Assembly: GCA_002722955.1 (NCBI GenBank)
Contig: PBMZ01000067.1
Span: 1 to 64,000, forward strand
Length of the DNA stretch: 64,000 nt
From: Planctomycetaceae bacterium
GTDB lineage: Bacteria; Planctomycetota; Planctomycetia; Planctomycetales; Planctomycetaceae
Reading direction: 5' to 3'
This document shows, in pieces, positions 1 to 64,000 of the stretch. Position numbers and translations under genes: made by a program. Below the pieces are notes generated by a model that saw only the letters and a program-made list of their open reading frames with translations, was not told where the DNA came from and did not search any database. The stretch's first letter is position 1. Every line of letters begins with the position of its first letter.

Positions 1-50
1 AGCCCCCAGTTAAATATCTGGGGGCTCGAAGACTCGGCCCCAGCCACCCG
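1..50. repeat. Partial palindromic repeat (gcccccagtt...gccacc family)
   Basis: The window opens inside a palindromic element. The stretch 'tctgggggctcgaagactcg' followed by 'ccccagccaccc' closely matches the right half of the element at 29726-29805, and the first bases pair with the 'tctgggggct' that follows. The left half must lie upstream of the window. It sits in the noncoding leader before the cyclase-family gene. Confidence 0.75.
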
Positions 51-204
51 AAACAGGTCGTTCTCGTGAACCCGCGAAAAAACCAAAATCGATGAGCACA
101 CCCGAGAGAGCAGCCTTCAAGCGTGCGCTAGCCAAACGGCGGTAGGTCGGCTACAAGAACGTTATGCAAAGACACCCGCCGTCGAGTTACAACAGGAGAT
201 CGAA

Positions 205-1191
205 ATGCGATTCATGAAACCTCTTTGTTTGATCATTGTTTGCGCGACTCTGGCTTTCTCTGGGCCGAAGATCAGCGCGCAAGAGAAGTTGAACGCGGAC
301 GACATTGATCGCTTCGTCAAAGAGTTGTCGAATTGGGGGCGCTGGGGAAAAGACGATCAGCTTGGTGCATTGAATTTGATCACCAACGCGAAGCGCAAAG
401 AAGCAGCGAAGTTGGTTATGGATGGTGTGTCGGTGTCATTAGCAAGATACGTCGAGACCAAACAAGGACTCGACAATCCGAAGCCGTTCGTCCAAGAGAT
501 GTTGTTGACCGGCGCGGGCACGGGCCAGTTTAGCTCGGACAAGTACAGTGTGGCCTATCACGGGTTCGCTCACACGCACATGGATTCGCTTTGTCACCTG
601 TTCTACAAAGGAAAGATGTACAACGGCTTCTCTCGCTCGGAGGTCACCGACCAAGGCGCCCAAAAGCTCAGCATTCACAACGTGAAAAAAGGCATCATGA
701 CGCGGGGCATTCTGATCGACATTCCAGCCATGCGTGGAGTTCGATTTCTAGAGCCGGGGACGGCCATTTACCCCAAGGATTTGGACGATTTTGAAGAGTT
801 CGCCAAGTTAAAGGTTCGCCGCGGAGACGTCGTCTTTATCAACACCGGCCGCTGGCAACGTCGGGACTTAGTTGGCCCTTGGAGCGTTCAGAAAGACGGT
901 CTTGCCGGTTTCCACGCTTCATGTGCCAAATGGCTCAAGGAACACGATATTGCCATGGTTGGAAGCGACGCGGCTCTCGATGTCATTCCGTCGCAAGTTG
1001 AAGGTGTCTCGCATCCTGTTCACGTCTTGATGCTTCACTCGATGGGCGTCCACATTTTCGACAACTGCGATTTCACTGACTTGTGCAAGGTCGCGTCCGA
1101 GAAGAAACGCTGGGAGTTCTTGCTGACCGCCTCGCCAATTCCCGTTCGCGGCGGTACGGGCTCACCACTGAATCCTATTGCGACGTATTAG
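205..1191 (+). CDS. Secreted cyclase-family (kynurenine formamidase-like) metal-dependent hydrolase
   Basis: The 328-residue product begins with a signal peptide (about residues 1-25, ending near ISAQ). It carries the family's metal-site motif 'HGFAHTHMDSLCH' at about residues 119-131, preceded by the typical 'WGKDDQLGALNLIT' stretch near residue 47, and 'GRWQRRD' later on. This is the cyclase / KynB-like fold (PF04199), whose members hydrolyse amide or lactone-type bonds using a metal bound by these histidines. The substrate cannot be read from the sequence. The start is supported by an AGGAG about 8 bases upstream. The signal peptide suggests a periplasmic location. It appears to be a single-gene unit, with hairpin repeats after it. 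Confidence 0.8.
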   Translation: MRFMKPLCLIIVCATLAFSGPKISAQEKLNADDIDRFVKELSNWGRWGKDDQLGALNLITNAKRKEAAKLVMDGVSVSLARYVETKQGLDNPKPFVQEMLLTGAGTGQFSSDKYSVAYHGFAHTHMDSLCHLFYKGKMYNGFSRSEVTDQGAQKLSIHNVKKGIMTRGILIDIPAMRGVRFLEPGTAIYPKDLDDFEEFAKLKVRRGDVVFINTGRWQRRDLVGPWSVQKDGLAGFHASCAKWLKEHDIAMVGSDAALDVIPSQVEGVSHPVHVLMLHSMGVHIFDNCDFTDLCKVASEKKRWEFLLTASPIPVRGGTGSPLNPIATY

Positions 1192-1252
1192 GCGATACGT
1201 CGGCGAATGCCTCAACCACCTCGACCCTAATTCTGATTCGGTTTTTAGAGTC

Positions 1253-1332
1253 GCCCCGTTGGGGCTTTCCGTGTTCTTTTCGCCATTCCCAGGGCTTCGC
1301 CCTGGGCTGATATAGATCCGGCCCGTTGGGCC
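1253..1332. repeat. Triple-hairpin intergenic element
   Basis: Three consecutive short palindromes occur within 80 bases: GCCCC-GTT-GGGGC (1253-1265), CCCAGGGC-TTC-GCCCTGGG (1288-1306) and GGCCC-GTT-GGGCC (1320-1332). The first and third share the loop GTT. No run of T follows, so it is not a classic terminator, although transcripts of the preceding gene would fold here. Confidence 0.7.
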
Positions 1333-1355
1333 TCAAGAAAACGTGCAACTTCAAA

Positions 1356-1438
1356 CGCATGAGCGAGGAACGGTCACACATATTCACGATCGATAATTGT
1401 TGGTCGCGAATACATGTGTGCGTCCCTCTCTCATGCGT
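1356..1438. repeat. Inverted repeat related to the 'cgtgagcgaggga' family
   Basis: The arms 'cgcatgagcgaggaacg' and 'cgtccctctctcatgcg' face each other across about 50 bases with a few mismatches. The arm core resembles the larger palindrome at 35316-35414. The track's start codon for the following ORF (1414) lies inside the right arm, which argues for the downstream ATG at 1474. Confidence 0.6.
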
Positions 1439-1473
1439 CGGCTTACGATTTCCATCAAGCTTCATCACTCCGA

Positions 1474-3819
1474 ATGCCCGCATCACCATCAACCGCTGAT
1501 TCCGCCAGCAAGTCGCGCTCCGGGTTGCTTGCCATCATCTGGCTGATCGGATTCTTCGCATTCTTTAACAGCTTCGATTTGCCCAACTCACCCCGCAGTC
1601 GCTTCGATGTTTGGGCGATGGCGCCTTTTCAGTACATGGACTTAATTGATCCTGTACCAGTGGTCGGTGCGCCTCGATCGGGTTGGCGCAACTTCCCACA
1701 ACGCTTCGATCTGATTTTCGTCGCAAGCGTGATTTTGGCCGGGGCGTGGGGCTTCGGAAGTCTTGTCCTTCGAGTGCTACTGCCGCCGTCGCAATCTCGG
1801 CTTGAGCGAACGGTGTTTGCGTTCGGCGTAGGGCTTTCAGGTTTGTCGCTGATCACTCTTTTGTTCGGTTTGGCCGGCTTGCTCTCGCGAGCTCTATTCG
1901 TGGGCGTGATTCTTGCCTGTGTCCTGGGCGAGGTCGTTTGCCGCTTCATTCAATCCAAGTCAGAAGATGGTCCGCGCCAACTCTTCGCCGCTCTCAACAT
2001 TTTCCGACCTAAGCAACAGTCGAATTCGGACGAGCAATTCGTGATCTCTTATGAGGTCTTGGGTAAGGCGCTTCGAGTTGCCGTGATCGTCGCGTTTTTG
2101 CTGGCGATCTATCTGGGGGCGATGTTGCCGTCGACCGATTTCGATGTGCGAGAATATCACCTGCAAGGGCCAAAGGAATTCTTTCAAGCGGGTCGTATCG
2201 AGAGGCTCGAACACAACGTTTACACCAGCTTTCCATTTCTCACCGAAATGCTCAGTCTGCTGGCGATGGTTCTCCGAGACGACTGGTTCCGGGGCGCGTT
2301 GGCGGGAAAGGCCGTGTTGGCGATGTTTGCTCCGTTGACGTCATTGGCGATCTTCGCGCTGGCGCGGCGATGGCTCAGTGTCGAGGCGGCTTGGCTGGCA
2401 CTGTTGGTTCATATCTCGACACCGTGGACTTACCGCATTTCGATCATCGCCTACGCCGAGGGCGGTTTGACGTTTTATCTGTTCGCGGCATTCTTCGCGT
2501 TACTGTTGGCTCTAGAAAGACTGCGGCGTGGAGAATCAATTTTCTCGCATGCAATGCTGCTAGGTCTCATGTCCGGCAGCGCGATGGCCTGCAAGTACCC
2601 AGGAGTCTTGACCGTTATCATTCCTCTGTGCGGTGCCTTGGGCTTTTCTCTGCTGAGAGCTAAGTCCGCCACTGCTGGCACATCGAGTCCGTTGACATTC
2701 GCAAACATCGCCAAGCCCGTCGGTGCTGTGATCGTCGGCATCGCATTGACGATCGGACCGTGGCTGGTGAAGAACTTTGCAGAAACCGGTAACCCCGTCT
2801 ATCCGCTGTTGTACTCAGTGTTCGGAGCCGATGATTGGGACGAGGACCTGAATCGACGCTGGAAGAAAGCGCACAGTCCCGACCATCACCAACCCACCGA
2901 CATCGTTGTTAAACTGATCGATGTGACCGCCAAGAGTGACTGGCAAAGCTTTCTGGTGTTTGGCTTTGCTCCGCTAACTGTGATCGCGTGGAGGTCGCTG
3001 TGGAAAGACGAGGCCTCCACGGGCAGCTTACCGCCGAAGTTCGTACTGCTTGCGGCATGGAGTTACGTCGGATTTCTGTTCTTCGCATGGTGGACGTTCA
3101 CGCATCGCATCGACCGCTTTTGGGTGCCACTGATTCCCGTGGCCGCACTGTTAGCGGGATACTCGGCCGCATGGCTGGATTCGATCGGCCACTTACGGAT
3201 TCGGCGAGCCTTGATGACGGTGACGATCTTTTACAACTTGGCCTTTGTCACCACCGATCTGTGCGGCTTCAATGCGTACTTAGCAGAAAGCAATCATGCG
3301 CAGCGGATCGCCGAGAAGCTGGCATTCGGTATCCACTCTCTGAACCAGTTGGACATCTCAGAAGATCAAACGGTACTAATGGTGGGTGAGGCACAAGTCT
3401 TCGACGCTCGATTCAAGCACAAGTACAACACAGTCTTTGACGAGTCGATCTTCGAACGTTGGTGCGGATTTAATGATCCCAACTCAAAGGAAGGGGCCGT
3501 GGTGATGCGGCCGCCGGATGACATTCGCAAGACGCTGAAGCAAAACAACATCGCTTATATCTTCGTGAACTGGGGCGAGATCTTGCGTTACCGTCCCACT
3601 TACGGCTACACGGATTTCGTAAACCCGGCGCCTTTCGAGTATCTCAAGCGTCATGGCATCATCAAGGACGCCATGAACAACATGACCACATACCGAGCCT
3701 GGGACAACCTTTCGGAACGCGACCAAAAAGAAGTCAAGCGGTGGGCTCCCGATCTATTCGTCGAGCGAGATGGCGAGAAGCTTATGATCGGCATGCAAAT
3801 CTTTCGCGTCGCCGATTAG
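1474..3819 (+). CDS. Multi-pass membrane protein, GT39/ArnT-like glycosyltransferase family
   Basis: About 781 residues from the ATG at 1474; the track ORF opens at 1414, inside a repeat arm. Many hydrophobic segments fill the first 550 residues, starting with 'LLAIIWLIGFFAFF'. The acidic luminal motif 'STDFDVREYHLQGPKEFF' matches the Asp-containing first loop of GT-C enzymes, which use polyprenyl-phosphate sugars as donors. A soluble C-terminal domain of about 200 residues follows the membrane part. The likely role is transfer of a sugar to lipid or protein on the periplasmic side; donor and acceptor are unknown. It stands alone between repeats and a broken hypothetical gene. Confidence 0.65.
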   Translation: MPASPSTADSASKSRSGLLAIIWLIGFFAFFNSFDLPNSPRSRFDVWAMAPFQYMDLIDPVPVVGAPRSGWRNFPQRFDLIFVASVILAGAWGFGSLVLRVLLPPSQSRLERTVFAFGVGLSGLSLITLLFGLAGLLSRALFVGVILACVLGEVVCRFIQSKSEDGPRQLFAALNIFRPKQQSNSDEQFVISYEVLGKALRVAVIVAFLLAIYLGAMLPSTDFDVREYHLQGPKEFFQAGRIERLEHNVYTSFPFLTEMLSLLAMVLRDDWFRGALAGKAVLAMFAPLTSLAIFALARRWLSVEAAWLALLVHISTPWTYRISIIAYAEGGLTFYLFAAFFALLLALERLRRGESIFSHAMLLGLMSGSAMACKYPGVLTVIIPLCGALGFSLLRAKSATAGTSSPLTFANIAKPVGAVIVGIALTIGPWLVKNFAETGNPVYPLLYSVFGADDWDEDLNRRWKKAHSPDHHQPTDIVVKLIDVTAKSDWQSFLVFGFAPLTVIAWRSLWKDEASTGSLPPKFVLLAAWSYVGFLFFAWWTFTHRIDRFWVPLIPVAALLAGYSAAWLDSIGHLRIRRALMTVTIFYNLAFVTTDLCGFNAYLAESNHAQRIAEKLAFGIHSLNQLDISEDQTVLMVGEAQVFDARFKHKYNTVFDESIFERWCGFNDPNSKEGAVVMRPPDDIRKTLKQNNIAYIFVNWGEILRYRPTYGYTDFVNPAPFEYLKRHGIIKDAMNNMTTYRAWDNLSERDQKEVKRWAPDLFVERDGEKLMIGMQIFRVAD

Positions 3820-3921
3820 ATCTGGATCTTGAAGGTTTCGAGACCGCGATAACCAGCCGTGCCTTCCATTGTGGATGAGTCACTTGTGGCCAAGCATTTA
3901 GAGAGTAGCGGGCGAAGCGAA

Positions 3922-4444
3922 ATGAATCGCACACATCCACAAGTCACGGAGTGTATTGCTTCGTTTCAATTATCCGTGTCACAATACATCAAATTTCTCG
4001 CGGTCGACCACGAATTCACGCAGAGCGATCCCATTGTGCGGGACCTTACGTCACCAAGAGATGCGTCCGTCTCCATCACGTTTGATCGTCCCGATCTCAG
4101 GATAACGATTGGGCTGAGCCTATTCGGCAGCGAACTTGGAATCACGATTCGTGATAACAATTTACTAAACAAAACAACACACTCATCCGGTAAGCGGCGT
4201 GTTAAAGTAGTCTACTTCGAATATCTTGTGGAGTTTTTGACAAACGGAGAGACACAACCCATTGTTCCGCATTACGGAGATGGACCGGCACGGCGTACTC
4301 ACACAGTCCGCCGACTCATTGGACTCGGTTGTTGAGCAACTCGGGATCAAAATGCAGTCATTTTCAGTACAGATTCTCGACGCCGATGTGACTTCGATGT
4401 TCAATGAAGCGGATGAGTTCTACCGTCAGAAGTTGCAACGCTAG
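3922..4444 (+). pseudogene. Hypothetical protein gene with a single frameshift
   Basis: Two overlapping ORFs in different frames (3859-4335 and 4262-4444) read as one protein if a single shift is placed at about 4250-4262. The first frame ends its sensible part at '...EFLTNGETQP' and the second continues 'LFRITEMDRHGVLTQSADS'. Downstream of the junction the second frame has ordinary amphipathic composition to its stop, whereas the tail of the first frame is arginine- and histidine-rich and implausible. The start at 3922 is chosen because the upstream codons look noncoding. I do not recognise the family. The cause may be a real one-base indel or a sequencing error. Confidence 0.45.
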
Positions 4445-4459
4445 CTCACCAACCTACTA

Positions 4460-5158
4460 CTAACGATCGATGGCCACTTCTCGCTTGTTCGACGTCTCCA
4501 CGATTGATTTCCACGTGAGCATTCGTGACGTCTTGGGATCGGTCGTCACTCGAGTGTAGTGAGTCCTGGTGACAACCGTCTTTGCCTTTGTTGACGACGC
4601 TACTGTTTGGTCATAGCTCGAAATGCCTAGTCGCCATTCGTTGTCCGAGGCTCGTTCGATTTTCGCGGTTGGCGAGAATTTCCTGTGCAACTCGCAAAAG
4701 GCGGTCCAAACCAGTCGAGCCTGCTTCGCGTCCTTGATCTTGACGCGTCGGTCGACGATCAGTTTTCCGAATGCTTCATAGTTTCCCCAGCCGTAGAGTT
4801 CCGCGACGATCTTCTTTCGCTTGGCGTCAATGACCAACGTCTTGCTCAATCGCGCCGCCAATGAGACTGGCTTCTTCCACTTGGGATTGCGTTTCTCGTC
4901 CCAGCGAACTGCCGCGTATCGCCAATTCGGGAACATTTTTTCAGCCGCCGATGAATTGACCTCGCACCATTTCGTAAAGGTGGCTAGCTTGCATTTGCCT
5001 TCAACGTACTTCTGTTCCACCTCAGCTTGATGCTTCATCACGATTGGGTGGAGTTCGCTGTCTTGGACGATTGCCTTTCCGTCACGCGACGCAATGACAT
5101 CCAAGACGTCTTCCTTCGATTGCGTGAAGACGACAAGAAGAGGATAGATCATCGACAT
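4460..5158 (-). CDS. Hypothetical protein, basic, unknown family
   Basis: The 232-residue product is rich in Lys and Trp, with no signal peptide or membrane segment. Notable stretches are 'FPNWRYAAVRWDEKRNPKWKK' and 'AKRKKIVAELYGWGNYEAFGKL'. I do not recognise a family. The ORF is long for a chance ORF, no overlapping reading is better, and the next gene on the same strand begins well upstream at 8772, so it has its own unit. It is convergent with the frameshifted gene at 3922-4444. Confidence 0.55.
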   Translation of the reverse strand: MSMIYPLLVVFTQSKEDVLDVIASRDGKAIVQDSELHPIVMKHQAEVEQKYVEGKCKLATFTKWCEVNSSAAEKMFPNWRYAAVRWDEKRNPKWKKPVSLAARLSKTLVIDAKRKKIVAELYGWGNYEAFGKLIVDRRVKIKDAKQARLVWTAFCELHRKFSPTAKIERASDNEWRLGISSYDQTVASSTKAKTVVTRTHYTRVTTDPKTSRMLTWKSIVETSNKREVAIDR

Positions 5159-5244
5159 ACTGATTGCCTCTACGATCGCAGCGTTAATCTGGTCATGCTA
5201 ACCGGTCAAACATAGGAGATCAGCTAAATCGATTCAATTCCCGA

Positions 5245-8200
5245 TTAATTCGCCAAGGGCTGAGTACTTCGCAAATAAGCAAACAGATGCTTAATCTCTG
5301 CGTCGGAGAGCTTGTCCAGCAGTCCTTCTGGCATGAGCGACTTTGTATTGGCGGCCATGTCGTCGATGTCGTCGCGCGGAATCACGACGTTTTGGCCATC
5401 TGCCCCGCGGAGCACGACCACTTGCGTATCTTGATCGATAAGAAAACCGGTCACGATACGCCCCTCAAGCGTTCTGACGGTGTAGTTTTCGAATCCCTTG
5501 CGAATCTCTGCGCTCGGATTCACAACATTTAGCAAGATGCCCTGAATGTCGTCTCGCTTGAAGCTGGTCAAGTCGGGTCCGATGCTACCGCCTTGAGTAA
5601 AGAGAACGTGACACTTGCCACATGTTTTTTTGTACAAAACTTTTCCTGTATACGGATTGCCCGAACCCTTGGCGTCTTGCAGCATCGCGTTGAGTTCTTC
5701 GATCCGCTGCTGCATCTGAGCCGACGTGGCTCCAGCGACTCTCCCAAATTGCTCCTCGACCAACGTTCGCAGTTTCTCGTCGTTGTGCAGCAACAGTCGC
5801 CGTCGAGTCTCGATGGGAATGGTTTTCTTATCGATCGCACCAGAGCCCACAGCGTTGACAAGTTTTGTGGCCCAAGCCCGACGACTGGAAAGCAACGTCT
5901 GAGCGGACTCGCGCACAGGCTCGGAGAACTTTGCATAATTGCCCACGACGATGTCAGCAATGTCGCTGTCAGAATACGCTTCCAGACTTAGAAGTGCGGA
6001 GCTCTTTAGCGCGTCGCTGTTCGCTTTGGTCACCACATCCAACAACACGGGAACGGCATCCTTGTTCGTGACTTCGCCAAAGATGCGAATGAGCGTCATC
6101 CGCTGCTTGTCATCTTTGGACGAGGCGACGGTCTTCAGCGCGTTTTGGGTCGCCTCGGGGATGCCCTGACGAACTTGCAAAACCAACGAACCACCACCCA
6201 CAGACGAAATGGCCGAGATCAGTTCATCCGGCAAGTTTGCCAGCGAGCGGCCCGCATACGCCGCCTCGAAACCTTTCATCAAAATGTCTTGGTGTTTTTT
6301 CTCGGGCGCCAGTTCGAGCAACGTGGCACACGCAAGCAAATCTTGCCGCGATCCCGATAAGGCGTAGCGACGAATGATCCGGTCAAGGATGTGTTCTTGG
6401 ACCAGCGGCAGGTTCCAGAATTTCTTATCGGCGAAGAGTTTCGCCACTTCCTCACGCCCATCGGCGGCCTTGGATTCCATCGCCCACCAAAGCAGCAACG
6501 GAATGTGCAAGTCGTTCATGTCTTCCGAATGAGTCAGCAAGTTGCCGATCATGGGAGCCGCGATCTTTGCGGGTAATCGTTTGGCCGAACACGCCAATTG
6601 GCTTCGGACTTCGGCATAGGATTCCGTCGCCGACATTTCAACAAGTCGACTGCCAACCTTCGGCGAGACACGTCGAGCATCTGCTAGCAATCGAACGGCC
6701 CAGAGTCGCACGTATTGATCTTCATGCGCCAGTAGCTCGTCCGCGATTTCGTCAGTCAGGCCACCACAAAGATTCAACGCCCAGCAAGATTCCAGAGCCG
6801 TTTGACCCGCACTCTCAAGAATTCGAGCTCGCAAGTACGGGATCGCACTGCGATCGCGACGATCGGCGAGAACTCGCAGAATGGTTTGTCGATGCCACTT
6901 GTTGGGATGACTCATACGCTTGACCAACTCGGAAGTTGCCATCGTTCCGTAATTGAACTTGTTCGTTCGTTTCGGATGCAGTGCACGAATTCGATACACG
7001 CGGCCCGTCTCTGGCGTGACTCGGCCGGCGTAATGGCTGGCGTGGTCGATTCGTTGTTCGTACAGATCCCCAAAGTAGATCGCACCATCGGGACCTACCT
7101 TGATGTCAACGGGGCGGAACCACTGATCGCTGCACAAGACCGGACGGTCAATGTCCTTGGTTTCAAACGTTGTTGTGTTGGGAGTGATTGTGCTTTGAAC
7201 GATTTGACCCTGCAGTGGCTCGATCCCGAACAAGCGACCGTTGTACTTTTCGGGCAAGGCTCCGCCAGAATAAATGATGAAGTTGTGCGTAAAACGCGGC
7301 ACGCTGTGATGCTTCATCGTTGGGAAGTAGCCAAACGCGTACGGGTTGGACAACGCCCCGTGCTTCGAGAATCCCTTGCGTTCATACGCGCCCTGTACAT
7401 AGTGAAAACCGCGAGCGTTGCCGCCATTGGTGCCCGAGAAGATGCGGCCCTTGTCATCGATCTCGCAACCAAACGTGTTACCACCGCCTTCGGCAAAAAC
7501 TTCATAGCGCCGCGTTACAGGATGGTAGCGCCAAATCAATTGGCCCATTGAGTGAATCGGCACGGTGTCGATGCCCGGACGAATGATGCGACCGGTGACC
7601 GTGCTACCTTGGCAAGCGTACAACCATCCGTCCGGACCCCAGCGCAGGCTGTTGGCGATTGAATGCGAATCCTCGATACCGAAGCCTTTCAGCAACACTT
7701 GCGGGTCGCTGTCGGGCACATCGTCGTTGTTGGCATCTGGATAAAACAGCAAGTACGGCGGACTCAGCACGAACACTCCACCGCGACCTCGCTCGAAGGA
7801 GCTGGTGATATTCAATCCGTCGACAAACGTTTTGTGCGTATCAAATTTTCCATCCCCATCCGTATCCTCATGAATGGTGATTTCGTCCGCACCGCGAACT
7901 CCGTGAGGCGGCGGCAACGGAACGCGGTCATATACGGCTCGTAGGAACTTGTCGCGGCTGATCATTTTCAAGCCGGCGGGATTCGGATACTGCTTGTAAT
8001 TCAAGACCCACAAGCGACCTCGCTCGTCCCAATTGATGAACAGCGGCTGCCCGATGTGTGGTTCCGAGAGCACTTGGTCCAATCGCAAATCGTCGGCAAC
8101 AGTAAATGACTTGATGGCCTCAGCGGGGGGAAGTGGATCGGTATCGCCCTTGCGGCGGCGTAGATAAAGCTGAAGATCGTCGACTTCATCGACCTTGAAG

Positions 8201-8772
8201 AAGTAAGCAGGGGCGTCATCTTTGATTGACTTGGGAACATCACTGGTCGCCCAGTCTTTGTTGTCTCCAGGCCGGTATTGCCATTGGCCCTCTGTTCGAA
8301 TGGCTCGCTTTCCCGTGATCAGGATCGGTGGTGCGACCAGGAAGTTGGAACGGGCGTCCTTCATATAGGTACGCACCGAAAAAACGTTTATCTCACCAAA
8401 CTTGAGCGCTTCGGCCGGTACGACAAACCGCGATTTCTCGCCCAGCCCACTTCGAAACTGCGGCGGAAACGAGCCTGTCGCACCAACTTGAACGCCGTTG
8501 ACGAAGTTTTGCCGCGCGTCGTCGATGGGCTCGACGTTGAGTTCGATTTTCTTGCCCTTCCAATCCGCGGGCACTTTGATGAAGCAGCGATACCACGCAT
8601 AGCCGTCTTTCGTCGCCAGCGCTCCGCCAAGCTGACGCTTCCATGAGTCTGGGATTGGCACCAAATGCCAGCCGTTTGAAGCGTCCTGAGCTTGCGGTTT
8701 GGCAACAACTAAGAAACAAGCGACACCAAACACACACGCGGCGACGACAAACGCAAACTTCGAGCTTTTCAT
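5245..8772 (-). CDS. PVC-type haem-binding membrane-bound dehydrogenase-like protein
   Basis: The 1175-residue protein starts with a signal peptide (hydrophobic 'FAFVVAACVFGVACFLVVA'). A galactose-binding-like sandwich covers about residues 30-190, followed by a sorbosone-dehydrogenase-like beta-propeller (about 225-600, with 'PLFINWDERGRLWVLNY'). HEAT-type helical repeats cover about 620-960, and a C-terminal cytochrome c domain has CGKCH at 1051-1055 with 'LMPEGLLDKLSDAE' after it. This architecture is typical of Planctomycetes and is thought to couple periplasmic sugar oxidation to electron transfer; the exact substrate is unknown. It is transcribed divergently from the Gfo/Idh/MocA gene, so they may share a regulatory region at 8773-8947. 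Confidence 0.9.
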   Translation of the reverse strand: MKSSKFAFVVAACVFGVACFLVVAKPQAQDASNGWHLVPIPDSWKRQLGGALATKDGYAWYRCFIKVPADWKGKKIELNVEPIDDARQNFVNGVQVGATGSFPPQFRSGLGEKSRFVVPAEALKFGEINVFSVRTYMKDARSNFLVAPPILITGKRAIRTEGQWQYRPGDNKDWATSDVPKSIKDDAPAYFFKVDEVDDLQLYLRRRKGDTDPLPPAEAIKSFTVADDLRLDQVLSEPHIGQPLFINWDERGRLWVLNYKQYPNPAGLKMISRDKFLRAVYDRVPLPPPHGVRGADEITIHEDTDGDGKFDTHKTFVDGLNITSSFERGRGGVFVLSPPYLLFYPDANNDDVPDSDPQVLLKGFGIEDSHSIANSLRWGPDGWLYACQGSTVTGRIIRPGIDTVPIHSMGQLIWRYHPVTRRYEVFAEGGGNTFGCEIDDKGRIFSGTNGGNARGFHYVQGAYERKGFSKHGALSNPYAFGYFPTMKHHSVPRFTHNFIIYSGGALPEKYNGRLFGIEPLQGQIVQSTITPNTTTFETKDIDRPVLCSDQWFRPVDIKVGPDGAIYFGDLYEQRIDHASHYAGRVTPETGRVYRIRALHPKRTNKFNYGTMATSELVKRMSHPNKWHRQTILRVLADRRDRSAIPYLRARILESAGQTALESCWALNLCGGLTDEIADELLAHEDQYVRLWAVRLLADARRVSPKVGSRLVEMSATESYAEVRSQLACSAKRLPAKIAAPMIGNLLTHSEDMNDLHIPLLLWWAMESKAADGREEVAKLFADKKFWNLPLVQEHILDRIIRRYALSGSRQDLLACATLLELAPEKKHQDILMKGFEAAYAGRSLANLPDELISAISSVGGGSLVLQVRQGIPEATQNALKTVASSKDDKQRMTLIRIFGEVTNKDAVPVLLDVVTKANSDALKSSALLSLEAYSDSDIADIVVGNYAKFSEPVRESAQTLLSSRRAWATKLVNAVGSGAIDKKTIPIETRRRLLLHNDEKLRTLVEEQFGRVAGATSAQMQQRIEELNAMLQDAKGSGNPYTGKVLYKKTCGKCHVLFTQGGSIGPDLTSFKRDDIQGILLNVVNPSAEIRKGFENYTVRTLEGRIVTGFLIDQDTQVVVLRGADGQNVVIPRDDIDDMAANTKSLMPEGLLDKLSDAEIKHLFAYLRSTQPLAN

Positions 8773-8947
8773 GATTTAACGTTCCTGAGGAATCGGCATG
8801 ACGCGGAACGCTCAGTTTGAAGCCCAACGCGAATCCATTCAAGTCTGGGCGTGTTCGGGAAAGTCAAAGTTGCTTGCTGAATGCGCCGGAAATAAAATCA
8901 ATTCTTGATGGACAGAAATCCGCACAGAACTTAACCGGGAGTCAAGC

Positions 8948-10225
8948 ATGAGCCGTTTCAACCGCCGTGAATTTCTTGCTGTCGGTGCCATGTCCGTAGC
9001 GAATCCGTTGCAAGCATCCGTGAATGATAAGGTTGGTGTAGCTGTATTGGGCTGCGGTCGCGGGCGAAACTTGGCTCACTGGTTTGCGAAGTTGCCCGAT
9101 AGCCAAGTCGTCGCTATCTGCGACCCCGATGATACTCGAGCCATTCGGTTGCGCGATGAAATCGGCCAACTGCAAGGCAAGAGACCACCTCACGTTAAGG
9201 ATTTCCGGACGCTACTCGAACGACGCGACGTCGATGCCTTAGCCGTGGCAACTCCCGATCACTGGCATGCGCCGGCAACGATATTGGCTTGCGTAGCCGG
9301 TAAGGACGTGTATGTCGAGAAGCCTTGCTCGCACAATGTTGCCGAGGGCCGGATTGCTGTCCGTGCCGCTCGAAAACACAAACGCATCGTTCAACACGGC
9401 ACAAACCTGCGAGGATCGGATCATTACCGCGCGGCGTGGAAGCTGTTACAAGATGGTGTCATCGGCAAAGTCATGATGGTCAAGGCAATCAACAATCAAC
9501 GCAGAGGCCGTTTGGCTTTCCGCGACGACGAACCTGTTCCCGCAGGAGTGGACTATAACTTGTGGCTTGGCCCAGCGAAGAAGCGTCCGTTCAACCGCAA
9601 TCGATTTCATTACGGATGGCACTGGCATTGGGACTATGGAACCGGCGACCTCGGCAACGATGGCGTGCATCAAATTGACATTGGCCGCTGGGCGCTGAAC
9701 CTGAAGGCCCCCAAAGCCGTCTCTTGTAGCGGGGCCAAGTTAGGCTCGAAAGGCGACGCTCAAGAAACGCCGGACACAATGGTCGTGACTTGGGAGTACG
9801 ACGACTTGCTGTACGTCTACGAGCAGCGCGACTTCACGCCTTACCGCATGCAAGGCCATCGTGTCGACAACGACAACATCATCTTCGGCGAAACTGGCTA
9901 CATGATGATCGACCGCAATGGCTATCGAGTGTTCTACAAAAACGAACGCGGACCAGCCTTCAACAAGGCGTGGGCCGACACGTCCGCTCACATCCAGAAC
10001 TTTTTGGACTGCGTCAAATCGAGGAAGCAAGACGCGTTGAACGCAGATATCGAAGAAGGCCACTACTCGTCACTGCTATGCCATCTCGGCAACATCGCTT
10101 ACCGCACAGGCCGCCGATTGGAATTCGACGCCGACACGGAAACTTTTCGGCAAGACGACGAAGCCAACCGCTATTTGGTGCGCGAATACCGCAAGGGGTT
10201 TGAACTCCCAAAAATCGACGCTTGA
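8948..10225 (+). CDS. Gfo/Idh/MocA family oxidoreductase with Tat-type leader
   Basis: This 425-residue protein begins with the twin-arginine motif 'NRREFLAVGAM', predicting Tat export. A Rossmann NAD(P)-binding segment follows ('VGVAVLGCGRGRNLAHWF'), then the family's 'VYVEKPCSHN' loop with the catalytic-region Lys, and the C-terminal beta-sheet dimerisation domain ('GDLGNDGVHQIDIGRW'). Such enzymes oxidise or reduce sugars and inositols. Its setting between two PVC haem proteins suggests a sugar-oxidation role, which is inference. The start is supported by GGGAG about 7 bases upstream. The stop is an ordinary TGA, which shows that TGA is a stop codon here. Confidence 0.9.
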   Translation: MSRFNRREFLAVGAMSVANPLQASVNDKVGVAVLGCGRGRNLAHWFAKLPDSQVVAICDPDDTRAIRLRDEIGQLQGKRPPHVKDFRTLLERRDVDALAVATPDHWHAPATILACVAGKDVYVEKPCSHNVAEGRIAVRAARKHKRIVQHGTNLRGSDHYRAAWKLLQDGVIGKVMMVKAINNQRRGRLAFRDDEPVPAGVDYNLWLGPAKKRPFNRNRFHYGWHWHWDYGTGDLGNDGVHQIDIGRWALNLKAPKAVSCSGAKLGSKGDAQETPDTMVVTWEYDDLLYVYEQRDFTPYRMQGHRVDNDNIIFGETGYMMIDRNGYRVFYKNERGPAFNKAWADTSAHIQNFLDCVKSRKQDALNADIEEGHYSSLLCHLGNIAYRTGRRLEFDADTETFRQDDEANRYLVREYRKGFELPKIDA

Positions 10226-10336
10226 GTGGCGTAAGCTTCCAGCTTGCGATCCGTGAGGGCTGAAGCTTCGCCCCTTGATTGTTCGGCAAAGGCCAAATGG
10301 GCATACTGTTGACATCCCCAACAGCAAGGATCGAGC

Positions 10337-13300
10337 ATGAATAGGCAACCGTTGGCTCATGTCAGCTCTCGCATCGGTGTGATCACCGCATTGCTTTCAT
10401 TGGGAACTCTTTGTTTCGCTCAAGAGAAGCCGCTGGTCGGCCCGGAAACCGAGAAACGCTTTCCACCTGTCGTCGTTCCGAAAGACTTCAAAGCCACGTT
10501 GTTTGCCTGCGACCCGCTGGTGGAATACCCGTCGGTGATTGCCAATGGGCCGAAGCAAGGCACGCTGTTCGTCGCTCACGATTATGTGACTGGTCTTGGC
10601 GTTGAGATCACTCGACGTGACGAAATTCGTTTACTCGCCGACACGGACAACGATGGCTACGCCGACAAGTCCACCGTGTTCGCCAAAGGCTTTAATTCGA
10701 TCCAGGGGCTCGCATTCTCGGACGGTACGGTGTTCGCCATGCATGCTCCACTGTTGACGGCGGTGAAAGACACCGACGGCGATGGCGTTGCCGATGAACG
10801 AATCGACCTTGTCGACGGACTGGGCTTGCCGCCAGAAGAGAACTCGAATCGCTTGCACTGCGCTAATGGAGTGACGGTTGGCCACGATGGTTGGCTTTAT
10901 CTTTCGCTGGGAGATCGCGGCTGCGACGTCAAACGCAAGGAAGGCGATCGACTTGTGTTTCATGAAGGCGGCATTTTGCGAGTCCGGCCAGACGGCAGCG
11001 ACCTGCACGTGTTCTCGGGCGGCTTAAGAAACATTTACGATCTCGCGTTGGACGAAGAGTTGAATGTGTTCACTCGCGACAACGAAAACGACGGCGGAGA
11101 TTACATGATCCGTGTCTGCCACAGTATTCATGGAGCCGATCACGGATATCCGTATCTCTATTACGAACGCCCGAACGAAGCGATGGCACCGCTGGCCGAT
11201 CTGGGTCGAGGCTCGTCGGCGGGGGGAGTTTGTTATCTCGAAACGTGATTCCCGAAAGAGTATCAAGGCAACCTTTTCTTCTGCGAATGGGGTCGAGCCG
11301 TCGTGCGTTATCCGCTTCGCCGGACTAAGAGCGGCGGATTCGCACCAACGAAGGAGATCGATTTTGCGGTTGGTGCTGCTGGCGATCCTTACGGCTTTAA
11401 ACCGACGGACATCGTAGTTGACTATGATGGTTCGCTGTTGATCTCCGATTGGTGCGACGGTCAACGTCCCAAGCGAGGCCGTGGACGCATCTATCGGATC
11501 TCGCATCAAAGCAAGCCCACGACACCTCCGAGTGCGCTCGTCATGTCGTTGGACTCGGAGAGTTATCATTCCCGGCTTGGCGTGCAACTGCTTCTCAATC
11601 AACGGTGTGACAAAGTTGTCCCAGAACTTAGGACGGCGGTCGCGAACAAATCATTCGGTTATCGCGGTCGCATGCACGCCGTTTGGCTACTGGCCAATTG
11701 CCTGGGAGCAGAAGCCGTTGACGATTTGTTCAAGCTTGCCGAAACGGATAAAGATCCAAGAGTGCAGGCTCAAGCTGTTCGAGCCATCGCAGATTTGACC
11801 GATCCCATCTTGGTAAAACATCGGCTCGACGCCGGACGCGGTTCTTCAGAAGTTGCCGAGCGTTTGACCAAACTGGCATCAAACGCCGATCCGCGCATCA
11901 AGCTGGAAGTAATCGTTGCGTTGGGAAGATTGCGTTGGAAAGAATCGCCGAGGTGGCTCAAGCAGAATCTAAAGAGCAATGACTTAGCACTCATACACGC
12001 GGCCCAACAAACGCTCCGCCGAGCAGATAATTGGCCAGAAGTCTTGAAGCTTCTCGATCTGCCCGTGGCTGAGGCTTCCAGCCGCAGTCCGTCCGATGCC
12101 AAGCTTCAGCTAGAAGCAACAGCCACACTTCGCACGTTGGCACTGCAAGCGATCGCCGATCAACCGAACGAAATCATCGTCGACGGATTGATCCAGCGTC
12201 TCTCGCAAGAGAGGAAAACGCAGCGGCGTCGCGAATACATCGATGCGTTGGCTCGCGTTTACAAGAAACCGGCCGAGTGGATTTATTGGGGCTTTCGACC
12301 AAAACCTCGGACGGCCAATTCCGTCGAGTGGTCGGGGACTACCGCAATCGAACAATCGCTGCATAGGTCGCTCGCAGATGAAGACTTAGCCGTGCGAGGA
12401 GTCGCCGTCCAGCGAATGTTGAGAGAAGAAATCCCCGTGCCCGCTGAAGCGTTGGCCAAGTGGCTCGCCGAAGAAAACGATGCCAATCGAGTTGCTGTCA
12501 TCTTGCAAGCGTTAAAGGATCACTTGCCAGCTGAAGCTCCGGCATTGTTAGAAAAGGTGATCCGTGATCCATCCCGCGGCGAACAGAATCGCATGACCGC
12601 CTTGACGACTTTCATCGCGCTCCTCAAACCTGATGAGGGCAGCCAACTATTGCCGCTTACGAAAGGCCTTCCTGACGATTCAGTCTTGGCGAAATTGATC
12701 GAGGAACTCGGCCATCACAAAGTCAACAGCACGAATCTGCTGTTTCGCAAAACGAAATCCGCCAACGCCGAAGTCCGCGCCGCCGCGATTTCGTCTTTGG
12801 CTCGCCGTGATGTCAACGCGGCTGGCGGGCGAGGCTTCCTATTATTGAAAGAGCAAGACGTGACCGTCCTCCGCTCGGCCGCGGCAGCAGCGGGAACACT
12901 TCAAGTCAGCAAAGCCAAAGATCGATTGCTGGAATTAACGAGGCACTCCAACCCATCCGTGCGCGCGGCCTCGTTGACATCTTTGCGGCAGTTGAAAAAC
13001 CCAGACGCGGTTGATCGCGCTGTGGATGCGTTAAACCACTCGCAAACTCAATTGGCGGCGCTCAAGTATTTGCAGGAATTCGGCGGACCCGAACATGCTC
13101 AGGCTATCGCTTCAGTTGCCCGATCAAGTCATTCTCGCGAAAACGTTTTCACGGCAATTACCAGTTTGGCCCGATGGGACGCCAATCTGGATAAGAGGTC
13201 GAAACAACATGCAATGATCCAATCCGCCATTGGTGAAATCCACGGGGCGACGGGCGTGTTGATGTCTTGGCACACGCGAGGACCGATTCCCTCAACCAAT

Positions 13301-14137
13301 GTCGATGAAATCGGAAAACAAGTTTTCGAGGCCGAAATCGACATTGATTGGCAGACTCATTTGGCAACAGACGACGTAACGAAACTCCGCTTTCCCGCGA
13401 TCAATGGTCAACAACCATCATCATACTTGGCCACTTGTGACGTCGTTATTCCCCAGGAAAGCAATGTCGAATTTGTGGCTGCGGGCAACGGCGCATTGCG
13501 AATTTGGTTGAACGGCAAATCCATCTTCCGACGCGACAAACCGGCTTCGTCGCGAGCCAACTCGAACAGTTTTGAGGCAACGCTATCCGCGGGCAAGAAC
13601 AGATTGTTTGTTGCCGCGTCTTCTCCTAAAGCTGTCGAGTTCTCACTTCGCTTCCGCCACAAGAGTTCGAAAGCCGATCACGAGCGACTGACGAGTCTAG
13701 CATTGCAAGGCAACGGCGATGTTGCTCGCGGCCGTGAGTTATTCTTCAACGCCGAAAAGTCTCAGTGCATCAAATGTCATCGCATCAGAGATCAAGGCGG
13801 ACGAATCGGTCCAGATTTGGCTGGCATCGGCCGCCGCTTTTCTCGGATTCACATCGTCGAGTCCATTCTGCAGCCGAGCCGAAATATGGCTCCTAGCTAT
13901 TACACGACATCAGTACTGCTGGATAACGGAAAGACCATCAACGGTGTTATCCAACAAGAAACTGACACCACGCTCAAGATTGGTGACAACGAAGGAAAAA
14001 TCCACGAGATCCCCAAAGGCGAGATCGAAAGAAGACGCCAGCAAAACAAAAGCACAATGCCGGAAGGCCTGGAAAAGAAGCTGACAGACCGCGAATTCGT
14101 CGATTTGATCGCGTTCTTGTTGTTTCAGAAGAAGTGA
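10337..14137 (+). pseudogene. PVC-type haem-binding protein interrupted by an in-frame TGA
   Basis: ORFs 10337-11248 and 11303-14137 are in the same frame, separated only by TGA at 11246-11248. Read through, they give one protein of about 1266 codons with a signal peptide ('VITALLSLGTLCFAQ'), a beta-propeller ('ADTDNDGYADKSTVF', 'GGILRVRPDGSDLHVFSGG'), HEAT repeats, a C-terminal sandwich and a cytochrome c domain with CIKCH. Coding continues immediately after the stop as 'FPKEYQGNLFFCEWGRAVVRY', a strongly conserved propeller stretch of the family. The stop falls inside a propeller blade, so the first ORF alone lacks the HEAT and haem parts. A nonsense mutation (for example CGA to TGA) or a base error are the simple explanations. 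Confidence 0.8.
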
Positions 14138-14151
14138 AGACGAACTGAAGT

Positions 14152-14243
14152 GAACACTAATCTCCGCTAATCTTCACTAATTCAGAAAATCGAAAGCAGT
14201 ACACCGCACCAAAATTAGTGAAGATTAGTGCCAATTAGTGTTC
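14152..14243. repeat. Long palindrome with AATTAGTG motifs
   Basis: The left arm 'gaacactaatctccgctaat' continues through 'cttcactaatt' and faces 'aattagtgaagattagtgcc' followed by 'aattagtgttc'. The arms are about 31 bases with roughly three mismatches, separated by about 30 bases. The track ORF start at 14228 lies in the right arm. Located between the split haem-protein gene and the esterase gene. Confidence 0.8.
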
Positions 14244-14281
14244 CCAAAAGTCAAAACAAAAATGTTATCAAGGACATTGAA

Positions 14282-15121
14282 ATGCGAACCCGAAATCTAC
14301 TTACTGCTGGAATACTACTCGCTGTGTGCTGTTCGAATTCGTTCGCCCAAGATGCGGACTCGAAGATCGTTTTTGAAGAAGACTTGGTCTACGGTCGAGT
14401 TCATGGCGCGGGTTTGCTAGCCGACGTGGCTTATCCTAAGGCCACGGACAAACCGCTCGCAGCAATCATCTCCGTACACGGTGGACGGTGGCGAGGCGGT
14501 CGCAAGGCAGACAACTCGACAATCAAAGTGCAACAGTGGGCCGATTTTGGTTTCTTCGCAATGTCGATCGACTACCGTTTGGTCGGCTGCACTCCGGCAC
14601 CCGCATGCTATCAAGATTTGCAGTGCGCGATTCGATTCGTGCATGCTCACGCCGAGAAATACAACATCGACCCCGACCACATTTTCTTGATCGGACAATC
14701 AGCCGGCGGCCACATGGTTTCACTGGCCGCAACATTAGGCGACGGCAAGTTCCGACGTACCGGCGGTCATGAAAAGGCGAGAAACGACTTCCGCGCGGTC
14801 ATCAGCGTCGCGGCCAACTACGAATTGACAACGCTCAGTTGGGGCAACATTTGGACTCCCGCCAACGGAGACGCCATCGAAGCTCGCAAGTACGCATCGC
14901 CCGTTAATCATGTTCGCAAGGACATGAAACCGCTATTGATCATTCACGCCGACAACGACCGATCTGTACCGATCGACAACGCGCTAATGATGGTCGACGC
15001 CCTGAAAAAGGCAGGATCGCCGCATAAGTTCCTCCGCTACGAGGATGCTGGCCACATGGGAATCACCAACGAAGTCATCAAGCAGTCGTTGGAATTCATC
15101 AAGGCGAACTCGGCAAAATAG
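14282..15121 (+). CDS. Secreted alpha/beta-hydrolase (esterase/lipase family)
   Basis: About 279 residues from the ATG at 14282. This start has AAGGA 8 bases upstream and is followed directly by a signal peptide ('LLTAGILLAVCCSNSFAQ'). The catalytic features are the oxyanion-hole 'HGGRWRGGRK', the nucleophile elbow 'IGQSAGGH', an Asp in 'HADNDRSVPID' and the His of 'YEDAGHMG'. This fits the BD-FAE / acetyl-esterase group of serine hydrolases, often active on acylated carbohydrates; the substrate is not determinable. It follows the haem-protein gene on the same strand but is separated by a palindrome. The track's earlier GTG start lies within that repeat and is rejected. Confidence 0.85.
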   Translation: MRTRNLLTAGILLAVCCSNSFAQDADSKIVFEEDLVYGRVHGAGLLADVAYPKATDKPLAAIISVHGGRWRGGRKADNSTIKVQQWADFGFFAMSIDYRLVGCTPAPACYQDLQCAIRFVHAHAEKYNIDPDHIFLIGQSAGGHMVSLAATLGDGKFRRTGGHEKARNDFRAVISVAANYELTTLSWGNIWTPANGDAIEARKYASPVNHVRKDMKPLLIIHADNDRSVPIDNALMMVDALKKAGSPHKFLRYEDAGHMGITNEVIKQSLEFIKANSAK

Positions 15122-15141
15122 AACCTTCAGTAGGCTGATGA

Positions 15142-18100
15142 TCAATCGGACGCCTGACTTGCCGCGAGCTTCGCTTCGATCAATTGGCGCAGTTTCGGTG
15201 GCATGTTGCTGTACGCTTCGAGGACTGTTTTGTCGTTGTTGCCGCCACCTTTGATTTGTGGGTCGGCGCCAGCATTTAACAGGATTTGTAGCAGCCGGTA
15301 AGCCTTTTCGTCGGTGGCGTGCGGGTCTGGTGTCGAGAATTGACTGACGTGATTGAGGAATCGGTAAAACACGCTATAGAGCGCCGTTCGGCCGTATTTG
15401 TCTTTTAGGTCCGGGTTGGCACCATGAGCTAACAACAAGCGGCAAGCTTCTTCGTCGTGTGCCCTCGCCGCCACGTGAAGTGCGTAGTCTTTGTCATAAT
15501 TCGCGTCGTTGGCATCGGCACCGGCATCGATGAGTTGCTTCAATAGGTCAAGCCGCTTGTGTTTCACGGCAGAGCACAAGTACTCGCCACCGCAGGAGTC
15601 GATGTTGGGAGTGGCACCGCGTTTAAGTAACTCGTTGCAGAAGTCATACAATCCGTTGCGGTACGCTACCGTGTAGTAACTCATCTTGAAGATAGGGTCT
15701 TGGCGGTCAAATTCTGCACCGGCCTCGACAAGATCGAGACAAAGTTGACTGCGACGGGCTCGGTGTGACTCGTGCATTGCATGCCGTGAAAAGCGGCCAA
15801 TGATCGCCAAGAGCAGGGGTGTCCTGTCATAATCACTCTCGGCATTTGGGTCGGACCCAAGTTCAAGCAGCTTCCCACAAATGTCACGATTGCCGGCACG
15901 CGCGTGGGCATGAAGGGGTGTCAACATTTGGCGGCCAGACTCGCCCAGCCAGTTCGGAGCGTTGTGTCTGATGTTGGCAGTAATCAGCATAGGAAAGATT
16001 ATGCTGGCGTCGGCATGCCGCTGCGGCCGCAAATACATGTGAGCTGCAAACGGCGAACACCAAACCAAATGAGCCGCATTAAGCCCCTCGTTGTCGTCAC
16101 GCAAAACGAGCGCTTGGGTAACGTCGGCACCCGAGGCGAGCAGCAATTGAACACATTTCGAGGCTCCCCAAATGATCGCCTCGTGAAGCGCCGTCGCTCG
16201 GTTCACGTTGGCTGCGTTGACGTCGACCATCGGATTGCCGTCCGCGTCTGTCTGCGATCCGTGAGCAAGTAACAGTCGCAGCGTCTCGGCATGATCGCCG
16301 TAAACAGGTGCAAACAACGGTGTGTTGCCTTTGTCAAAGTACTGAATGTCGTTGTCGTACTCGTAAGGTTTGTGGAGTATCGGTTGCCACATCTTTTCTT
16401 TGGGAAACTCTTCGAGCAACAGCTTGCAGAATTCCGTGTCCCCTCGAAGCGCCGCTCGATAGAGCGGATGCCCATAATCTTCATCGTTGTTGTACCCTCG
16501 CGAAACATCGAATTGCATCGGGTAAGTCTTTTCTGCTCCAGCATCGAGCAACATTCGAAGAAGCTCGCGATTGCGATAAAAGAGTGCACTTTCCGACGAT
16601 GGTTTAACAAACGTACCTTTGCGTTCATCCGGATCCGCACCCAACGATAGCAAGTATCGACACATTTCCGTCTGGTTCGTGTAAGCGGCAAACTGAAGTG
16701 CCAGAGAATGATTGATCCAAGCCGGTCGCTTCTCGGCGATCAACCGATAGACATCCGGCCAACCCGCACTTGCCGCTCGCATCAACGGATGATCGTAGGG
16801 TCGCTTGGGGTCAGCCAAGTCCGACGGAAGGGCGACGCCAGCATCAAGCAGCTCAAGGCAATACATCGACGATATCTGCGGCGACCGAATGTGTGGCAAC
16901 GCATACATGATCAACGTTGGATCGGCGAGCCATTCTGTCTTAGCTTCCGGCCGCTGGAGCAGGTAACGAAACGTCGCCTCACGCCGAGAATTTATGGCGA
17001 GCCCAATCGGTGAATTGCTGGGCTCGACCGGGGCGAACTTGTCCCCTTGCTGTAACCGCCGCTTGAGTTCGTCGAGTCGCCCGGACACGACAAACGACAT
17101 GAGCGTGCTCTGTTCTTGGGTCTTCTCCTGCTCGACACCGGTTTGCTTCAGCAGCTCAAGACACTCCGTCGAGTTTAGGTTTGCGGCGAGATCACACAAT
17201 GTGCCCATGTAGGAATACTTGGGCTTGTACTTCTTGGGGGCGTAGCCGGATGAGATCAATTCGCGAAGCGTGTCCACATCGTTCATGCGGACAGCCACGA
17301 TCGCCCGCAAGTCCGGTCCATACCTGGGCGAATTCTCGAATTCCTTTTGCACAGCGGAGATTAACTCGACGCTGCCCGACTGATGAGCCAATCCGATCAA
17401 CGTCGTCGCCAACGAGCACTTGTCTTCAAACGGTGGAGTAAAGTATTCAGCGGGCGCTCGATGTATGATGTCCGTATCGGCCACTCGGTCCTTGCCGAAC
17501 GTCGATTCAAAGTCGCAAACGGCACCGCGAGAAAGCAGGTGACGAAACATGAACAGGTCAGCTTCCTCGACAGCCCCTACGATGGGCGTCTTGCTATAAC
17601 CATTTGTCGCTGAGATCATCGCTCCATGAGCCAACAACAGATCGACGATCTCTCGATTCCCGCACCGAACGGCAAAGTACAACGGCGTTTGGCTGAATTG
17701 GTTGCGGCTATAGATCATCTCGTCCGAAGTCGGACCACCGACGCGAGCACCACGCTCGAGCAACGCCTCAACGATTCTTGGATTGCCTTGCTTGATCGCA
17801 CGAAACAGCGGCGCACGCGTGTCCGATCGCTTCGAAAAGATCGGACCGCCCCAATCGGCGTCAGCCCCGGCCTCGAGTAGCCGCAGAGTTTCTACTTCAT
17901 CGTTGGCTTCAATCGCAGCAGTCAATTGCTTCCCAAGCTGAACTCGCTCCAAAGGAAGCACGTATCCAGGAAACTCGTCCTGCAAGATGGCAAGGTCTCG
18001 CTGCAAGTACTCCGGCGGCAACGTCAACCGTCCATTGGGACTCGACTTGCTAAACAAGAGCGACAGCAACGCCAAACAAATCAACAACACCGGAACCAAG

Positions 18101-18177
18101 CAAAACGCCCCGCGACGAAGTTGAGACTGAGATCGCGTTGAGTTCGTGTCTGACATGCGGCTTGGCCCTTTCTGCAC
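15142..18177 (-). CDS. Large ankyrin-repeat protein with N-terminal membrane anchor
   Basis: The product is about 1011 residues. Following a short basic leader there is one hydrophobic segment ('FCLVPVLLICLALLSLLF'), so it is probably a single-pass anchored protein. The rest is tandem ankyrin units, recognisable by 'TPLLLAI', 'ALHVAARAHDEEACRLLLAHGA' and repeated 'LLxxGAxxx' loops, about 20 in all, mediating protein contacts. The ATG eight codons in (about 18156) is an alternative start. No enzymatic domain is visible. The neighbour genes do not suggest a partner. Long ankyrin arrays recur in Planctomycetes but their functions are mostly unknown. Confidence 0.85.
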   Translation of the reverse strand: MQKGPSRMSDTNSTRSQSQLRRGAFCLVPVLLICLALLSLLFSKSSPNGRLTLPPEYLQRDLAILQDEFPGYVLPLERVQLGKQLTAAIEANDEVETLRLLEAGADADWGGPIFSKRSDTRAPLFRAIKQGNPRIVEALLERGARVGGPTSDEMIYSRNQFSQTPLYFAVRCGNREIVDLLLAHGAMISATNGYSKTPIVGAVEEADLFMFRHLLSRGAVCDFESTFGKDRVADTDIIHRAPAEYFTPPFEDKCSLATTLIGLAHQSGSVELISAVQKEFENSPRYGPDLRAIVAVRMNDVDTLRELISSGYAPKKYKPKYSYMGTLCDLAANLNSTECLELLKQTGVEQEKTQEQSTLMSFVVSGRLDELKRRLQQGDKFAPVEPSNSPIGLAINSRREATFRYLLQRPEAKTEWLADPTLIMYALPHIRSPQISSMYCLELLDAGVALPSDLADPKRPYDHPLMRAASAGWPDVYRLIAEKRPAWINHSLALQFAAYTNQTEMCRYLLSLGADPDERKGTFVKPSSESALFYRNRELLRMLLDAGAEKTYPMQFDVSRGYNNDEDYGHPLYRAALRGDTEFCKLLLEEFPKEKMWQPILHKPYEYDNDIQYFDKGNTPLFAPVYGDHAETLRLLLAHGSQTDADGNPMVDVNAANVNRATALHEAIIWGASKCVQLLLASGADVTQALVLRDDNEGLNAAHLVWCSPFAAHMYLRPQRHADASIIFPMLITANIRHNAPNWLGESGRQMLTPLHAHARAGNRDICGKLLELGSDPNAESDYDRTPLLLAIIGRFSRHAMHESHRARRSQLCLDLVEAGAEFDRQDPIFKMSYYTVAYRNGLYDFCNELLKRGATPNIDSCGGEYLCSAVKHKRLDLLKQLIDAGADANDANYDKDYALHVAARAHDEEACRLLLAHGANPDLKDKYGRTALYSVFYRFLNHVSQFSTPDPHATDEKAYRLLQILLNAGADPQIKGGGNNDKTVLEAYSNMPPKLRQLIEAKLAASQASD

Positions 18178-18245
18178 CGACTATGATCGGCGTTGCGCCA
18201 ACGACCCGCAAGCGTTCGTAGCCTGACGTTCTCGAAAAGCCTGCC

Positions 18246-18312
18246 TTAACAGAAGGTCGCAAAGGAAGATGACAAGCTGATCCTCTTTGCGAGCTTTGCG
18301 ATCTTCTGTTAA
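18246..18312. repeat. Inverted repeat (ttaacagaag..cgcaaag)
   Basis: The arms 'ttaacagaaggtcgcaaag' and 'ctttgcgatcttctgttaa' differ by one base when paired and are separated by about 29 bases that contain a further partial repeat of 'ctttgcgagc'. It lies upstream of the ankyrin gene and is directly preceded by 'cgtagcctgac', a sequence shared with the repeat at 23731-23793. Confidence 0.75.
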
Positions 18313-18348
18313 ACAACAACTCATCAATACCAATATGACGTCAGCATT

Positions 18349-18816
18349 GTGCCCTCAAGAAAAACACGCAAGAAGAAAGCACTCAAGTACAGGAAATCGT
18401 TCCTGATCATCGAGATTGATCCGCAACTGTTGTGGCTGAGATGCGGTGAACGTGTCTTGGCATGCTTTGCCGGTTGTGTCCTCTTCGGCCTACCGCTACT
18501 TGGGGATCGTTCGACAGGACAAATCTGGTTTTAGGTTGGGCTGATCGCTTTCCATGTTGTGATGATCTTCATTCAAGTCATCGGTACATACTGGGATTGG
18601 CGAGATCGCGACAACACGCAACTGGAGTTTCACGAATCAGGCCTATTCGTTTATGGAAAACCAATCGAATGGGACCAAATTCAATCCGTCAAAGCAGAGA
18701 AGAAGGGTGATATCAAGATTCATCTCAAGGGCGGGAAGACAAAATTGATTTTCTACAATGCGTTCTCACGAACCAATGAGGAAATCATCGCCGAGATCAA
18801 GAAACGCGTGGGATGA
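18349..18816 (+). pseudogene. Small membrane protein gene interrupted by an in-frame TAG
   Basis: ORFs 18349-18534 and 18559-18816 share a frame and are separated by TAG at 18532-18534. Joined, they give a basic cytoplasmic N-terminus, a first hydrophobic hairpin ('VLACFAGCVLFGLPLL'), a second segment after the stop ('VGLIAFHVVMIFIQVIG'), and a soluble PH-like C-terminal part ('LEFHESGLFVYGKPIEWDQI'). Two membrane helices followed by such a beta-rich domain is a common bacterial arrangement, which makes the joined reading convincing. The second ORF has a Met at 18559 inside the second helix, so it is unlikely to be a real start. The family is not known to me. TGG-to-TAG is a simple explanation. 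Confidence 0.6.
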
Positions 18817-18860
18817 TTCCTCGAGGTACTCTGCAATGCGGCACATTAGGCCATTTCTAT

Positions 18861-19457
18861 CTATTTCGTTTCATTGCCACTATTGTCCACGATGTCTGGA
18901 ATATCCTTTTTTATGAGTGCTTCAGTGCGGGGATCAAGCAACTGCATGACAAACCATCGACCGTCAATGGCCATGGCCATGTCGGCGATTTCATAAAGAA
19001 TTTTACCATCGTCATCAATAATCCGGATGCCAGTACTTCGTTCAAGAGTCTTACCGGCAAGCGTGGATTTCCGCGCGGTCTTCGAATTGTGCTTCTGAAA
19101 TGATTTTCCCTTGAGTGGTGTCAGCTTTTGATGTACCAGATGAGCGTGCAGCATCTTGGCCAGGATAGGTGTTTGAGCGACTTTCTTTGCGTATCGTTTC
19201 TGCTCTTCTTCTGGAACGCCGAATTCCTTGTACAGCGCGGGCGGAAGCATCAGCGAGGTGATTGACTTGTAATCTTTCTTGTCGAGTGCTTCTGCCAACA
19301 GCTTGGCAAGTTGTTCGTGCGATCTCGCAATCGCAATCTTGTTCTTCAGTTTCGATTGGTTCTTCTTCTCGGTGGCGGCCTCATCAGCATTGGTGATTAT
19401 CGCGGCTGCGCATACGAAGAGTACAGCGAAAGCGAGCCGAGTGTAGACTGATGTCAT
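18861..19457 (-). CDS. Secreted hypothetical protein
   Basis: About 198 residues from the ATG at 19457. The track ORF runs upstream to 19691, but that part overlaps the SUKH gene and reads as noncoding, while 19457 has GGGAG upstream and starts a signal peptide ('LAFAVLFVCAAAIITNADEA'). The mature part is Lys-rich and helical, with 'SHEQLAKLLAEALDKKDYKS' and a C-terminal beta stretch 'IRIIDDDGKILYEIADMAMA'. I do not recognise the family. It lies downstream of the toxin/immunity pair on the same strand with about 135 bases between, so membership of that unit is uncertain. Confidence 0.65.
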   Translation of the reverse strand: MTSVYTRLAFAVLFVCAAAIITNADEAATEKKNQSKLKNKIAIARSHEQLAKLLAEALDKKDYKSITSLMLPPALYKEFGVPEEEQKRYAKKVAQTPILAKMLHAHLVHQKLTPLKGKSFQKHNSKTARKSTLAGKTLERSTGIRIIDDDGKILYEIADMAMAIDGRWFVMQLLDPRTEALIKKDIPDIVDNSGNETK

Positions 19458-19593
19458 TTGACGTACTCCCACGGATTGACAGGATGTAATTGCCACAAAA
19501 CGGCTGCGGCGTCGCGAACGACCACATATCGTTGTGGTGTGAGTAAGGATCTTTCGTAAGATCGGGAAAGTGCCGCTCAGATTGCATGTCAAT

Positions 19594-20106
19594 TTAGTCT
19601 GACTCGTCGGGTTCGTACAGCATTTCGCAGAATTCGCGAAAAGAGTTTGCAATGTGCTCAACTGCAGGCGCATCAATCTCGGATTCCTCATGCAACCAGA
19701 TCACAATGCTTGGCTGCTGCGGATTGACTGAATGATCAAAACACAGCATGTCCCCCGCAAACAGTTCAGCAAACGGAATCAAATCTGGGCGAAACGCTTC
19801 CGAGTCACTAGCTTGGGTGTGCGCTACGGTGACATGCACGTCGCGCAAACCTGCGTCACGCGGTAAATCGGAAAAGTACATGAAGTACTCAACCATTCGA
19901 CCGTGGCCGCGGCTGTCGTTAAAACAACACTTCTTCGGAATCCCGCCGTTGAATCTTTGAATGAACTCCATGTAATCCACGTCAAAGACGATTGAAGGCA
20001 CGTCTAATTTCAAGTCCGCCATTAAAAGTTCGAATTGTCGCTTGCTAAACGGAATTCGTCTCGAATCCTCTGTGTACTCGATCAGGCACTCGCCATCGCC
20101 ATTCAT
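19594..20106 (-). CDS. SUKH (SMI1/KNR4-like) immunity protein
   Basis: The 170-residue acidic protein shows the SUKH pattern: an early helix, 'FIQRFNGGIP' corresponding to the family's 'YxxxNGG.P' turn, a central 'ELFAGDMLCFDHSVN' corresponding to 'GD.L.FD', and 'SIVIWLHEE' corresponding to 'V.xWdHE'. SUKH proteins are known as immunity proteins for nuclease toxins in polymorphic toxin systems. Its start has AGGAG about 9 bases upstream and lies 21 bases after the stop of the WHH-nuclease surface protein, the typical toxin-then-immunity order. The predicted role is cytoplasmic binding and neutralisation of the neighbouring nuclease domain. Direct pairing is inferred from position. Confidence 0.8.
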   Translation of the reverse strand: MNGDGECLIEYTEDSRRIPFSKRQFELLMADLKLDVPSIVFDVDYMEFIQRFNGGIPKKCCFNDSRGHGRMVEYFMYFSDLPRDAGLRDVHVTVAHTQASDSEAFRPDLIPFAELFAGDMLCFDHSVNPQQPSIVIWLHEESEIDAPAVEHIANSFREFCEMLYEPDESD

Positions 20107-20127
20107 GAATTCGCTCCTGGTCTAGAT

Positions 20128-23100
20128 TTATGGCACATAAGCACTACCGTCACGTGGGAAGTGACACCAAGCCCCAGCTGATCTACCGCCGTAGTGGTTC
20201 ACTCTGTGTATGCCCTTCGGGACTAGTTGCATTTTCCCGGTGAGGTGGTGATGATGCCACGTAAAACTTGACTGATCAAGTGTTGTACCTGGAAGATATG
20301 TTTCCCAGAGATAGGCGAACTGTTTTTTGTCTTTCATCAGCCACATATCCATCGGCAAATCGACCAAGTACGGTGGGGCTTGCCCTGGAATCGCATGTGC
20401 AACAGAATCGAAATTGGCGACGCGTTTGCCGATGTAACCGGGGACGGTTGTTGAGATGGGGATCGTCGGGACCAAGTCCAGTGCCCGTGCTAATTTGCGA
20501 ATCTTTTTTCTCTGCGTATCGTTGAAACCCGGTATCTGATCTGCCCAACTGTCCCACTTATCTGTATTCACTAAATTTGCATATTTGATCGCAGCCTCAA
20601 GCATCTCTTTACTAACGAGATGCTCAACTCCATTGTGGATGATCTTTAGTTTTCCAATGCCTTTTGGAATCACTGGTATGAATGGCAGTGCGGCAAGCAC
20701 GACTCCAGCCGTGTTACCATCCTCAGCTGCAGACGTTGCTGCGGCAATCGAAATGATGAAGTCGGCACCCGAACTGATCATACCCAGGCCATCAACATAC
20801 AGTTCAGCCAAGGTAGTTGCTTGCTGCGCTGCTTGACGAAGGCCGGATTGATACGAAGTAATCAGATTGGTGACGTCACCGCTGTCTCCGATGTACGTCA
20901 CCAACCAGCGACGCACCTCGGTTGTACCAGCGGCTTCAATCAATCCCTCCATAAGGTGGTATGCGGCCATGGGGGCAGTCAGATCGTCGTCCAGTTGAAT
21001 CCGCATCGCCCCACCGCCGCCAACCCAATAGTCAAAATCCCACTTCCAACCCAAGGTGACAAAGGGATCGACAAAGTCGATGACACCTCCTGCGCGCTTA
21101 TACGCACGCAGTAGATCTTTTGAGTTCTTGTCTGGGTAGAGTAGCTCAAATGCTTTTTCGACGTTGGATTGCGTCAACGCTAGCAAATCACCGGGGGCGC
21201 TTCCCTCACCGGAAATTTTCGGTGCTGGATTCGCAACGCCACCAACTGGCATTCCGTCGGCAACGAATTCGTAAAATCCAACCGTGCGAGTCCCAGACAC
21301 TGGGTCTGTTATTTCGACGTTGACATTGAAAACCCCTGAATTGTCTGCGTAGAGAATCACAGAGGTGCCATTGGCATCCGCTGCCCCGCCTGCTGAGAAG
21401 GAATTGCTGTAGTCGGTGTCCCAGATGATGGAGTCGCCGGTTCCAGGAATCGGGGTTCCTGATGCGGTTACCGCAGTGATATCCAATTGCCCATAGATTG
21501 TCGTGGTTGAACAGGGATCGTCAGGATATCCATCGAGCAGTGTAAACGTGCTCGATGTAATGATTGGACTTCCAGCGTTATCGATGCGGACTTCCCGCGA
21601 TTCTTCGAACGTTCCACCTTCGTCGTCTGTGGCAATTGCGGTGATTATGTAGGAGCCTGAATCTGTGTAGACGTGTGATAAGTTACCGTCAGCCGCCGTA
21701 ACAACTCCGTTGGTCGCCGTGACCGTTTGCGTCGTTCCGTCATCGAAGTCGATAACAATATTAGTTATCTGGCCAGGCAACACATCAGATGCGGTTACCG
21801 AAATTGCAATCGGTGATCCCGTGCTTCCAGTGGATGGCGCTGACAGCGTCACCGTTGGTTCTGCGTTACTGACCTCGATCGTGAATTCGTGTATGGAACT
21901 CGTCGAATCGGACCAATTGAGTTTGGCCTTTGCTGGGTAGCTTCCCGTTGTTGCAGGCGTGCCTAATAGATTGAGTTGATTCACGTTTTCCAGAAAAAGT
22001 CCGCCAAAGAGCGCGTCATAGGCCCCTGATGCGTCGTATGATCCGTCATTGTCGATGTCAACTTCGATTGTCGAAATCGACGGATTCGCCGGCATTCCGA
22101 TTGGTCTGGGGGCAAGAATGTGAAATGTAAGATTACTTCCGTGCCATGCTGAACCCTTTGCGCTGACTGTGATTTCGTCCACGCTTTTCACAGTGATATT
22201 TGTCGACACCGAAAGTCCGCCACCGTCAGTCACGCTGGCAGAAACGAATTGCTCTGTTGAAGGCAAGGTACCTGTAAGACTTAGCTCGCCCGTCGTTGGA
22301 TCGAGAGAGAAGTACTCTGCTCCAGAATCAAGGCTCCACTGATGTGAGTTGGTTCCAAAGGTAGCTGAAGCGTCAGCATCTGAAGAATCGAAATCGTAGA
22401 TGACTGTACCGGCTGCTGCCGTGTGCCACACCTGGACTGTCGCAGTTCCATTGGACGTTGGCGCCTCGTTGACATCATTAACGGTGATTGTCACCCATTC
22501 CGTGTCATATGCGAATCCATCCGTCACCTGAACCTTGACGCGATATGTGTCGTTTTGCTCGTAGTTGAGACGCCAACGAGTCTCCTCGCTGCTAACTGAG
22601 ATCACTCCCGTTTCAGCGCCGATAATAAATGGATGATTTATTGCGCCATTCCATGGCTGCTCCCAAGAACCGTCGATTTGAACTTCCTGATCCAATATCG
22701 CGAAGCTCAATGCATCGTCATCAGGATCCGTGGCCGCCACCGGGCCGACCATCGCACCCGCGGTCGAGATCTCGCTGCCGTCCTGGTCCTCGTCGACTGA
22801 TAACGGCGTTGTCTGTGTTATCTGAGGAGGACCAATCTGCTCGTCATGTGACAATGAACCCCATATGATAACCGTTACCGTAGCAGTTGAGTTATCTGTC
22901 CCATCTGATGCCGTGTACTCAAAGGTATCTGTGTCGTAACTGCCGGATTCGAGGTGATTGAATGCACCGTTTGGGTCATACTGAAAAGTACCGTCTCCAT
23001 TGTCGGACACGAGGCCATCCGTCATGCTCGTGTCAAATCCAACAATCGAAAGCCCCGATCCTGAGTCGTTATCGAGGACATTTCCGGTCGTAAACCCTTC

Positions 23101-23493
23101 TTCCTCGGACGTCGAAAACTCTGGAGGGTCCGAACTCGATCCTGACATTCCGCACGGGGTCGTAGGCAAGATGTCGTGATCATCGACCGCGAACCCAGGA
23201 TCGATAGTGGATGGATCATCATCATCGTCTGGAATTGGCGTATCATCCAGCGGATCGGAACTTGTAGTACCGGATGTCGTTGGATCGATGGGAGTGGAAT
23301 TCGTCTCATAACCGCCACTGCTAGCATCGGTGTAAGTAGCCACCAATGAAGTACTTGACAACAAAATACGTTGTTCCAGCACTTCAACCGGCTGTGTGTG
23401 GATAGCTTGTGGCCGCCTCGAAAAGCTACGCCGCTTACGTGCCCCCGCCCCTAGTTTCTGAGAAAGTAGACGCAGCCAGTTCTTCACAAGCAT
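20128..23493 (-). CDS. Giant surface protein with cadherin/PKD repeats and C-terminal WHH nuclease toxin
   Basis: The 1121-residue protein has an Arg-rich N-terminus followed by 'VEVLEQRILLS' (residues 37-47), a variant of the LEPR-XLL motif found at the start of planctomycete extracellular proteins. Next come an acidic linker, cadherin/VCBS-like modules ('NVLDNDSGSG', 'TVNDVNEAPTSNG') to about residue 450, and a PKD-like module ('VIDFDDGTTQTV', 'GSYIITAIATDDEGG') near 550-650. A helical pre-toxin region includes 'VVLAALPFIPVIPKGIGKL'. The last 44 residues read 'FTWHHHHLTGKMQLVPKGIH' followed by 'NHYGG', the WHH/LHH variant of the HNH/Endo VII nuclease toxins. The likely role is a contact- or release-delivered DNase. 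The start has AGGAGA upstream; the next gene is a SUKH immunity gene. Confidence 0.85.
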   Translation of the reverse strand: MLVKNWLRLLSQKLGAGARKRRSFSRRPQAIHTQPVEVLEQRILLSSTSLVATYTDASSGGYETNSTPIDPTTSGTTSSDPLDDTPIPDDDDDPSTIDPGFAVDDHDILPTTPCGMSGSSSDPPEFSTSEEEGFTTGNVLDNDSGSGLSIVGFDTSMTDGLVSDNGDGTFQYDPNGAFNHLESGSYDTDTFEYTASDGTDNSTATVTVIIWGSLSHDEQIGPPQITQTTPLSVDEDQDGSEISTAGAMVGPVAATDPDDDALSFAILDQEVQIDGSWEQPWNGAINHPFIIGAETGVISVSSEETRWRLNYEQNDTYRVKVQVTDGFAYDTEWVTITVNDVNEAPTSNGTATVQVWHTAAAGTVIYDFDSSDADASATFGTNSHQWSLDSGAEYFSLDPTTGELSLTGTLPSTEQFVSASVTDGGGLSVSTNITVKSVDEITVSAKGSAWHGSNLTFHILAPRPIGMPANPSISTIEVDIDNDGSYDASGAYDALFGGLFLENVNQLNLLGTPATTGSYPAKAKLNWSDSTSSIHEFTIEVSNAEPTVTLSAPSTGSTGSPIAISVTASDVLPGQITNIVIDFDDGTTQTVTATNGVVTAADGNLSHVYTDSGSYIITAIATDDEGGTFEESREVRIDNAGSPIITSSTFTLLDGYPDDPCSTTTIYGQLDITAVTASGTPIPGTGDSIIWDTDYSNSFSAGGAADANGTSVILYADNSGVFNVNVEITDPVSGTRTVGFYEFVADGMPVGGVANPAPKISGEGSAPGDLLALTQSNVEKAFELLYPDKNSKDLLRAYKRAGGVIDFVDPFVTLGWKWDFDYWVGGGGAMRIQLDDDLTAPMAAYHLMEGLIEAAGTTEVRRWLVTYIGDSGDVTNLITSYQSGLRQAAQQATTLAELYVDGLGMISSGADFIISIAAATSAAEDGNTAGVVLAALPFIPVIPKGIGKLKIIHNGVEHLVSKEMLEAAIKYANLVNTDKWDSWADQIPGFNDTQRKKIRKLARALDLVPTIPISTTVPGYIGKRVANFDSVAHAIPGQAPPYLVDLPMDMWLMKDKKQFAYLWETYLPGTTLDQSSFTWHHHHLTGKMQLVPKGIHRVNHYGGRSAGAWCHFPRDGSAYVP

Positions 23494-23831
23494 GATGTTC
23501 TCCTAAATACCGCAGTGCCAATCGATGGTTGTCGATCACCAGCGGTGAGGGATCCATGCCTGTTTCACAGATGCTCATACTGATCATTTAGATATAAGAT
23601 ATATTTGGAAACTACGTACACACCTAAACGTGTGCAAGTATATTTGAGTAAGTTATCGACAATTGCGGGTTTCCACACACTTGGAAAGGGAGTTGATTCC
23701 GCCCCGTGACGAGGCATTGTCGCACCGAACGTAGCCTGACTCTCCGAGCTCTCTGAGTCGGGCTGCATTTCCCGACTCGGAGAGTCAGGCTACAAAGATT
23801 CGCTTATTGTGGTCAGAAACTCGAAGCTCGT
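23494..23831. other. Noncoding region between toxin and desaturase genes
   Basis: No ORF here is convincing; the track's 67-residue minus ORF (23565-23768) runs through a repeat and resembles nothing. The region contains an AT-rich stretch (about 23575-23660) that could hold the toxin gene promoter, and the palindrome at 23731-23793. Confidence 0.6.
23731..23793. repeat. Palindromic repeat (gtagcctgactctccgag family)
   Basis: The arms 'gtagcctgactctccgag' and 'ctcggagagtcaggctac' are perfect reverse complements. The centre holds an additional copy of the core ('ctctgagtcgggctgc...cccgactc'). Related sequence occurs at 18213 ('cgtagcctgac') and, more diverged, as 'gtagccatcactctccgagt' at 29638 and 29960-29985. 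Confidence 0.85.
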
Positions 23832-24905
23832 TTACTGGGACTCTTTCCACTGCGAGCCGACACGCGGATTGGGTAAGGTCTTGAGCATGTCAAAGAACGC
23901 AGCCCTGTAGGTTGGATAAATCGGCGCTTCCTCGAATGTTTTTTCGTCATAGACGTAGGGCGTTGCTGCGGGCAAGTTGTAGTGCGGGATGCGGGCGTAG
24001 CGGTGGTGGGCTCCGTGGTGGTCGACGTATTGGATTGATTTTGAGAAGAGCTTGCCGAGCTGACGCTTGTCGTCGACGCTGCGGGTGCCGGAGAGGACGC
24101 AATTGCCGAACAGGCCCATGTGCTCGGTGTATTTGTTTAACGTTTGATAACTGCCAGCAACCAATAACGGGCCCATGAACGAAACCAGGAACGCCTCCCA
24201 CATTCCTAGGTAAGTCACTGCAGTCAGGGCGGCCGACCAAGAAGCGATAATCAACGCGTACTCGCCAGCCAGTCGTCGTCGGTTCACTTCCGGAATCTTT
24301 TCGGCAACGAGAACCGAACGCAGGAACAAGAACGGCGTGTAAAAGTAGCCGAGCGAGATCTCCAGGCACGCCGCCAACAGGCGGGCCCAGCGGGGTTTGC
24401 TGGTGTCAACGAACGGCCAGAGTTCCGGGTCCTTCTCTGTCGACATGTAGGCATGATGCCGAGAGTGCGCGTAACGGTAGACGCTCAGTGGCACCATGAT
24501 GATCGTGCCGACGAAGAGTCCCATCATTTCGTTTTTGCGAGAGTTGGGATGCCATGTTCCATGCGCCATGTCATGAAAGGCTAACGGCTTCATGTGCATA
24601 AAGTGGCCGGTGACCAACCAAACCAGAGGTGTCAGCATCCAAGCTGGGCTGTTCCAAGTAAGGTATGCCAGCGCGCACGTTGACAACAGAATCACGTTGT
24701 TCATCTGATGCCAGGCCATCGGCGAATGATTCTGCACGTGCAGGTCGCGAATCGTTTCCTTGACCTGTTCCTGACTAACACCAACATCGTCGCGGCGCGT
24801 CGTGGGACTCACCGGAAGAGGTATGTGCGGCGCAGGCACAGTCTGATGGGGCGTGCGCACCGAAGATGTTTGGTCTGAGCGCTTGGTGGTGGTACTCAAC
24901 GTCAT
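23832..24905 (-). CDS. Membrane fatty acid desaturase family protein
   Basis: The 357-residue protein carries the three histidine clusters of the membrane di-iron desaturase/hydroxylase superfamily: 'HDMAHGTWH', 'HSRHH' and 'HHGAHH'. Hydrophobic segments lie between them, for example 'NNVILLSTCALAYLTW' and 'ALTAVTYLGMWEAFL'. These bind a di-iron centre on the cytoplasmic face and use O2 to desaturate or hydroxylate acyl chains or related lipids. It is downstream of a second desaturase (25107-26492) on the same strand but separated by about 200 bases containing a palindrome, so it may be a separate transcript. Regiospecificity cannot be read. Confidence 0.85.
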   Translation of the reverse strand: MTLSTTTKRSDQTSSVRTPHQTVPAPHIPLPVSPTTRRDDVGVSQEQVKETIRDLHVQNHSPMAWHQMNNVILLSTCALAYLTWNSPAWMLTPLVWLVTGHFMHMKPLAFHDMAHGTWHPNSRKNEMMGLFVGTIIMVPLSVYRYAHSRHHAYMSTEKDPELWPFVDTSKPRWARLLAACLEISLGYFYTPFLFLRSVLVAEKIPEVNRRRLAGEYALIIASWSAALTAVTYLGMWEAFLVSFMGPLLVAGSYQTLNKYTEHMGLFGNCVLSGTRSVDDKRQLGKLFSKSIQYVDHHGAHHRYARIPHYNLPAATPYVYDEKTFEEAPIYPTYRAAFFDMLKTLPNPRVGSQWKESQ

Positions 24906-24980
24906 CTCCTGATCGTCTCGTCATCAGGAGTCTTCGCTGTTTGGGGGCGTAGCCGAACGCGATGGTAAGCGGAGGGAGAA

Positions 24981-25053
24981 TTAGTCATTAGTTATTTCTC
25001 ATTGAAGAGCGCGCGAACTGCATGCCTCTTCCAAATGAGCAATAACTAATGAC
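24981..25053. repeat. Inverted repeat (cattagttattnctcatt)
   Basis: The arms 'cattagttatttctcatt' and 'aatgagcaataactaatg' pair with one mismatch around a roughly 27-base loop. It sits between the two desaturase genes and would form a hairpin in a read-through transcript. Confidence 0.75.
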
Positions 25054-25106
25054 AAATTCTTCAGGTCCCTAAGCGAAGTCTCCTGAAATGCTGCTCATCG
25101 TGAGTG

Positions 25107-26492
25107 TCACGATGGATCGAGCACCTGATTCTTCAAACGGGATTGCTCAACTTCGCCTTCGCGTTTCAAAAAGGCTTTATCCTCCTTATTGATGTTGAGT
25201 TGCTCCATCAATTCGTTGTCGATGTAAACATCGCGAACAATTTCGGGAGCATAGTCGGGTCCTAGGACATCCATGACCGTAGGCTTCACAGCAGGGCGTT
25301 CCTGGGGAATCACATACCCTTCGACAACGGTTGCCTCTCGCTGATATTCCGGGTACTCAAGCAACACTTCGTGAAGTTCCTTGAGCCGGTAATGTGGTAC
25401 GGTGGAAAACATATGATGCGGCAAGTGGTAATCTTGACCGATCGGAAACACGGCGAAACGCAACAGCGGATTCACGTGGAAGACACGCGTGTTGGTCAAC
25501 CAACCGCGATCCGCATTGCCGTGTTGCACGACTTGCCGCAAAACATTGTAAAAGGCGAACGATGTAAAAATTGGAACAACCCACAAAAGTCCGAAATACG
25601 CCGGCAACGGTTCGCCGGTATGCATCGATCCCCACGTCAGCCCTGTCAACACAAACGTGAAGAAACTGATTCTCATCATCGAGCGAGCACGCACGGAGAT
25701 CACTGGTTTGATGAGACTCTGGTAGAACGCCGATTCAGGCATCGTCATAAACGCGGCCATCGTGGCAATCCAGCAAACGATCGGCGCCGCGATGAGCAAC
25801 GTCCAATCGCCCAAGTAGGACAAGACGCCCAGCGTCGCCAACAGTACCAACAGGTGAGCGGCACCAAGTTTTTGCGGCAGCTTCGAGGGGTTCCAGTCTC
25901 TACGAATGTACGGATTCTTTTCCGTGCCGATCGAATCGTACTCGGCCCGGGCACGGCTGTATTTGAATAGATTTGGCAGCCAAAGTTGCTTGGCCATTAG
26001 CCGCCAAAAGTCGTGTTTTTCCAGCGGAAATTCCGCCTTGTGTCCACTTTGTTTCATCTGCGAGAGATCGGGGTCTCGAATCGGGTCGTTGACGAATTGG
26101 TGGTGAGCCAAATGGTGCAACCCGTAATGGAATGTGGAACTGAAGATCGGCAATGAACAAAGCCAGTCAGCGGCTAAGTCGTTCAGATGCTTGTTCCGAA
26201 ACAACGTCCGATGCACGGCCTCGTGAGCCAACCCGGCCAGTTGATGTTGGCCGGCTCCGACGAGCATCACAGCCAAAACGGTGACGGGAATGTTCCAGGC
26301 AAACGCCAAGCCCGCGTCGACTCGAAAATGATAAAACCACAACGCTCCACCAACGGCCGTCAACAACAACGCATGAGCCCGAAATATGTACATCCAGTTA
26401 GTCACGTTGTCCGTTTGACGTAACTTCTGCAAACGCGACTTGAACTCGGCGTCGCGAAGTGATCGCTGTTTGGGTGTGGCGGGAGATATCAT
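25107..26492 (-). CDS. Fatty acid desaturase family protein, second copy
   Basis: The 461-residue protein has the desaturase histidine boxes 'HEAVH', 'HHLAHH' and 'HLPHH' plus several membrane segments ('LLTAVGGALWFYHF', 'LLIAAPIVCWIATMAAF'). It differs strongly from the neighbouring 357-residue desaturase, so the pair is not a recent duplication. The extra C-terminal 70 residues are charged and cytoplasmic. Its ATG overlaps the end of the upstream acyltransferase gene by four bases, indicating translational coupling. The pair probably modifies an acyl chain or lipid handled by the acyltransferase; this is inference from gene order. Confidence 0.85.
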   Translation of the reverse strand: MISPATPKQRSLRDAEFKSRLQKLRQTDNVTNWMYIFRAHALLLTAVGGALWFYHFRVDAGLAFAWNIPVTVLAVMLVGAGQHQLAGLAHEAVHRTLFRNKHLNDLAADWLCSLPIFSSTFHYGLHHLAHHQFVNDPIRDPDLSQMKQSGHKAEFPLEKHDFWRLMAKQLWLPNLFKYSRARAEYDSIGTEKNPYIRRDWNPSKLPQKLGAAHLLVLLATLGVLSYLGDWTLLIAAPIVCWIATMAAFMTMPESAFYQSLIKPVISVRARSMMRISFFTFVLTGLTWGSMHTGEPLPAYFGLLWVVPIFTSFAFYNVLRQVVQHGNADRGWLTNTRVFHVNPLLRFAVFPIGQDYHLPHHMFSTVPHYRLKELHEVLLEYPEYQREATVVEGYVIPQERPAVKPTVMDVLGPDYAPEIVRDVYIDNELMEQLNINKEDKAFLKREGEVEQSRLKNQVLDPS

Positions 26493-27415
26493 TGGGCCAT
26501 CGTCAGTTCTTGGTTTCGAACGACGCTGGTCTCACTCAAGACACCCGGCGAGCGGTATCGCAGCGCGGTCATCTCGGCAGTGATTTGGTCGTTCAAGGTT
26601 TCGTCCAGTTCTTTCAAGTAGCCCGCGACCGTCGCCCCATCCATGACTCGATGGTCATAGACGATGGTGACGCGCACATTACCGTCTTCGTCAACGGGCC
26701 CAAATGTGAGCATCGTTGTTGGCATTGACGGTGGGTGAATGCTGATGGCTCCGTTGGCCGAGACCGTTGTCAGTCCGAACGTTCCAATGCGATCTGTTCG
26801 CATGAATCCGCTCAGATACATGGTGACTCGCCAAGCGAAGCGTCGGATGAATGTTGGATAGCGGCTGAAGTCGACTTGCATTCGAAACCGCTCGACGTCC
26901 ATTACCGGAGCGTGTTTGAATTCGTCGACCGTTTGTTGCAGCTCCATCAAAGTCTGCTTGTTGGGCTCGGGAATGCGGCCGAGGAGCACCCAGTCCTCGC
27001 CACGGAAGTGTCGCGAAACCGTCATGCGGCCGATGGGGTAAGGATGCTCGTAAATGCTGGGCCAGGGGTAAGGCATGTAGCATTGCCGCAAGGTCGCGTT
27101 CCGCTCGGAGATGATGCCGTAAGCCTTCATGAAGAGCACCGGCCAACCGACTCGCGGATAGTTTTCGCGATCGCGTTGCAAGCGAGCCAACTCGCCAATG
27201 TTGCAGTTCCTTACCAGTGCCTGACTGGGGATTTTCTTCGAGAAGTACAACAGATCGTTGACCATCCGCCGGCTTTGCGGCAGTCGAAACCTTCGCCCTT
27301 TGCGCGGTTTGGTTTCGGTCACCGATTCCGCGGGAAATGGTACGCATTCAGCCTCAGCGCCGTTCGAGTGGGCTGTGTCCGTGCGCTGCATGCTTTCATT
27401 GGTCAACTGGTTCAT
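26489..27415 (-). CDS. Stand-alone 2-oxoacid dehydrogenase E2-like acyltransferase
   Basis: The 308-residue protein resembles the catalytic domain of E2 acyltransferases, ending with the active-site motif 'DHRVMDGATVAGYLKEL' (the DHRxxDG signature). It has no lipoyl domain and no E1-binding domain. The N-terminal half is basic ('KPRKGRRFRLPQSRRMVNDL'). E2-like catalytic domains belong to the chloramphenicol acetyltransferase fold, which also includes free acyl-CoA transferases. Its 4-base overlap with a desaturase gene points to lipid modification rather than a 2-oxoacid complex; that role is inferred. The exact start is uncertain between several Met codons in the first 10 residues. Confidence 0.8.
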   Translation of the reverse strand: MNQLTNESMQRTDTAHSNGAEAECVPFPAESVTETKPRKGRRFRLPQSRRMVNDLLYFSKKIPSQALVRNCNIGELARLQRDRENYPRVGWPVLFMKAYGIISERNATLRQCYMPYPWPSIYEHPYPIGRMTVSRHFRGEDWVLLGRIPEPNKQTLMELQQTVDEFKHAPVMDVERFRMQVDFSRYPTFIRRFAWRVTMYLSGFMRTDRIGTFGLTTVSANGAISIHPPSMPTTMLTFGPVDEDGNVRVTIVYDHRVMDGATVAGYLKELDETLNDQITAEMTALRYRSPGVLSETSVVRNQELTMAQ

Positions 27416-28014
27416 GTTGAGTCTCTATGTCGGTGCAACCGCGGTGCTAACTTCTTATGTTGGCATCAATAGAAAGGATAATCCGTGGCAGTCCGATAAT
27501 CCACGCCCGTATCAATCATCTGGTGATTGCGGACAATCACGTCGGAAGGACTGCTATATCTGTGCAGTTACATCGGCGCTTGATTGATGTCGCGGCGATC
27601 TCTTATCACAGCTATCTGCGGGTTTTGCCGATTGATGGCCGCCTTCAATCGTTACACCCAAAACAATACGCAGAACGCACTGCGTGTTGAGCGGCAAAGA
27701 GTATCGATTGGATCGGCTGTAGCTTTGAGAATGATTGAGCGGCGGGTATCAGTGGCAAGAAAGTTGTCGTTCGTGTCGACGAATGTCACCGCAAGAGAGT
27801 TCAATAGAGCTTGAGTATGTGCTCGCCAGTTGACTGTGAACGCTACCCCTAGGCTCTGCCTCTCGATTAGCCGAGCGTATTGAGAATTGGTAACGCCCCC
27901 GACTTTATGTCGGGGGTTTTCGCGTTTTTGCACTACACGACGCGACGAATAGTGCAGAGAGGCGAGAACCCTGAGTTAAACTCAGGGGCGTGTGAACAAT
28001 TAAAGGACGGAGCA
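27416..28014. other. Gene-poor region with hairpins
   Basis: No ORF in these 600 bases is credible; the track entries (66-93 residues) overlap each other and have random composition. The first half probably carries the promoter of the acyltransferase-desaturase unit. The second half has three hairpins (27896-27988). Decayed sequence cannot be excluded. Confidence 0.55.
27896..27988. repeat. Cluster of three hairpins
   Basis: The hairpin CCCCCGAC-TTTAT-GTCGGGGG (27896-27916) is followed by tttt and a second T-run, so it is terminator-like on the plus strand. Then 'tgcacta' pairs with 'tagtgca' (27930-27957), and CCCTGAGTTAAACTCAGGGG forms a third hairpin (27969-27988). No plus-strand gene precedes it, so a repeat role is more likely than termination. 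Confidence 0.65.
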
Positions 28015-28416
28015 CTACCCAAGTCTAATGCTGCCAGCGTTGGATCGATGAAAGTGGACGTGTTGCCATTTGTCTGCTTGGCGATGCCAAATCCGCGTCT
28101 CCTCGAAAGCGGACGTCGATGGGCGGCCGTCTTCGCCGATGCGTTGAGTCAGACGGATATAGGTCACGATGGCGGTGCTTTCGTCGAGGAGTTGAACTTT
28201 GGGCGAGCTGATTGTTGATTGCTTGGCTCGGCCTGTTCCTTCCATCTCGAAGTAGAACTGATGGAAGGGCATGCCCTCGACGAGACTGCCGACGGCTTCG
28301 GGTTCGAATGCCGTTAAGTTCTCGTCGCAGAGGTTCGTGTATGTCTGCCAGTCTTGTTGATCGATCGAGTCCAACAGTTGCTTGCTGAGTTGGAGTAGTT
28401 CTTCTTGAGCAGACAT
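28015..28416 (-). CDS. NTF2-like / CaMKII association-domain protein
   Basis: About 133 residues from the ATG at 28416, which has GGAG upstream; the track start is seven codons earlier. The sequence 'WQTYTNLCDENLTAFEPEA', 'GMPFHQFYFE' and the C-terminal 'WQHVHFHRS' match bacterial relatives of the calcium/calmodulin-dependent kinase II association domain, a member of the SnoaL/NTF2-like fold. These form small oligomeric alpha+beta barrels; the bacterial function is generally unknown. It is a lone gene flanked by palindromic repeats at both ends. Confidence 0.8.
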   Translation of the reverse strand: MSAQEELLQLSKQLLDSIDQQDWQTYTNLCDENLTAFEPEAVGSLVEGMPFHQFYFEMEGTGRAKQSTISSPKVQLLDESTAIVTYIRLTQRIGEDGRPSTSAFEETRIWHRQADKWQHVHFHRSNAGSIRLG

Positions 28417-28451
28417 TGCATGACTCCGGTATATCACATCGAAGTATTAAC

Positions 28452-28557
28452 CTCGTTTAACGCCCAGCCGGAGGCGCCGGCGACCAAGACGCATTGAATA
28501 ATCAATCGCATACATTACTTCTTGGTCGCCGGTGCCTTCGGCTGGGCGTTAAACGAG
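28452..28557. repeat. Palindromic repeat (ctcgtttaacgcccagcc, family A)
   Basis: Arms beginning 'ctcgtttaacgcccagccgg' and ending 'ggctgggcgttaaacgag' extend about 36 bases each with a few mismatches, around a loop of about 30 bases. Shares the (C)GTTTAAC..(C)AGCC(G).AGGCG plan with 36814-36880, 53109-53213 and 55246-55305. Confidence 0.85.
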
Positions 28558-28717
28558 TTTGTGGTTGCGGGCTCTCACGTGCTGCCATCTTTACCAGTTT
28601 CTCTCGCCGAGTGAAGGTTGCGGGAACTTGGAACTCGGAACCAGTGACCGTATACTGGCACGCTTACCCCCTCAACACTTTGACAAGCCACAACGATGAT
28701 ATTCAACGGAGAGTAAA

Positions 28718-29635
28718 ATGGCTGCACCTTCGATTACACCGGGCGAGACGAAAATTGGCTGGATCGGCACAGGCGTCATGGGAGCCAGCATGGTTGGCCA
28801 CTTGATGGACGCGGGTTTCTCGGCGACCGTCTTTAGCCGAACCAAATCCAAAGCCGACGCTCTGATCGAAAAGGGAGCGGCATGGGGCGACTCGCCAAAG
28901 GCCGTCGCGGAAGCTTCTGACGTCGTCTTCTCGATCGTTGGTTTTCCGTCCGATGTTCGTTCGGTGATGCTGGGCGAAGACGGTGCCTTGGCCGGTTCGA
29001 AGGAAGGCAACGTGCTGGTCGACATGACGACGAGCGACCCGTCACTTGCCGTGGAAATTGCCGAAGCGGGCGCTGCCAAGGGCGTCGCCAGTGTTGATGC
29101 TCCCGTTTCAGGCGGCGACGTCGGTGCCAAGAACGGTGCATTGTCCATCATGATCGGCGGCGACAAAGAAGTCGTCGACGCACTCGAACCCTGTTGGAAT
29201 GCCATGGGCAAGACCATCGTCCATCAAGGCGGACCGGGGGCCGGCCAACACACCAAAATGGTCAACCAAACTTTGATCGCGACCAACATGATCGGAGTTT
29301 GCGAGGCTTTGATGTACGGTTACAAAGCGGGCCTCGATCTGCCAACAGTGATGGAATCCGTGGCAACGGGCGCCGCTGGAAGCTGGTCGCTTTCGAATCT
29401 CGGTCCGCGAATCATGGACAACAACTTCGATCCAGGCTTCTTCGTCGAACACTTTATCAAGGATATGGGCATCGCATTGGCCGAAGCCAAGAAGATGGGA
29501 CTCTCGCTGCCAGGTTTGGCACTGTCACATCAATTGTACTTGGCCCTTCAAGCTCAAGGTCACGGACGCGACGGGACTCACGCTTTGCAATTGGCACTGG
29601 CTTCCTTGGCCGGCGTCGATTGGAAAGGCCGCTAA
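28718..29635 (+). CDS. NAD(P)-dependent beta-hydroxyacid dehydrogenase family oxidoreductase
   Basis: The 305-residue protein has the N-terminal dinucleotide-binding '[16 protein letters not shown]', the substrate-binding signature '[16 protein letters not shown]', and the catalytic Lys region '[13 protein letters not shown]', in the positions normal for 3-hydroxyisobutyrate dehydrogenase / tartronate semialdehyde reductase enzymes of about 300 residues. It interconverts a beta-hydroxyacid and the semialdehyde; the exact substrate is open. The start has GGAGAG about 7 bases upstream. dapA lies downstream on the same strand, but the nested repeat cluster between them makes one transcript doubtful. 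Confidence 0.9.
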
Positions 29636-29725
29636 AGTAGCCATCACTCTCCGAGTGATGAGCCTCACCGAACAACATTGGCGGCGCTAGTGGATTGTCT
29701 AGATTAAGGATCTTCATGGAATACG

Positions 29726-29805
29726 GGGGTGGCTGGGGGCGAGGCTTCGAGCCCCCCAGTTGGACCAACTAGTCTGGGGCTCGAAGACTCGTCCCCAGCC
29801 ACCCC
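29726..29805. repeat. Palindromic repeat ('ggtggctggggg' / 'ccccagccacc')
   Basis: The arms 'gggtggctggggg' and 'gtccccagccaccc' flank inner arms 'ctggggctcgaagactc' and 'gaggcttcgagccccccag'. The right half is nearly identical to bases 1-50 of the window, so this is a family with at least two copies here. Confidence 0.8.
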
Positions 29806-29857
29806 GCGATAGAAACCTTTCCCGAAATTCGGTGAAGAACCTAATCTAATCCGCGTG

Positions 29858-29911
29858 TGCCACTGGCTCTGCCAGTGCGACCACAATTGCACTGGCAAAG
29901 CCAGTGGCGCA
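29858..29911. repeat. Palindromic repeat (tgccactggctctgccagtg)
   Basis: The sequence 'gtgccactggctctgccagtg' pairs with 'cactggcaaagccagtggcgc' across about 12 bases. Each arm is itself semi-palindromic (CACTGGC..GCCAGTG), so both a cruciform and two small hairpins are possible. Confidence 0.8.
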
Positions 29912-29999
29912 CAGGTTATGGCTGACAGACCACCAGTTTCATAAGCAACACCGAAAGGCTCATCACTCGGAGAGTGATGGCTACATTGGGAGCAGAGAT

Positions 30000-30887
30000 A
30001 TGTCGCGTAAGGGCGAGCAATTCGCAGGCTTGACCGTTGCCTTAGTCACGCCGTTTCGAGACGGCGCGGTCGACGAGCAAGCACTTCGTCAACTAGTCGA
30101 TTATCACGTCGAGAACGAGACCGACGTCATCAGTCCCGTCGGAACAACCGGCGAGAGTCCGACGCTTACACACGATGAGCACGAACGCGTGATCGCCATC
30201 GTGTGCGAACAAGCAGCGGGCCGCGTTAAGGTCATGGCCGGCACGGGATCGAACTCGACTGCCGAAGCGATTCGCTTGACGAAGTACGCCCAAAGCGTTG
30301 GCGCGGATGGCTCGTTGTTAGTGGCTCCGTACTACAACAAGCCAACTCAAGAAGGCTTCTATCAACACTACAAGGCCGTCGCCGAAGCCGTCGACATCCC
30401 GATCGTTGTCTACAACATCCCCGGCCGCACAGCCAAGAACATCGAAGCCGAAACGATTGCTCGCATCGGCGAGATCGACAACATCGTCGCCGTCAAAGAG
30501 TCGACAGGCTCGATGGATCAAGCGTCACAAATCTTGGCGCGCAGCGACCTCACGATTCTGTCGGGGGATGACAGCTTGACGCTTCCACTACTATCGATCG
30601 GCGGCAGTGGCGTGGTCTCGGTGGTGGGCAACATCGTCCCACGCGACGTGCAAGCCATGCTGGCCGCTTACCGCAACGACAACATGGCCGAGGCCCAAGA
30701 GTGGCATGCGAAGCTCTTCCCACTTTGCCGAGATATGTTGGGGCTGGCAACGAATCCGATCCCCGTCAAGGCAGCGATGGGAATGCTTGGCCGCGACACT
30801 GGCGAGGTCCGATTGCCAATGACGCCGCTCGACGATGCTCAAAAAGCCGCATTGCAACAAACTTTGACGGCCTACGGACTGTTGTAG
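30000..30887 (+). CDS. dapA: 4-hydroxy-tetrahydrodipicolinate synthase
   Basis: About 295 residues from the ATG at 30000, which has GGGAG 8 bases upstream and gives the usual family start ('[19 protein letters not shown]'); the track's earlier start lies in a repeat. The enzyme is a TIM-barrel class I aldolase condensing pyruvate with aspartate semialdehyde in lysine/diaminopimelate synthesis. Diagnostic parts are '[14 protein letters not shown]', '[14 protein letters not shown]', 'VYNIPGRT' (the Tyr and Arg of the active site) and the Schiff-base Lys in 'IVAVKESTG'. Length and order match normal DapA. It is cytoplasmic. Confidence 0.95.
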
Positions 30888-31052
30888 AGCCACCCGAAAG
30901 TTGCCAAAATAGATTTGCGTAAAGCGGCCAACAACACATCGCGTACGTGAGAACGTGTTCGACCTTCTCTTGAACGCGTTCAAACGCTGATCCCCTCGAT
31001 CGCCAAAACTCATCGATTCAACCATCTCGCGGCCAGAAGACGAGGTCATTGC

Positions 31053-32405
31053 GTGGCACTATTTCGAAAATCCGCCGAAGAAGAAGAAGAGGAAGAACTG
31101 GAGCAGATACTTTTCCAGGGAGCTGTGAACGGTAAGGACGCGAACTTGGCCAAGAATGCCAAGCTAGCACGTGCCGGATTAGTTCCCGCGAAAGAACTTC
31201 TAACCGACGCTCTGCTGCGGCATTCGGAAATGCTACGCCTTGAACCGAAGGGCGAGCGTACGATTATCACGTTCTTCGTCGATGGCGTTCCGTATCCTGG
31301 TGGCCGAATGCCAGGTAAACGCGCCAACGCGATCACTCAGATGATCAAGCTGCTCTCGGGTCTGGACGTGGCCGAGCGTAGACGACCTCAAGACGGAGGC
31401 ATCAAAACCGAGTACGAAGACGTCAAGTATGTGCTGGATGTCGCCAGTCGTCCCGTGAAAACCGGTGGCGAATCGTTAACCGTCAAGGTCACGAACGTCA
31501 AAGAAGACGTCAACACACCGGACGAGTTGGGCTTTCCTGATGCTATGAAGGCTAAGATCAAATCGTGGGGCGGAGGCCGCTCGGGCTTCATTCTTACGGT
31601 CGGACCTCCCATGTCCGGCTTAACGAAGACAGCCCTTGGAGTGTTGCGTTGCATCGATGCCTACGTGCATTCCATGTACACCGTGTGCGAGCACGGAGCT
31701 CCCGATGTGATGAACGTATCGGATTTTGAGATCGAGGAAGGCACGACCGTCGGCGATACAATTCTGCGAGTTGTTCGCGCAGAGGGTGATGTCATTTGGC
31801 TCGATCCATTGAAGACAGAAGATCAAGCAAAGACCATCGTGGAGTACATGGATCAAATCACGATGGTTACGGAAATGGCCGGAAAAGACGCCGCCAGCGG
31901 AATCGGTCAGCTGTATCAGTTATTTGGCGATCCCGGTGTTGTTGCCAAAGGTCTTAAGGGCATCGTCAGCCACAAGCTGATTCGAAAGATTTGCCCCAAA
32001 TGCCGCGAGGCCTATCGCCCAAATCCCAAACTTCTCAAGCAAGTCGGCTTGCCGCCAGAGACAAAAGTCCTCTACCGCAAGCCGCGCGAGCGAGTCGACG
32101 AAAACGGAGAGGACTTGCCTCCGTGCCGACGTTGCGGCGACATCGGATTCGTCGGTCGTACGGGAATCTTCGAATACATCGAAGTCAGCGACGAGATGCG
32201 TGCCTTGATCGCTCAAGGTGCCGGGCCGATGGATTTGAAGGCTCAGGCCAAGAAAGAAGAGATGCTCAGCCTGCAAAAAGACAGCCTCCGGCTGATCGCC
32301 AAGGGCATGACATCCTTGGAAGAGTTGCAACGCGTCTTCAAACCGGCTGGCGAGGGTGGCAAGAAAAAGCGGAAAAAGAAACGCATGCGCCGCCGCCCGG
32401 AATAG
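31053..32405 (+). CDS. GspE/PilB-like ATPase with degenerate Walker motifs
   Basis: The 450-residue protein aligns by eye with type II secretion/type IV pilus assembly ATPases. It has an N-terminal domain ('DALLRHSEMLRLEPKGERT', a worn 'ASDIHIEP' region), a central ATPase-like core, and the zinc-binding 'CPKCREAY...CRRCGDIGFVGRTGIFEY' near residues 315-380. However, the P-loop position reads 'GPPMSGLTKTALG' where the family has GPTGSGKTTT, so the Walker Lys is missing. The usual 'GEIRDxET' Walker B region reads 'WLDPLKTEDQAKT'. It is probably unable to hydrolyse ATP normally and may be a regulatory paralogue. The start is GTG with GAGG upstream. The C-terminal tail is very Lys/Arg-rich. Confidence 0.75.
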   Translation: MALFRKSAEEEEEEELEQILFQGAVNGKDANLAKNAKLARAGLVPAKELLTDALLRHSEMLRLEPKGERTIITFFVDGVPYPGGRMPGKRANAITQMIKLLSGLDVAERRRPQDGGIKTEYEDVKYVLDVASRPVKTGGESLTVKVTNVKEDVNTPDELGFPDAMKAKIKSWGGGRSGFILTVGPPMSGLTKTALGVLRCIDAYVHSMYTVCEHGAPDVMNVSDFEIEEGTTVGDTILRVVRAEGDVIWLDPLKTEDQAKTIVEYMDQITMVTEMAGKDAASGIGQLYQLFGDPGVVAKGLKGIVSHKLIRKICPKCREAYRPNPKLLKQVGLPPETKVLYRKPRERVDENGEDLPPCRRCGDIGFVGRTGIFEYIEVSDEMRALIAQGAGPMDLKAQAKKEEMLSLQKDSLRLIAKGMTSLEELQRVFKPAGEGGKKKRKKKRMRRRPE

Positions 32406-32449
32406 ATGTTCCTTCGAGCTTCTCGCTAACAATCAGACTGCGCCCAATC

Positions 32450-33259
32450 TTAAGCCTTCTTTGCGCGCGATGCAGTGACAACCAACGCACCAACTATCAG
32501 TGTGACCGCAACGACCGCGATCTCGGACGAGTAATACTCAAGCGAGGTGCTGAGTGGACTTGTCCGCAAAGTTGGACTCTTCCCGGTGGGATTGTCGTAG
32601 ACGATGAACTCGATCGTTCTTTGAGTCGGAAGTGTTGAGACCGTCGCGTGCCGAGACTCTCGGTGCGATTCATCGGCCAAGGCGAAGTGAGAGATGCTCA
32701 ACGCGAAGTACAACGTCACCGTCACCGCAAAGGCTGCCATCGCCCTTTCGTAGCCGTCGGCATGGAACATCTCGCCCATCGACTGCAACAATTGCTGATT
32801 GGAGTTCGATTCGTTCTGAGAACGAAATCTGGTCCGACTGGAAAACCACTTTCCGCTGGTGGGCGGATTGCAAAGAGAAATAACGGCTATCGCAATCGCT
32901 CCTACGACAGCCGCCGCGCCGTATGCGTCAACCAATACGAATAACCCGGCAACGCCAATCCCGTGTATGACTAATCCATGCGTTGCGATGTTCGTTGACC
33001 TTGCCATGATTGCGATCACGACGCCCGCGATCGAGATCACGGCGGTGAGCAACGCAAGCAGTCCGAAGAACCACGAATTCAGCCGACCAATCTCCCACCG
33101 CGAGTCATCTGCCATGACCCAAACAGTCAACGTCGTCATCGCCAGCGTGAATGTGGCGAGAGCTGCGCGGTTCGGCCATCGGCGGCTACGATCACGCGGT
33201 GCCATCAGCATCAAGCTGACTCCAAACAAAGCACAAATTGCCAATGAAATGGGATTCAA
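32450..33259 (-). CDS. Multi-pass membrane protein, unknown
   Basis: The 269-residue protein has about six hydrophobic segments, including 'ISLAICALFGVSLMLMA', 'WFFGLLALLTAVISIAGVVIAI', 'VVGAIAIAVISL' and a C-terminal 'SSEIAVVAVTLIVGALVV'. A hydrophilic Ser/Asn/Gln-rich stretch lies in the middle. I do not recognise a family. It follows the 284-residue membrane protein by 21 bases and that in turn follows MoxR by 14 bases, so all three probably form an operon. Confidence 0.6.
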   Translation of the reverse strand: MNPISLAICALFGVSLMLMAPRDRSRRWPNRAALATFTLAMTTLTVWVMADDSRWEIGRLNSWFFGLLALLTAVISIAGVVIAIMARSTNIATHGLVIHGIGVAGLFVLVDAYGAAAVVGAIAIAVISLCNPPTSGKWFSSRTRFRSQNESNSNQQLLQSMGEMFHADGYERAMAAFAVTVTLYFALSISHFALADESHRESRHATVSTLPTQRTIEFIVYDNPTGKSPTLRTSPLSTSLEYYSSEIAVVAVTLIVGALVVTASRAKKA

Positions 33260-33280
33260 TGATTTCTTTGCTAAAGCAGG

Positions 33281-34135
33281 CTATGTAGTCGGCATCAAAC
33301 CGAACTTGGTCAGGTCGGCATTGATCCGAAAACCGATCGTCCTCAATGGGAAAAGCAGAACCATCAAAACAAGTGAATGACAAGCCGTGCCCGCAGCGTA
33401 CCACCAATCGGGATACAACAATGGAATGCCTGCGGCGGCGGCCACCAAATAGCCACAAGGGCAAATCAGCAACAGTAGCGGAAGGAAAATCATCGACCGT
33501 CCCATCACGGCCGCCAAACTGCAAATAGTACATGCAGTGAAAGCGCAAGCGAATAAAAGCACATGAACAAGTATTTGCAGCGTAGGCGATGAACCGTACA
33601 CACTGACCGGTATCGTTGCGACGATTACCAGCGCTGAAATGGCAACGATCACGAACACCGCAAGCACAACAACAGGGTTTCCGCTGAATCCGGTCTTGGG
33701 TTGCCCAACGTCAACTCGAATTTCCAAGTGAAAGGCTCGCCGCAAAACGGAGAATAGAAACACCTGAAGCAAAGCCAAACAGACGCCTCCCAACACGGTT
33801 TGCCGAATCAACATTTCGGGTATGCCAATGATCCAAGCCTGACACACAACCATACACGCCATTGCGGCAGGTACGAGCGAAACACGGAGTGCGGCGGGAA
33901 GACAATTCATCACTGTCAGGAAACCAGCATACGACAAGATCGTGGCAGAAAGACTCATCAAAAGCAACATGCTAATCGGGGAATTCGTAACGACCACGTA
34001 CACTGCATGTATGGCAAACTGCTCTTGATGGCTCGCAATCGTTTGCATCAATTGCCACGAAACAGCGGCAAAGGAAATACTCCAAATCGCGAAAGCAATG
34101 GCGACGCCAACGATCGGTTGCTGTGACGTCTTCAT
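33281..34135 (-). CDS. Multi-pass membrane protein, unknown
   Basis: The 284-residue protein has roughly seven membrane segments ('VGVAIAFAIWSISFAAVSW', 'VLAVFVIVAISALVIVATI', 'LLLLICPCGYLVAAAAGIPLL'). No enzymatic motif is visible and I do not recognise the family. It sits 14 bases after the moxR-like gene stop and 21 bases before the next membrane protein gene. MoxR ATPases act as chaperones for membrane-associated or von Willebrand A proteins, so these may be clients, which is inference. Confidence 0.65.
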   Translation of the reverse strand: MKTSQQPIVGVAIAFAIWSISFAAVSWQLMQTIASHQEQFAIHAVYVVVTNSPISMLLLMSLSATILSYAGFLTVMNCLPAALRVSLVPAAMACMVVCQAWIIGIPEMLIRQTVLGGVCLALLQVFLFSVLRRAFHLEIRVDVGQPKTGFSGNPVVVLAVFVIVAISALVIVATIPVSVYGSSPTLQILVHVLLFACAFTACTICSLAAVMGRSMIFLPLLLLICPCGYLVAAAAGIPLLYPDWWYAAGTACHSLVLMVLLFPLRTIGFRINADLTKFGLMPTT

Positions 34136-34149
34136 GAGTTGCTCTTATC

Positions 34150-35280
34150 TCAATAGCGCTTCAAAACTCGTTCTGCGTTCTTCTGCGATTCCACCTTAAT
34201 CTTTTTCAACAGCATGTCAATCACATCATCAGTCGTGATCCCTTCACTATCCGCATGAAAGGTGGTGACGATCCGGTGTCTAAGCACAGGGTGAGCAATG
34301 GCGCGGATGTCTTGAGCCATCACGTGGAAACGGCCCTCCAAGACGGCTCGCGCTTTGGCGCCGATGATTAAGTACTGGCCTGCTCGAGGTCCGGCCCCCC
34401 AAGAAATGTACTGTTTGATGAATTCGGGGGCATCCTCTTCATTCGGCCGAGTTGCTCGGACCAGATCGCGAGCGTAAATGAAAATGTGCTCGGCAACCGG
34501 CACGTTCCGGACGACTTCCTGCAAAGCCAAGATCTGTCGATCCGTCAGAGCAGTCACTAGCTCGGGCTCTTCCGAGCCAGTCGTTTGCTTAAGGATCAGC
34601 AATTCTTCCGCGGCTGTCGGATACTTGACCACTGTATTGAACATGAACCGGTCAAGCTGTGCTTCGGGCAAGGGGTAAGTTCCTTCTTGCTCGATCGGGT
34701 TTTGCGTCGCCAGCACAAAGAACGGTTGCGGCAATCGGTAAGTGCTTGAGCCCACCGTTACGTGCCGCTCTTGCATGGCTTCCAACAAAGCGGCCTGCGT
34801 CTTCGGTGGCGTCCTGTTGATTTCGTCCGCCAGCAAAATGTTCGTGAAGATCGGTCCTTGCATAAATTGAAACGACCGCATCCCCGTCTCCGGGTCGTCT
34901 TGCAAGACATCCGTCCCGGTAATATCCGATGGCATCAAGTCGGGCGTAAATTGAATCCGCCGAAACGAAAGATGCAAGATTCTCGCCACCGTGCTGACTA
35001 GCATCGTTTTCGCCAGCCCAGGAACTCCTACCAGCAAGCAGTGTCCGCGGCTGAACATGGCGATCAAGATCTGGTCGACAATATCTTGCTGACCAATGAT
35101 GACTTTGCCGATTTCTTCGCGCAGCCGCGCATATGCGGTGGCCAAACCGCGAATGGCCATCGTTTCGCGTTCACGCGGATCCAACGGTTCGTCGGCGGGC
35201 TCATCGATCGGCTGTTCGACTTCGGCGCTTTCGTCAAGGGCTTCGTTGTCGATGTCTTCTTGATCCAGATCTTCGCTCAT
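34150..35280 (-). CDS. MoxR-family AAA+ ATPase
   Basis: About 376 residues from the ATG at 35280; the track start upstream lies in a palindromic repeat. An acidic N-terminal extension is followed by the MoxR core: '[20 protein letters not shown]', the Walker A variant 'GVPGLAKTM', Walker B '[19 protein letters not shown]', sensor '[20 protein letters not shown]' and the 'DRFMFN' Arg-finger region. It hydrolyses ATP in chaperone-like maturation of partner complexes. The genes downstream encode two membrane proteins rather than the usual DUF58/VWA partners, which is unusual for this family. Confidence 0.9.
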
Positions 35281-35315
35281 TAGCACTCGTCTTTGAAGTT
35301 GTGATTCCTTGCCTG

Positions 35316-35414
35316 GTAACCCGAAGCGTGAGCGAGGGATGCTCATTCGTGTTCGTCAACGAATCGCTATGCTCTCGAACACGTGTTAGCGTCCCTCGCT
35401 CACGCTTCGGGTTA
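35316..35414. repeat. Palindromic repeat (gtaacccgaagcgtgagcga, family B)
   Basis: The arms 'gtaacccgaagcgtgagcga' and 'tcgctcacgcttcgggttac' are perfect reverse complements and extend further inward as ggga/tccc. The roughly 45-base centre is also partly self-complementary ('tcgtgttcg'/'cgaacacg'). Related elements are at 1356-1438 and 44369-44448. Located between divergent moxR-like and exonuclease genes. Confidence 0.9.
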
Positions 35415-35538
35415 CTGTATCACTTTCACGAATCTTTATGGCCACGAATGGCGGTCAGCATTGAGTGTTGGCCCGTTCGGTTTATGATGAACTTCATCGT
35501 ACCCAACGCGACAGTCAAGGAACAGGAAACTCACTGCT

Positions 35539-36366
35539 ATGGATCAACAGTCGTCAGAAGTTGACTTCTTGGTGTTTGATGTCGAGTGTGTTGCCGACGG
35601 CGATTTGATCTCGAAGGTTCGCTACCCGAAACTCGAGCTAACTCCAGAAGCCGCCATTGCTCAATATCGAGCCGAATTGGTCGAACGTTTAGGCGAGGGC
35701 AGGGACTTCATCCCGGCGACTTTCATGCTGCCGATTTCCGTGGCCATCGCCAAGGTAAGTTCGAGTTACGAATTGCTGGACTTGATCGTCTTAGACGAAC
35801 CCGAGTTCCGGCCACACGTCATTGCCAAGAAGTTCTGGCAAGGCTGGCATCATTACAAGAGACCAACATTCGTCACCTTCAACGGCCGAGGCTACGACTT
35901 GCCGGTTTTGGAACTGGCCGCCTATCGGTACGGCTTCAGCGTCCCCGCTTGGTTCAACGTCGAAGCTCGCTCGTACGAGCAGACTCGGAACCGATACAAC
36001 ATCGATGCACACATTGACTTGCTGGACTTGTTTTCGAATTACGGAGCCATGCGCGTCAACGGTGGCTTAAACTTATTGGCGAACATCATCGGAAAGCCGG
36101 GCAAGACCGGCATTGACGGATCTCAAGTACAAGACATGTATGACGCCGGTAAAGTCAGCGAGATCAACGACTACTGCCGCTGCGATGTTCTTGACACGTA
36201 CTTCGTCTTTCTGCGCAGTCGGGTCATGCTCGGCAAGCTAGAGCTAGTCGAAGAACAAAGAATCGTCGCCTCCACAAAGAAATGGCTTGAGGAGCGAGTC
36301 GAAGAGAGCACAGCGTACGCTCATTATCTTGAACACTGGGGAGATTGGACGGCTCCAGAGTTCTAA
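35539..36366 (+). CDS. Predicted PolB-like 3'-5' exonuclease
   Basis: The 275-residue protein matches the PolB exonuclease-like family (PF10108): the ExoI motif '[13 protein letters not shown]' (DxE), ExoII '[17 protein letters not shown]' (NxxxxD-type), and ExoIII '[14 protein letters not shown]' (DxxxT/YxxxD-type). Together these acidic residues bind two metals for 3'-5' DNA or RNA hydrolysis. The family is stand-alone with no polymerase domain. It begins with ATG after 'gaaactcactgct', a weak RBS. The role is likely nucleic-acid repair or turnover, unproven here. A small hairpin follows its stop. Confidence 0.85.
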
Positions 36367-36373
36367 AGCGGCA

Positions 36374-36402
36374 CAGCCACGACGCAAAGGCATTCGTGGC
36401 TG
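36374..36402 (+). terminator. Short hairpin after exonuclease gene
   Basis: CAGCCACGA pairs perfectly with TCGTGGCTG around an 11-base loop, starting 8 bases after the exonuclease stop. There is no T-run, so it may be attenuating, processing-related, or simply another palindromic repeat. Confidence 0.35.
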
Positions 36403-36420
36403 CGACGAAGAGGATGACTC

Positions 36421-36795
36421 ATGACAGACGAACCAAAACTCAACTGGCTGCGCATTATCTTTCGCAACAATCTGCCGCTGCAGAATGAGATGACTTTATA
36501 TGTCTTCGTCTGTGTGCTGGATATCTTTATGACCTACGTGTTGCTTTACATGTTGCGTGGTCAAGGTGGAGCTATCGCGACCGAATCGAACCCTGTTGCG
36601 CGTTATTTCTATGTGAACTGGGGATTCAATGGAATAATCTACTTCAAGATGGGCATGGTCGCCTTCGTGTGCGTCTTGGCTCAGATCATTGCCCAGTATC
36701 GCATGACCACCGCGAAACTGTTGCTGAACGCGGGAAAGCTGATCGTGGGGGGTGTCGTGATCTACTCGATCTCGTTGCTGGTGCGGAATCTATAA
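36421..36795 (+). CDS. Small DUF5658-like membrane protein
   Basis: The 124-residue protein has three to four membrane helices ('LYVFVCVLDIFMTYVLLYML', 'IIYFKMGMVAFVCVLAQII', 'LLNAGKLIVGGVVIYSISLLV') and a conserved-looking connector 'ATESNPVARYFYVNWG' that resembles the 'E.NP.....' loop of DUF5658-type proteins. The function is not known. GAGG before the ATG supports the start. It follows the exonuclease gene by about 50 bases on the same strand. Confidence 0.7.
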   Translation: MTDEPKLNWLRIIFRNNLPLQNEMTLYVFVCVLDIFMTYVLLYMLRGQGGAIATESNPVARYFYVNWGFNGIIYFKMGMVAFVCVLAQIIAQYRMTTAKLLLNAGKLIVGGVVIYSISLLVRNL

Positions 36796-36813
36796 GCATC
36801 GCGCAAAAAGAAA

Positions 36814-36880
36814 TCGTTTAACCCGCAGCCAGAGGCGAGGCAATTAGCGTGCTCCTTGCCTTCGGCTACGGGTTAAAAGA
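36814..36880. repeat. Palindromic repeat (family A)
   Basis: The arms 'tcgtttaacccgcagccaga' and 'ttcggctacgggttaaaaga' pair with a few mismatches; the inner 'ggcgaggcaa' pairs with 'ttgcc'. A member of the GTTTAACCCG..AGCC family. Confidence 0.8.
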
Positions 36881-36905
36881 TGTTGTAGTCAGATGACTTC
36901 AGCGA

Positions 36906-38495
36906 CTACTGCTTCACATCGTAGGCCAGCAGAACATCGTGGTCTCGCAAGAACAACTTGCCACCGGCGATGACTGGGTGAGCCCACGTCTTGTCGCCGC
37001 TTTGGTTCGGTTGTCGAAATCGGCCTTTCTCGCGATAGGCGGATGGATTGGCTTCGATCAAAGCGATGGGGCCTTGTTCGCTTCGTAGGTAGATGTGCCC
37101 GTCAGCGAAGGTCACAGCACCCTTTCCAACCGAGCGGTTTTGCCAAGCGATTCGACCACTCCGCAGTTCGATACAAGTCATCACGCCAGGGTCATTCGAT
37201 CCGTAAAGATAACCATCAACGACCACCATGCCGCCGTGATGATTCTTCATATCGTCGGTGTGATACACTTGCTGAGCTTGTGTTCGAGAATTCGACGAGC
37301 GAAGCGACAGCAACGTGCCACCCGTGCCGTAACCACTCGCACTGAAAACCGTGTCTCGGAAGAACAACGGAGCCGAGCAATTCGCTGTTCCGTTCGCCGA
37401 CGAAGCGTTGCCCCACAATGGCTCACCATCGCTGGCTCGAACACCGATGACGGCAGAACTGGTAAATGTCACATACTGCTTGACGCCGCCGACGTTGGCG
37501 ATGATTGGCGAAGAGTAGCTGGCTTTGTGATTGCCAGGAACTTGAGACCTCCAGATGAGGCTTCCGCTGTCTTTGTCCAAAGCAACCATCGTGCCACGGC
37601 TTCCGCCAGGAGTGCAGATGACTTTGTTTCCGTCGACCAGTACGGATTCAGAGATCCCCCAGCCGATGTTGCTTCCTTGGAACTCTTGCAAGATATTCTT
37701 TTGCCACAGAATGTCGCCGCTTTCGGCGTTCAGGCAAATCAAATCACCATGGCCACCGAGCGTATAGACCTTGCCGTCGACGATCGCTGGTGTGCTTCGT
37801 GGACCATCGCCAACGTTTAACTTGCCACGACCGCTGGCGTATTCTTTCGTCCAAGCTATCTGGCCATTGTCAGCTTGAATTGCGACAACGACTTCTCGCG
37901 AGCCCAACAAGCCCATCGTGTAGAGCATTCCGTTAGCCATCGAAACCGTCGAATACCCCTTGCCCATTCCCCGGGCCGTCCAAGCAAGGCGCGGGCCGTT
38001 GTTGGACCAGGACTTCAACAAGCCGCGTTCCGTCGAGATGTTATCCCGATTCGGGCCTCGGAATTGAGACCACTCGGACTGAGACGATCCCGTACGATTC
38101 GAATTCGTCCGCGGACTTGGCGACGAAGGCGTTGTGTTCGTCGTCTTTGGCGGTTTCGGCTCTGGATTCGGTGTCGTTTTGGGCGAGGGCTTCGGTGTCG
38201 GCGCCGAATCTGATGTCGCGCGGATTCGGGTGACTAACCCCGAGCTTGACGTGAAGATGGTCACCTGTTGACCGGCCTTCAGTCGCCGAACGTTTGACGT
38301 CTTGCCATCCAAGCTAACTTTCACCGATCGTGGCAAGCGGAAGCTCTTATTGACCTTCGAGGATTTGCCTTGAACAGAAATCCGTGACGAAGAAACTGAC
38401 TTCACCACGCCACTGAAGATACCGGCTACAAGAACGGACGGAATCAAACAAGTTGCCACGACTGCAGCTAAAGCGCCAAGAATTCGATGCTTCAT
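36906..38495 (-). CDS. Secreted PQQ-like beta-propeller protein
   Basis: About 529 residues from the ATG at 38495, whose product starts with a signal peptide ('ILGALAAVVATCLIPSVLVAG'); the upstream track start adds a non-signal tail. A small beta domain is followed by a Pro/Thr/Ser-rich linker ('TPKPSPKTTPNPEPKPPKTT'). An eight-bladed PQQ-type propeller follows with typical strands ('WSQFRGPNRDNIS', 'YTLGGHGDLICLNAESGDIL', 'SGSLIWRSQVPG'). Planctomycetes use such secreted propellers widely; many bind no PQQ, and no cofactor ligands can be assigned here. Probably a periplasmic binding or assembly protein. Confidence 0.85.
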   Translation of the reverse strand: MKHRILGALAAVVATCLIPSVLVAGIFSGVVKSVSSSRISVQGKSSKVNKSFRLPRSVKVSLDGKTSNVRRLKAGQQVTIFTSSSGLVTRIRATSDSAPTPKPSPKTTPNPEPKPPKTTNTTPSSPSPRTNSNRTGSSQSEWSQFRGPNRDNISTERGLLKSWSNNGPRLAWTARGMGKGYSTVSMANGMLYTMGLLGSREVVVAIQADNGQIAWTKEYASGRGKLNVGDGPRSTPAIVDGKVYTLGGHGDLICLNAESGDILWQKNILQEFQGSNIGWGISESVLVDGNKVICTPGGSRGTMVALDKDSGSLIWRSQVPGNHKASYSSPIIANVGGVKQYVTFTSSAVIGVRASDGEPLWGNASSANGTANCSAPLFFRDTVFSASGYGTGGTLLSLRSSNSRTQAQQVYHTDDMKNHHGGMVVVDGYLYGSNDPGVMTCIELRSGRIAWQNRSVGKGAVTFADGHIYLRSEQGPIALIEANPSAYREKGRFRQPNQSGDKTWAHPVIAGGKLFLRDHDVLLAYDVKQ

Positions 38496-38651
38496 TTTCA
38501 AGACCTTTACGAGCGCCCGCAAGAAAGGAAGTTGGTGGGATAGAGTGACTTGCGTCACGAGGAATGAACGAATCGGCATAACGCGACTCGTTGTCAGGTG
38601 TGCCTAGTCAATATCGCATTTGCTGGGTAATGCAGCAATCCGGGTTGGCAA

Positions 38652-39017
38652 TTACGGTGGCACCGAAGATTCCGCCGCGTTGAATTTGAACTCCCACGCA
38701 TCGTCAGATTGCCGTATCAACTGCGCGGTTCCTTCGAGCTTTTTGCCTTGAAGTACGGTCTGAATCGTATCGATTTCGTTGGTCTGGTACTCGAACTGAC
38801 CGCTGTCCCATTGAGTTACGCACCCGCGATCGCCGCTGACGGGGCCTTCGTAGTCCAAGTAGAGCTTGCGGTGTGCGGGCAATGCTTCGGCCGCAATCGT
38901 TGAACCAGTATCGGGTTCCGTCATCAGCCGCCAAGTTCTTAGCGACTCGGGCTCTTCCAACAAGAAGTCCCAATGCAGCATCGGATGGTCATGAGTCAGG
39001 ACAACGAATCTCGGCAC
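38652..39017 (-). CDS. Stand-alone LigD-type 3'-phosphoesterase domain protein
   Basis: The product matches the DNA ligase D phosphoesterase domain (PF13298): 'PRFVVLTHDHPMLHWDFLLE' with its metal-binding His and Asp, and 'HRKLYLDYEGPVSGDRG' with the second His and the conserved EG. The family usually starts 'MPRFV', so the GTG at 39017 giving MPRFVVL is preferred to the track's 39035. In LigD this domain trims 3' ends in end joining; here it is alone, about 121 residues. It lies directly after the stop of the M50 protease gene in the same frame, suggesting coupled translation. No ligase or Ku gene is in the window. Confidence 0.8.
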   Translation of the reverse strand: MPRFVVLTHDHPMLHWDFLLEEPESLRTWRLMTEPDTGSTIAAEALPAHRKLYLDYEGPVSGDRGCVTQWDSGQFEYQTNEIDTIQTVLQGKKLEGTAQLIRQSDDAWEFKFNAAESSVPP

Positions 39018-39035
39018 GGGATCTCTCAGGTGCAA

Positions 39036-40106
39036 TCACATGTCAATTAACGGCCGCGGCGTGAATCCTATGACAATGAATGCCAACGTCAACCAGCCGA
39101 GAATGATGCGCCATGAACCTAACGGTACGGAATCGTCGGCGGTCGGAGGATGTCTAGTTCCCATTAGGCACAAAAGTCCCAGCATCAACAAATAAGTGAT
39201 CTCTTTATAATAGATCATCGCCGAGATCGCCGAAACGACGAGCAACAGGGCGACGACATGTGCGCGCTTACCGATCAGCGTGTAAAGGATATGGCCGCCA
39301 TCAAGTTGACCGACGGGAATCAAATTCAAAGCCGTGACGAAAATTCCCACCCAACCCGCAAACAACACGGGATTGATGATGACATCATGGTTTTCTGGAA
39401 GAGGACCGTGGCGAAATTGCACGAGCCATTGAATGATCAAGGGGTCGCCGAACACTGTTCCTTTTGGGTCAAGCTCCATGACACGTGTGTCTTGAATACC
39501 CAAGTAACAACAAGGTATCGCGATGACCAATCCAGCCAAGGGACCGGAAATGGCAATATCAAAAAGTGCCTTCCGATCAGCGATTCCCGACTGCTGCACG
39601 ATCACGGCTCCCATGGTTCCGAACAGATTCGGCATAGGAATGAAAATCGGCAAGGTCGCGGGAACTCCATATCGACGCGCTTGTAAGTAATGGCCGAACT
39701 CGTGAAACAACAAAATCAGCATCACACAGCCCGCGTAAGTAAAGCCGGCTTTGAGCTGAAGAGATTCGGGAGTCGGATTAACTCGATCCCAGTTTTCGGG
39801 GGGATCCGCCGTGCCCGTTCCCATCATGAACGTTGTTCCGCACGTTGCGATAAACAGGAAGATCGCCCAGTTCTTGAGCCGTCGCATTCGTTTTTCGTAA
39901 CGCTGATTGATGTCCTCAAAGACGACGGGTGGCAGCTCCTCGCCAAATAATAATTGGGCATGTTGCGCGTCCAATTCGTCGAGCTCATCCGAATCGGATG
40001 GCTCGACACCGTCAGCTTGAGCTGTTTCCTCGTCCGGCGTTGGAGGTGAATCTTGCTCATCTGGCGAAGAATTCGGGAACTCAGATTGGTCTTCGGGTGT
40101 CTGCAT
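39036..40106 (-). CDS. Site-2 protease-like M50 membrane metalloprotease
   Basis: The 356-residue protein has an acidic N-terminal cytoplasmic region (about 85 residues, Glu/Asp-rich) and then membrane segments. The zinc motif is 'LLFHEFGHYLQARRYGV' (HExxH) and the third ligand lies in 'LNLIPVGQLDGGHIL' (the N/DG motif of site-2 proteases). It cleaves membrane-embedded substrates such as anti-sigma factors in characterised relatives; its substrate is unknown. The stop codon (TGA) is immediately followed in the same frame by the phosphoesterase coding region. Confidence 0.85.
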   Translation of the reverse strand: MQTPEDQSEFPNSSPDEQDSPPTPDEETAQADGVEPSDSDELDELDAQHAQLLFGEELPPVVFEDINQRYEKRMRRLKNWAIFLFIATCGTTFMMGTGTADPPENWDRVNPTPESLQLKAGFTYAGCVMLILLFHEFGHYLQARRYGVPATLPIFIPMPNLFGTMGAVIVQQSGIADRKALFDIAISGPLAGLVIAIPCCYLGIQDTRVMELDPKGTVFGDPLIIQWLVQFRHGPLPENHDVIINPVLFAGWVGIFVTALNLIPVGQLDGGHILYTLIGKRAHVVALLLVVSAISAMIYYKEITYLLMLGLLCLMGTRHPPTADDSVPLGSWRIILGWLTLAFIVIGFTPRPLIDM

Positions 40107-40319
40107 AAAGAGATTGTAGGTCGATGCTCAACACTGGGATAGTCAGCTTGCTACTTTGCGGCACATTCGCCCTGGCAAATGGCATTCTCGACAACTGGAT
40201 CTTGACCAACTCGGATCGGCGCGGGTCTAATACAATATATCCGCTCGTTACTGTATGGCCGTTGGTGTTCTCGTCCGCCAATTTAGCGGCCAGAGAACTC
40301 GGAGATTTCAGGAGTCGAC

Positions 40320-40604
40320 ATGTCGGACCGCCCGATCGAGAGTTTGCCCCTCAGAGACTTATTCAACGACGCGGAAAAGTTAACTCGCGAGCTTATCGAC
40401 CATTACGAACACGGCTTAATTCCCAAAGCAGATCAATTGAATCGAACGGCGTTAAATGACGAAGTAGATGATACCGGCAGTCTGAGGCACAGCGCTTCGC
40501 TGCTGTTGGAAAGCTACGAGTTTGCTCGCCAGCTATCCAAAAAGCTCGACAAGTACTACGTCGCCATCGATCAATCGGTCGCCAAGATCACTGGTGAAAC
40601 CTGA
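40320..40604 (+). CDS. Small helical protein upstream of kinase
   Basis: A 94-residue acidic protein of predicted helical character ('PLRDLFNDAEKLTRELIDHY', 'LLLESYEFARQLSKKLDKYY'). An AGGAG sits 6 bases before its ATG, and its TGA overlaps the kinase start by one base (tgATG), showing translational coupling. I do not know the family. It may be a cytoplasmic partner or regulator of the kinase; that is inferred only from the overlap. Confidence 0.75.
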   Translation: MSDRPIESLPLRDLFNDAEKLTRELIDHYEHGLIPKADQLNRTALNDEVDDTGSLRHSASLLLESYEFARQLSKKLDKYYVAIDQSVAKITGET

Positions 40605-43339
40605 TGGATTCATCCGCGGAAACTAGTTCGACTTCGTCCTTTCCGGAGGTATCCGGGCAAGGGCCCAAGACGGTGATCCGTCCCGGCGGAGGGAATCCAG
40701 CAATCTCGGCGAGTGAAGATTCCACGGCAGCCGCTTCGACGGAAACTGCGAAGGTCGCCACATCCACGGATCTCTTGTCCCGATTATTTCCGCCTCGCCA
40801 TGAAGTCAGCGATCCGACCAGTGCCAAAGGCATCAAGTTGGGCCATTTCGAGATTCACGAGCGAATCGGAATGGGCGGCATGGGAGCCGTTTTTCGCGCG
40901 ATCGATTTGCGGTTACAGCGAGTCGTCGCGCTGAAGGTGTTGGCTCGGGACCAATCCCATGACTTGGCGTCCGTCGAGCGATTCCGAAATGAAGGTCAAG
41001 CCGCCGCGAAGCTGGACCATGACAACATCGCTCGCGTGTTTTACATCGGCGAAGATCAGGGTTTGCACTTTATCGCGTTCGAGTTCATCACAGGTAACAA
41101 CATTCTGAATCTGATCCATCAGCAAACTCGGATGGGTGTCTCAGAATCGGTCAACTACATTTTGCAAATCGCGTCGGCGTTGAAGCATACGGCCAGCATG
41201 GGCGTTGTGCACCGCGACGTGAAGCCGTCGAATATCATTGTCACAACCAGCGGTCGAGCGAAGCTGGTGGACTGGGGATTGGCTCGACGCGAAACTGGCG
41301 AGTCGTCAGCCGATTTGACGGTCGAAGGAACAACTCTGGGGACGTTCGATTATATCTCGCCCGAACAAGCTAAGGATCCACGAAACGTCGATGTGCGCAG
41401 CGACATCTATTCTTTAGGCTGCACCTTCTATCACATGGTTGCTGGCGAACCTCCTTACCCAACGGGAACGCCGCTGCAAAAGCTGCTGAACCACCAAGGA
41501 AAGGATCCGCCGGATCCCTCGAAGAAAAACCGGCAAGTCTCCGAAGATTTATCGATCATCATTCGCAAGATGATGGCAAGCGATCCACGCCGCCGATATG
41601 CAACGCCCGATCATTTGATTCGCGACCTGATGCTTGTCGCCGGATCAATGGGAATGCGGGGAATCAATCCCGAAGGACTGATCTGGCTTTCCTCGCAACC
41701 GGCACAAGGCCGCTTTTGGGAACGTCACCTTGGCTGGATGACGACGCTGTCGTTGCTCTTCATCATCTTTTTCGTGCTGCAACAGTTTACTGACGAGATC
41801 AACGACATCAGCGTCAGTCTTCAGCAGAGAGGCTCGCAGTTCTCACCAACCCAGCCTGAGAATTTGACACCACCATCAACACCGGTGGTTGCGAGTGAAG
41901 CCGGAGGCCCATCAGAAGAGGGAGTCGCCTCGACGGGCAAGGGTCCGGATAGCACAGCGGATTCCAACAATGTCGCCGAAGTCACTCCAAACAGTGTGAC
42001 CGACAATATCCTTGATCGTGAAGGTGTAAAGCCCGTTGGACCACTGGCGAATCAAGTGGCCAATTCCAACCCGTCGACCAGTTCGCCGGCGAGCGAAACG
42101 GTTGAAGACAAAAACGAATCGACAAACGGAACGACGGAAGTCAAACCGGCCGAGGCAGAAACAACGACGACCGTCGTGACCGTCGAGACTCAACCGTTTT
42201 CCGTTGTTGGTGGTAAGAAGTATCAGACACTAGATGCCGCATGCTTGGAAGCCCCCGACGATGGCGTGATTGAAATCAGCTTCAATGGCATCCGCAGAGA
42301 GTCTCCTTTAAGAATCACCAAGAAGAATTTGACAATTCGTGCTGCTCGCGACTTTCGTCCAATCTTGCAATTCGCACCGGACCGCATTCCCGCTGCGGGC
42401 TATCCCGAGCGAATGGTGACCGTGACCAGCGGCGCTGTCAGCTTCACCAACATTGGATTTGAACTGCAGCTAACATCAGACGTCGATACACCGCAAACGG
42501 CTCTGTTCTGCTTTGAGACGCCGCGGCTTGTTCGCTTTCAAGGCGTGACCGTCACCGTCATCAATGAAAGCAATTCCGAAGTGGCCGTGATCGAGTTCCC
42601 CAACGGCAAGGGCAGCATGATCAACGACGGTATGATGACCGATGGAGCGAAGCAGTCTCCGATGGAGTTGGATGTCTCGGAATCGTTCGTGCGAGGCAAC
42701 GCGGACCTATTCATGGTCAAGCAAAACATCGCCGGCCGCATCAGTGTTACGGACTCCGCCTTGGCACTGGACAACTCGTTGCTGCACGTCTTCGGAAACT
42801 CGAAGAGCGCCGATGACACGCCCGAGTTAGAGTTGCGTTTCAATCATTTGTCATGCTTGATGGGCCGGCACTTGGTCGAGATGACGACGGTTCCTTCCTC
42901 GTCGATTCACATCACCGTGAATACTCGAAACAGCGTGTTCTCCAGCGCAGGGAAGACGCCACTGATCGCCATGAATGGAATGGAGAGCGAGGCAGACGCC
43001 CGAAAGCTACTTTCCTGGAGCGGCGACCAGAACTTTTATGACAACTATCCGGCGCTGTGGTCGCTGGGCGCCGATACAGAAGCGATTGCCTTTCAGGAAT
43101 GGCAAGAATTCTGGGGATCAGAGGCCGAAGTTGGCGCGAACAACGGCGGAATTGTCTGGACTTCACCTTGGCCTCAAGGACGAAGCTATTCAGGAATTTC
43201 GGCCAAGTATTTGGAACTTGCCCCTGATGCTGAAGATAACTCCGCTGTGGAAGGCGCAAAAGATGGAACCGACGCCGGCGCGGACTTGCTAAATCTGCCA
43301 TTGCTGCACACTCTCGAAGATGCTGGCACCACGGACTAG
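40604..43339 (+). CDS. Transmembrane serine/threonine protein kinase with extracytoplasmic beta-helix
   Basis: The 911-residue protein has a low-complexity Ser/Thr/Ala start, then a Hanks-type kinase domain at about 79-345. Its features are the Gly-rich loop 'IGMGGMGAVF', the Lys in 'VVALKVL', the catalytic loop 'HRDVKPSN', a DWG motif ('VDWGLARR') in place of the usual DFG, and 'GTFDYISPEQ'. One membrane helix follows near 375-395 ('LSLLFIIFFVLQQF'), then a Pro/Ser/Thr/Glu-rich linker. A C-terminal right-handed beta-helix-like domain ends the protein ('YQTLDAACLEAPDDGVIEI', 'VTSGAVSFTNIGFEL'). The layout suggests a sensor reading an external ligand. DWG is common in planctomycete kinases. 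Confidence 0.88.
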   Translation: MDSSAETSSTSSFPEVSGQGPKTVIRPGGGNPAISASEDSTAAASTETAKVATSTDLLSRLFPPRHEVSDPTSAKGIKLGHFEIHERIGMGGMGAVFRAIDLRLQRVVALKVLARDQSHDLASVERFRNEGQAAAKLDHDNIARVFYIGEDQGLHFIAFEFITGNNILNLIHQQTRMGVSESVNYILQIASALKHTASMGVVHRDVKPSNIIVTTSGRAKLVDWGLARRETGESSADLTVEGTTLGTFDYISPEQAKDPRNVDVRSDIYSLGCTFYHMVAGEPPYPTGTPLQKLLNHQGKDPPDPSKKNRQVSEDLSIIIRKMMASDPRRRYATPDHLIRDLMLVAGSMGMRGINPEGLIWLSSQPAQGRFWERHLGWMTTLSLLFIIFFVLQQFTDEINDISVSLQQRGSQFSPTQPENLTPPSTPVVASEAGGPSEEGVASTGKGPDSTADSNNVAEVTPNSVTDNILDREGVKPVGPLANQVANSNPSTSSPASETVEDKNESTNGTTEVKPAEAETTTTVVTVETQPFSVVGGKKYQTLDAACLEAPDDGVIEISFNGIRRESPLRITKKNLTIRAARDFRPILQFAPDRIPAAGYPERMVTVTSGAVSFTNIGFELQLTSDVDTPQTALFCFETPRLVRFQGVTVTVINESNSEVAVIEFPNGKGSMINDGMMTDGAKQSPMELDVSESFVRGNADLFMVKQNIAGRISVTDSALALDNSLLHVFGNSKSADDTPELELRFNHLSCLMGRHLVEMTTVPSSSIHITVNTRNSVFSSAGKTPLIAMNGMESEADARKLLSWSGDQNFYDNYPALWSLGADTEAIAFQEWQEFWGSEAEVGANNGGIVWTSPWPQGRSYSGISAKYLELAPDAEDNSAVEGAKDGTDAGADLLNLPLLHTLEDAGTTD

Positions 43340-43371
43340 CTAAAGGTCCGAAACGTCACGCAAGCGATCCG

Positions 43372-43404
43372 AGATGCCCGGCTTCTCGGAGAAGCCGGGC
43401 ATCT
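43372..43404 (+). terminator. Perfect 16-bp hairpin after the kinase gene
   Basis: AGATGCCCGGCTTCTC pairs perfectly with GAGAAGCCGGGCATCT around one G. It starts about 33 bases after the kinase stop. No T-run follows, so it could be a terminator, a 3' end stabiliser or a dispersed palindrome. Confidence 0.5.
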
Positions 43405-43519
43405 AAACCCCAAGCCCATCTCACCTGCGCATCGTTGGTCGCTTGCTTTCGCTTTGCTGCAAATCGCTTTAAGATGATGGACCAATAGACTGACTCCGCG
43501 AATACAGGATGAATTTACC

Positions 43520-44362
43520 GTGAATCGACCTCCACATGTTCCCAGCAATATGCCCGATCCAACCAACAATATGTCTGAAGGTTGGCACTGTTTGCACTTG
43601 TACTTCTCCGTAGATCAGGGTGCCCTGAATCAATTGGACGAAGGTCAACGAGCAACCGGTCGCGAAGAGTTGGCAGCGATCTTGAACCCCGACGCTGATG
43701 GAGCACCGACTCGCATCCAGACCTGTGTTGTCTCCGGACACAAAGCTGACTTGGGCCTGATGATTTTGGATCCGAACCCCTTGGTCATCGACAGCGTTCA
43801 ACAATCGATCCGAAGTTGTGCCATCGGCTCGGCACTGCGGCCGACTTATTCATTCGTGTCGATTACAGAGATCTCTGAATACGTTCCGACGGTCGAGCAG
43901 TATGCGGAGAAGTTGAAATTGGATGGCACGGAGCCCTCGGACCCGGCGTTCGAGGCAAAGTTGAATGCCTACAGCCAGCGGCTTCCCGCCATGAACAAAC
44001 AGCGGATGTATCCTGATTTCCCGCCGTTCCCGGTATTCTCGTTTTACCCGATGAACAAGATTCGGCATCCGTCAGCAAACTGGTTTATGGAGCCGTTCAG
44101 CGTTCGTTCCGAGCTAATGGCCGAACACGCGACCAGTGGCATCAAGTTCGCCGGTCGAGTCTCTCAGTTAATCACAGCATCAACCGGCTTCGACGATTGG
44201 GAATGGGGAGTCACCCTGTGGTCTCGAGCTCCTGAGCATATCAAAGAGATCGTCTACACAATGCGATTCGATCAAGCCTCGGCCAAGTATGCCGAGTTCG
44301 GGCCGTTTTATCTGAGCTACATTGTCTCGCCCGAAGACGCCATCAAGCACTTGCAGCTTTGA
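43520..44362 (+). CDS. hemQ: Coproheme decarboxylase / chlorite dismutase family
   Basis: The 280-residue protein shows the HemQ signatures 'FSFYPMNKIRHPSANWF', 'RSELMAEHATSGIKFAGRV' with the proximal haem His in AEH, and 'STGFDDWEWGVTLW' plus 'EIVYTMRFDQASAKYAEFGP'. HemQ decarboxylates coproheme to haem b in the coproporphyrin-dependent pathway found in monoderms and some other phyla, including Planctomycetes. The track start is GTG with AGGA about 10 bases upstream. It is monocistronic with no other haem gene nearby. The haem made would serve the cytochrome c-type proteins of this organism. Confidence 0.9.
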   Translation: MNRPPHVPSNMPDPTNNMSEGWHCLHLYFSVDQGALNQLDEGQRATGREELAAILNPDADGAPTRIQTCVVSGHKADLGLMILDPNPLVIDSVQQSIRSCAIGSALRPTYSFVSITEISEYVPTVEQYAEKLKLDGTEPSDPAFEAKLNAYSQRLPAMNKQRMYPDFPPFPVFSFYPMNKIRHPSANWFMEPFSVRSELMAEHATSGIKFAGRVSQLITASTGFDDWEWGVTLWSRAPEHIKEIVYTMRFDQASAKYAEFGPFYLSYIVSPEDAIKHLQL

Positions 44363-44368
44363 ATCACA

Positions 44369-44448
44369 GTAACCCGATGCGTGAGTCTTGATGCTGTGAT
44401 TTTTGTGGTCCTGCGAGCGGAGTCGCAGCCCCCCCCCCCTCGGGTTAC
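44369..44448. repeat. Palindromic repeat with C11 tract (family B-like)
   Basis: The ends 'gtaacccgatgcgtgag' and 'ctcgggttac' pair at their termini, and the left arm matches the GTAACCCGAAGCGTGAG family. The centre holds 'tgcgagcgg..gtcgca' and an uninterrupted run of 11 C (44429-44439), probably a slippage product. Confidence 0.7.
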
Positions 44449-44528
44449 CTGTCCAAAGACGAACAGCGGGACACTCATACGAGCATCCCGCTGGTTTCGT
44501 TTCGATCTGGTTTCGTGTCAATGCAGTC

Positions 44529-45542
44529 TTACTTGACGACGAAAACTTCCGGATCATCAATCACGAACGGTGTCGACCAGGTGCGGCCATCGTTTTGGTT
44601 GCAGATGTTGAAGAAGAAGGTACTGAAGTACTTGATCTTCGAACCGTAAGGATGAACACTGGCGATGTGATCCTTAGTGGTCAAATTGTCAACACCCTCG
44701 CTGGCGTAGTAGTGAGCCTTTCCGTCTGGCGTAAACGACATTCCCATCGTCCACCAACCTGGATTCCAAATCATTGGGCCGACGAAGTCTTTTCCGTCCG
44801 GTCCGCTTCGGATGATGATCATGGCCGAGTCTTCTTCGTTCTTGCCGTCGGTTTTGCTGTTGAATTGAACGAACATTCCGGGCCAGAACACTTCGTTTTC
44901 CTTCTTCGGACTACGGCTGAACAGCGAGAACCGCTTTTTCTTGTATTTGTCCTTGTTGCCTTCGTGGATGAACCCTGTTCCGACAACAGAGGCACGTAAA
45001 CCAAATGCCGTGTCGGTGGCGTCTTCCCATTGGTCCCAACTAGGGAAGTAAACGCGAACCACGAAGTTCGGCGTTCGAGAAACCGATAGACGTCCAACGA
45101 TGCCGCCAACGTTCATCAGCAAATCGTCTTGTTGGCTCTTCAGGCTGCTGCGCTTCGGAACGCCCGTGTGCAGCGATCGCAGCAACAAGGCACCTTTGCT
45201 GTTGGGCAAGCCACCCGCTGGCGTCGTGATGCGTTTGATTAAGTCTGGTTGTCCTCGATAAGAGCTTTCGTAGATCCGGCCGTTGTTCGATTGACCGGTC
45301 GGATAGCGACCTTGGCCATCGATGTTGCGGCTGCTCTTGGGCAAGTTGGGATGGTAGGTCCAATCTTCGTTCTCGAAGTTGTCACCTACCGAGTTGATTT
45401 TCTTGCCCGTTCCAGGAACGACTGGCAAGGAGACGCGTGGTCGAAACTGCGCTTCCGCCTCGGCAACAACACCCAACAAGATAGAAGTGGCCAACAAAGG
45501 CAAGACGCAGCTTTTTAGATTTTGAATGCTTGTAAACTTCAT
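44529..45542 (-). CDS. Secreted planctomycete hypothetical protein
   Basis: About 337 residues from the ATG at 45542, beginning with a basic leader and signal peptide ('VLPLLATSILLGVVAEAEAQ'). The mature protein has conserved-looking Trp/Tyr-rich beta strands ('NEDWTYHPNLPKSSRNIDGQ', 'VVRVYFPSWDQWEDATDTAF', 'GPMIWNPGWWTMGMSF'), consistent with a jelly-roll or concanavalin-like sandwich. I recognise the style as common in Planctomycetes but not a named family. It has no close operon partner. The track start six codons upstream is less likely because the leader is not hydrophobic there. Confidence 0.65.
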   Translation of the reverse strand: MKFTSIQNLKSCVLPLLATSILLGVVAEAEAQFRPRVSLPVVPGTGKKINSVGDNFENEDWTYHPNLPKSSRNIDGQGRYPTGQSNNGRIYESSYRGQPDLIKRITTPAGGLPNSKGALLLRSLHTGVPKRSSLKSQQDDLLMNVGGIVGRLSVSRTPNFVVRVYFPSWDQWEDATDTAFGLRASVVGTGFIHEGNKDKYKKKRFSLFSRSPKKENEVFWPGMFVQFNSKTDGKNEEDSAMIIIRSGPDGKDFVGPMIWNPGWWTMGMSFTPDGKAHYYASEGVDNLTTKDHIASVHPYGSKIKYFSTFFFNICNQNDGRTWSTPFVIDDPEVFVVK

Positions 45543-45814
45543 GGTGCGATAATCCCGCAAAAATGCGCACGCTCCGCGTGCTCATTGAGGTGAATTATTA
45601 GTGATCAGTGACGAATCCCTAACAGCGGCGAAAAGGCGAGAACTTTTGGAGTTCCCGCACGCCCTTGGTATCGGGAATCGCACTGACAAGATTCAGCACA
45701 AAGCCATGAGAGAGATCGGCTGCGTCATAAGCTGTTAATCCCGCATTGCACAGGCGTTACGACCCGTCGAGATTAGCGATTACAGCCCGTAAGGACGGGC
45801 GCGGCGACCAACGT
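45543..45814. other. Intergenic region with short hairpin
   Basis: No credible ORF. The one visible structure is GCCCGT-AAGG-ACGGGC at 45785-45800 just after the SGNH-hydrolase gene end (minus strand), a possible termination-associated hairpin without a T-run. Confidence 0.45.
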
Positions 45815-47683
45815 TTACTCGACAGCCTGACTCGCATTACCGGCACGACGCAACTGGTTTGCCTGTTGATCAAACTCTTCCGCTTGCCGCATTCTTTGCT
45901 CTTCCTCGAAGCGCCAGCGTGTCATGTACCGCAGGCCGTTGGCAGTGATCTCCAAACAGCGAGCCTTGAACTCGTTGTCGATCATCGCCTGGATGATTGA
46001 CTCTTCGAGCGTCACGGGAAGCAACGGATTTGATCGCCGTTGGCACTTCTTATCCAACCAACCTTGTTGTTCGACCACATCGAACGCTTCACGGCCCAGC
46101 AGATGAAAGCCCGTCAACGTGGGATGCACATTGTCATGGAACATGGACTCATCCAAGATGCCATGCGGCGTGTGAGGTCGCAGGACGTCTTCGGCTTCGA
46201 TCAGCGGAACGTCTTTCTCGGCGGTCACATCGCGGACAACTTGTTGATAGTCGGACATCATTCGAATCGGATGCCCGTCATAATCCTTTGCCAGTGCAAA
46301 GTGCTGGCGAGCTTTCTGGTACTCACCAAGCTCCATCAAGCAATGTCCCAACCGATAATGGAATTCGGCAAACCGAGGTTCTCGCGTCAACATAATCCGA
46401 TAAGCATCAATGGCATCGCGCCATTTCTTACTAGCTTCCAACTTCCGTGCGGACAGATATCCGACCCGCAAAGCGGCAAGCTCCTTCGCAGAACGTTCTC
46501 GCAATGGGACGCTTCTGTTCGGATCAAAGTTTGACTCGGCGGACGCTGGTACAAACACCAGCAGCGGAATCTGATGTCGCTGGCAATAGTCAACGAACTG
46601 TGTCATCTGTGATCGAAACAAAGCCAAGCGTCTCGGGTAATCTGTGCCGCGACAGATGTGCCGATCAACGAGTCTTGCTTCGCTCAAATGAAACTCACGA
46701 ATCGCGGATCGCTGAGCCAGAAAGCGGTCAACAACACGAAAGCTTGGCGAATACCAAAGCCACGAATCCAATGGCGGTGTGATGCTTCGTGCGTTCCGCG
46801 TCAACTCATGCATGTCGTGATAGAACTCGTTGTGGCCGCTGTATAACACGATCAAATCGGGACGATGAGTGGCGCCTTTCAGTTCCGACACTGCCATCTT
46901 GAAATTGATGCCGCCAACAGCCAAGTTCTCGACAACCGGCGACGGTTCATAGCCCGCGCGAAGTTGGAACTCGAGCACTTTGGGGATGCCGTATCTGGGC
47001 TGATACGGGTGCCCTAACATCGTCGATGCACCTAGCGCCACAACATGAAAGTGATCGGCTGACGGTGGGCAGGACTGGGGCAAGGCCAGCTGCTGGCCTT
47101 GCCTTTCAACAAAGCCCATGAACGGTTCGAGCAACACAAGACACAACGTCACCGAGACCCACGGCTTTACCCATCGCAGCGGCTTACGCCGCCGGTCTTC
47201 GTCAGGTTTTTCACGGCGAACCAACCAAGCAAGAATCAACGGAACGCCAATGGCCACAAAACTCCAACCGCCAAGGATGGCTGCCCTCAGCAATAACTGA
47301 AGACCTCGAATAAACACCAACTCCAACAGATGCAGCCAGTTGAGCACGGCGATCAACGGCACCAACAAATGGACAATGGCTGCATGCTTTCTCATAGCCA
47401 CAGCCGGAAAGCGAAGCAGCAACAAGATGAGCGCACTTCCGAGCAACTCGGAAATCCCCATCCAGAGCCCCCACTCAATCTGGAAACCCTTTAACGCACT
47501 AAAATGGCTAAGCGGCACAATCGTGAAGACGAGGCAAAGCAAAAGGGCCCAACCCACAAGCAAGCGCCCCGACCAGATCGATCGACTTGAAGGCAAGCAA
47601 CCATCTTCGTTCGGCGCAGCATCGGAGGTAACTTCATCGCTTTCAGTGGGCTCAGTGGACGGAGCGTCGGGCGAGTCGGACAC
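45815..47683 (-). CDS. Membrane SGNH/GDSL hydrolase with TPR-like region
   Basis: The 622-residue protein has an acidic cytoplasmic N-terminus and about five membrane segments ('LLVGWALLLCLVFTIVPLSHF', 'AAILGGWSFVAIGVPLILAWL'). An SGNH hydrolase domain follows: block I 'VVALGASTMLGHP' with the catalytic Ser, 'LIVLYSGHNEFYHDM' with the oxyanion Asn, and block V 'DNVHPTLTGFHLLG' with Asp and His. TPR-like helices lie in between ('FAEFHYRLGHCLMELGEYQKAR'). Such enzymes hydrolyse acyl esters, often on envelope sugars. It ends shortly before a hairpin; its start lies near the ruvX stop, so ruvX and this gene are likely co-transcribed. Confidence 0.8.
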   Translation of the reverse strand: MSDSPDAPSTEPTESDEVTSDAAPNEDGCLPSSRSIWSGRLLVGWALLLCLVFTIVPLSHFSALKGFQIEWGLWMGISELLGSALILLLLRFPAVAMRKHAAIVHLLVPLIAVLNWLHLLELVFIRGLQLLLRAAILGGWSFVAIGVPLILAWLVRREKPDEDRRRKPLRWVKPWVSVTLCLVLLEPFMGFVERQGQQLALPQSCPPSADHFHVVALGASTMLGHPYQPRYGIPKVLEFQLRAGYEPSPVVENLAVGGINFKMAVSELKGATHRPDLIVLYSGHNEFYHDMHELTRNARSITPPLDSWLWYSPSFRVVDRFLAQRSAIREFHLSEARLVDRHICRGTDYPRRLALFRSQMTQFVDYCQRHQIPLLVFVPASAESNFDPNRSVPLRERSAKELAALRVGYLSARKLEASKKWRDAIDAYRIMLTREPRFAEFHYRLGHCLMELGEYQKARQHFALAKDYDGHPIRMMSDYQQVVRDVTAEKDVPLIEAEDVLRPHTPHGILDESMFHDNVHPTLTGFHLLGREAFDVVEQQGWLDKKCQRRSNPLLPVTLEESIIQAMIDNEFKARCLEITANGLRYMTRWRFEEEQRMRQAEEFDQQANQLRRAGNASQAVE

Positions 47684-47689
47684 GTTGGC

Positions 47690-48229
47690 TTACTCTTTAA
47701 ACTGCAAGGAACCGCGCTCGTCGATAGGCCCCGGTGCCTGCCAGCGATCGTCGCTGTCCAAGAAGTTCTGCAGCATGATTTGTGCCGCAATCTTATCACG
47801 ATTTGCCTTGCGCTTCTTGTCGGAGAGCTGACCGTGCTGAAGATAGACGTCCGCCAAGGACGAAGTGTAACGCTCGTCAAAGTAGGCAACGGGCAAGCCG
47901 GTCACTTCGCCGACCCAATCACCGAATGCTCGAGCTTCAGCGGCCTTGCCGCCTTCATCACCACTCATGTGAACCGGCAGGCCGACGACGATTCCTTGGA
48001 TTTGATAATCGTTAGCTAGCTTTTGAATCGCCTTAGCGTCGGCGTCAGTGTTAACGCGATTGTAGTTTTCCAGCGGGCTCGCAATGGACTGATCCGACGT
48101 CGAGATCGCAATGCCTAGACGTTTCGTCCCAAAGTCCAATCCCAACAGTGCGCCTTGATCGGGAAAAACTTGCATGATTTCAGATAGAGGTTGCGGGCGA
48201 GCAAATTCTTGCGTGTCACTGCGAATCAC
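47690..48229 (-). CDS. ruvX: Putative pre-16S rRNA nuclease / Holliday junction resolvase-like (YqgF)
   Basis: The product has the RuvX/YqgF core: 'LLGLDFGTKRLGIA' with the first catalytic Asp, 'GIVVGLPVHMSGDEGG', 'AYFDERYTSSLAD' and 'DKIAAQIMLQNFLD' with the last Asp. It acts in 16S rRNA 5'-end maturation and possibly DNA junction processing. The GTG at 48229 overlaps the upstream gene's TGA (GTGA), favouring coupled translation. The internal ATG at 48175 would give a start closer to typical family members, so the N-terminus is uncertain. Length (about 160-179) is normal. Confidence 0.88.
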   Translation of the reverse strand: MIRSDTQEFARPQPLSEIMQVFPDQGALLGLDFGTKRLGIAISTSDQSIASPLENYNRVNTDADAKAIQKLANDYQIQGIVVGLPVHMSGDEGGKAAEARAFGDWVGEVTGLPVAYFDERYTSSLADVYLQHGQLSDKKRKANRDKIAAQIMLQNFLDSDDRWQAPGPIDERGSLQFKE

Positions 48230-48414
48230 TTACGATCCAAACTTCCGTCTTCGAGATCTAGCTCGTCCATTTGGTTCTTGAACTCGTTGGGGCCGACGAC
48301 GTTCTTTTGAATCAACAAACGCAACAAGGTGCGGTTGAACAATTCAATCTGATCGAGGCGCTGTTTCAACTCGGCAATTTCGTCAATTAGAGATTCATTC
48401 TTTTGGTTTTCCAA
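48226..48414 (-). CDS. Small coiled-coil protein upstream of ruvX
   Basis: A 62-residue protein with a heptad-rich helix ('SLIDEIAELKQRLDQIELFN') and an acidic tail. It overlaps the ruvX start by four bases. It resembles the short partners found before ruvX in some planctomycetes, but I cannot name a family. Codon composition and overlap support it as a real gene; function unknown. Confidence 0.6.
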   Translation of the reverse strand: MENQKNESLIDEIAELKQRLDQIELFNRTLLRLLIQKNVVGPNEFKNQMDELDLEDGSLDRK

Positions 48415-48567
48415 GAATCCAGCTCCGTGATGGGTTTCGAAGGGGATTTTGCACCCCGTTCAGTATAGACCACTTCAATCAAAACTTCAGCAACCTTTGG
48501 AAAGAAAGTGGGGCTTGATCTGGAGAAGCACGCTCGACTCGTCAGTCGTCTCGAAAAGCTGGATTTC

Positions 48568-48975
48568 TCAGGTCCGCTTTCCCTGGAGCCACGAAAGTGA
48601 CGTCTTACGGGCCACTTGCGTCACTGCCACGCCAACGACAACGCCGGCGGAATCGGCCAGCCAATCCATGACATCACAGGTCCGGTTGACGGGGATTTGT
48701 AACAGTTCGTCAGCGATGCCGTATAGCAGCAAAGCAATCGCTGGCAAGTACGCGCGCGTTTTCAGCGAGGTGTTGGTCTTCACGCTGCAAAACGAAGAGA
48801 GCAGCACGGCCAAGCCAAAATATGCACCGAAATGAAGCCACTTGTCCGAGACCTTTTTTGGCATCAAACTTTCGGGCTCGGGCAAATGCGTGGCGATAAA
48901 CAGCGCCAGCCAATAGCCGACCAGCGCAAGCAGAATCCAAAGCCGCAACTTCAGTATGGCAGTAAGTCGATCCAT
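48568..48975 (-). CDS. VanZ-like membrane protein
   Basis: The 135-residue protein has four membrane helices and the VanZ-family core: 'SDKWLHFGAYFGLAVLLS' corresponding to the 'DK..Hf..y..l' pattern, and 'GIADELLQIPVNRTCDVMDW' corresponding to the 'dE..Q...pgR..d..D' pattern. VanZ-like proteins are widespread single-domain membrane proteins; the teicoplanin-resistance role applies only to VanZ itself. No neighbours suggest antibiotic resistance. It lies between ruvX's partner and pilT on the same strand. Confidence 0.85.
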   Translation of the reverse strand: MDRLTAILKLRLWILLALVGYWLALFIATHLPEPESLMPKKVSDKWLHFGAYFGLAVLLSSFCSVKTNTSLKTRAYLPAIALLLYGIADELLQIPVNRTCDVMDWLADSAGVVVGVAVTQVARKTSLSWLQGKRT

Positions 48976-49045
48976 GGAGTCGATCTAATGATGCGCAACT
49001 GATTGTGGTTGATTGTCTCGGCGGTGGAAGAACACGTCGTGGGCT

Positions 49046-50191
49046 CTACAAAATACCAGCGGCTTTGACGTCGATGCCCTTGAGCTTCATCTTCAACTCT
49101 TCGACATTCGGCGAGATTTCGAAAGCAGCCGCGCGGCTGATGTACTCCTTCTGAATGAATTCGTACAAGCTGTCGTTGAACAACTGCATGCCTTCTTGCT
49201 TACACATGGTAATGGCCGACGAGAGTTTTTCGTCCTCGTTTTCCATCACCAATTTACGAACCGTCGGGTTGAACGTCATGATCTCGACGATCGGTACACG
49301 GCCAGGTGCGTCGACGATTGTCTTCAACAATTTCTGACCAACAATGGCTCGCATGTTCATCGCCATACTGGCTCGAAGTGCGTCGTGCATGTCGTTCGGG
49401 AACAAGTCAAGAATACGACTGATCGTACCCGGGGCACTCGAAGCGTGGATCGTTCCAAAGACCAAGTGGCCCGTCTCCGCCGCGTGAATAGCGGTTTCGA
49501 ACGTGTCCCGGTCACGCATTTCGCCCACCAGCATGATGTCGGGGTCTTCACGCACGGCATGCTTCATGGCCACGTGAAAGTCCACAACGTCTTGCCCGAT
49601 TTCGCGTTGATTAATTAGACACTTGTCCTGTGTGTACACAAATTCGATCGGGTCTTCGATGGTCAAGATGTGCTTGCGCATATTCTGGTTGATCCAATCC
49701 AACATCGACGCAATTGTCGTACTCTTACCGCTACCCGTAACACCGGCCAACAACACCATGCCTTGGTCAAACTTGCAAAGCTCTTCCATAATCGGCGGCA
49801 AGTAAAGTTTCTCGAACGGCGGAATGAACCGTTCAATCTTACGAGCGACCATGCCGACTTTACCCAACTGCGTCAGCAAGTTAATACGAAAACGCCAAGG
49901 GTCACCGTCCAAATCAACGACCTTCGCAAAGTCCGCCCCGCCGTCGTGATGGAAGATGTCCAAATTCCGCTGATCCATCATCGGGAACGTGAGTTCAATC
50001 ATCTCACTTTCACCGATGGGGTCCATTTGAAGTTCTCGCAATGTACCCTTGATGCGGAAAACGGGTGGGCGATCAACTTGCAAATGGATGTCGGAGCAAC
50101 CATGTTTGATGGCAAGTCGAAAGATCTTGTCGATCTCGATCGGTTTGTCGGGAACGAAATTCGACTCTTTCCATTCGCTAACCAAAACCAT
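49046..50191 (-). CDS. pilT: PilT-family twitching-motility ATPase
   Basis: About 381 residues from the ATG at 50191. The track start at 50335 runs 48 codons into hisF and reads as noncoding. The protein has the PilT PAS-like N-domain ('AIKHGCSDIHLQVDRPPVF'), Walker A 'GVTGSGKSTTIASML', the Asp box 'ILTIEDPIEFVY', Walker B 'IMLVGEMRDRDTFETA' and the His box 'TGHLVFGTIHASSA'. It powers type IV pilus retraction. The gene follows hisF by 25 bases on the same strand. No pilin or pilB is adjacent, so the pilus genes are elsewhere. The GEMRD motif carries Met where PilT usually has Ile or Leu. Confidence 0.88.
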   Translation of the reverse strand: MVLVSEWKESNFVPDKPIEIDKIFRLAIKHGCSDIHLQVDRPPVFRIKGTLRELQMDPIGESEMIELTFPMMDQRNLDIFHHDGGADFAKVVDLDGDPWRFRINLLTQLGKVGMVARKIERFIPPFEKLYLPPIMEELCKFDQGMVLLAGVTGSGKSTTIASMLDWINQNMRKHILTIEDPIEFVYTQDKCLINQREIGQDVVDFHVAMKHAVREDPDIMLVGEMRDRDTFETAIHAAETGHLVFGTIHASSAPGTISRILDLFPNDMHDALRASMAMNMRAIVGQKLLKTIVDAPGRVPIVEIMTFNPTVRKLVMENEDEKLSSAITMCKQEGMQLFNDSLYEFIQKEYISRAAAFEISPNVEELKMKLKGIDVKAAGIL

Positions 50192-50216
50192 GGGAATACC
50201 TGCTTTTAAGAAGTCG

Positions 50217-50993
50217 TTAAGCTGCCTCCAAGCGAACATGCACGCCGCGATCGGCCATGTACTGCTTGGTTTCTTCAATCGTGTAAGTACCATAGTGAAA
50301 GATGCTCGCCGCCAACGCCGCGCTGGCTTTGCCATCGGTTACCGCTTCAAACAAGTGCTGCGGAGAACCGGCACCACCACTGGCAACGACCGGGATGTTA
50401 ACCGCCTCGGCCACCGCGCGGGTGATTTCTATATCATAACCATCTTGAGTTCCGTCGGCATCCATGCACGTCAAAACGATCTCGCCCGCTCCAAGGCGTT
50501 CAACTTCCTTCGCCCACGGCACGACTTCTAAACCCGTTGGGATTCGACCACCGTTGATGTGAACGTCCCAGACCTCGCGCCCGTCAACTTGAATGCGCTT
50601 TGGGTCAAGGTTGACGACGATACACTGGCTACCAAACTTCAAAGCCGCCTCGCGGACAAAATCCGGATCCTTGACCGCCGCCGAGTTGATCGAGACTTTG
50701 TCGCAACCCGCACTCAGCAACCGTCTAATGTCGTCCAGGTTGCGGATTCCACCGCCCACCGTCAGCGGCATAAACACAACTTCCGACGTTCTACGAACCA
50801 CGTCCAAGATAATATCGCGTCCCTCGTGACTAGCGGTGATGTCCAAGAACACCAACTCGTCAGCGCCCTCTTCTTCGTAGCGCGCGGCGATATCGACGGG
50901 GTCCCCCGCATCGCGCAGGTTCAGAAAATTCACGCCCTTGACGACTCGCCCGGCATGCACATCGAGACAGGGAATTATTCGCTTTGCCAACAT
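50217..50993 (-). CDS. hisF: Imidazole glycerol phosphate synthase cyclase subunit
   Basis: A 258-residue (beta/alpha)8 barrel with the HisF start '[19 protein letters not shown]' carrying the catalytic Asp, a phosphate-binding '[13 protein letters not shown]', and '[16 protein letters not shown]' with the second catalytic Asp. With HisH it converts PRFAR and glutamine-derived ammonia to IGP and AICAR in histidine synthesis. It contains a small deviation 'MDADGTQ' where most have 'MDxDGT'. No other his genes are nearby. Length is normal and the ATG is clear. pilT follows. Confidence 0.95.
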
Positions 50994-51102
50994 TTCTTCA
51001 CTGTAAATTGCCCAGTTGGCGGCGTCAATGGGATGTCTCTGGCCGGAGGAATTGTGTGCATGTTATGATTCGCTTGCTCTTGCCGAAGGATCCAGATTGC
51101 CA

Positions 51103-51964
51103 ATGAGCGAGCCCGCGTCATCTAAACTTGCTGGTCAACCCACCACGAATCTGCTGGCTGATGCGATGCCCGTGTTGGTGTCGTACATCGACGCCAGCCA
51201 GACCTATCGATTTGCCAACGCCGCATTCCGGCCCTGGTTCGATGTCGCTCCGGAAGAGCTTGTCGGCATGCCGCTGAAAGACTTCCTGGGCGAGAAACGC
51301 TATCAGCAGATCGAACAGCATGTAAAGCTCGCACTGGACGGTTATCAGGTCGAAACTGTTGTCCGAGCGTTACAGCGAGCAACTGGACGACAAAGGTCAG
51401 GACTTCTTAAGACGCGTCGTCGACGGAATGCAGCGACTTGACCGGCTGCTGGAAGACATCTTGATGCTCTCGCGAGCCAAGCGAGTTGGCGATGCCTTGG
51501 ACTTCGTCGATGGGCATGAACTCGTCAACGACGTCATCAAACAGCTCGACCGCCGTATCGCGGAAACGAATGCCGAGATCACCGTCTCTGATGACTTGCC
51601 GAATCTGTTTATCGATCGACGTTGGGTTCGCCAAGCCGTTTTTAATCTCGTCGCCAATGCACTCAAGTTTCATGCCGAGGGTGAAGCACCGCAAGTCGAG
51701 ATTGCCGCTTACGAACCTGCGGACGACAGCGAACCCAACCAAGTAGGTCTTGAAATCCGAGACCGAGGTCCAGGCATCGCGGCGGAACATGCCGAGCGCA
51801 TCTTTGAGATGTTCCAACGCGCGGTCAGACGCCGCGTCGAAGGCACGGGAGCCGGCTTAGCCATCGTCCGAGAAGTCGCCAAACGCCACGGCGGCCATGC
51901 CTGGATGCGGCCACGAGCCGATGGTGGCTCGACGTTCATCATCACATTTCCCGGTGATGATTGA
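51103..51964 (+). pseudogene. PAS histidine kinase with internal deletion and frame change
   Basis: The upstream ORF encodes a PAS start ('MPVLVSYIDASQTYRFANAA') that stops making sense after 'ALDGYQVETVV' near 51362. The second ORF, in another frame, begins mid-kinase at 'LSERYSEQLDDKGQDFLRRV', the end of the HisKA dimerisation helix. It continues with a full ATPase domain ('NLVANALKFHAEGE' N-box, 'DRGPGIAAEHAERIF' G1, 'GTGAGLAIVREVAKRHGG' G2). The rest of PAS and the phospho-acceptor His (H-box) are missing. A deletion joining the two parts out of frame at about 51355-51365 explains this. The protein cannot act as a kinase on itself. Confidence 0.75.
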
Positions 51965-52086
51965 GATCCGGCATTGCTTCTTGGTACTAGGTTTAGCCAT
52001 AACCACCTTTCCATAAAAGGGATTGCGACAGATACACTTGACGCTGACCCTTTTTTGAGTACAAGCGTTCTCGAAATGAGAACAAA

Positions 52087-52685
52087 ATGAGCAGCCATTA
52101 CCAAACGTACTTTTCTCGAAAGCCCGGCAGGCAGTCTTCGGGTTGCTGTTCAATCGCACTGATTCCGCATTTTATTTGTGAGAGATCGCACAGTTGACGC
52201 AATTGAGTCCCGGACAGCTAAAGCGTGAATTGGATCAACTCGCCAATGCAAGTATTCTACGCCGATTTCACCAGGGGCGGCATGTATACTTCCAGGCAAA
52301 TATGGACTGTCCGATCGCCGACGAATTGCGATCAATCGTCATGAAGACGATGGGAGCAGCCGCACAAATCCGACAGGGCTCGGAATTCCTCAGCCGTCAG
52401 ATTAGGTGGGCATTCATTTTTGGATCCCTGGCTAGTCAATCAGAGCAATCTTATAGTGACGTTGATCTCTTGGTCGTGGGCGATGTTACGTTTTCCGATG
52501 TTGTCTCATCCATCCGCAATGTTGAGCAGTCAATTCAGCGCCCCATCAATCCCAACGTCTATTCAGAATCAGAGTTTTGTAACAAGCTGTGTGAAGGCCA
52601 CCACTTCTTGACGCGCGTGGTCTCTGGAGAAAAGCTAATGTTAATTGGAGATGAACATGACATGAGCTCGCTTCTTGCAGGATAG
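52087..52685 (+). pseudogene. MNT-type nucleotidyltransferase antitoxin gene with two lesions
   Basis: The track ORF (52194-52685, TTG start) covers the end of an N-terminal winged helix plus a nucleotidyltransferase core: 'FIFGSLASQSEQSYSDVDLLVVG' (GSxxx..DxD). Upstream in the same frame the missing HTH half is clear: 'LFSKARQAVFGLLFNR' and 'SAFYL*EIAQLTQLS', interrupted by TGA at 52179-52181. The natural ATG at 52087 (MSS...) is one base out of frame with 'PNVLFSK', so there is also a frameshift near 52090-52100. Intact relatives have Arg at the stop position, so CGA to TGA is likely. The gene pairs with the downstream HEPN gene. Confidence 0.75.
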
Positions 52686-53097
52686 ATGGATCCGCGAGCA
52701 CAAGTCATCAGCACAAGAGGTTGCGGACTTGCTAGCAATCTCGGGTCGCGACATCGCTCAAAGCCAAACCCAAGACCTTGGTCCCGAGTGGCGAGACAAC
52801 ATTGCCTACAATGCTGTCCTTCAGTTGGCCACCTTGGCACTAGTGGTAACCGGCTATCAAACTGAGCGGCAAAACAAACATCAGCGGACGAAACGCTGGA
52901 GTTTACCCATCGGTTTGGATAAAGACTTGGTCAACCTAATCGATGTCTGTCGCCGCAAGCGCCACACAAACGTGTGTGATCAGGTCGGAGCAATTTCGGA
53001 CACCGAGGCGACTGAGATAATCCAAATTGCCAAATCGTTGAGGGAACAGATCGCAACATGGCTTGCTGATCAGCACCCGGACTTGCTCGACCCATGA
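52675..53097 (+). CDS. HEPN-domain protein (partner of MNT)
   Basis: The 140-residue helical protein matches the HEPN partners of MNT proteins: 'SAQEVADLLAISGRDIAQSQ', 'WRDNIAYNAVLQLATLALVV' and 'NLIDVCRRKRHTNVCD', which carries the charged motif near the RNase site of HEPN toxins. It starts with TTG at 52675, overlapping the MNT gene by 11 bases. HEPN-MNT pairs are toxin-antitoxin modules in which MNT can AMPylate HEPN. The place where relatives have a Tyr ('..Y D') reads Cys here, so the modification site may be lost. Whether it is toxic or a solo remnant cannot be judged. Confidence 0.75.
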   Translation: MQDRWIREHKSSAQEVADLLAISGRDIAQSQTQDLGPEWRDNIAYNAVLQLATLALVVTGYQTERQNKHQRTKRWSLPIGLDKDLVNLIDVCRRKRHTNVCDQVGAISDTEATEIIQIAKSLREQIATWLADQHPDLLDP

Positions 53098-53108
53098 CAA
53101 ATGCCGTC

Positions 53109-53213
53109 GCGTTGTTTAGCCTGTAGGCTTTGGCACATGTGCGAGTCTTTCGCTTAAGCCGTAACCGCATCCGAGGATCTCGAGAGCCAATCTGCGGCTA
53201 CGGGTTAAACGAA
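53109..53213. repeat. Palindromic repeat (family A), degenerate
   Basis: The left arm 'cgttgtttagcctgtaggct' faces the right arm 'tgcggctacgggttaaacga', with intermediate complementary patches ('cttaagccgtaaccgc' near the middle). More diverged than its relatives. The N-terminal extension of the track's FAH ORF runs through it. Confidence 0.65.
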
Positions 53214-53249
53214 GACGACCGCACAGACAACCCTACGAAAGACAACAAC

Positions 53250-54179
53250 ATGAGACTGTGTCGTTACGAACAGAATGGACGAACGGGAATCGCCTTCTAC
53301 AACGATGATTCCATCATCCCGTTAGCAGCAGCTGCGGATGCCACGGGGGCAAGTGCACCCGAATCGACGTGTTTGATTTCGTATTTGACGAACGGATCGA
53401 ATCGAGGCGCCGCTGTCGAGTTGCAACAACAACTCTCGGACGAACAAAAGGCGAGCCTCGCCATTCCTGTCGCTGATGTAAAATTGTTGGTACCCAATCC
53501 GAACCCCACGAAGCTGATGCTGTTGGCAGGCAACTATTCCAAGCACATCGAAGAGGGCGGCGGCAAAGCGGCCGAGCGAGCACAAACATTTCCATACGTC
53601 TTCATGAAGCCACCGCTAACCACGTTGACGAACCCCGGTGATCCCGTGGTGATCCCGAGCATCTCGCCCGATCATATCGATTGGGAATTGGAGTTGGGTG
53701 TCATCATCGGAAAGCAGGCCAAGGGTGTCTCGGAAGCTGACGCGTTGGACTACGTGGCCGGTTACACGGTTGTCAATGATATCTCGGACCGCAAATTCAA
53801 GCCGAATCCAGACCGCACAGAACGCGAAAAGGACGGCTTCTTCGATTGGCTACACGGCAAATGGCACGACACGTTCTGTCCCATGGGGCCCTGCGTTCTA
53901 CCTGCCGACGAAACGGATGATCCGCAGCAATTGAAGCTCACATTGAAGGTCAACGGCGAAGTCGAGCAAGACGGTTGCACGTCCGAAATGGTCTTTCCAG
54001 TGGCCGCAATTGTCGAGTTTATCTCGAGCTACGTGACATTGGAGCCAGGTGACATCATCTCGACCGGCACGACGTCCGGCGTGGGTTCTGCCAAGGGTAA
54101 ATTCCTGAAACCGGGCGACTTGCTGGAAGCCGAGATTGGCGAGATTGGTCTACTCAGTAATCCCGTAAAAGCCGAGTAG
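53250..54179 (+). CDS. Fumarylacetoacetate hydrolase family protein
   Basis: About 309 residues from the ATG at 53250; the 40 codons before it run through a repeat. The N-terminal part is the family's small domain. The core has 'LLAGNYSKHIEEGG', 'WELELGVIIGKQAKGVSEAD' with metal-binding Glu residues, 'VAGYTVVNDISDR' with the conserved Asp, and 'LEPGDIISTGTTSGVGSAKG'. These Mg2+-dependent enzymes hydrolyse or isomerise 2-oxo acids (acylpyruvates, ureidoglycolate-like). The start is followed three bases after its stop by the aldolase gene, so they form an operon. The substrate is unknown. Confidence 0.88.
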   Translation: MRLCRYEQNGRTGIAFYNDDSIIPLAAAADATGASAPESTCLISYLTNGSNRGAAVELQQQLSDEQKASLAIPVADVKLLVPNPNPTKLMLLAGNYSKHIEEGGGKAAERAQTFPYVFMKPPLTTLTNPGDPVVIPSISPDHIDWELELGVIIGKQAKGVSEADALDYVAGYTVVNDISDRKFKPNPDRTEREKDGFFDWLHGKWHDTFCPMGPCVLPADETDDPQQLKLTLKVNGEVEQDGCTSEMVFPVAAIVEFISSYVTLEPGDIISTGTTSGVGSAKGKFLKPGDLLEAEIGEIGLLSNPVKAE

Positions 54180-54182
54180 CTA

Positions 54183-55250
54183 ATGAGCAACGAGCGCCCC
54201 CGTAACTTTGCCAGCGACAACTATTCGGGTATCTGTCCCGAGGCTTGGCAATCGATGCAAGAAGCGAACGCTGGCCACGAGCCCGCCTATGGCGAGGACC
54301 GTTGGACTCATCGCGCGACCGATTTGCTACGCGAGGTGTTCGAGTTCGAGTGCGATATCTTCTTCACCTTCAACGGCACATCGGCCAACGCGCTGGCGTT
54401 GGCATCGTTGTGCCAGTCTTACCACAGCATCATTTGCCATGAGCTGGCGCATGTGGAAACGGACGAGTGTGGTAGCCCCGAGTTCTTCTCGAACGGCACA
54501 AAGATTTTGTTGGTCAACGGCGAGCACGGACGCGTTCCACCCGAAGCCGTTGTCAAAACCGTGAACGCTCGAGATGACATACACTTTCCAAAGCCAAAGG
54601 TCTTGTCGATCACGCAGGCGACAGAGGTAGGCACGGTTTATAAGCCCGCGGATTTGGATGCCCTCAGCGAAACCGTCAGACGCCGCGGTCTGAAGATGCA
54701 CATGGACGGGGCACGTTTCGCCAATGCGGTGGCGACACTGAATGTCTCGCCCAAAGAGATCACGTGGAAAGTTGGCGTCGATGTGCTTTGCCTCGGTGGC
54801 ACGAAGAATGGACTGGCGGTTGGGGAAGCGGTGATCTTTTTCAACAAGGATCTGGCCGACGAATTCGGCTATCGCTGCAAACAAGCAGGTCAGCTCGCGT
54901 CCAAAATGCGTTTTCTCGCCGCGCCATGGGTTGGCATGATCGAATCCGAAGCTTGGCTGAATAACGCGAGACACGCCAATGCTCGAGCCCTTCAGTTGCA
55001 AAACGAACTGAAAGACATCGATGGCATCGAGTTCCTTGCCCCCGTCGAGGCAAACGCTGTCTTTGTCGAGTTGCCCGCTGAGGTCATCAAGGCACTTCGA
55101 GAAGAACGCTACTGGCGATTCTATACCTTTATCGGCGAGGGTGGTTGCCGCTTCATGTGTTCTTGGGACACCACCGAAGATGATGTCGCAGAATTGGCCA
55201 AGGACATCAAAGAGCTGATGGCGCTGAAAGCGAATCATAAACTCATTTAA
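54183..55250 (+). CDS. Threonine aldolase / beta-eliminating lyase family (PLP)
   Basis: The 355-residue protein has the fold-type I PLP pattern of low-specificity L-threonine aldolases: 'NFASDNYSGICPEAWQSM' at the start, 'FTFNGTSANALALAS' for phosphate binding, 'HMDGARFANAVA' with the conserved Asp, and 'CLGGTKNGLAVGEAVIFF' with the Schiff-base Lys. It cleaves threonine or allo-threonine to glycine and acetaldehyde in characterised relatives. Just three bases separate it from the FAH-family gene upstream, so the two are co-translated. The left arm of a palindromic repeat overlaps its stop codon. Confidence 0.9.
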   Translation: MSNERPRNFASDNYSGICPEAWQSMQEANAGHEPAYGEDRWTHRATDLLREVFEFECDIFFTFNGTSANALALASLCQSYHSIICHELAHVETDECGSPEFFSNGTKILLVNGEHGRVPPEAVVKTVNARDDIHFPKPKVLSITQATEVGTVYKPADLDALSETVRRRGLKMHMDGARFANAVATLNVSPKEITWKVGVDVLCLGGTKNGLAVGEAVIFFNKDLADEFGYRCKQAGQLASKMRFLAAPWVGMIESEAWLNNARHANARALQLQNELKDIDGIEFLAPVEANAVFVELPAEVIKALREERYWRFYTFIGEGGCRFMCSWDTTEDDVAELAKDIKELMALKANHKLI

Positions 55251-55305
55251 TTTGTAGCCGTAGGCGAAGAACGAAATGCCTCGCCTGCGGCTATGGGTTA
55301 AACGA
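55246..55305. repeat. Palindromic repeat (family A)
   Basis: The arms 'tttaatttgtagccgtaggcga' and 'cgcctgcggctatgggttaa' pair around 'agaacgaaatgcc'. The element begins in the last codons of the aldolase gene, unlike the other copies, which are fully intergenic. Confidence 0.75.
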
Positions 55306-55342
55306 CTTGCGACAGTTTATCAACACTTCAAAGAGACACCTC

Positions 55343-56932
55343 ATGCGATTGATTCTCACTCTGTTTTTCTCACTGACATTGATCATAAACACACAACTAT
55401 TCGCTGCTGACGCAAAGACAGCGGCGAAAAGCAAAGTGCATCCCGTTCCGGAAACGATCGAGCCCGTCGCCATTAAGGGCGCGAAACCTCGAAACGTTGT
55501 TTTTATTCTTTCAGACGATCATCGCTTCGACGCCATGAGCTTCATGGGCCATCAATTCGCCGAGACTCCTCACATGGACTCGATGGCAAAGAACGGCGTC
55601 CACCTAAAGAACGCGTTCGTGACAACGTCGCTGTGTTCACCCAGCCGTGCGTCAATCTTGACCGGTCTGTACACTTTTCGACATCGCGTGATCGACAACA
55701 ATCGGCTGGTGCCGGACGGAACGTTGTTCTTTCCGCAGTACTTGCAAAAAGCCGGTTATGCAACGGGCTTTATCGGCAAGTGGCATATGGGAGGCGCCCA
55801 TGACAACCCGCGTCCCGGCTTCGATTATTGGGTCAGTTTCCGAGGCCAAGGCAACTACCTACCACCCGGCCCCAAATACACGATCAACGTCAACGGCGAG
55901 CGGGTCAAGCAAGACGGCTACATTACAACTCTGTTGACCCGGTATGCGGTCGAGTTTCTCGAGTCGCAAAAGGACGCGGACAAACCGTTCTTCTTGTACC
56001 TATCTCACAAAGCCGTGCATGCCAACTTCACTCCAGAGAAGAAGTACGAGGACCGCTTTGCCAAGAAACCGTTCAAACGTCCGAAGAGCGAAGTGAAGCT
56101 GACCGAAAACAAACGCAATCTACCTCGCTGGCTGCTGGATCAACGCAACAGTTGGCACGGTGTGGACTTCCCGTATCACAGCGATTTGAACATCGAGCAA
56201 TACTACAAACGCTACTGCGAAGCTCTTTGCTCCGTCGACGACAGCGTGGGCGACGTGTTGGCGCAACTGAAGAAGATGGGCATTCACAACGAGACACTTG
56301 TCATCTACATGGGCGATAACGGCTTTATGTTTGGCGAGCACGGCTTGATCGACAAGCGCGTCGCTTACGAAACATCCATCCGAGTTCCGATGTTGATGCA
56401 ATGCCCGGACTTGTTCAAAGCGGGCACAGTCGTCGACAAGATGGTCGCCAACATCGACATTGCGCCGACAGTGTTCGAAGCGATGGGACTCGAGAAGCCC
56501 GCGCACATGGATGGTTCAAGCTTCATTCAGCTAGCTCAAGGCAAAGACATTCCGTGGCGTGACTACTTCTTGTACGTGTACTACTGGGAGAAGAACTTCC
56601 CACAATCACCAACCGTGTTCTCATTGCGGGGCGACAAATACAAGTACACGACGTACTACGGACTCTGGGACACCGACGAGTTCTTCGACATCGGCGCCGA
56701 CCCGATGGAGCAAAAGAACTTGATCCACGATCCGGCGTTTCAAAAGAAGTCGAAGGAGATGGAAAACCGGCTGTACCAGATGATGGCGGAACTCGGCGGC
56801 ATGGACATCCCCATGAACCAACCCCGTGGCCGCTCGCAAAACAAGAGACTGCGAAACCGCGAAGGCGACAGAGCATCGAATTTCCCAGGCTCGCTGGTGG
56901 TCGACGAACCGATCAATAAGAACGCCAAATAA
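55343..56932 (+). CDS. Secreted sulfatase
   Basis: About 529 residues from the ATG at 55343, with a signal peptide ('LILTLFFSLTLIINTQLFAA'). It carries the sulfatase active-site motif 'LCSPSRASILTG', in which Cys is converted to formylglycine, the metal site 'VFILSDDHRFDAMSFMGH', and 'GFIGKWHMGG'. 'MGDNGFMFGEHGLIDKR' supplies the second metal Asp and Asn. These enzymes remove sulfate esters from polysaccharides or other organics in the periplasm; the substrate is not evident. No FGE gene is adjacent. It follows the aldolase gene but after a palindrome. The C-terminal 60 residues are Arg/Asn-rich. Confidence 0.92.
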   Translation: MRLILTLFFSLTLIINTQLFAADAKTAAKSKVHPVPETIEPVAIKGAKPRNVVFILSDDHRFDAMSFMGHQFAETPHMDSMAKNGVHLKNAFVTTSLCSPSRASILTGLYTFRHRVIDNNRLVPDGTLFFPQYLQKAGYATGFIGKWHMGGAHDNPRPGFDYWVSFRGQGNYLPPGPKYTINVNGERVKQDGYITTLLTRYAVEFLESQKDADKPFFLYLSHKAVHANFTPEKKYEDRFAKKPFKRPKSEVKLTENKRNLPRWLLDQRNSWHGVDFPYHSDLNIEQYYKRYCEALCSVDDSVGDVLAQLKKMGIHNETLVIYMGDNGFMFGEHGLIDKRVAYETSIRVPMLMQCPDLFKAGTVVDKMVANIDIAPTVFEAMGLEKPAHMDGSSFIQLAQGKDIPWRDYFLYVYYWEKNFPQSPTVFSLRGDKYKYTTYYGLWDTDEFFDIGADPMEQKNLIHDPAFQKKSKEMENRLYQMMAELGGMDIPMNQPRGRSQNKRLRNREGDRASNFPGSLVVDEPINKNAK

Positions 56933-57075
56933 CCGCTTGCTAGACTCTTTGTTTCGGAAGAATGTCAAACAAAGCGTCCTGCCTGCCGCTTGTACTGTCG
57001 CAGTGCATTCTTGTTAGTTCCGCTGTGACGGCTCGCACCGATTCTTCTTAGTACTTGCCGTAGAAAGATACTCTA

Positions 57076-57639
57076 ATGTTGCCAAAACAAATTCGTATGA
57101 TCGGTTTCGTCGCTTTGTCTTGTCTTTTTTTCGTCAATATCTATGCATCGACAGAAGAAGCAAAACAACCCGTCTTTTCCAAGACCACTTTTGATCTTGG
57201 CATCGTGGTGTCCGACCTCGATAAGGCGGCCAAGTTTTATACCGAAGTCATTGGGATGACCGAGATCAAGGGCTTCACGGCACCAGCCGATGTTGCGACG
57301 TCTTTCGGTCTGACAGACAACCAACCCGCCGTCGTACGCAGATTCGTGATGGCGGATGTCGAGGGTGCTCCGTCCCTTAAGTTAATGGCGTTTCCAGACG
57401 CGCCCGGAGCCAAATCTGACCAGAAATATATCCATTCGACACTCGGCTTCAGTTACCTGACGTTATTCGTGAATGACATGGATGCCGCCGTCGAGCGTGC
57501 TAACAAGGCTGGCGTCAAATTGCTCGGAACAACTCCCGCGAAACTTGGGGCTAACAGGTACCTGGCGGTTTACAAGGACCTGGATGGCAATTTCATCGAA
57601 CTGATCGGACCATCAAAAAAGAACGCGACAGGGAAGTAA
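57076..57639 (+). CDS. Secreted VOC (glyoxalase/bleomycin-resistance) family protein
   Basis: The 187-residue protein has an N-terminal hydrophobic signal ('MIGFVALSCLFFVNIYAST') and a VOC domain of paired beta-alpha-beta units ('TFDLGIVVSDLDKAAKFYTE', 'YLTLFVNDMDAAVERANKAG'). It ends with 'YLAVYKDLDGNFIELIGPSK', whose E-L-I-G end carries a typical metal-ligand Glu. VOC proteins include glyoxalases, dioxygenases and resistance proteins; the periplasmic signal makes a glyoxalase role less likely. The function is unassigned. It lies about 140 bases after the sulfatase with no obvious operon link. Confidence 0.8.
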   Translation: MLPKQIRMIGFVALSCLFFVNIYASTEEAKQPVFSKTTFDLGIVVSDLDKAAKFYTEVIGMTEIKGFTAPADVATSFGLTDNQPAVVRRFVMADVEGAPSLKLMAFPDAPGAKSDQKYIHSTLGFSYLTLFVNDMDAAVERANKAGVKLLGTTPAKLGANRYLAVYKDLDGNFIELIGPSKKNATGK

Positions 57640-57760
57640 ATCACAACTCGAAGCAAGCAAAGGTGGCATTCTACTTTTGCGGCAAAACTTGCTTTAGATT
57701 AGTAGTATGCCCGAATGTCCCATTCTGCAGCTTCCAGAAGGAACTGATCAATAGCCAAAA

Positions 57761-57795
57761 CGGTACCTGACACCTTTGCCTGTCCCCTTTCCTTA
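57761..57795. repeat. GGTACCTGACACCTTT-type fragment
   Basis: The sequence 'cggtacctgacacctttgcc' followed by 'tgtcccctttcct' resembles the short repeat fragments that recur near REP-associated tyrosine transposases in many bacteria. It is recognised only by its pattern and only one copy occurs here. A similar 'ggggacattc..gaatgttccc' palindrome lies on the other side of the next gene at 58334-58353. Confidence 0.4.
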
Positions 57796-57849
57796 AGATT
57801 CCCGATCTATCCCATATCCCGGAAGAATACTTCAGGTTTGATCCGTTCT

Positions 57850-57855
57850 AGGAGG
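57850..57855 (+). promoter_or_regulatory. Strong Shine-Dalgarno AGGAGG
   Basis: A perfect AGGAGG lies 6 bases before the ATG at 57862. It decides the start of the hypothetical gene against the track's upstream GTG/ATG at 57838. Confidence 0.8.
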
Positions 57856-57861
57856 TCAATC

Positions 57862-58311
57862 ATGGACCATGAGTTAACGATCTTTATCTCGTTATCCCGA
57901 CAACCAAGAATGTATGTACAATCTGACCGCTTCGATGCAGTGTGCGCATATATGGACGGATACGATGCTGCACTTCGCGGAAGAGTTCTAAATGGTTTCC
58001 GACATTGGTTGCTCTCGGAAGGCGATGAATGGTCGAACCTACCTTGGTGGGGGATTGTCCGTCGGAATTTGTTTCCAGACCAAAACCCTGCCGACGCGCT
58101 ATCGAAATCTGGCAGCGATGAAGCGTTAGAGGCATTAGCCTGTTACCTTGAACAATTCTGCAGTTGTATCAAGGTCGGTGGTTTGCAAGCTATCTATGCA
58201 AAGTACAACGCATGGCTGTTATCGCGGACGGATGATGCTACTGCAGAGTTTAGAGATCGAATTCTTGAAATAATTGACTCCGAAAAACGGCGGCACAACA
58301 TAGAGGAATAA
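57862..58311 (+). CDS. Hypothetical protein (about 149 aa)
   Basis: Starts at the ATG after a perfect AGGAGG. The protein is mostly helical with conserved-looking Trp-rich turns ('EGDEWSNLPWWGIVRRNLFP'), a Cys-containing 'LEQFCSCIKVGG' and a helical C-terminus. There is no signal peptide. I do not recognise the family. It is bracketed by repeat-like fragments at 57761 and 58334, and its base composition is slightly more AT-rich than its neighbours, which would fit acquisition by transfer. The length and strong RBS make it a real gene. Confidence 0.6.
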   Translation: MDHELTIFISLSRQPRMYVQSDRFDAVCAYMDGYDAALRGRVLNGFRHWLLSEGDEWSNLPWWGIVRRNLFPDQNPADALSKSGSDEALEALACYLEQFCSCIKVGGLQAIYAKYNAWLLSRTDDATAEFRDRILEIIDSEKRRHNIEE

Positions 58312-58333
58312 AGGGTAGAGGGAGGCAAACAAC

Positions 58334-58353
58334 GGGGACATTCAGAATGTTCC
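58334..58353. repeat. Short palindrome after hypothetical gene
   Basis: GGGGACATTC pairs with GAATGTTCCC with one mismatch, followed by 'ttttcc'. On the plus strand it could terminate the preceding gene; it also looks like part of a dispersed fragment family. Confidence 0.5.
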
Positions 58354-58557
58354 CTTTTCCATTTCCTATCCCTTTCCTGGGCAAGGTCATATTGGTCGAC
58401 CTTTTTCCTGCTGCTCGTATAGGCATCAGTCAAAATCAGCTACGATTCGACTAGATGCGCGCCGAGTTCCACTCGTTCGAATCCCAATTTGCCGTAGGAT
58501 TCTGAATGATTGCATCTCGGCCAAGGATTGTGCAGCCTATGGAAAACGCGAGATGCC

Positions 58558-59847
58558 ATGTCACTCAATGAACAACAATCGAATCGACACGCTGGTGAAA
58601 ACACGTTGATATGGACCGTGTGGTTCACCTACGGTGCCTTTTATTTTTGCCGCACTAATATCTCGGCCGCAGTTCCTGGTTTGAAGGAATCAGTGGAAGC
58701 CGGAGGACTTGGCCTAACCGCGACTCAGGTCAGCTATATTCTTGGCGGCACGAAACTGGCCTATGCAACCGGTCAGTTTTTGAACGGCCAACTTTCTGAA
58801 CAGCTTGCCCCGCGGAAGCTGTTGGCGATTGGCATGCTTGGCACGGCCGTGCTGAATGTCATCTTTGGCTTCGGTACTGCGCTTTACTTTTTGATTTTTA
58901 TCTGGGCATGCAACGGCTATAGCCAAGCTCTGGGTTGGACTCCGTGTGTGCGTGTATTAGCAAATTGGTTTCCGGTCGAGCGGCGCGGAAAGGTGATCGG
59001 ACTCGTCGGCACGGGATACCAGGCAACAGCCGTGGCAACTTACCTCGTCTCCGGATTCGCCGCTGAATGGTTTGGTTGGCGAGGAGTGTTTTGGGTTTCC
59101 GCTGGGATTATGACGCTGGCTGCCTTGGCAATGTGGTTCTTGCTCGAAGAAAAGCCTCGCGAGGAAGACGCCTTTGTGTCTCCTGATGCTAATGAATCAA
59201 ACAGGTTACCATCGAACGATCCAAGTAATACGGTGTTGCGAAACCTTTGGCTGACCTTGACGAATCCCGCGTTGTGGCTGTTGGGCATATCGCTGGGTTT
59301 GCTCAACGCTTCGCGGTACGGGTTCTTGGATTGGGGCTTGACTCATTTGAAGGAAGTTCAGGAGACCGGCGTTGGCAAAGCTGCGTTGAAGTACGCGGTG
59401 TTGCCGGTTGGAGCCATCGCAGGATCGTATCTAGCGGGTTGGGCCACCGACCGGTTTTTCGGCAGCCGTCGGGCTCCGGTGACTTGCGTGTTGTTAGTTT
59501 TGTTAGGTCTGTTGAGTCTGGCTTATGACTCGGTGGCTCGCACAAGTGTACCAGCGACAATGTTGTTGTTGGTTGTCATTGGATTCTGCATTTACGGACC
59601 GCAGGTCTTGCTGGTGGGAACGGCGCCTGCGGACTTGGCCCGCAAGGGAACGTCTGCTGCTGCTGCGGGTTTCGTGAACTGCATGGGTTATATCGGCGCA
59701 GCTTCTGGCGATTATTTCACGGGCCGTTCGTTGGATGCATCTGGTTGGCAATCGACCATTTATCTCTGGGCCATCTGGGCCTTTGCCGCGGCAGTAGCTG
59801 CAGGTCTGCTCTGGGGAGCAACGTCTCCTGATGACAAAGGAACATAG
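58558..59847 (+). CDS. MFS transporter, organophosphate:phosphate antiporter-like
   Basis: About 429 residues with 12 hydrophobic segments, starting at the ATG at 58558 after a short upstream extension in the track. The N-terminal half has 'FYFCRTNISAAVPGLKES' and 'NGYSQALGWTPCVRVLANWF', patterns of the OPA family (GlpT/UhpT-like, where Arg residues bind phosphate). The last residues are hydrophilic. It probably moves a phosphorylated organic compound across the membrane. The next genes encode a cytidylyltransferase-like enzyme and a MetE-like enzyme, so the substrate could be a phospho-ester or phosphonate; that is inference. Confidence 0.8.
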   Translation: MSLNEQQSNRHAGENTLIWTVWFTYGAFYFCRTNISAAVPGLKESVEAGGLGLTATQVSYILGGTKLAYATGQFLNGQLSEQLAPRKLLAIGMLGTAVLNVIFGFGTALYFLIFIWACNGYSQALGWTPCVRVLANWFPVERRGKVIGLVGTGYQATAVATYLVSGFAAEWFGWRGVFWVSAGIMTLAALAMWFLLEEKPREEDAFVSPDANESNRLPSNDPSNTVLRNLWLTLTNPALWLLGISLGLLNASRYGFLDWGLTHLKEVQETGVGKAALKYAVLPVGAIAGSYLAGWATDRFFGSRRAPVTCVLLVLLGLLSLAYDSVARTSVPATMLLLVVIGFCIYGPQVLLVGTAPADLARKGTSAAAAGFVNCMGYIGAASGDYFTGRSLDASGWQSTIYLWAIWAFAAAVAAGLLWGATSPDDKGT

Positions 59848-59907
59848 TCGGTAAGAATCTACGATTCGTGCAGAATGCGTAGGCCATCAATACAGGCAAG
59901 GATAAGC

Positions 59908-60675
59908 ATGAGAGCAATCATTATTGGCGCGGGCCGCGGCAGCCGCCTAATGCCGACAACCGCAGAGACCCCAAAGTGCTTTGCGGAAGTCCAAGGAAAA
60001 CGCATTCTGGATTGGACTCTAGAAGCGTTTCGTGAAAACGGTGTCGAGCAGATTACATTCATCGGCGGCTATCGCATTGAAGTCGTTCAGGGCGAATACC
60101 CAGAATTCCAATTCCGGCACAACACGGACTGGCAAAACAACAACATCATGGAGTCCTTGTTCTACGCAAGCGACCTGATGGACGAACCGTTCATGTGTTG
60201 CTACTCAGACATTCTGTTCACGAAAAACATTGTCCGAGATCTGTTGAGTTCCGAAGCGGACATTTCCTTGGCCGTCGATTCGGAATGGTTGGTTCGTTAT
60301 GAGCAGCGCACTGAACATCCCAGCGATGATGCCGAAAAAGTCACAGTGGCCAATGGTCAAGTCACACGTGTTCATCGTGCGATCCCCGAACAAGGTGCTT
60401 ACGGTGAATACATCGGACTAGCAAAGTTTTCCGCTGCCGGAGCCGCCGCGTTGCTCGAACATTACCAAGAGCGGCGTCAAGAATTCGCTGGTCAGCCATT
60501 CCGTGAAGCGAAAGTGTTTGAAAAGTCGTACTTGATTCATTTGCTGCAAGACATGATCGAAGTCGGCCACAAAATGGTACATGTCGACACACCTGGTGGT
60601 TATATTGAAGTCGATACTCAGCAGGATTTTGAATACGCACGCGAGCTCTGGACATCGCGGCATTTGAATAAGTAA
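59908..60675 (+). CDS. Nucleotidyltransferase (phosphocholine/phosphonate cytidylyltransferase-like)
   Basis: About 255 residues from the ATG at 59908, which has AAGGA upstream. It opens with the nucleotide-binding 'IIIGAGRGSRLMPTTAETPK' (GxGxRLxPxT..PK). The next region 'NIMESLFYASDLMDEPFMCC', 'YSDILFT' and 'AYGEYIGLAKFS' match LicC-like phosphocholine cytidylyltransferases and their phosphonate relatives more than sugar nucleotidyltransferases. The likely reaction joins CTP with a phospho-amino-alcohol or aminoalkylphosphonate. It follows the MFS gene by 60 bases and precedes the MetE-like gene by about 30, so an operon is likely. Confidence 0.8.
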   Translation: MRAIIIGAGRGSRLMPTTAETPKCFAEVQGKRILDWTLEAFRENGVEQITFIGGYRIEVVQGEYPEFQFRHNTDWQNNNIMESLFYASDLMDEPFMCCYSDILFTKNIVRDLLSSEADISLAVDSEWLVRYEQRTEHPSDDAEKVTVANGQVTRVHRAIPEQGAYGEYIGLAKFSAAGAAALLEHYQERRQEFAGQPFREAKVFEKSYLIHLLQDMIEVGHKMVHVDTPGGYIEVDTQQDFEYARELWTSRHLNK

Positions 60676-60706
60676 TTCCGATCGCTTAATGACCAGGAAC
60701 ACTTCA

Positions 60707-61774
60707 ATGTCCGACCGCCTACTATTTCCAGCATCAATCATTGGCTCGATGCCTCGCCCGGATTTCGTCAAAGACTTGATTGCCGACGACTGTCCGTACT
60801 CCGAGGAAGAACACGAACGCTTCATGAGCGCCGCGATTCGCTCGGTGGTGGCGATGCAAGAAGCTGCAGGATTGGATGTTGTTTCCGATGGTGAATGGCG
60901 ACGCAAATCGTATATCGGTGTGATTGCCGAGTTGGCTCACGGTTTTGAATTGAGCACAAATCCAGCCGATGGTCGACCTTGGACGATTGTGGTTGACAAG
61001 TTATCGCCAAAACAGCCTGGCTTCATTGCCAAAGAAGTCGCCTTTCTGAAAACACTCACTGACCGGCAAATCAAAGCCACGCTTCCTGCACCTGCATTGT
61101 TGGGCGAACGAATGTGGGATGCCGAGGCGTCGTCGAAAGCTTACCCCACACGCGAAGAATTCGTCCGCGATTGCATACCAATTCTGCGCCGCGAGGTTGA
61201 ATTGCTGCGCGATGAAGGTGTCTCGATCATCCAAGTTGACGATCCGCATCTGTGTTTGTTCGTGAATCCCGAGGTCCGCGCGGGCTACGAGAATCCCGAT
61301 CAAGCCGCCGACTTTGCTGTCGACATGGATAACCAATTGGTAGCGGGTTTTGACGACGTCCAATTAGCCGTACACCTTTGCCGCCGCAGCGGCGCGCGGG
61401 TGCGAGGCGAAGCAAAGTTCTACGGCAGCTTCGATCCAATCATGCCTCAGTTGCGAAGGTTATCGGTCGGTCATGTCACGATGGAATTCACCACTCCCGG
61501 TTCGGGCGAGATGTCCGTGCTGCGCGAGTTGCCCAAGGACGTAGATATCGGGCTCGGTTGCGTCAGTTGTCTTCCTGGCGAGGTGGACTCCGTGGAAACC
61601 ATCGTTGGTCGAGTCGAGCAAGCACTCAAATACGTCGCGCCCGAGCGAATTACGTTGAATCCCGAATGCGGCTTCGCCCCCGGTTCAGCGGCAGCGGTGA
61701 GCATCGACGAGGTCTACACCAAACTAAAAAACGAAACAACCGCCGCGATCCAGCTCCGCGAAAAGTATTCGTGA
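60707..61774 (+). CDS. Cobalamin-independent methionine synthase-like (MetE C-terminal) protein
   Basis: About 355 residues, starting at the ATG at 60707 with AGGAAC before it. It matches the UROD/MetE barrel used by stand-alone MetE C-terminal domains: 'FPASIIGSMPRPDFVKDLIA', 'GLDVVSDGEWRRKSYIG' and 'IIQVDDPHLCL'. The zinc site in this family uses His and Cys; 'HLCRRSGAR' and 'NPECGFAPG' are plausible ligands. It transfers a methyl group to a thiol in known members. Lacking the MetE N-domain, it is one of the shorter methyltransferases of unclear substrate. It likely acts with the upstream cytidylyltransferase and MFS genes. Confidence 0.8.
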   Translation: MSDRLLFPASIIGSMPRPDFVKDLIADDCPYSEEEHERFMSAAIRSVVAMQEAAGLDVVSDGEWRRKSYIGVIAELAHGFELSTNPADGRPWTIVVDKLSPKQPGFIAKEVAFLKTLTDRQIKATLPAPALLGERMWDAEASSKAYPTREEFVRDCIPILRREVELLRDEGVSIIQVDDPHLCLFVNPEVRAGYENPDQAADFAVDMDNQLVAGFDDVQLAVHLCRRSGARVRGEAKFYGSFDPIMPQLRRLSVGHVTMEFTTPGSGEMSVLRELPKDVDIGLGCVSCLPGEVDSVETIVGRVEQALKYVAPERITLNPECGFAPGSAAAVSIDEVYTKLKNETTAAIQLREKYS

Positions 61775-61970
61775 CGGCTGTCTAGACGCCAATCATCGAG
61801 CCCGCTCGGATTCTTGCTGCACAAGTCATAGCAACGAATTGACTGCTCTCTGCCGTCAATTCGACGACATAGTTGCCTTGCAAACTTTCATCAAGACAAC
61901 TTCATACGTGATCATTTGCTTTGCCACTTCGGGTTACAACTCGACCTCTCTTTCTTCCCCGATTGGCATC

Positions 61971-62691
61971 GTGAGTGCGTCAAGGACAAAGTCACGTTTG
62001 CTGTTCGTTTCATGCACCACTTGTTTGCTGACACTCCTGACCTATCTTGCGCTGGCCAAGGAGACACAACCCAGCCCTACAAGAGCCAAATCTGTTCGAG
62101 CTAATGGTGCAGCCACGTTCGTCCCGCGCCTTGACGAGAAAGAACAGCAACTCCTCGCCGCAATGTCAAAGCGAGTCGATGTTGAGTTTGAAAACACGCC
62201 ACTTTCCGCTGCTGTTCAGGAACTTTCAAAATTGTCGGACATCCCGATCCTCGTTGATCTAGAGCAACTCGAAGTCGATGGGATTTCCGTCGATAGCACC
62301 ATCGACCTAAAGCTGTCCCACCTGCCACTCCATGAAACATTTAACCACTTAGGTTGCAACTGGGTAATCGAAGACGGAGCGTTACTGTTAACTTCGTTTG
62401 ATGACGCATTCATCGACCGCATTCATCGACCGCTTTTATCCAATTGGTGATATCGTCGATCCACTAGACAAAACAGCTGTGAAAGAGCTTTCCACAACGA
62501 TCGTTTTGATGACAAATGGGCCATGGGTAGACGACGAAGGAACGGGTGGAGTCATCATTCCTTCGAGAAACACGAAGTCGTTGCACATCCGGGCAAATTG
62601 GCAGCTTCACGGTGAAATCGTTGAAGCACTAGACACCATCCGACAAGCCAAAGAGGCAGGCGAAGCCATGAATGCAATTCGCGTTCGCTAA
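61971..62691 (+). pseudogene. Secreted hypothetical protein broken by a 13-bp tandem duplication
   Basis: The first ORF (start near the GTG at 61971, signal peptide 'LLFVSCTTCLLTLLTYLALA') has an STN-like region ('VDVEFENTPLSAAVQELSKL'). It reads well to 'LLTSFDDAFIDR' and then fails. The second ORF (62398-62691) continues in another frame as 'FIDRFYPIGDIVDPLDKTAV'. The junction is 'gcattcatcgacc' written twice in tandem (62406-62418 and 62419-62431). Removing one copy restores a single frame of about 235 residues. The second frame ends 'AGEAMNAIRVR' at a normal stop. The product may be an STN/secretin-like periplasmic protein; function unknown. Confidence 0.75.
62405..62431 (+). repeat. 13-bp tandem duplication
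   Basis: Two adjacent copies of 'gcattcatcgacc' (with one extra flanking base shared on each side). The insert length is not a multiple of three, so it shifts the frame. A recent slippage or replication event is the simplest origin. Confidence 0.9.
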
Positions 62692-62874
62692 ATGGATGCA
62701 GTCGTTGAATCAACGACATTTACGCTTCATGCAAGCAAGACAAAAGGAAACAGATGTCCGCGACAATTCAAGCTTCACTCTGATCCGCCAGCGATTGATA
62801 TAGTCGAATTTCGTCCAATGTGATGAAATTGCTGTTTGCGTCGGCATATTCACAATCGCTCAGGGAGAGTTGGC

Positions 62875-63561
62875 ATGTACGGATTTACGCAAACCACATT
62901 TCGCTGCGTCACACTCGTAGCGACCGTATTCGCGGTTACCACGGGATTCGCCGAAGAGCTAAGTGACGGAATCGATCCCTTTGTCGACAACTCCGAAGCC
63001 AAGAAACTCATGACTGGCTTTGGGGAGTTCAATTTTGATCGCACGAAAGAGGTTAAGGTCAGCCAAGACCAAGCGCAAAATCCGTTCCTCGTCTCTCCAC
63101 TTAAAGTTACCGAGAAGAAACCCGACAAGAACGTCAACCAACGAGTCTCAGGTCCATTTCGTCTCGACCTCCGCAGCCAAGACAAGTTTCGGGTGGAAAT
63201 GGCGATCTCGAATCATGCCGATAAGTCTTGTACTTACTTCTATGGTGAAGGAACCTGGAGCCTGCGAGGACGATTGCTCGTGTTGACTTACATCTTGCAT
63301 GACAATGTTGATCGGATGGCGTTTTTCATCGAGAAGATTTCCGAGTCCAAATTCGTCGTCAAAGGAATCGACGACTCGTTCGCCTTCAATGAAGACGGCA
63401 AGGGCGCGCTTGAAAAAACAGAGAAGCCCAAACCACTTTCAATCCCTAAAGGTTTTTCGTTGGAGATCGACGAAGACAACTTTGGCCCCGTACAACAAGA
63501 CGTCGCCAAGTACTATCGCACTCAAATGAACGCAAAGATTGAGCTGACCAACGAAAAGTAA
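62875..63561 (+). CDS. Secreted hypothetical protein
   Basis: About 228 residues from the ATG at 62875, with GGAGAG upstream and a signal peptide ('CVTLVATVFAVTTGFAEE'); the upstream track start lacks these. The mature part is beta-rich ('GTWSLRGRLLVLTYILHDNV', 'FRVEMAISNHADKSCTYF') with charged tails, resembling a small lipocalin-like domain used in planctomycete hypothetical proteins. No family assigned. It lies between the duplicated-segment pseudogene and the partial gene at the window end. Confidence 0.6.
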   Translation: MYGFTQTTFRCVTLVATVFAVTTGFAEELSDGIDPFVDNSEAKKLMTGFGEFNFDRTKEVKVSQDQAQNPFLVSPLKVTEKKPDKNVNQRVSGPFRLDLRSQDKFRVEMAISNHADKSCTYFYGEGTWSLRGRLLVLTYILHDNVDRMAFFIEKISESKFVVKGIDDSFAFNEDGKGALEKTEKPKPLSIPKGFSLEIDEDNFGPVQQDVAKYYRTQMNAKIELTNEK

Positions 63562-63629
63562 CCTCGGCTGACGGATCGATTTCGGCACTACTCTGAAATC
63601 GGCAAGCCGGAGTCAATGTTGGAGACCAC

Positions 63630-64000
63630 ATGGGATTATTCAGTCGACTGTTCGGCAACAAGAGTTCGCTGGATGAACGTCCCGATAGGATTTGGAAAAC
63701 TCAGCGCGCAAAGTGGCATGGGATTCATCAAGAGTTTGAGCGTCGCTGCGAAGAAGGTTCGGCAGCCGTTGCTCTGATTTCTCACTTTGAGGATTCACTC
63801 AGCTTGATCAACACGATTGTCGAGGACACGAGTGCTGGTGTGCCTACTTTTGCATCATTGGCTGACGGGTTGACTGACCACTTCACCGAGGATTGGAAAC
63901 TTGATCTGAGTGCCGTTGTCGACATCATCGTTGTGGAACGTCATCCCACTCGCTCGGTCGACTTGAAGGTATTGAATGTGGCGAGCGAATTGCCTTGCCA
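63630..64000 (+). CDS. Hypothetical protein, 3' end beyond window
   Basis: The reading frame is open from the ATG at 63630 (GGAGACC upstream) to the window end, about 123 codons; it is missing from the track because it has no stop in the window. The start 'MGLFSRLFGNKSSLDERPDR' is followed by a helical 'IHQEFERRCEEGSAAVALIS' and 'DSLSLINTIVEDTSAGVPTF'. I do not recognise the family. No signal peptide. It follows the previous gene by about 70 bases and may be its operon mate. Confidence 0.6.
   Translation, partial: MGLFSRLFGNKSSLDERPDRIWKTQRAKWHGIHQEFERRCEEGSAAVALISHFEDSLSLINTIVEDTSAGVPTFASLADGLTDHFTEDWKLDLSAVVDIIVVERHPTRSVDLKVLNVASELPC

Follow-up and report, generated by a model that had tools for sequence, protein, structure and literature searches.

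Introduction

Short palindromic repeats of the REP type are known from planctomycetes. GTAG-tagged REPs and their head-head dimers have been reported in this phylum among others, with dimers lying at most 20 bp from both convergent 3' ends and with the TAG of the tag overlapping the stop codon (Di Nocera et al. 2013, PMC3733652). In Pseudomonas fluorescens, inverted REP pairs form hairpins termed REPINs: these doublets have a narrow spacing (71 or 110 bp), move as a unit in a genome that contains a RAYT, and build clusters in which one REPIN has entered another or landed beside it (Bertels and Rainey 2011, PMC3116915). A search of the available literature for REPs in Rhodopirellula by name found no report.

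Here we analyse a nested palindromic block in a planctomycete contig; the whole stretch of 64,000 nucleotides that was studied is called the window. With a probability that we put at roughly 80%, the block arose in this lineage as three unrelated dispersed elements of the REP/MITE type, hereafter A, D and E, piled up in a single intergenic gap.

Results

A palindromic block fills the gap upstream of dapA

The nested block occupies the gap between a 3-hydroxyisobutyrate-dehydrogenase-like gene and dapA, which both read rightward; its first base lies 1 nt past the upstream stop codon and its last base 15 nt 5' of the dapA start (Table 1). The outer, middle, inner and side palindromes that a preliminary description had reported were all found in their places. 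The outer arms (29634-29665 / 29956-29987) are 32 nt long and 97% complementary, the inner arms (29726-29755 / 29776-29805) 30 nt and 93%, and those of the side palindrome (29855-29878 / 29889-29912) 24 nt and 92%; the middle arms, GGATCTTCATGGAATAC... and ...GGTGAAGAACC, delimit 29708-29841. Both relatives proposed for these layers also proved real: positions 1-50 hold a copy of the inner palindrome (the core of element D), and 23731-23793 a compact pair of GTAG-tagged arms related to the outer arms, although no exact copy of this GTAGCCTGACTCTCCGAG pair was present in the loci compared. The block is built of three dispersed elements instead of three concentric layers, and the side GCCACTGGC pair adjoins element D and does not lie within it. 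The outer layer does consist of inverted arms, but each arm is a small hairpin itself, and the layer is a REP pair. The block folds, as had been supposed, far more stably than shuffled sequence: -220.3 kcal/mol for 29636-29990 (355 nt) versus -116.8 +/- 6.3 (z = -16.3). A promoter and terminator scan of the region revealed no promoter-like or terminator-like site.

When the block was used as query against its own genome (an assembly of 7.1 Mb in 220 contigs, 79% complete), it split into independent repeat families. A family of inverted arms (element A) is hit by its 5' and 3' ends. For element D, many loci align in one piece with query positions 69-207 and others with positions 92-169 alone; the GCCACTGGC part (element E) has few matches in this genome and is abundant in the relatives G020 and G022-G024. 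Each of the three families is found elsewhere in the genome without the others.

Table 1. Features of the block, its flanking genes and related copies in the window
Feature	Position	Strand	Description
Upstream gene, 3-hydroxyisobutyrate dehydrogenase-like	28718..29635	+	NAD_binding_2 + NAD_binding_11; complete, native TAA stop
Element A, left REP	29637..29664	+	GTAGC, 8-bp hairpin CATCACTC-TCC-GAGTGATG, then AGCC
A-pair spacer, left part	29665..29707	.	unlike spacers of other A pairs
Element D, extended form, 134 bp	29708..29841	.	GGTTCTTC-type arms around GGGTGGCTGGGG palindrome; middle and inner layers
Core palindrome of element D	29726..29805	.	GGGTGGCTGGGGNCGAGTCTTCGAGCCCC / inverse; also found without outer arms
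Separation of elements D and E	29842..29854	.	13 nt
Element E, 58 bp	29855..29912	.	inverted pair of GTGYGCCACTGGC-TCT-GCCAGTG hairpins
A-pair spacer, right part	29913..29956	.	
Element A, right REP, inverted	29957..29984	-	CTAC end 15 nt 5' of dapA start codon
Downstream gene dapA, dihydrodipicolinate synthase family	30000..30887	+	
Element D core copy, half	1..50	.	cut by window edge
Separate compact GTAG-tagged inverted pair	23731..23793	.	GTAGCCTGACTCTCCGAG...CTCGGAGAGTCAGGCTAC; design related to element A

Orthologous gaps lack elements A and D

The gene pair is syntenic at 50 other loci (about 46 distinct sequences), and the relatives and best protein-match records are planctomycetes, including Rhodopirellula and Pirellulaceae. 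Judged by these relatives, the host probably belongs to the family Pirellulaceae. The orthologous gap mostly measures 60-120 bp, with a median of about 100 bp including the stop. As read from the sequences, neither A nor D is present in any of these 50 loci, and it is because of this absence that we consider the block a lineage-specific accumulation. The preliminary description had suggested comparing orthologous loci: the gaps of the relatives do not show an identical nested block, and its view of distinct dispersed elements holds, as the families occur separately and the orthologous gaps are free of A and D. An allele with exactly one layer missing was not seen among the roughly 46 relatives compared, none of which is related at strain level.

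The same gap carries other palindromes in several relatives, with clear inverted pairs in L096, L107, L139 and L143 and a GTAG-headed arm in L124; the pair reads GTAGGGTGGGC...GCCCACCCTAC in L107, begins GTAGGCCGGATC... in L096 and is E-like in L143. As several relatives bear such other pairs, the dapA-side gap is a recurrent landing place for REP-type elements. In L107 (3860-4060), 43 nt from the 3' end of the upstream gene are duplicated, with ~84% identity, in the flank of the GTAGGGTGGGC REP pair, perhaps as a trace of the insertion mechanism. A general duplication of the upstream gene 3' end behind A REPs was also considered and rejected, there being no excess over mismatched pairs.

Element A is a GTAG REP found at gene ends

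The outer arms belong to a GTAG REP, element A, whose stem covaries. The GTAG tag, invariant in 19 A variants, stands unpaired at one end of the palindrome and is followed by the hairpin. Four of the 8 pairs of the stem show double-sided changes, including T-A to G-C and A-T to G-C, and 96.7% of cells are paired; this covariation score was reached by 0 of 500 shuffles, a figure that gives no independent probability since the sequences are related. The A 25-mer, searched with up to 3 mismatches, yielded 69 + 61 matches (~130 in the genome) and the reversed control 0; the copies are dispersed and for the most part intergenic. Within the host's family the 25-mer occurs in 15 of 58 genera (35 of 170 genomes).

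The other A pairs (26 in number) are all inverted with GTAG outward, and 25 of them span 108-175 bp. The remaining one, at L208 (C148:26618-26884), is a second stretched pair of 267 bp that has another hairpin pair inside, GTGGTCCCGCGACTCCGCTCGCGGGAC...GGACCAC. The spacers of the 26 pairs are essentially unrelated (1 clear match in 351 comparisons), heterodimers are present at L049, L213 and L219, and beside some unpaired A REPs (L040, L044) a decayed partner stands at roughly the usual spacing.

With gene calls from a simple codon-usage caller trained on the window, 56 A REPs face the 3' end of a gene. Fifty of them fall between -4 and +25 nt of that end, and for 24 the stop codon is formed by the TAG of GTAG. 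If REPs were spread evenly over the window's own gaps, 3% would be expected within 6 nt and 11% within 25 nt. A-type REPs directly adjoin stop codons to either side at L314-L353 and at 29637-29984 of the window, where GTAG often supplies the TAG.

Order of events in the gap

The preliminary description had read the block as a record of serial insertion. A, D and E are indeed separate elements, but the inner layer is part of the D unit, and the record of order is weaker than claimed, the spacers of A pairs being unrelated and the gap lengths fitting REPs that frame resident DNA. True serial nesting, in which the A dimer arrived as one ~156-bp REPIN whose spacer was afterwards entered by D and E, has a substantial chance of being right, which we would set somewhat below even. 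The 348-bp A pair less D (134) and E (58) leaves 156 bp, inside the range of the other A pairs and in line with separate entry of D and E into the gap; yet a doublet moving as a unit is hard to match with spacers that are essentially unrelated and with the occurrence of heterodimers. The decayed partners of unpaired REPs make pairs look ancestral, the stretched pair at L208 holds a further hairpin pair, and REPINs inserted into or beside REPINs have a precedent in P. fluorescens (PMC3116915). The gap lengths, however, point the other way. Removal of the whole A pair leaves 16 nt here and 29 nt at L332, where the relatives have ~100 and 89 nt (L355), whereas removal of only the REPs (and of D and E) leaves 116 and 86 nt. 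The lengths at these two loci, a small sample of those with a REP-free ortholog, suggest that native spacers fit better than unit insertion.

We also put forward, tentatively and as less likely than not, that the mobile or selected unit of family A is the single REP placed at gene ends, its spacer being native. Both REPs of a "dimer" would then edge resident intergenic DNA, so that what looks nested would not have to be so. A may have preceded D and E or followed them.

Middle and inner layers form one element

Alignment of about 30 D copies gave a core palindrome of ~80 bp. The best D matches outside the window cover the near-whole extended element (query 69-207) at 79-85% identity; both GGTTCTTC...GAAGAACC arms are present at ~10 loci besides the window, and core-only copies are also common. 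Because the middle and inner layers recur together at these ~10 loci, they are one element and their nesting is no event at this locus. Insertion here of the inner GGCTGGGG into the GATTAAGG/GGTTCTTC palindrome, as originally suggested, is ruled out by these joint copies: the two travel as one 134-bp unit.

The nesting could nevertheless be ancient, the GGGTGGCTGGGG core having inserted long ago into an older GGTTCTTC palindrome and both versions having then spread. Core-only copies are common and L223, L224 and L225 have a GGTTCTTC-type arm without the D core, but these arm-only cases are few and partial and could be decayed extended copies, and no intact core-less copy of the middle palindrome was found; we regard such an origin as less likely than not.

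Element D often starts right behind an intrinsic terminator (L014, L015, L023, L024, L027, L034, L231). Of 35 D arms, 11 have a T-run of at least 4 within the 10 nt that precede them, versus 2% of random 10-mers from the same loci, an excess that suggests a target preference. In L225 (~254-320), a D-type left arm is fused directly to a GTAG/CTCTCCGAG-type palindrome and not to the D core.

Element E and the search for a transposase

Element E, which adjoins D at the window locus, is a REP without GTAG tag: a short palindrome, dispersed and found in inverted pairs. The host genome has full pairs at C126, C139 and C207 and one clear arm at C186, all outside A. The E copies other than that of the window locus lie outside A and D, and at L038 an E pair stands beside a D core, again side by side.

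No Y1_Tnp (RAYT) gene was found in the host's own genome with the Pfam model or with a relative's RAYT protein, although the assembly is only 79% complete. In sister genera, Y1_Tnp genes have GTAG REPs of this design to either side (L280, L296, L173). In G093 (L266), 182 bp separate an A-type pair from a Y1_Tnp ORF; this is one case in ~90 Y1 loci and, given the number inspected, may be due to chance. Among the Y1_Tnp genes there was no convincing case of adjacent D arms, and for E arms only E-like hairpins near two IS200-type genes were seen. These hairpins (CACCGGCTCTGCCGGTG) stand close to the transposase genes at L175 480-500 and L245 499-519, the two genomes being from a single genus.

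Discussion

The nested hairpin upstream of dapA is no single conserved structure; ordinary REP-type repeats have stacked there by chance. A single conserved element, RNA or cruciform, with nested stems would account for the very stable fold, but it is refuted by its absence from ~46 orthologous gaps and by the independent dispersal of its three parts, which recur with different flanks and, as a block, have no match in Rfam, so that we give this explanation practically no credence. For the pile-up that we favour, the A REPs would have been spread in trans by a RAYT (a Y1/HUH tyrosine transposase) acting on single-stranded hairpins, and D and E by other transposases; the arrangement is one of head-head A REPs at both gap edges with D and one E-type REP pair between them.

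If read-through from the upstream gene occurs, its RNA is predicted to fold into a very stable hairpin that leaves the 15-nt dapA leader outside, and the likeliest predicted effect would be that the upstream 3' end is shielded or that less read-through reaches dapA. A very strong nested hairpin can be a mere stack of independent repeats, which calls for caution before such a structure is named a functional RNA.

For element A, contiguity with stop codons has been published for other families, and the odd part is the combination of unrelated spacers with a narrow length. A single-REP unit, if true, would contradict the doublet-as-unit model for this family. As many A copies and many relatives exist, A REPs at stop codons with unrelated spacers lend themselves to testing which of the two moves, the REP or its doublet.

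Comparison with the described systems places each part of the block. Element A has the same architecture as the GTAG REPs of PMC3733652, although it (GTAGCCATCACTCTCCGAGTGATG) was not matched here to a numbered published family, and its head-head spacers are variable whereas conserved spacers are the rule of thumb given there for head-head dimers. Like the REPINs of P. fluorescens (PMC3116915), A consists of two inverted REPs that form a hairpin with narrow spacing (108-175 bp in 25 of the 26 other pairs), and the clusters described there resemble the block; unlike them, its spacers are unrelated and no RAYT was found in the 79%-complete genome. Element D shares with MITEs and other TIR elements its short length (in the 70-300 bp range), lack of coding sequence, terminal inverted repeats and dispersal, but differs in that no target-site duplication was evident by eye in the copy alignment. 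The literature already describes GTAG REPs, REPINs, dimers that abut stop codons and insertions beside dimers or between them, and the block is a well-preserved, new but ordinary composite of known kinds of repeat elements.
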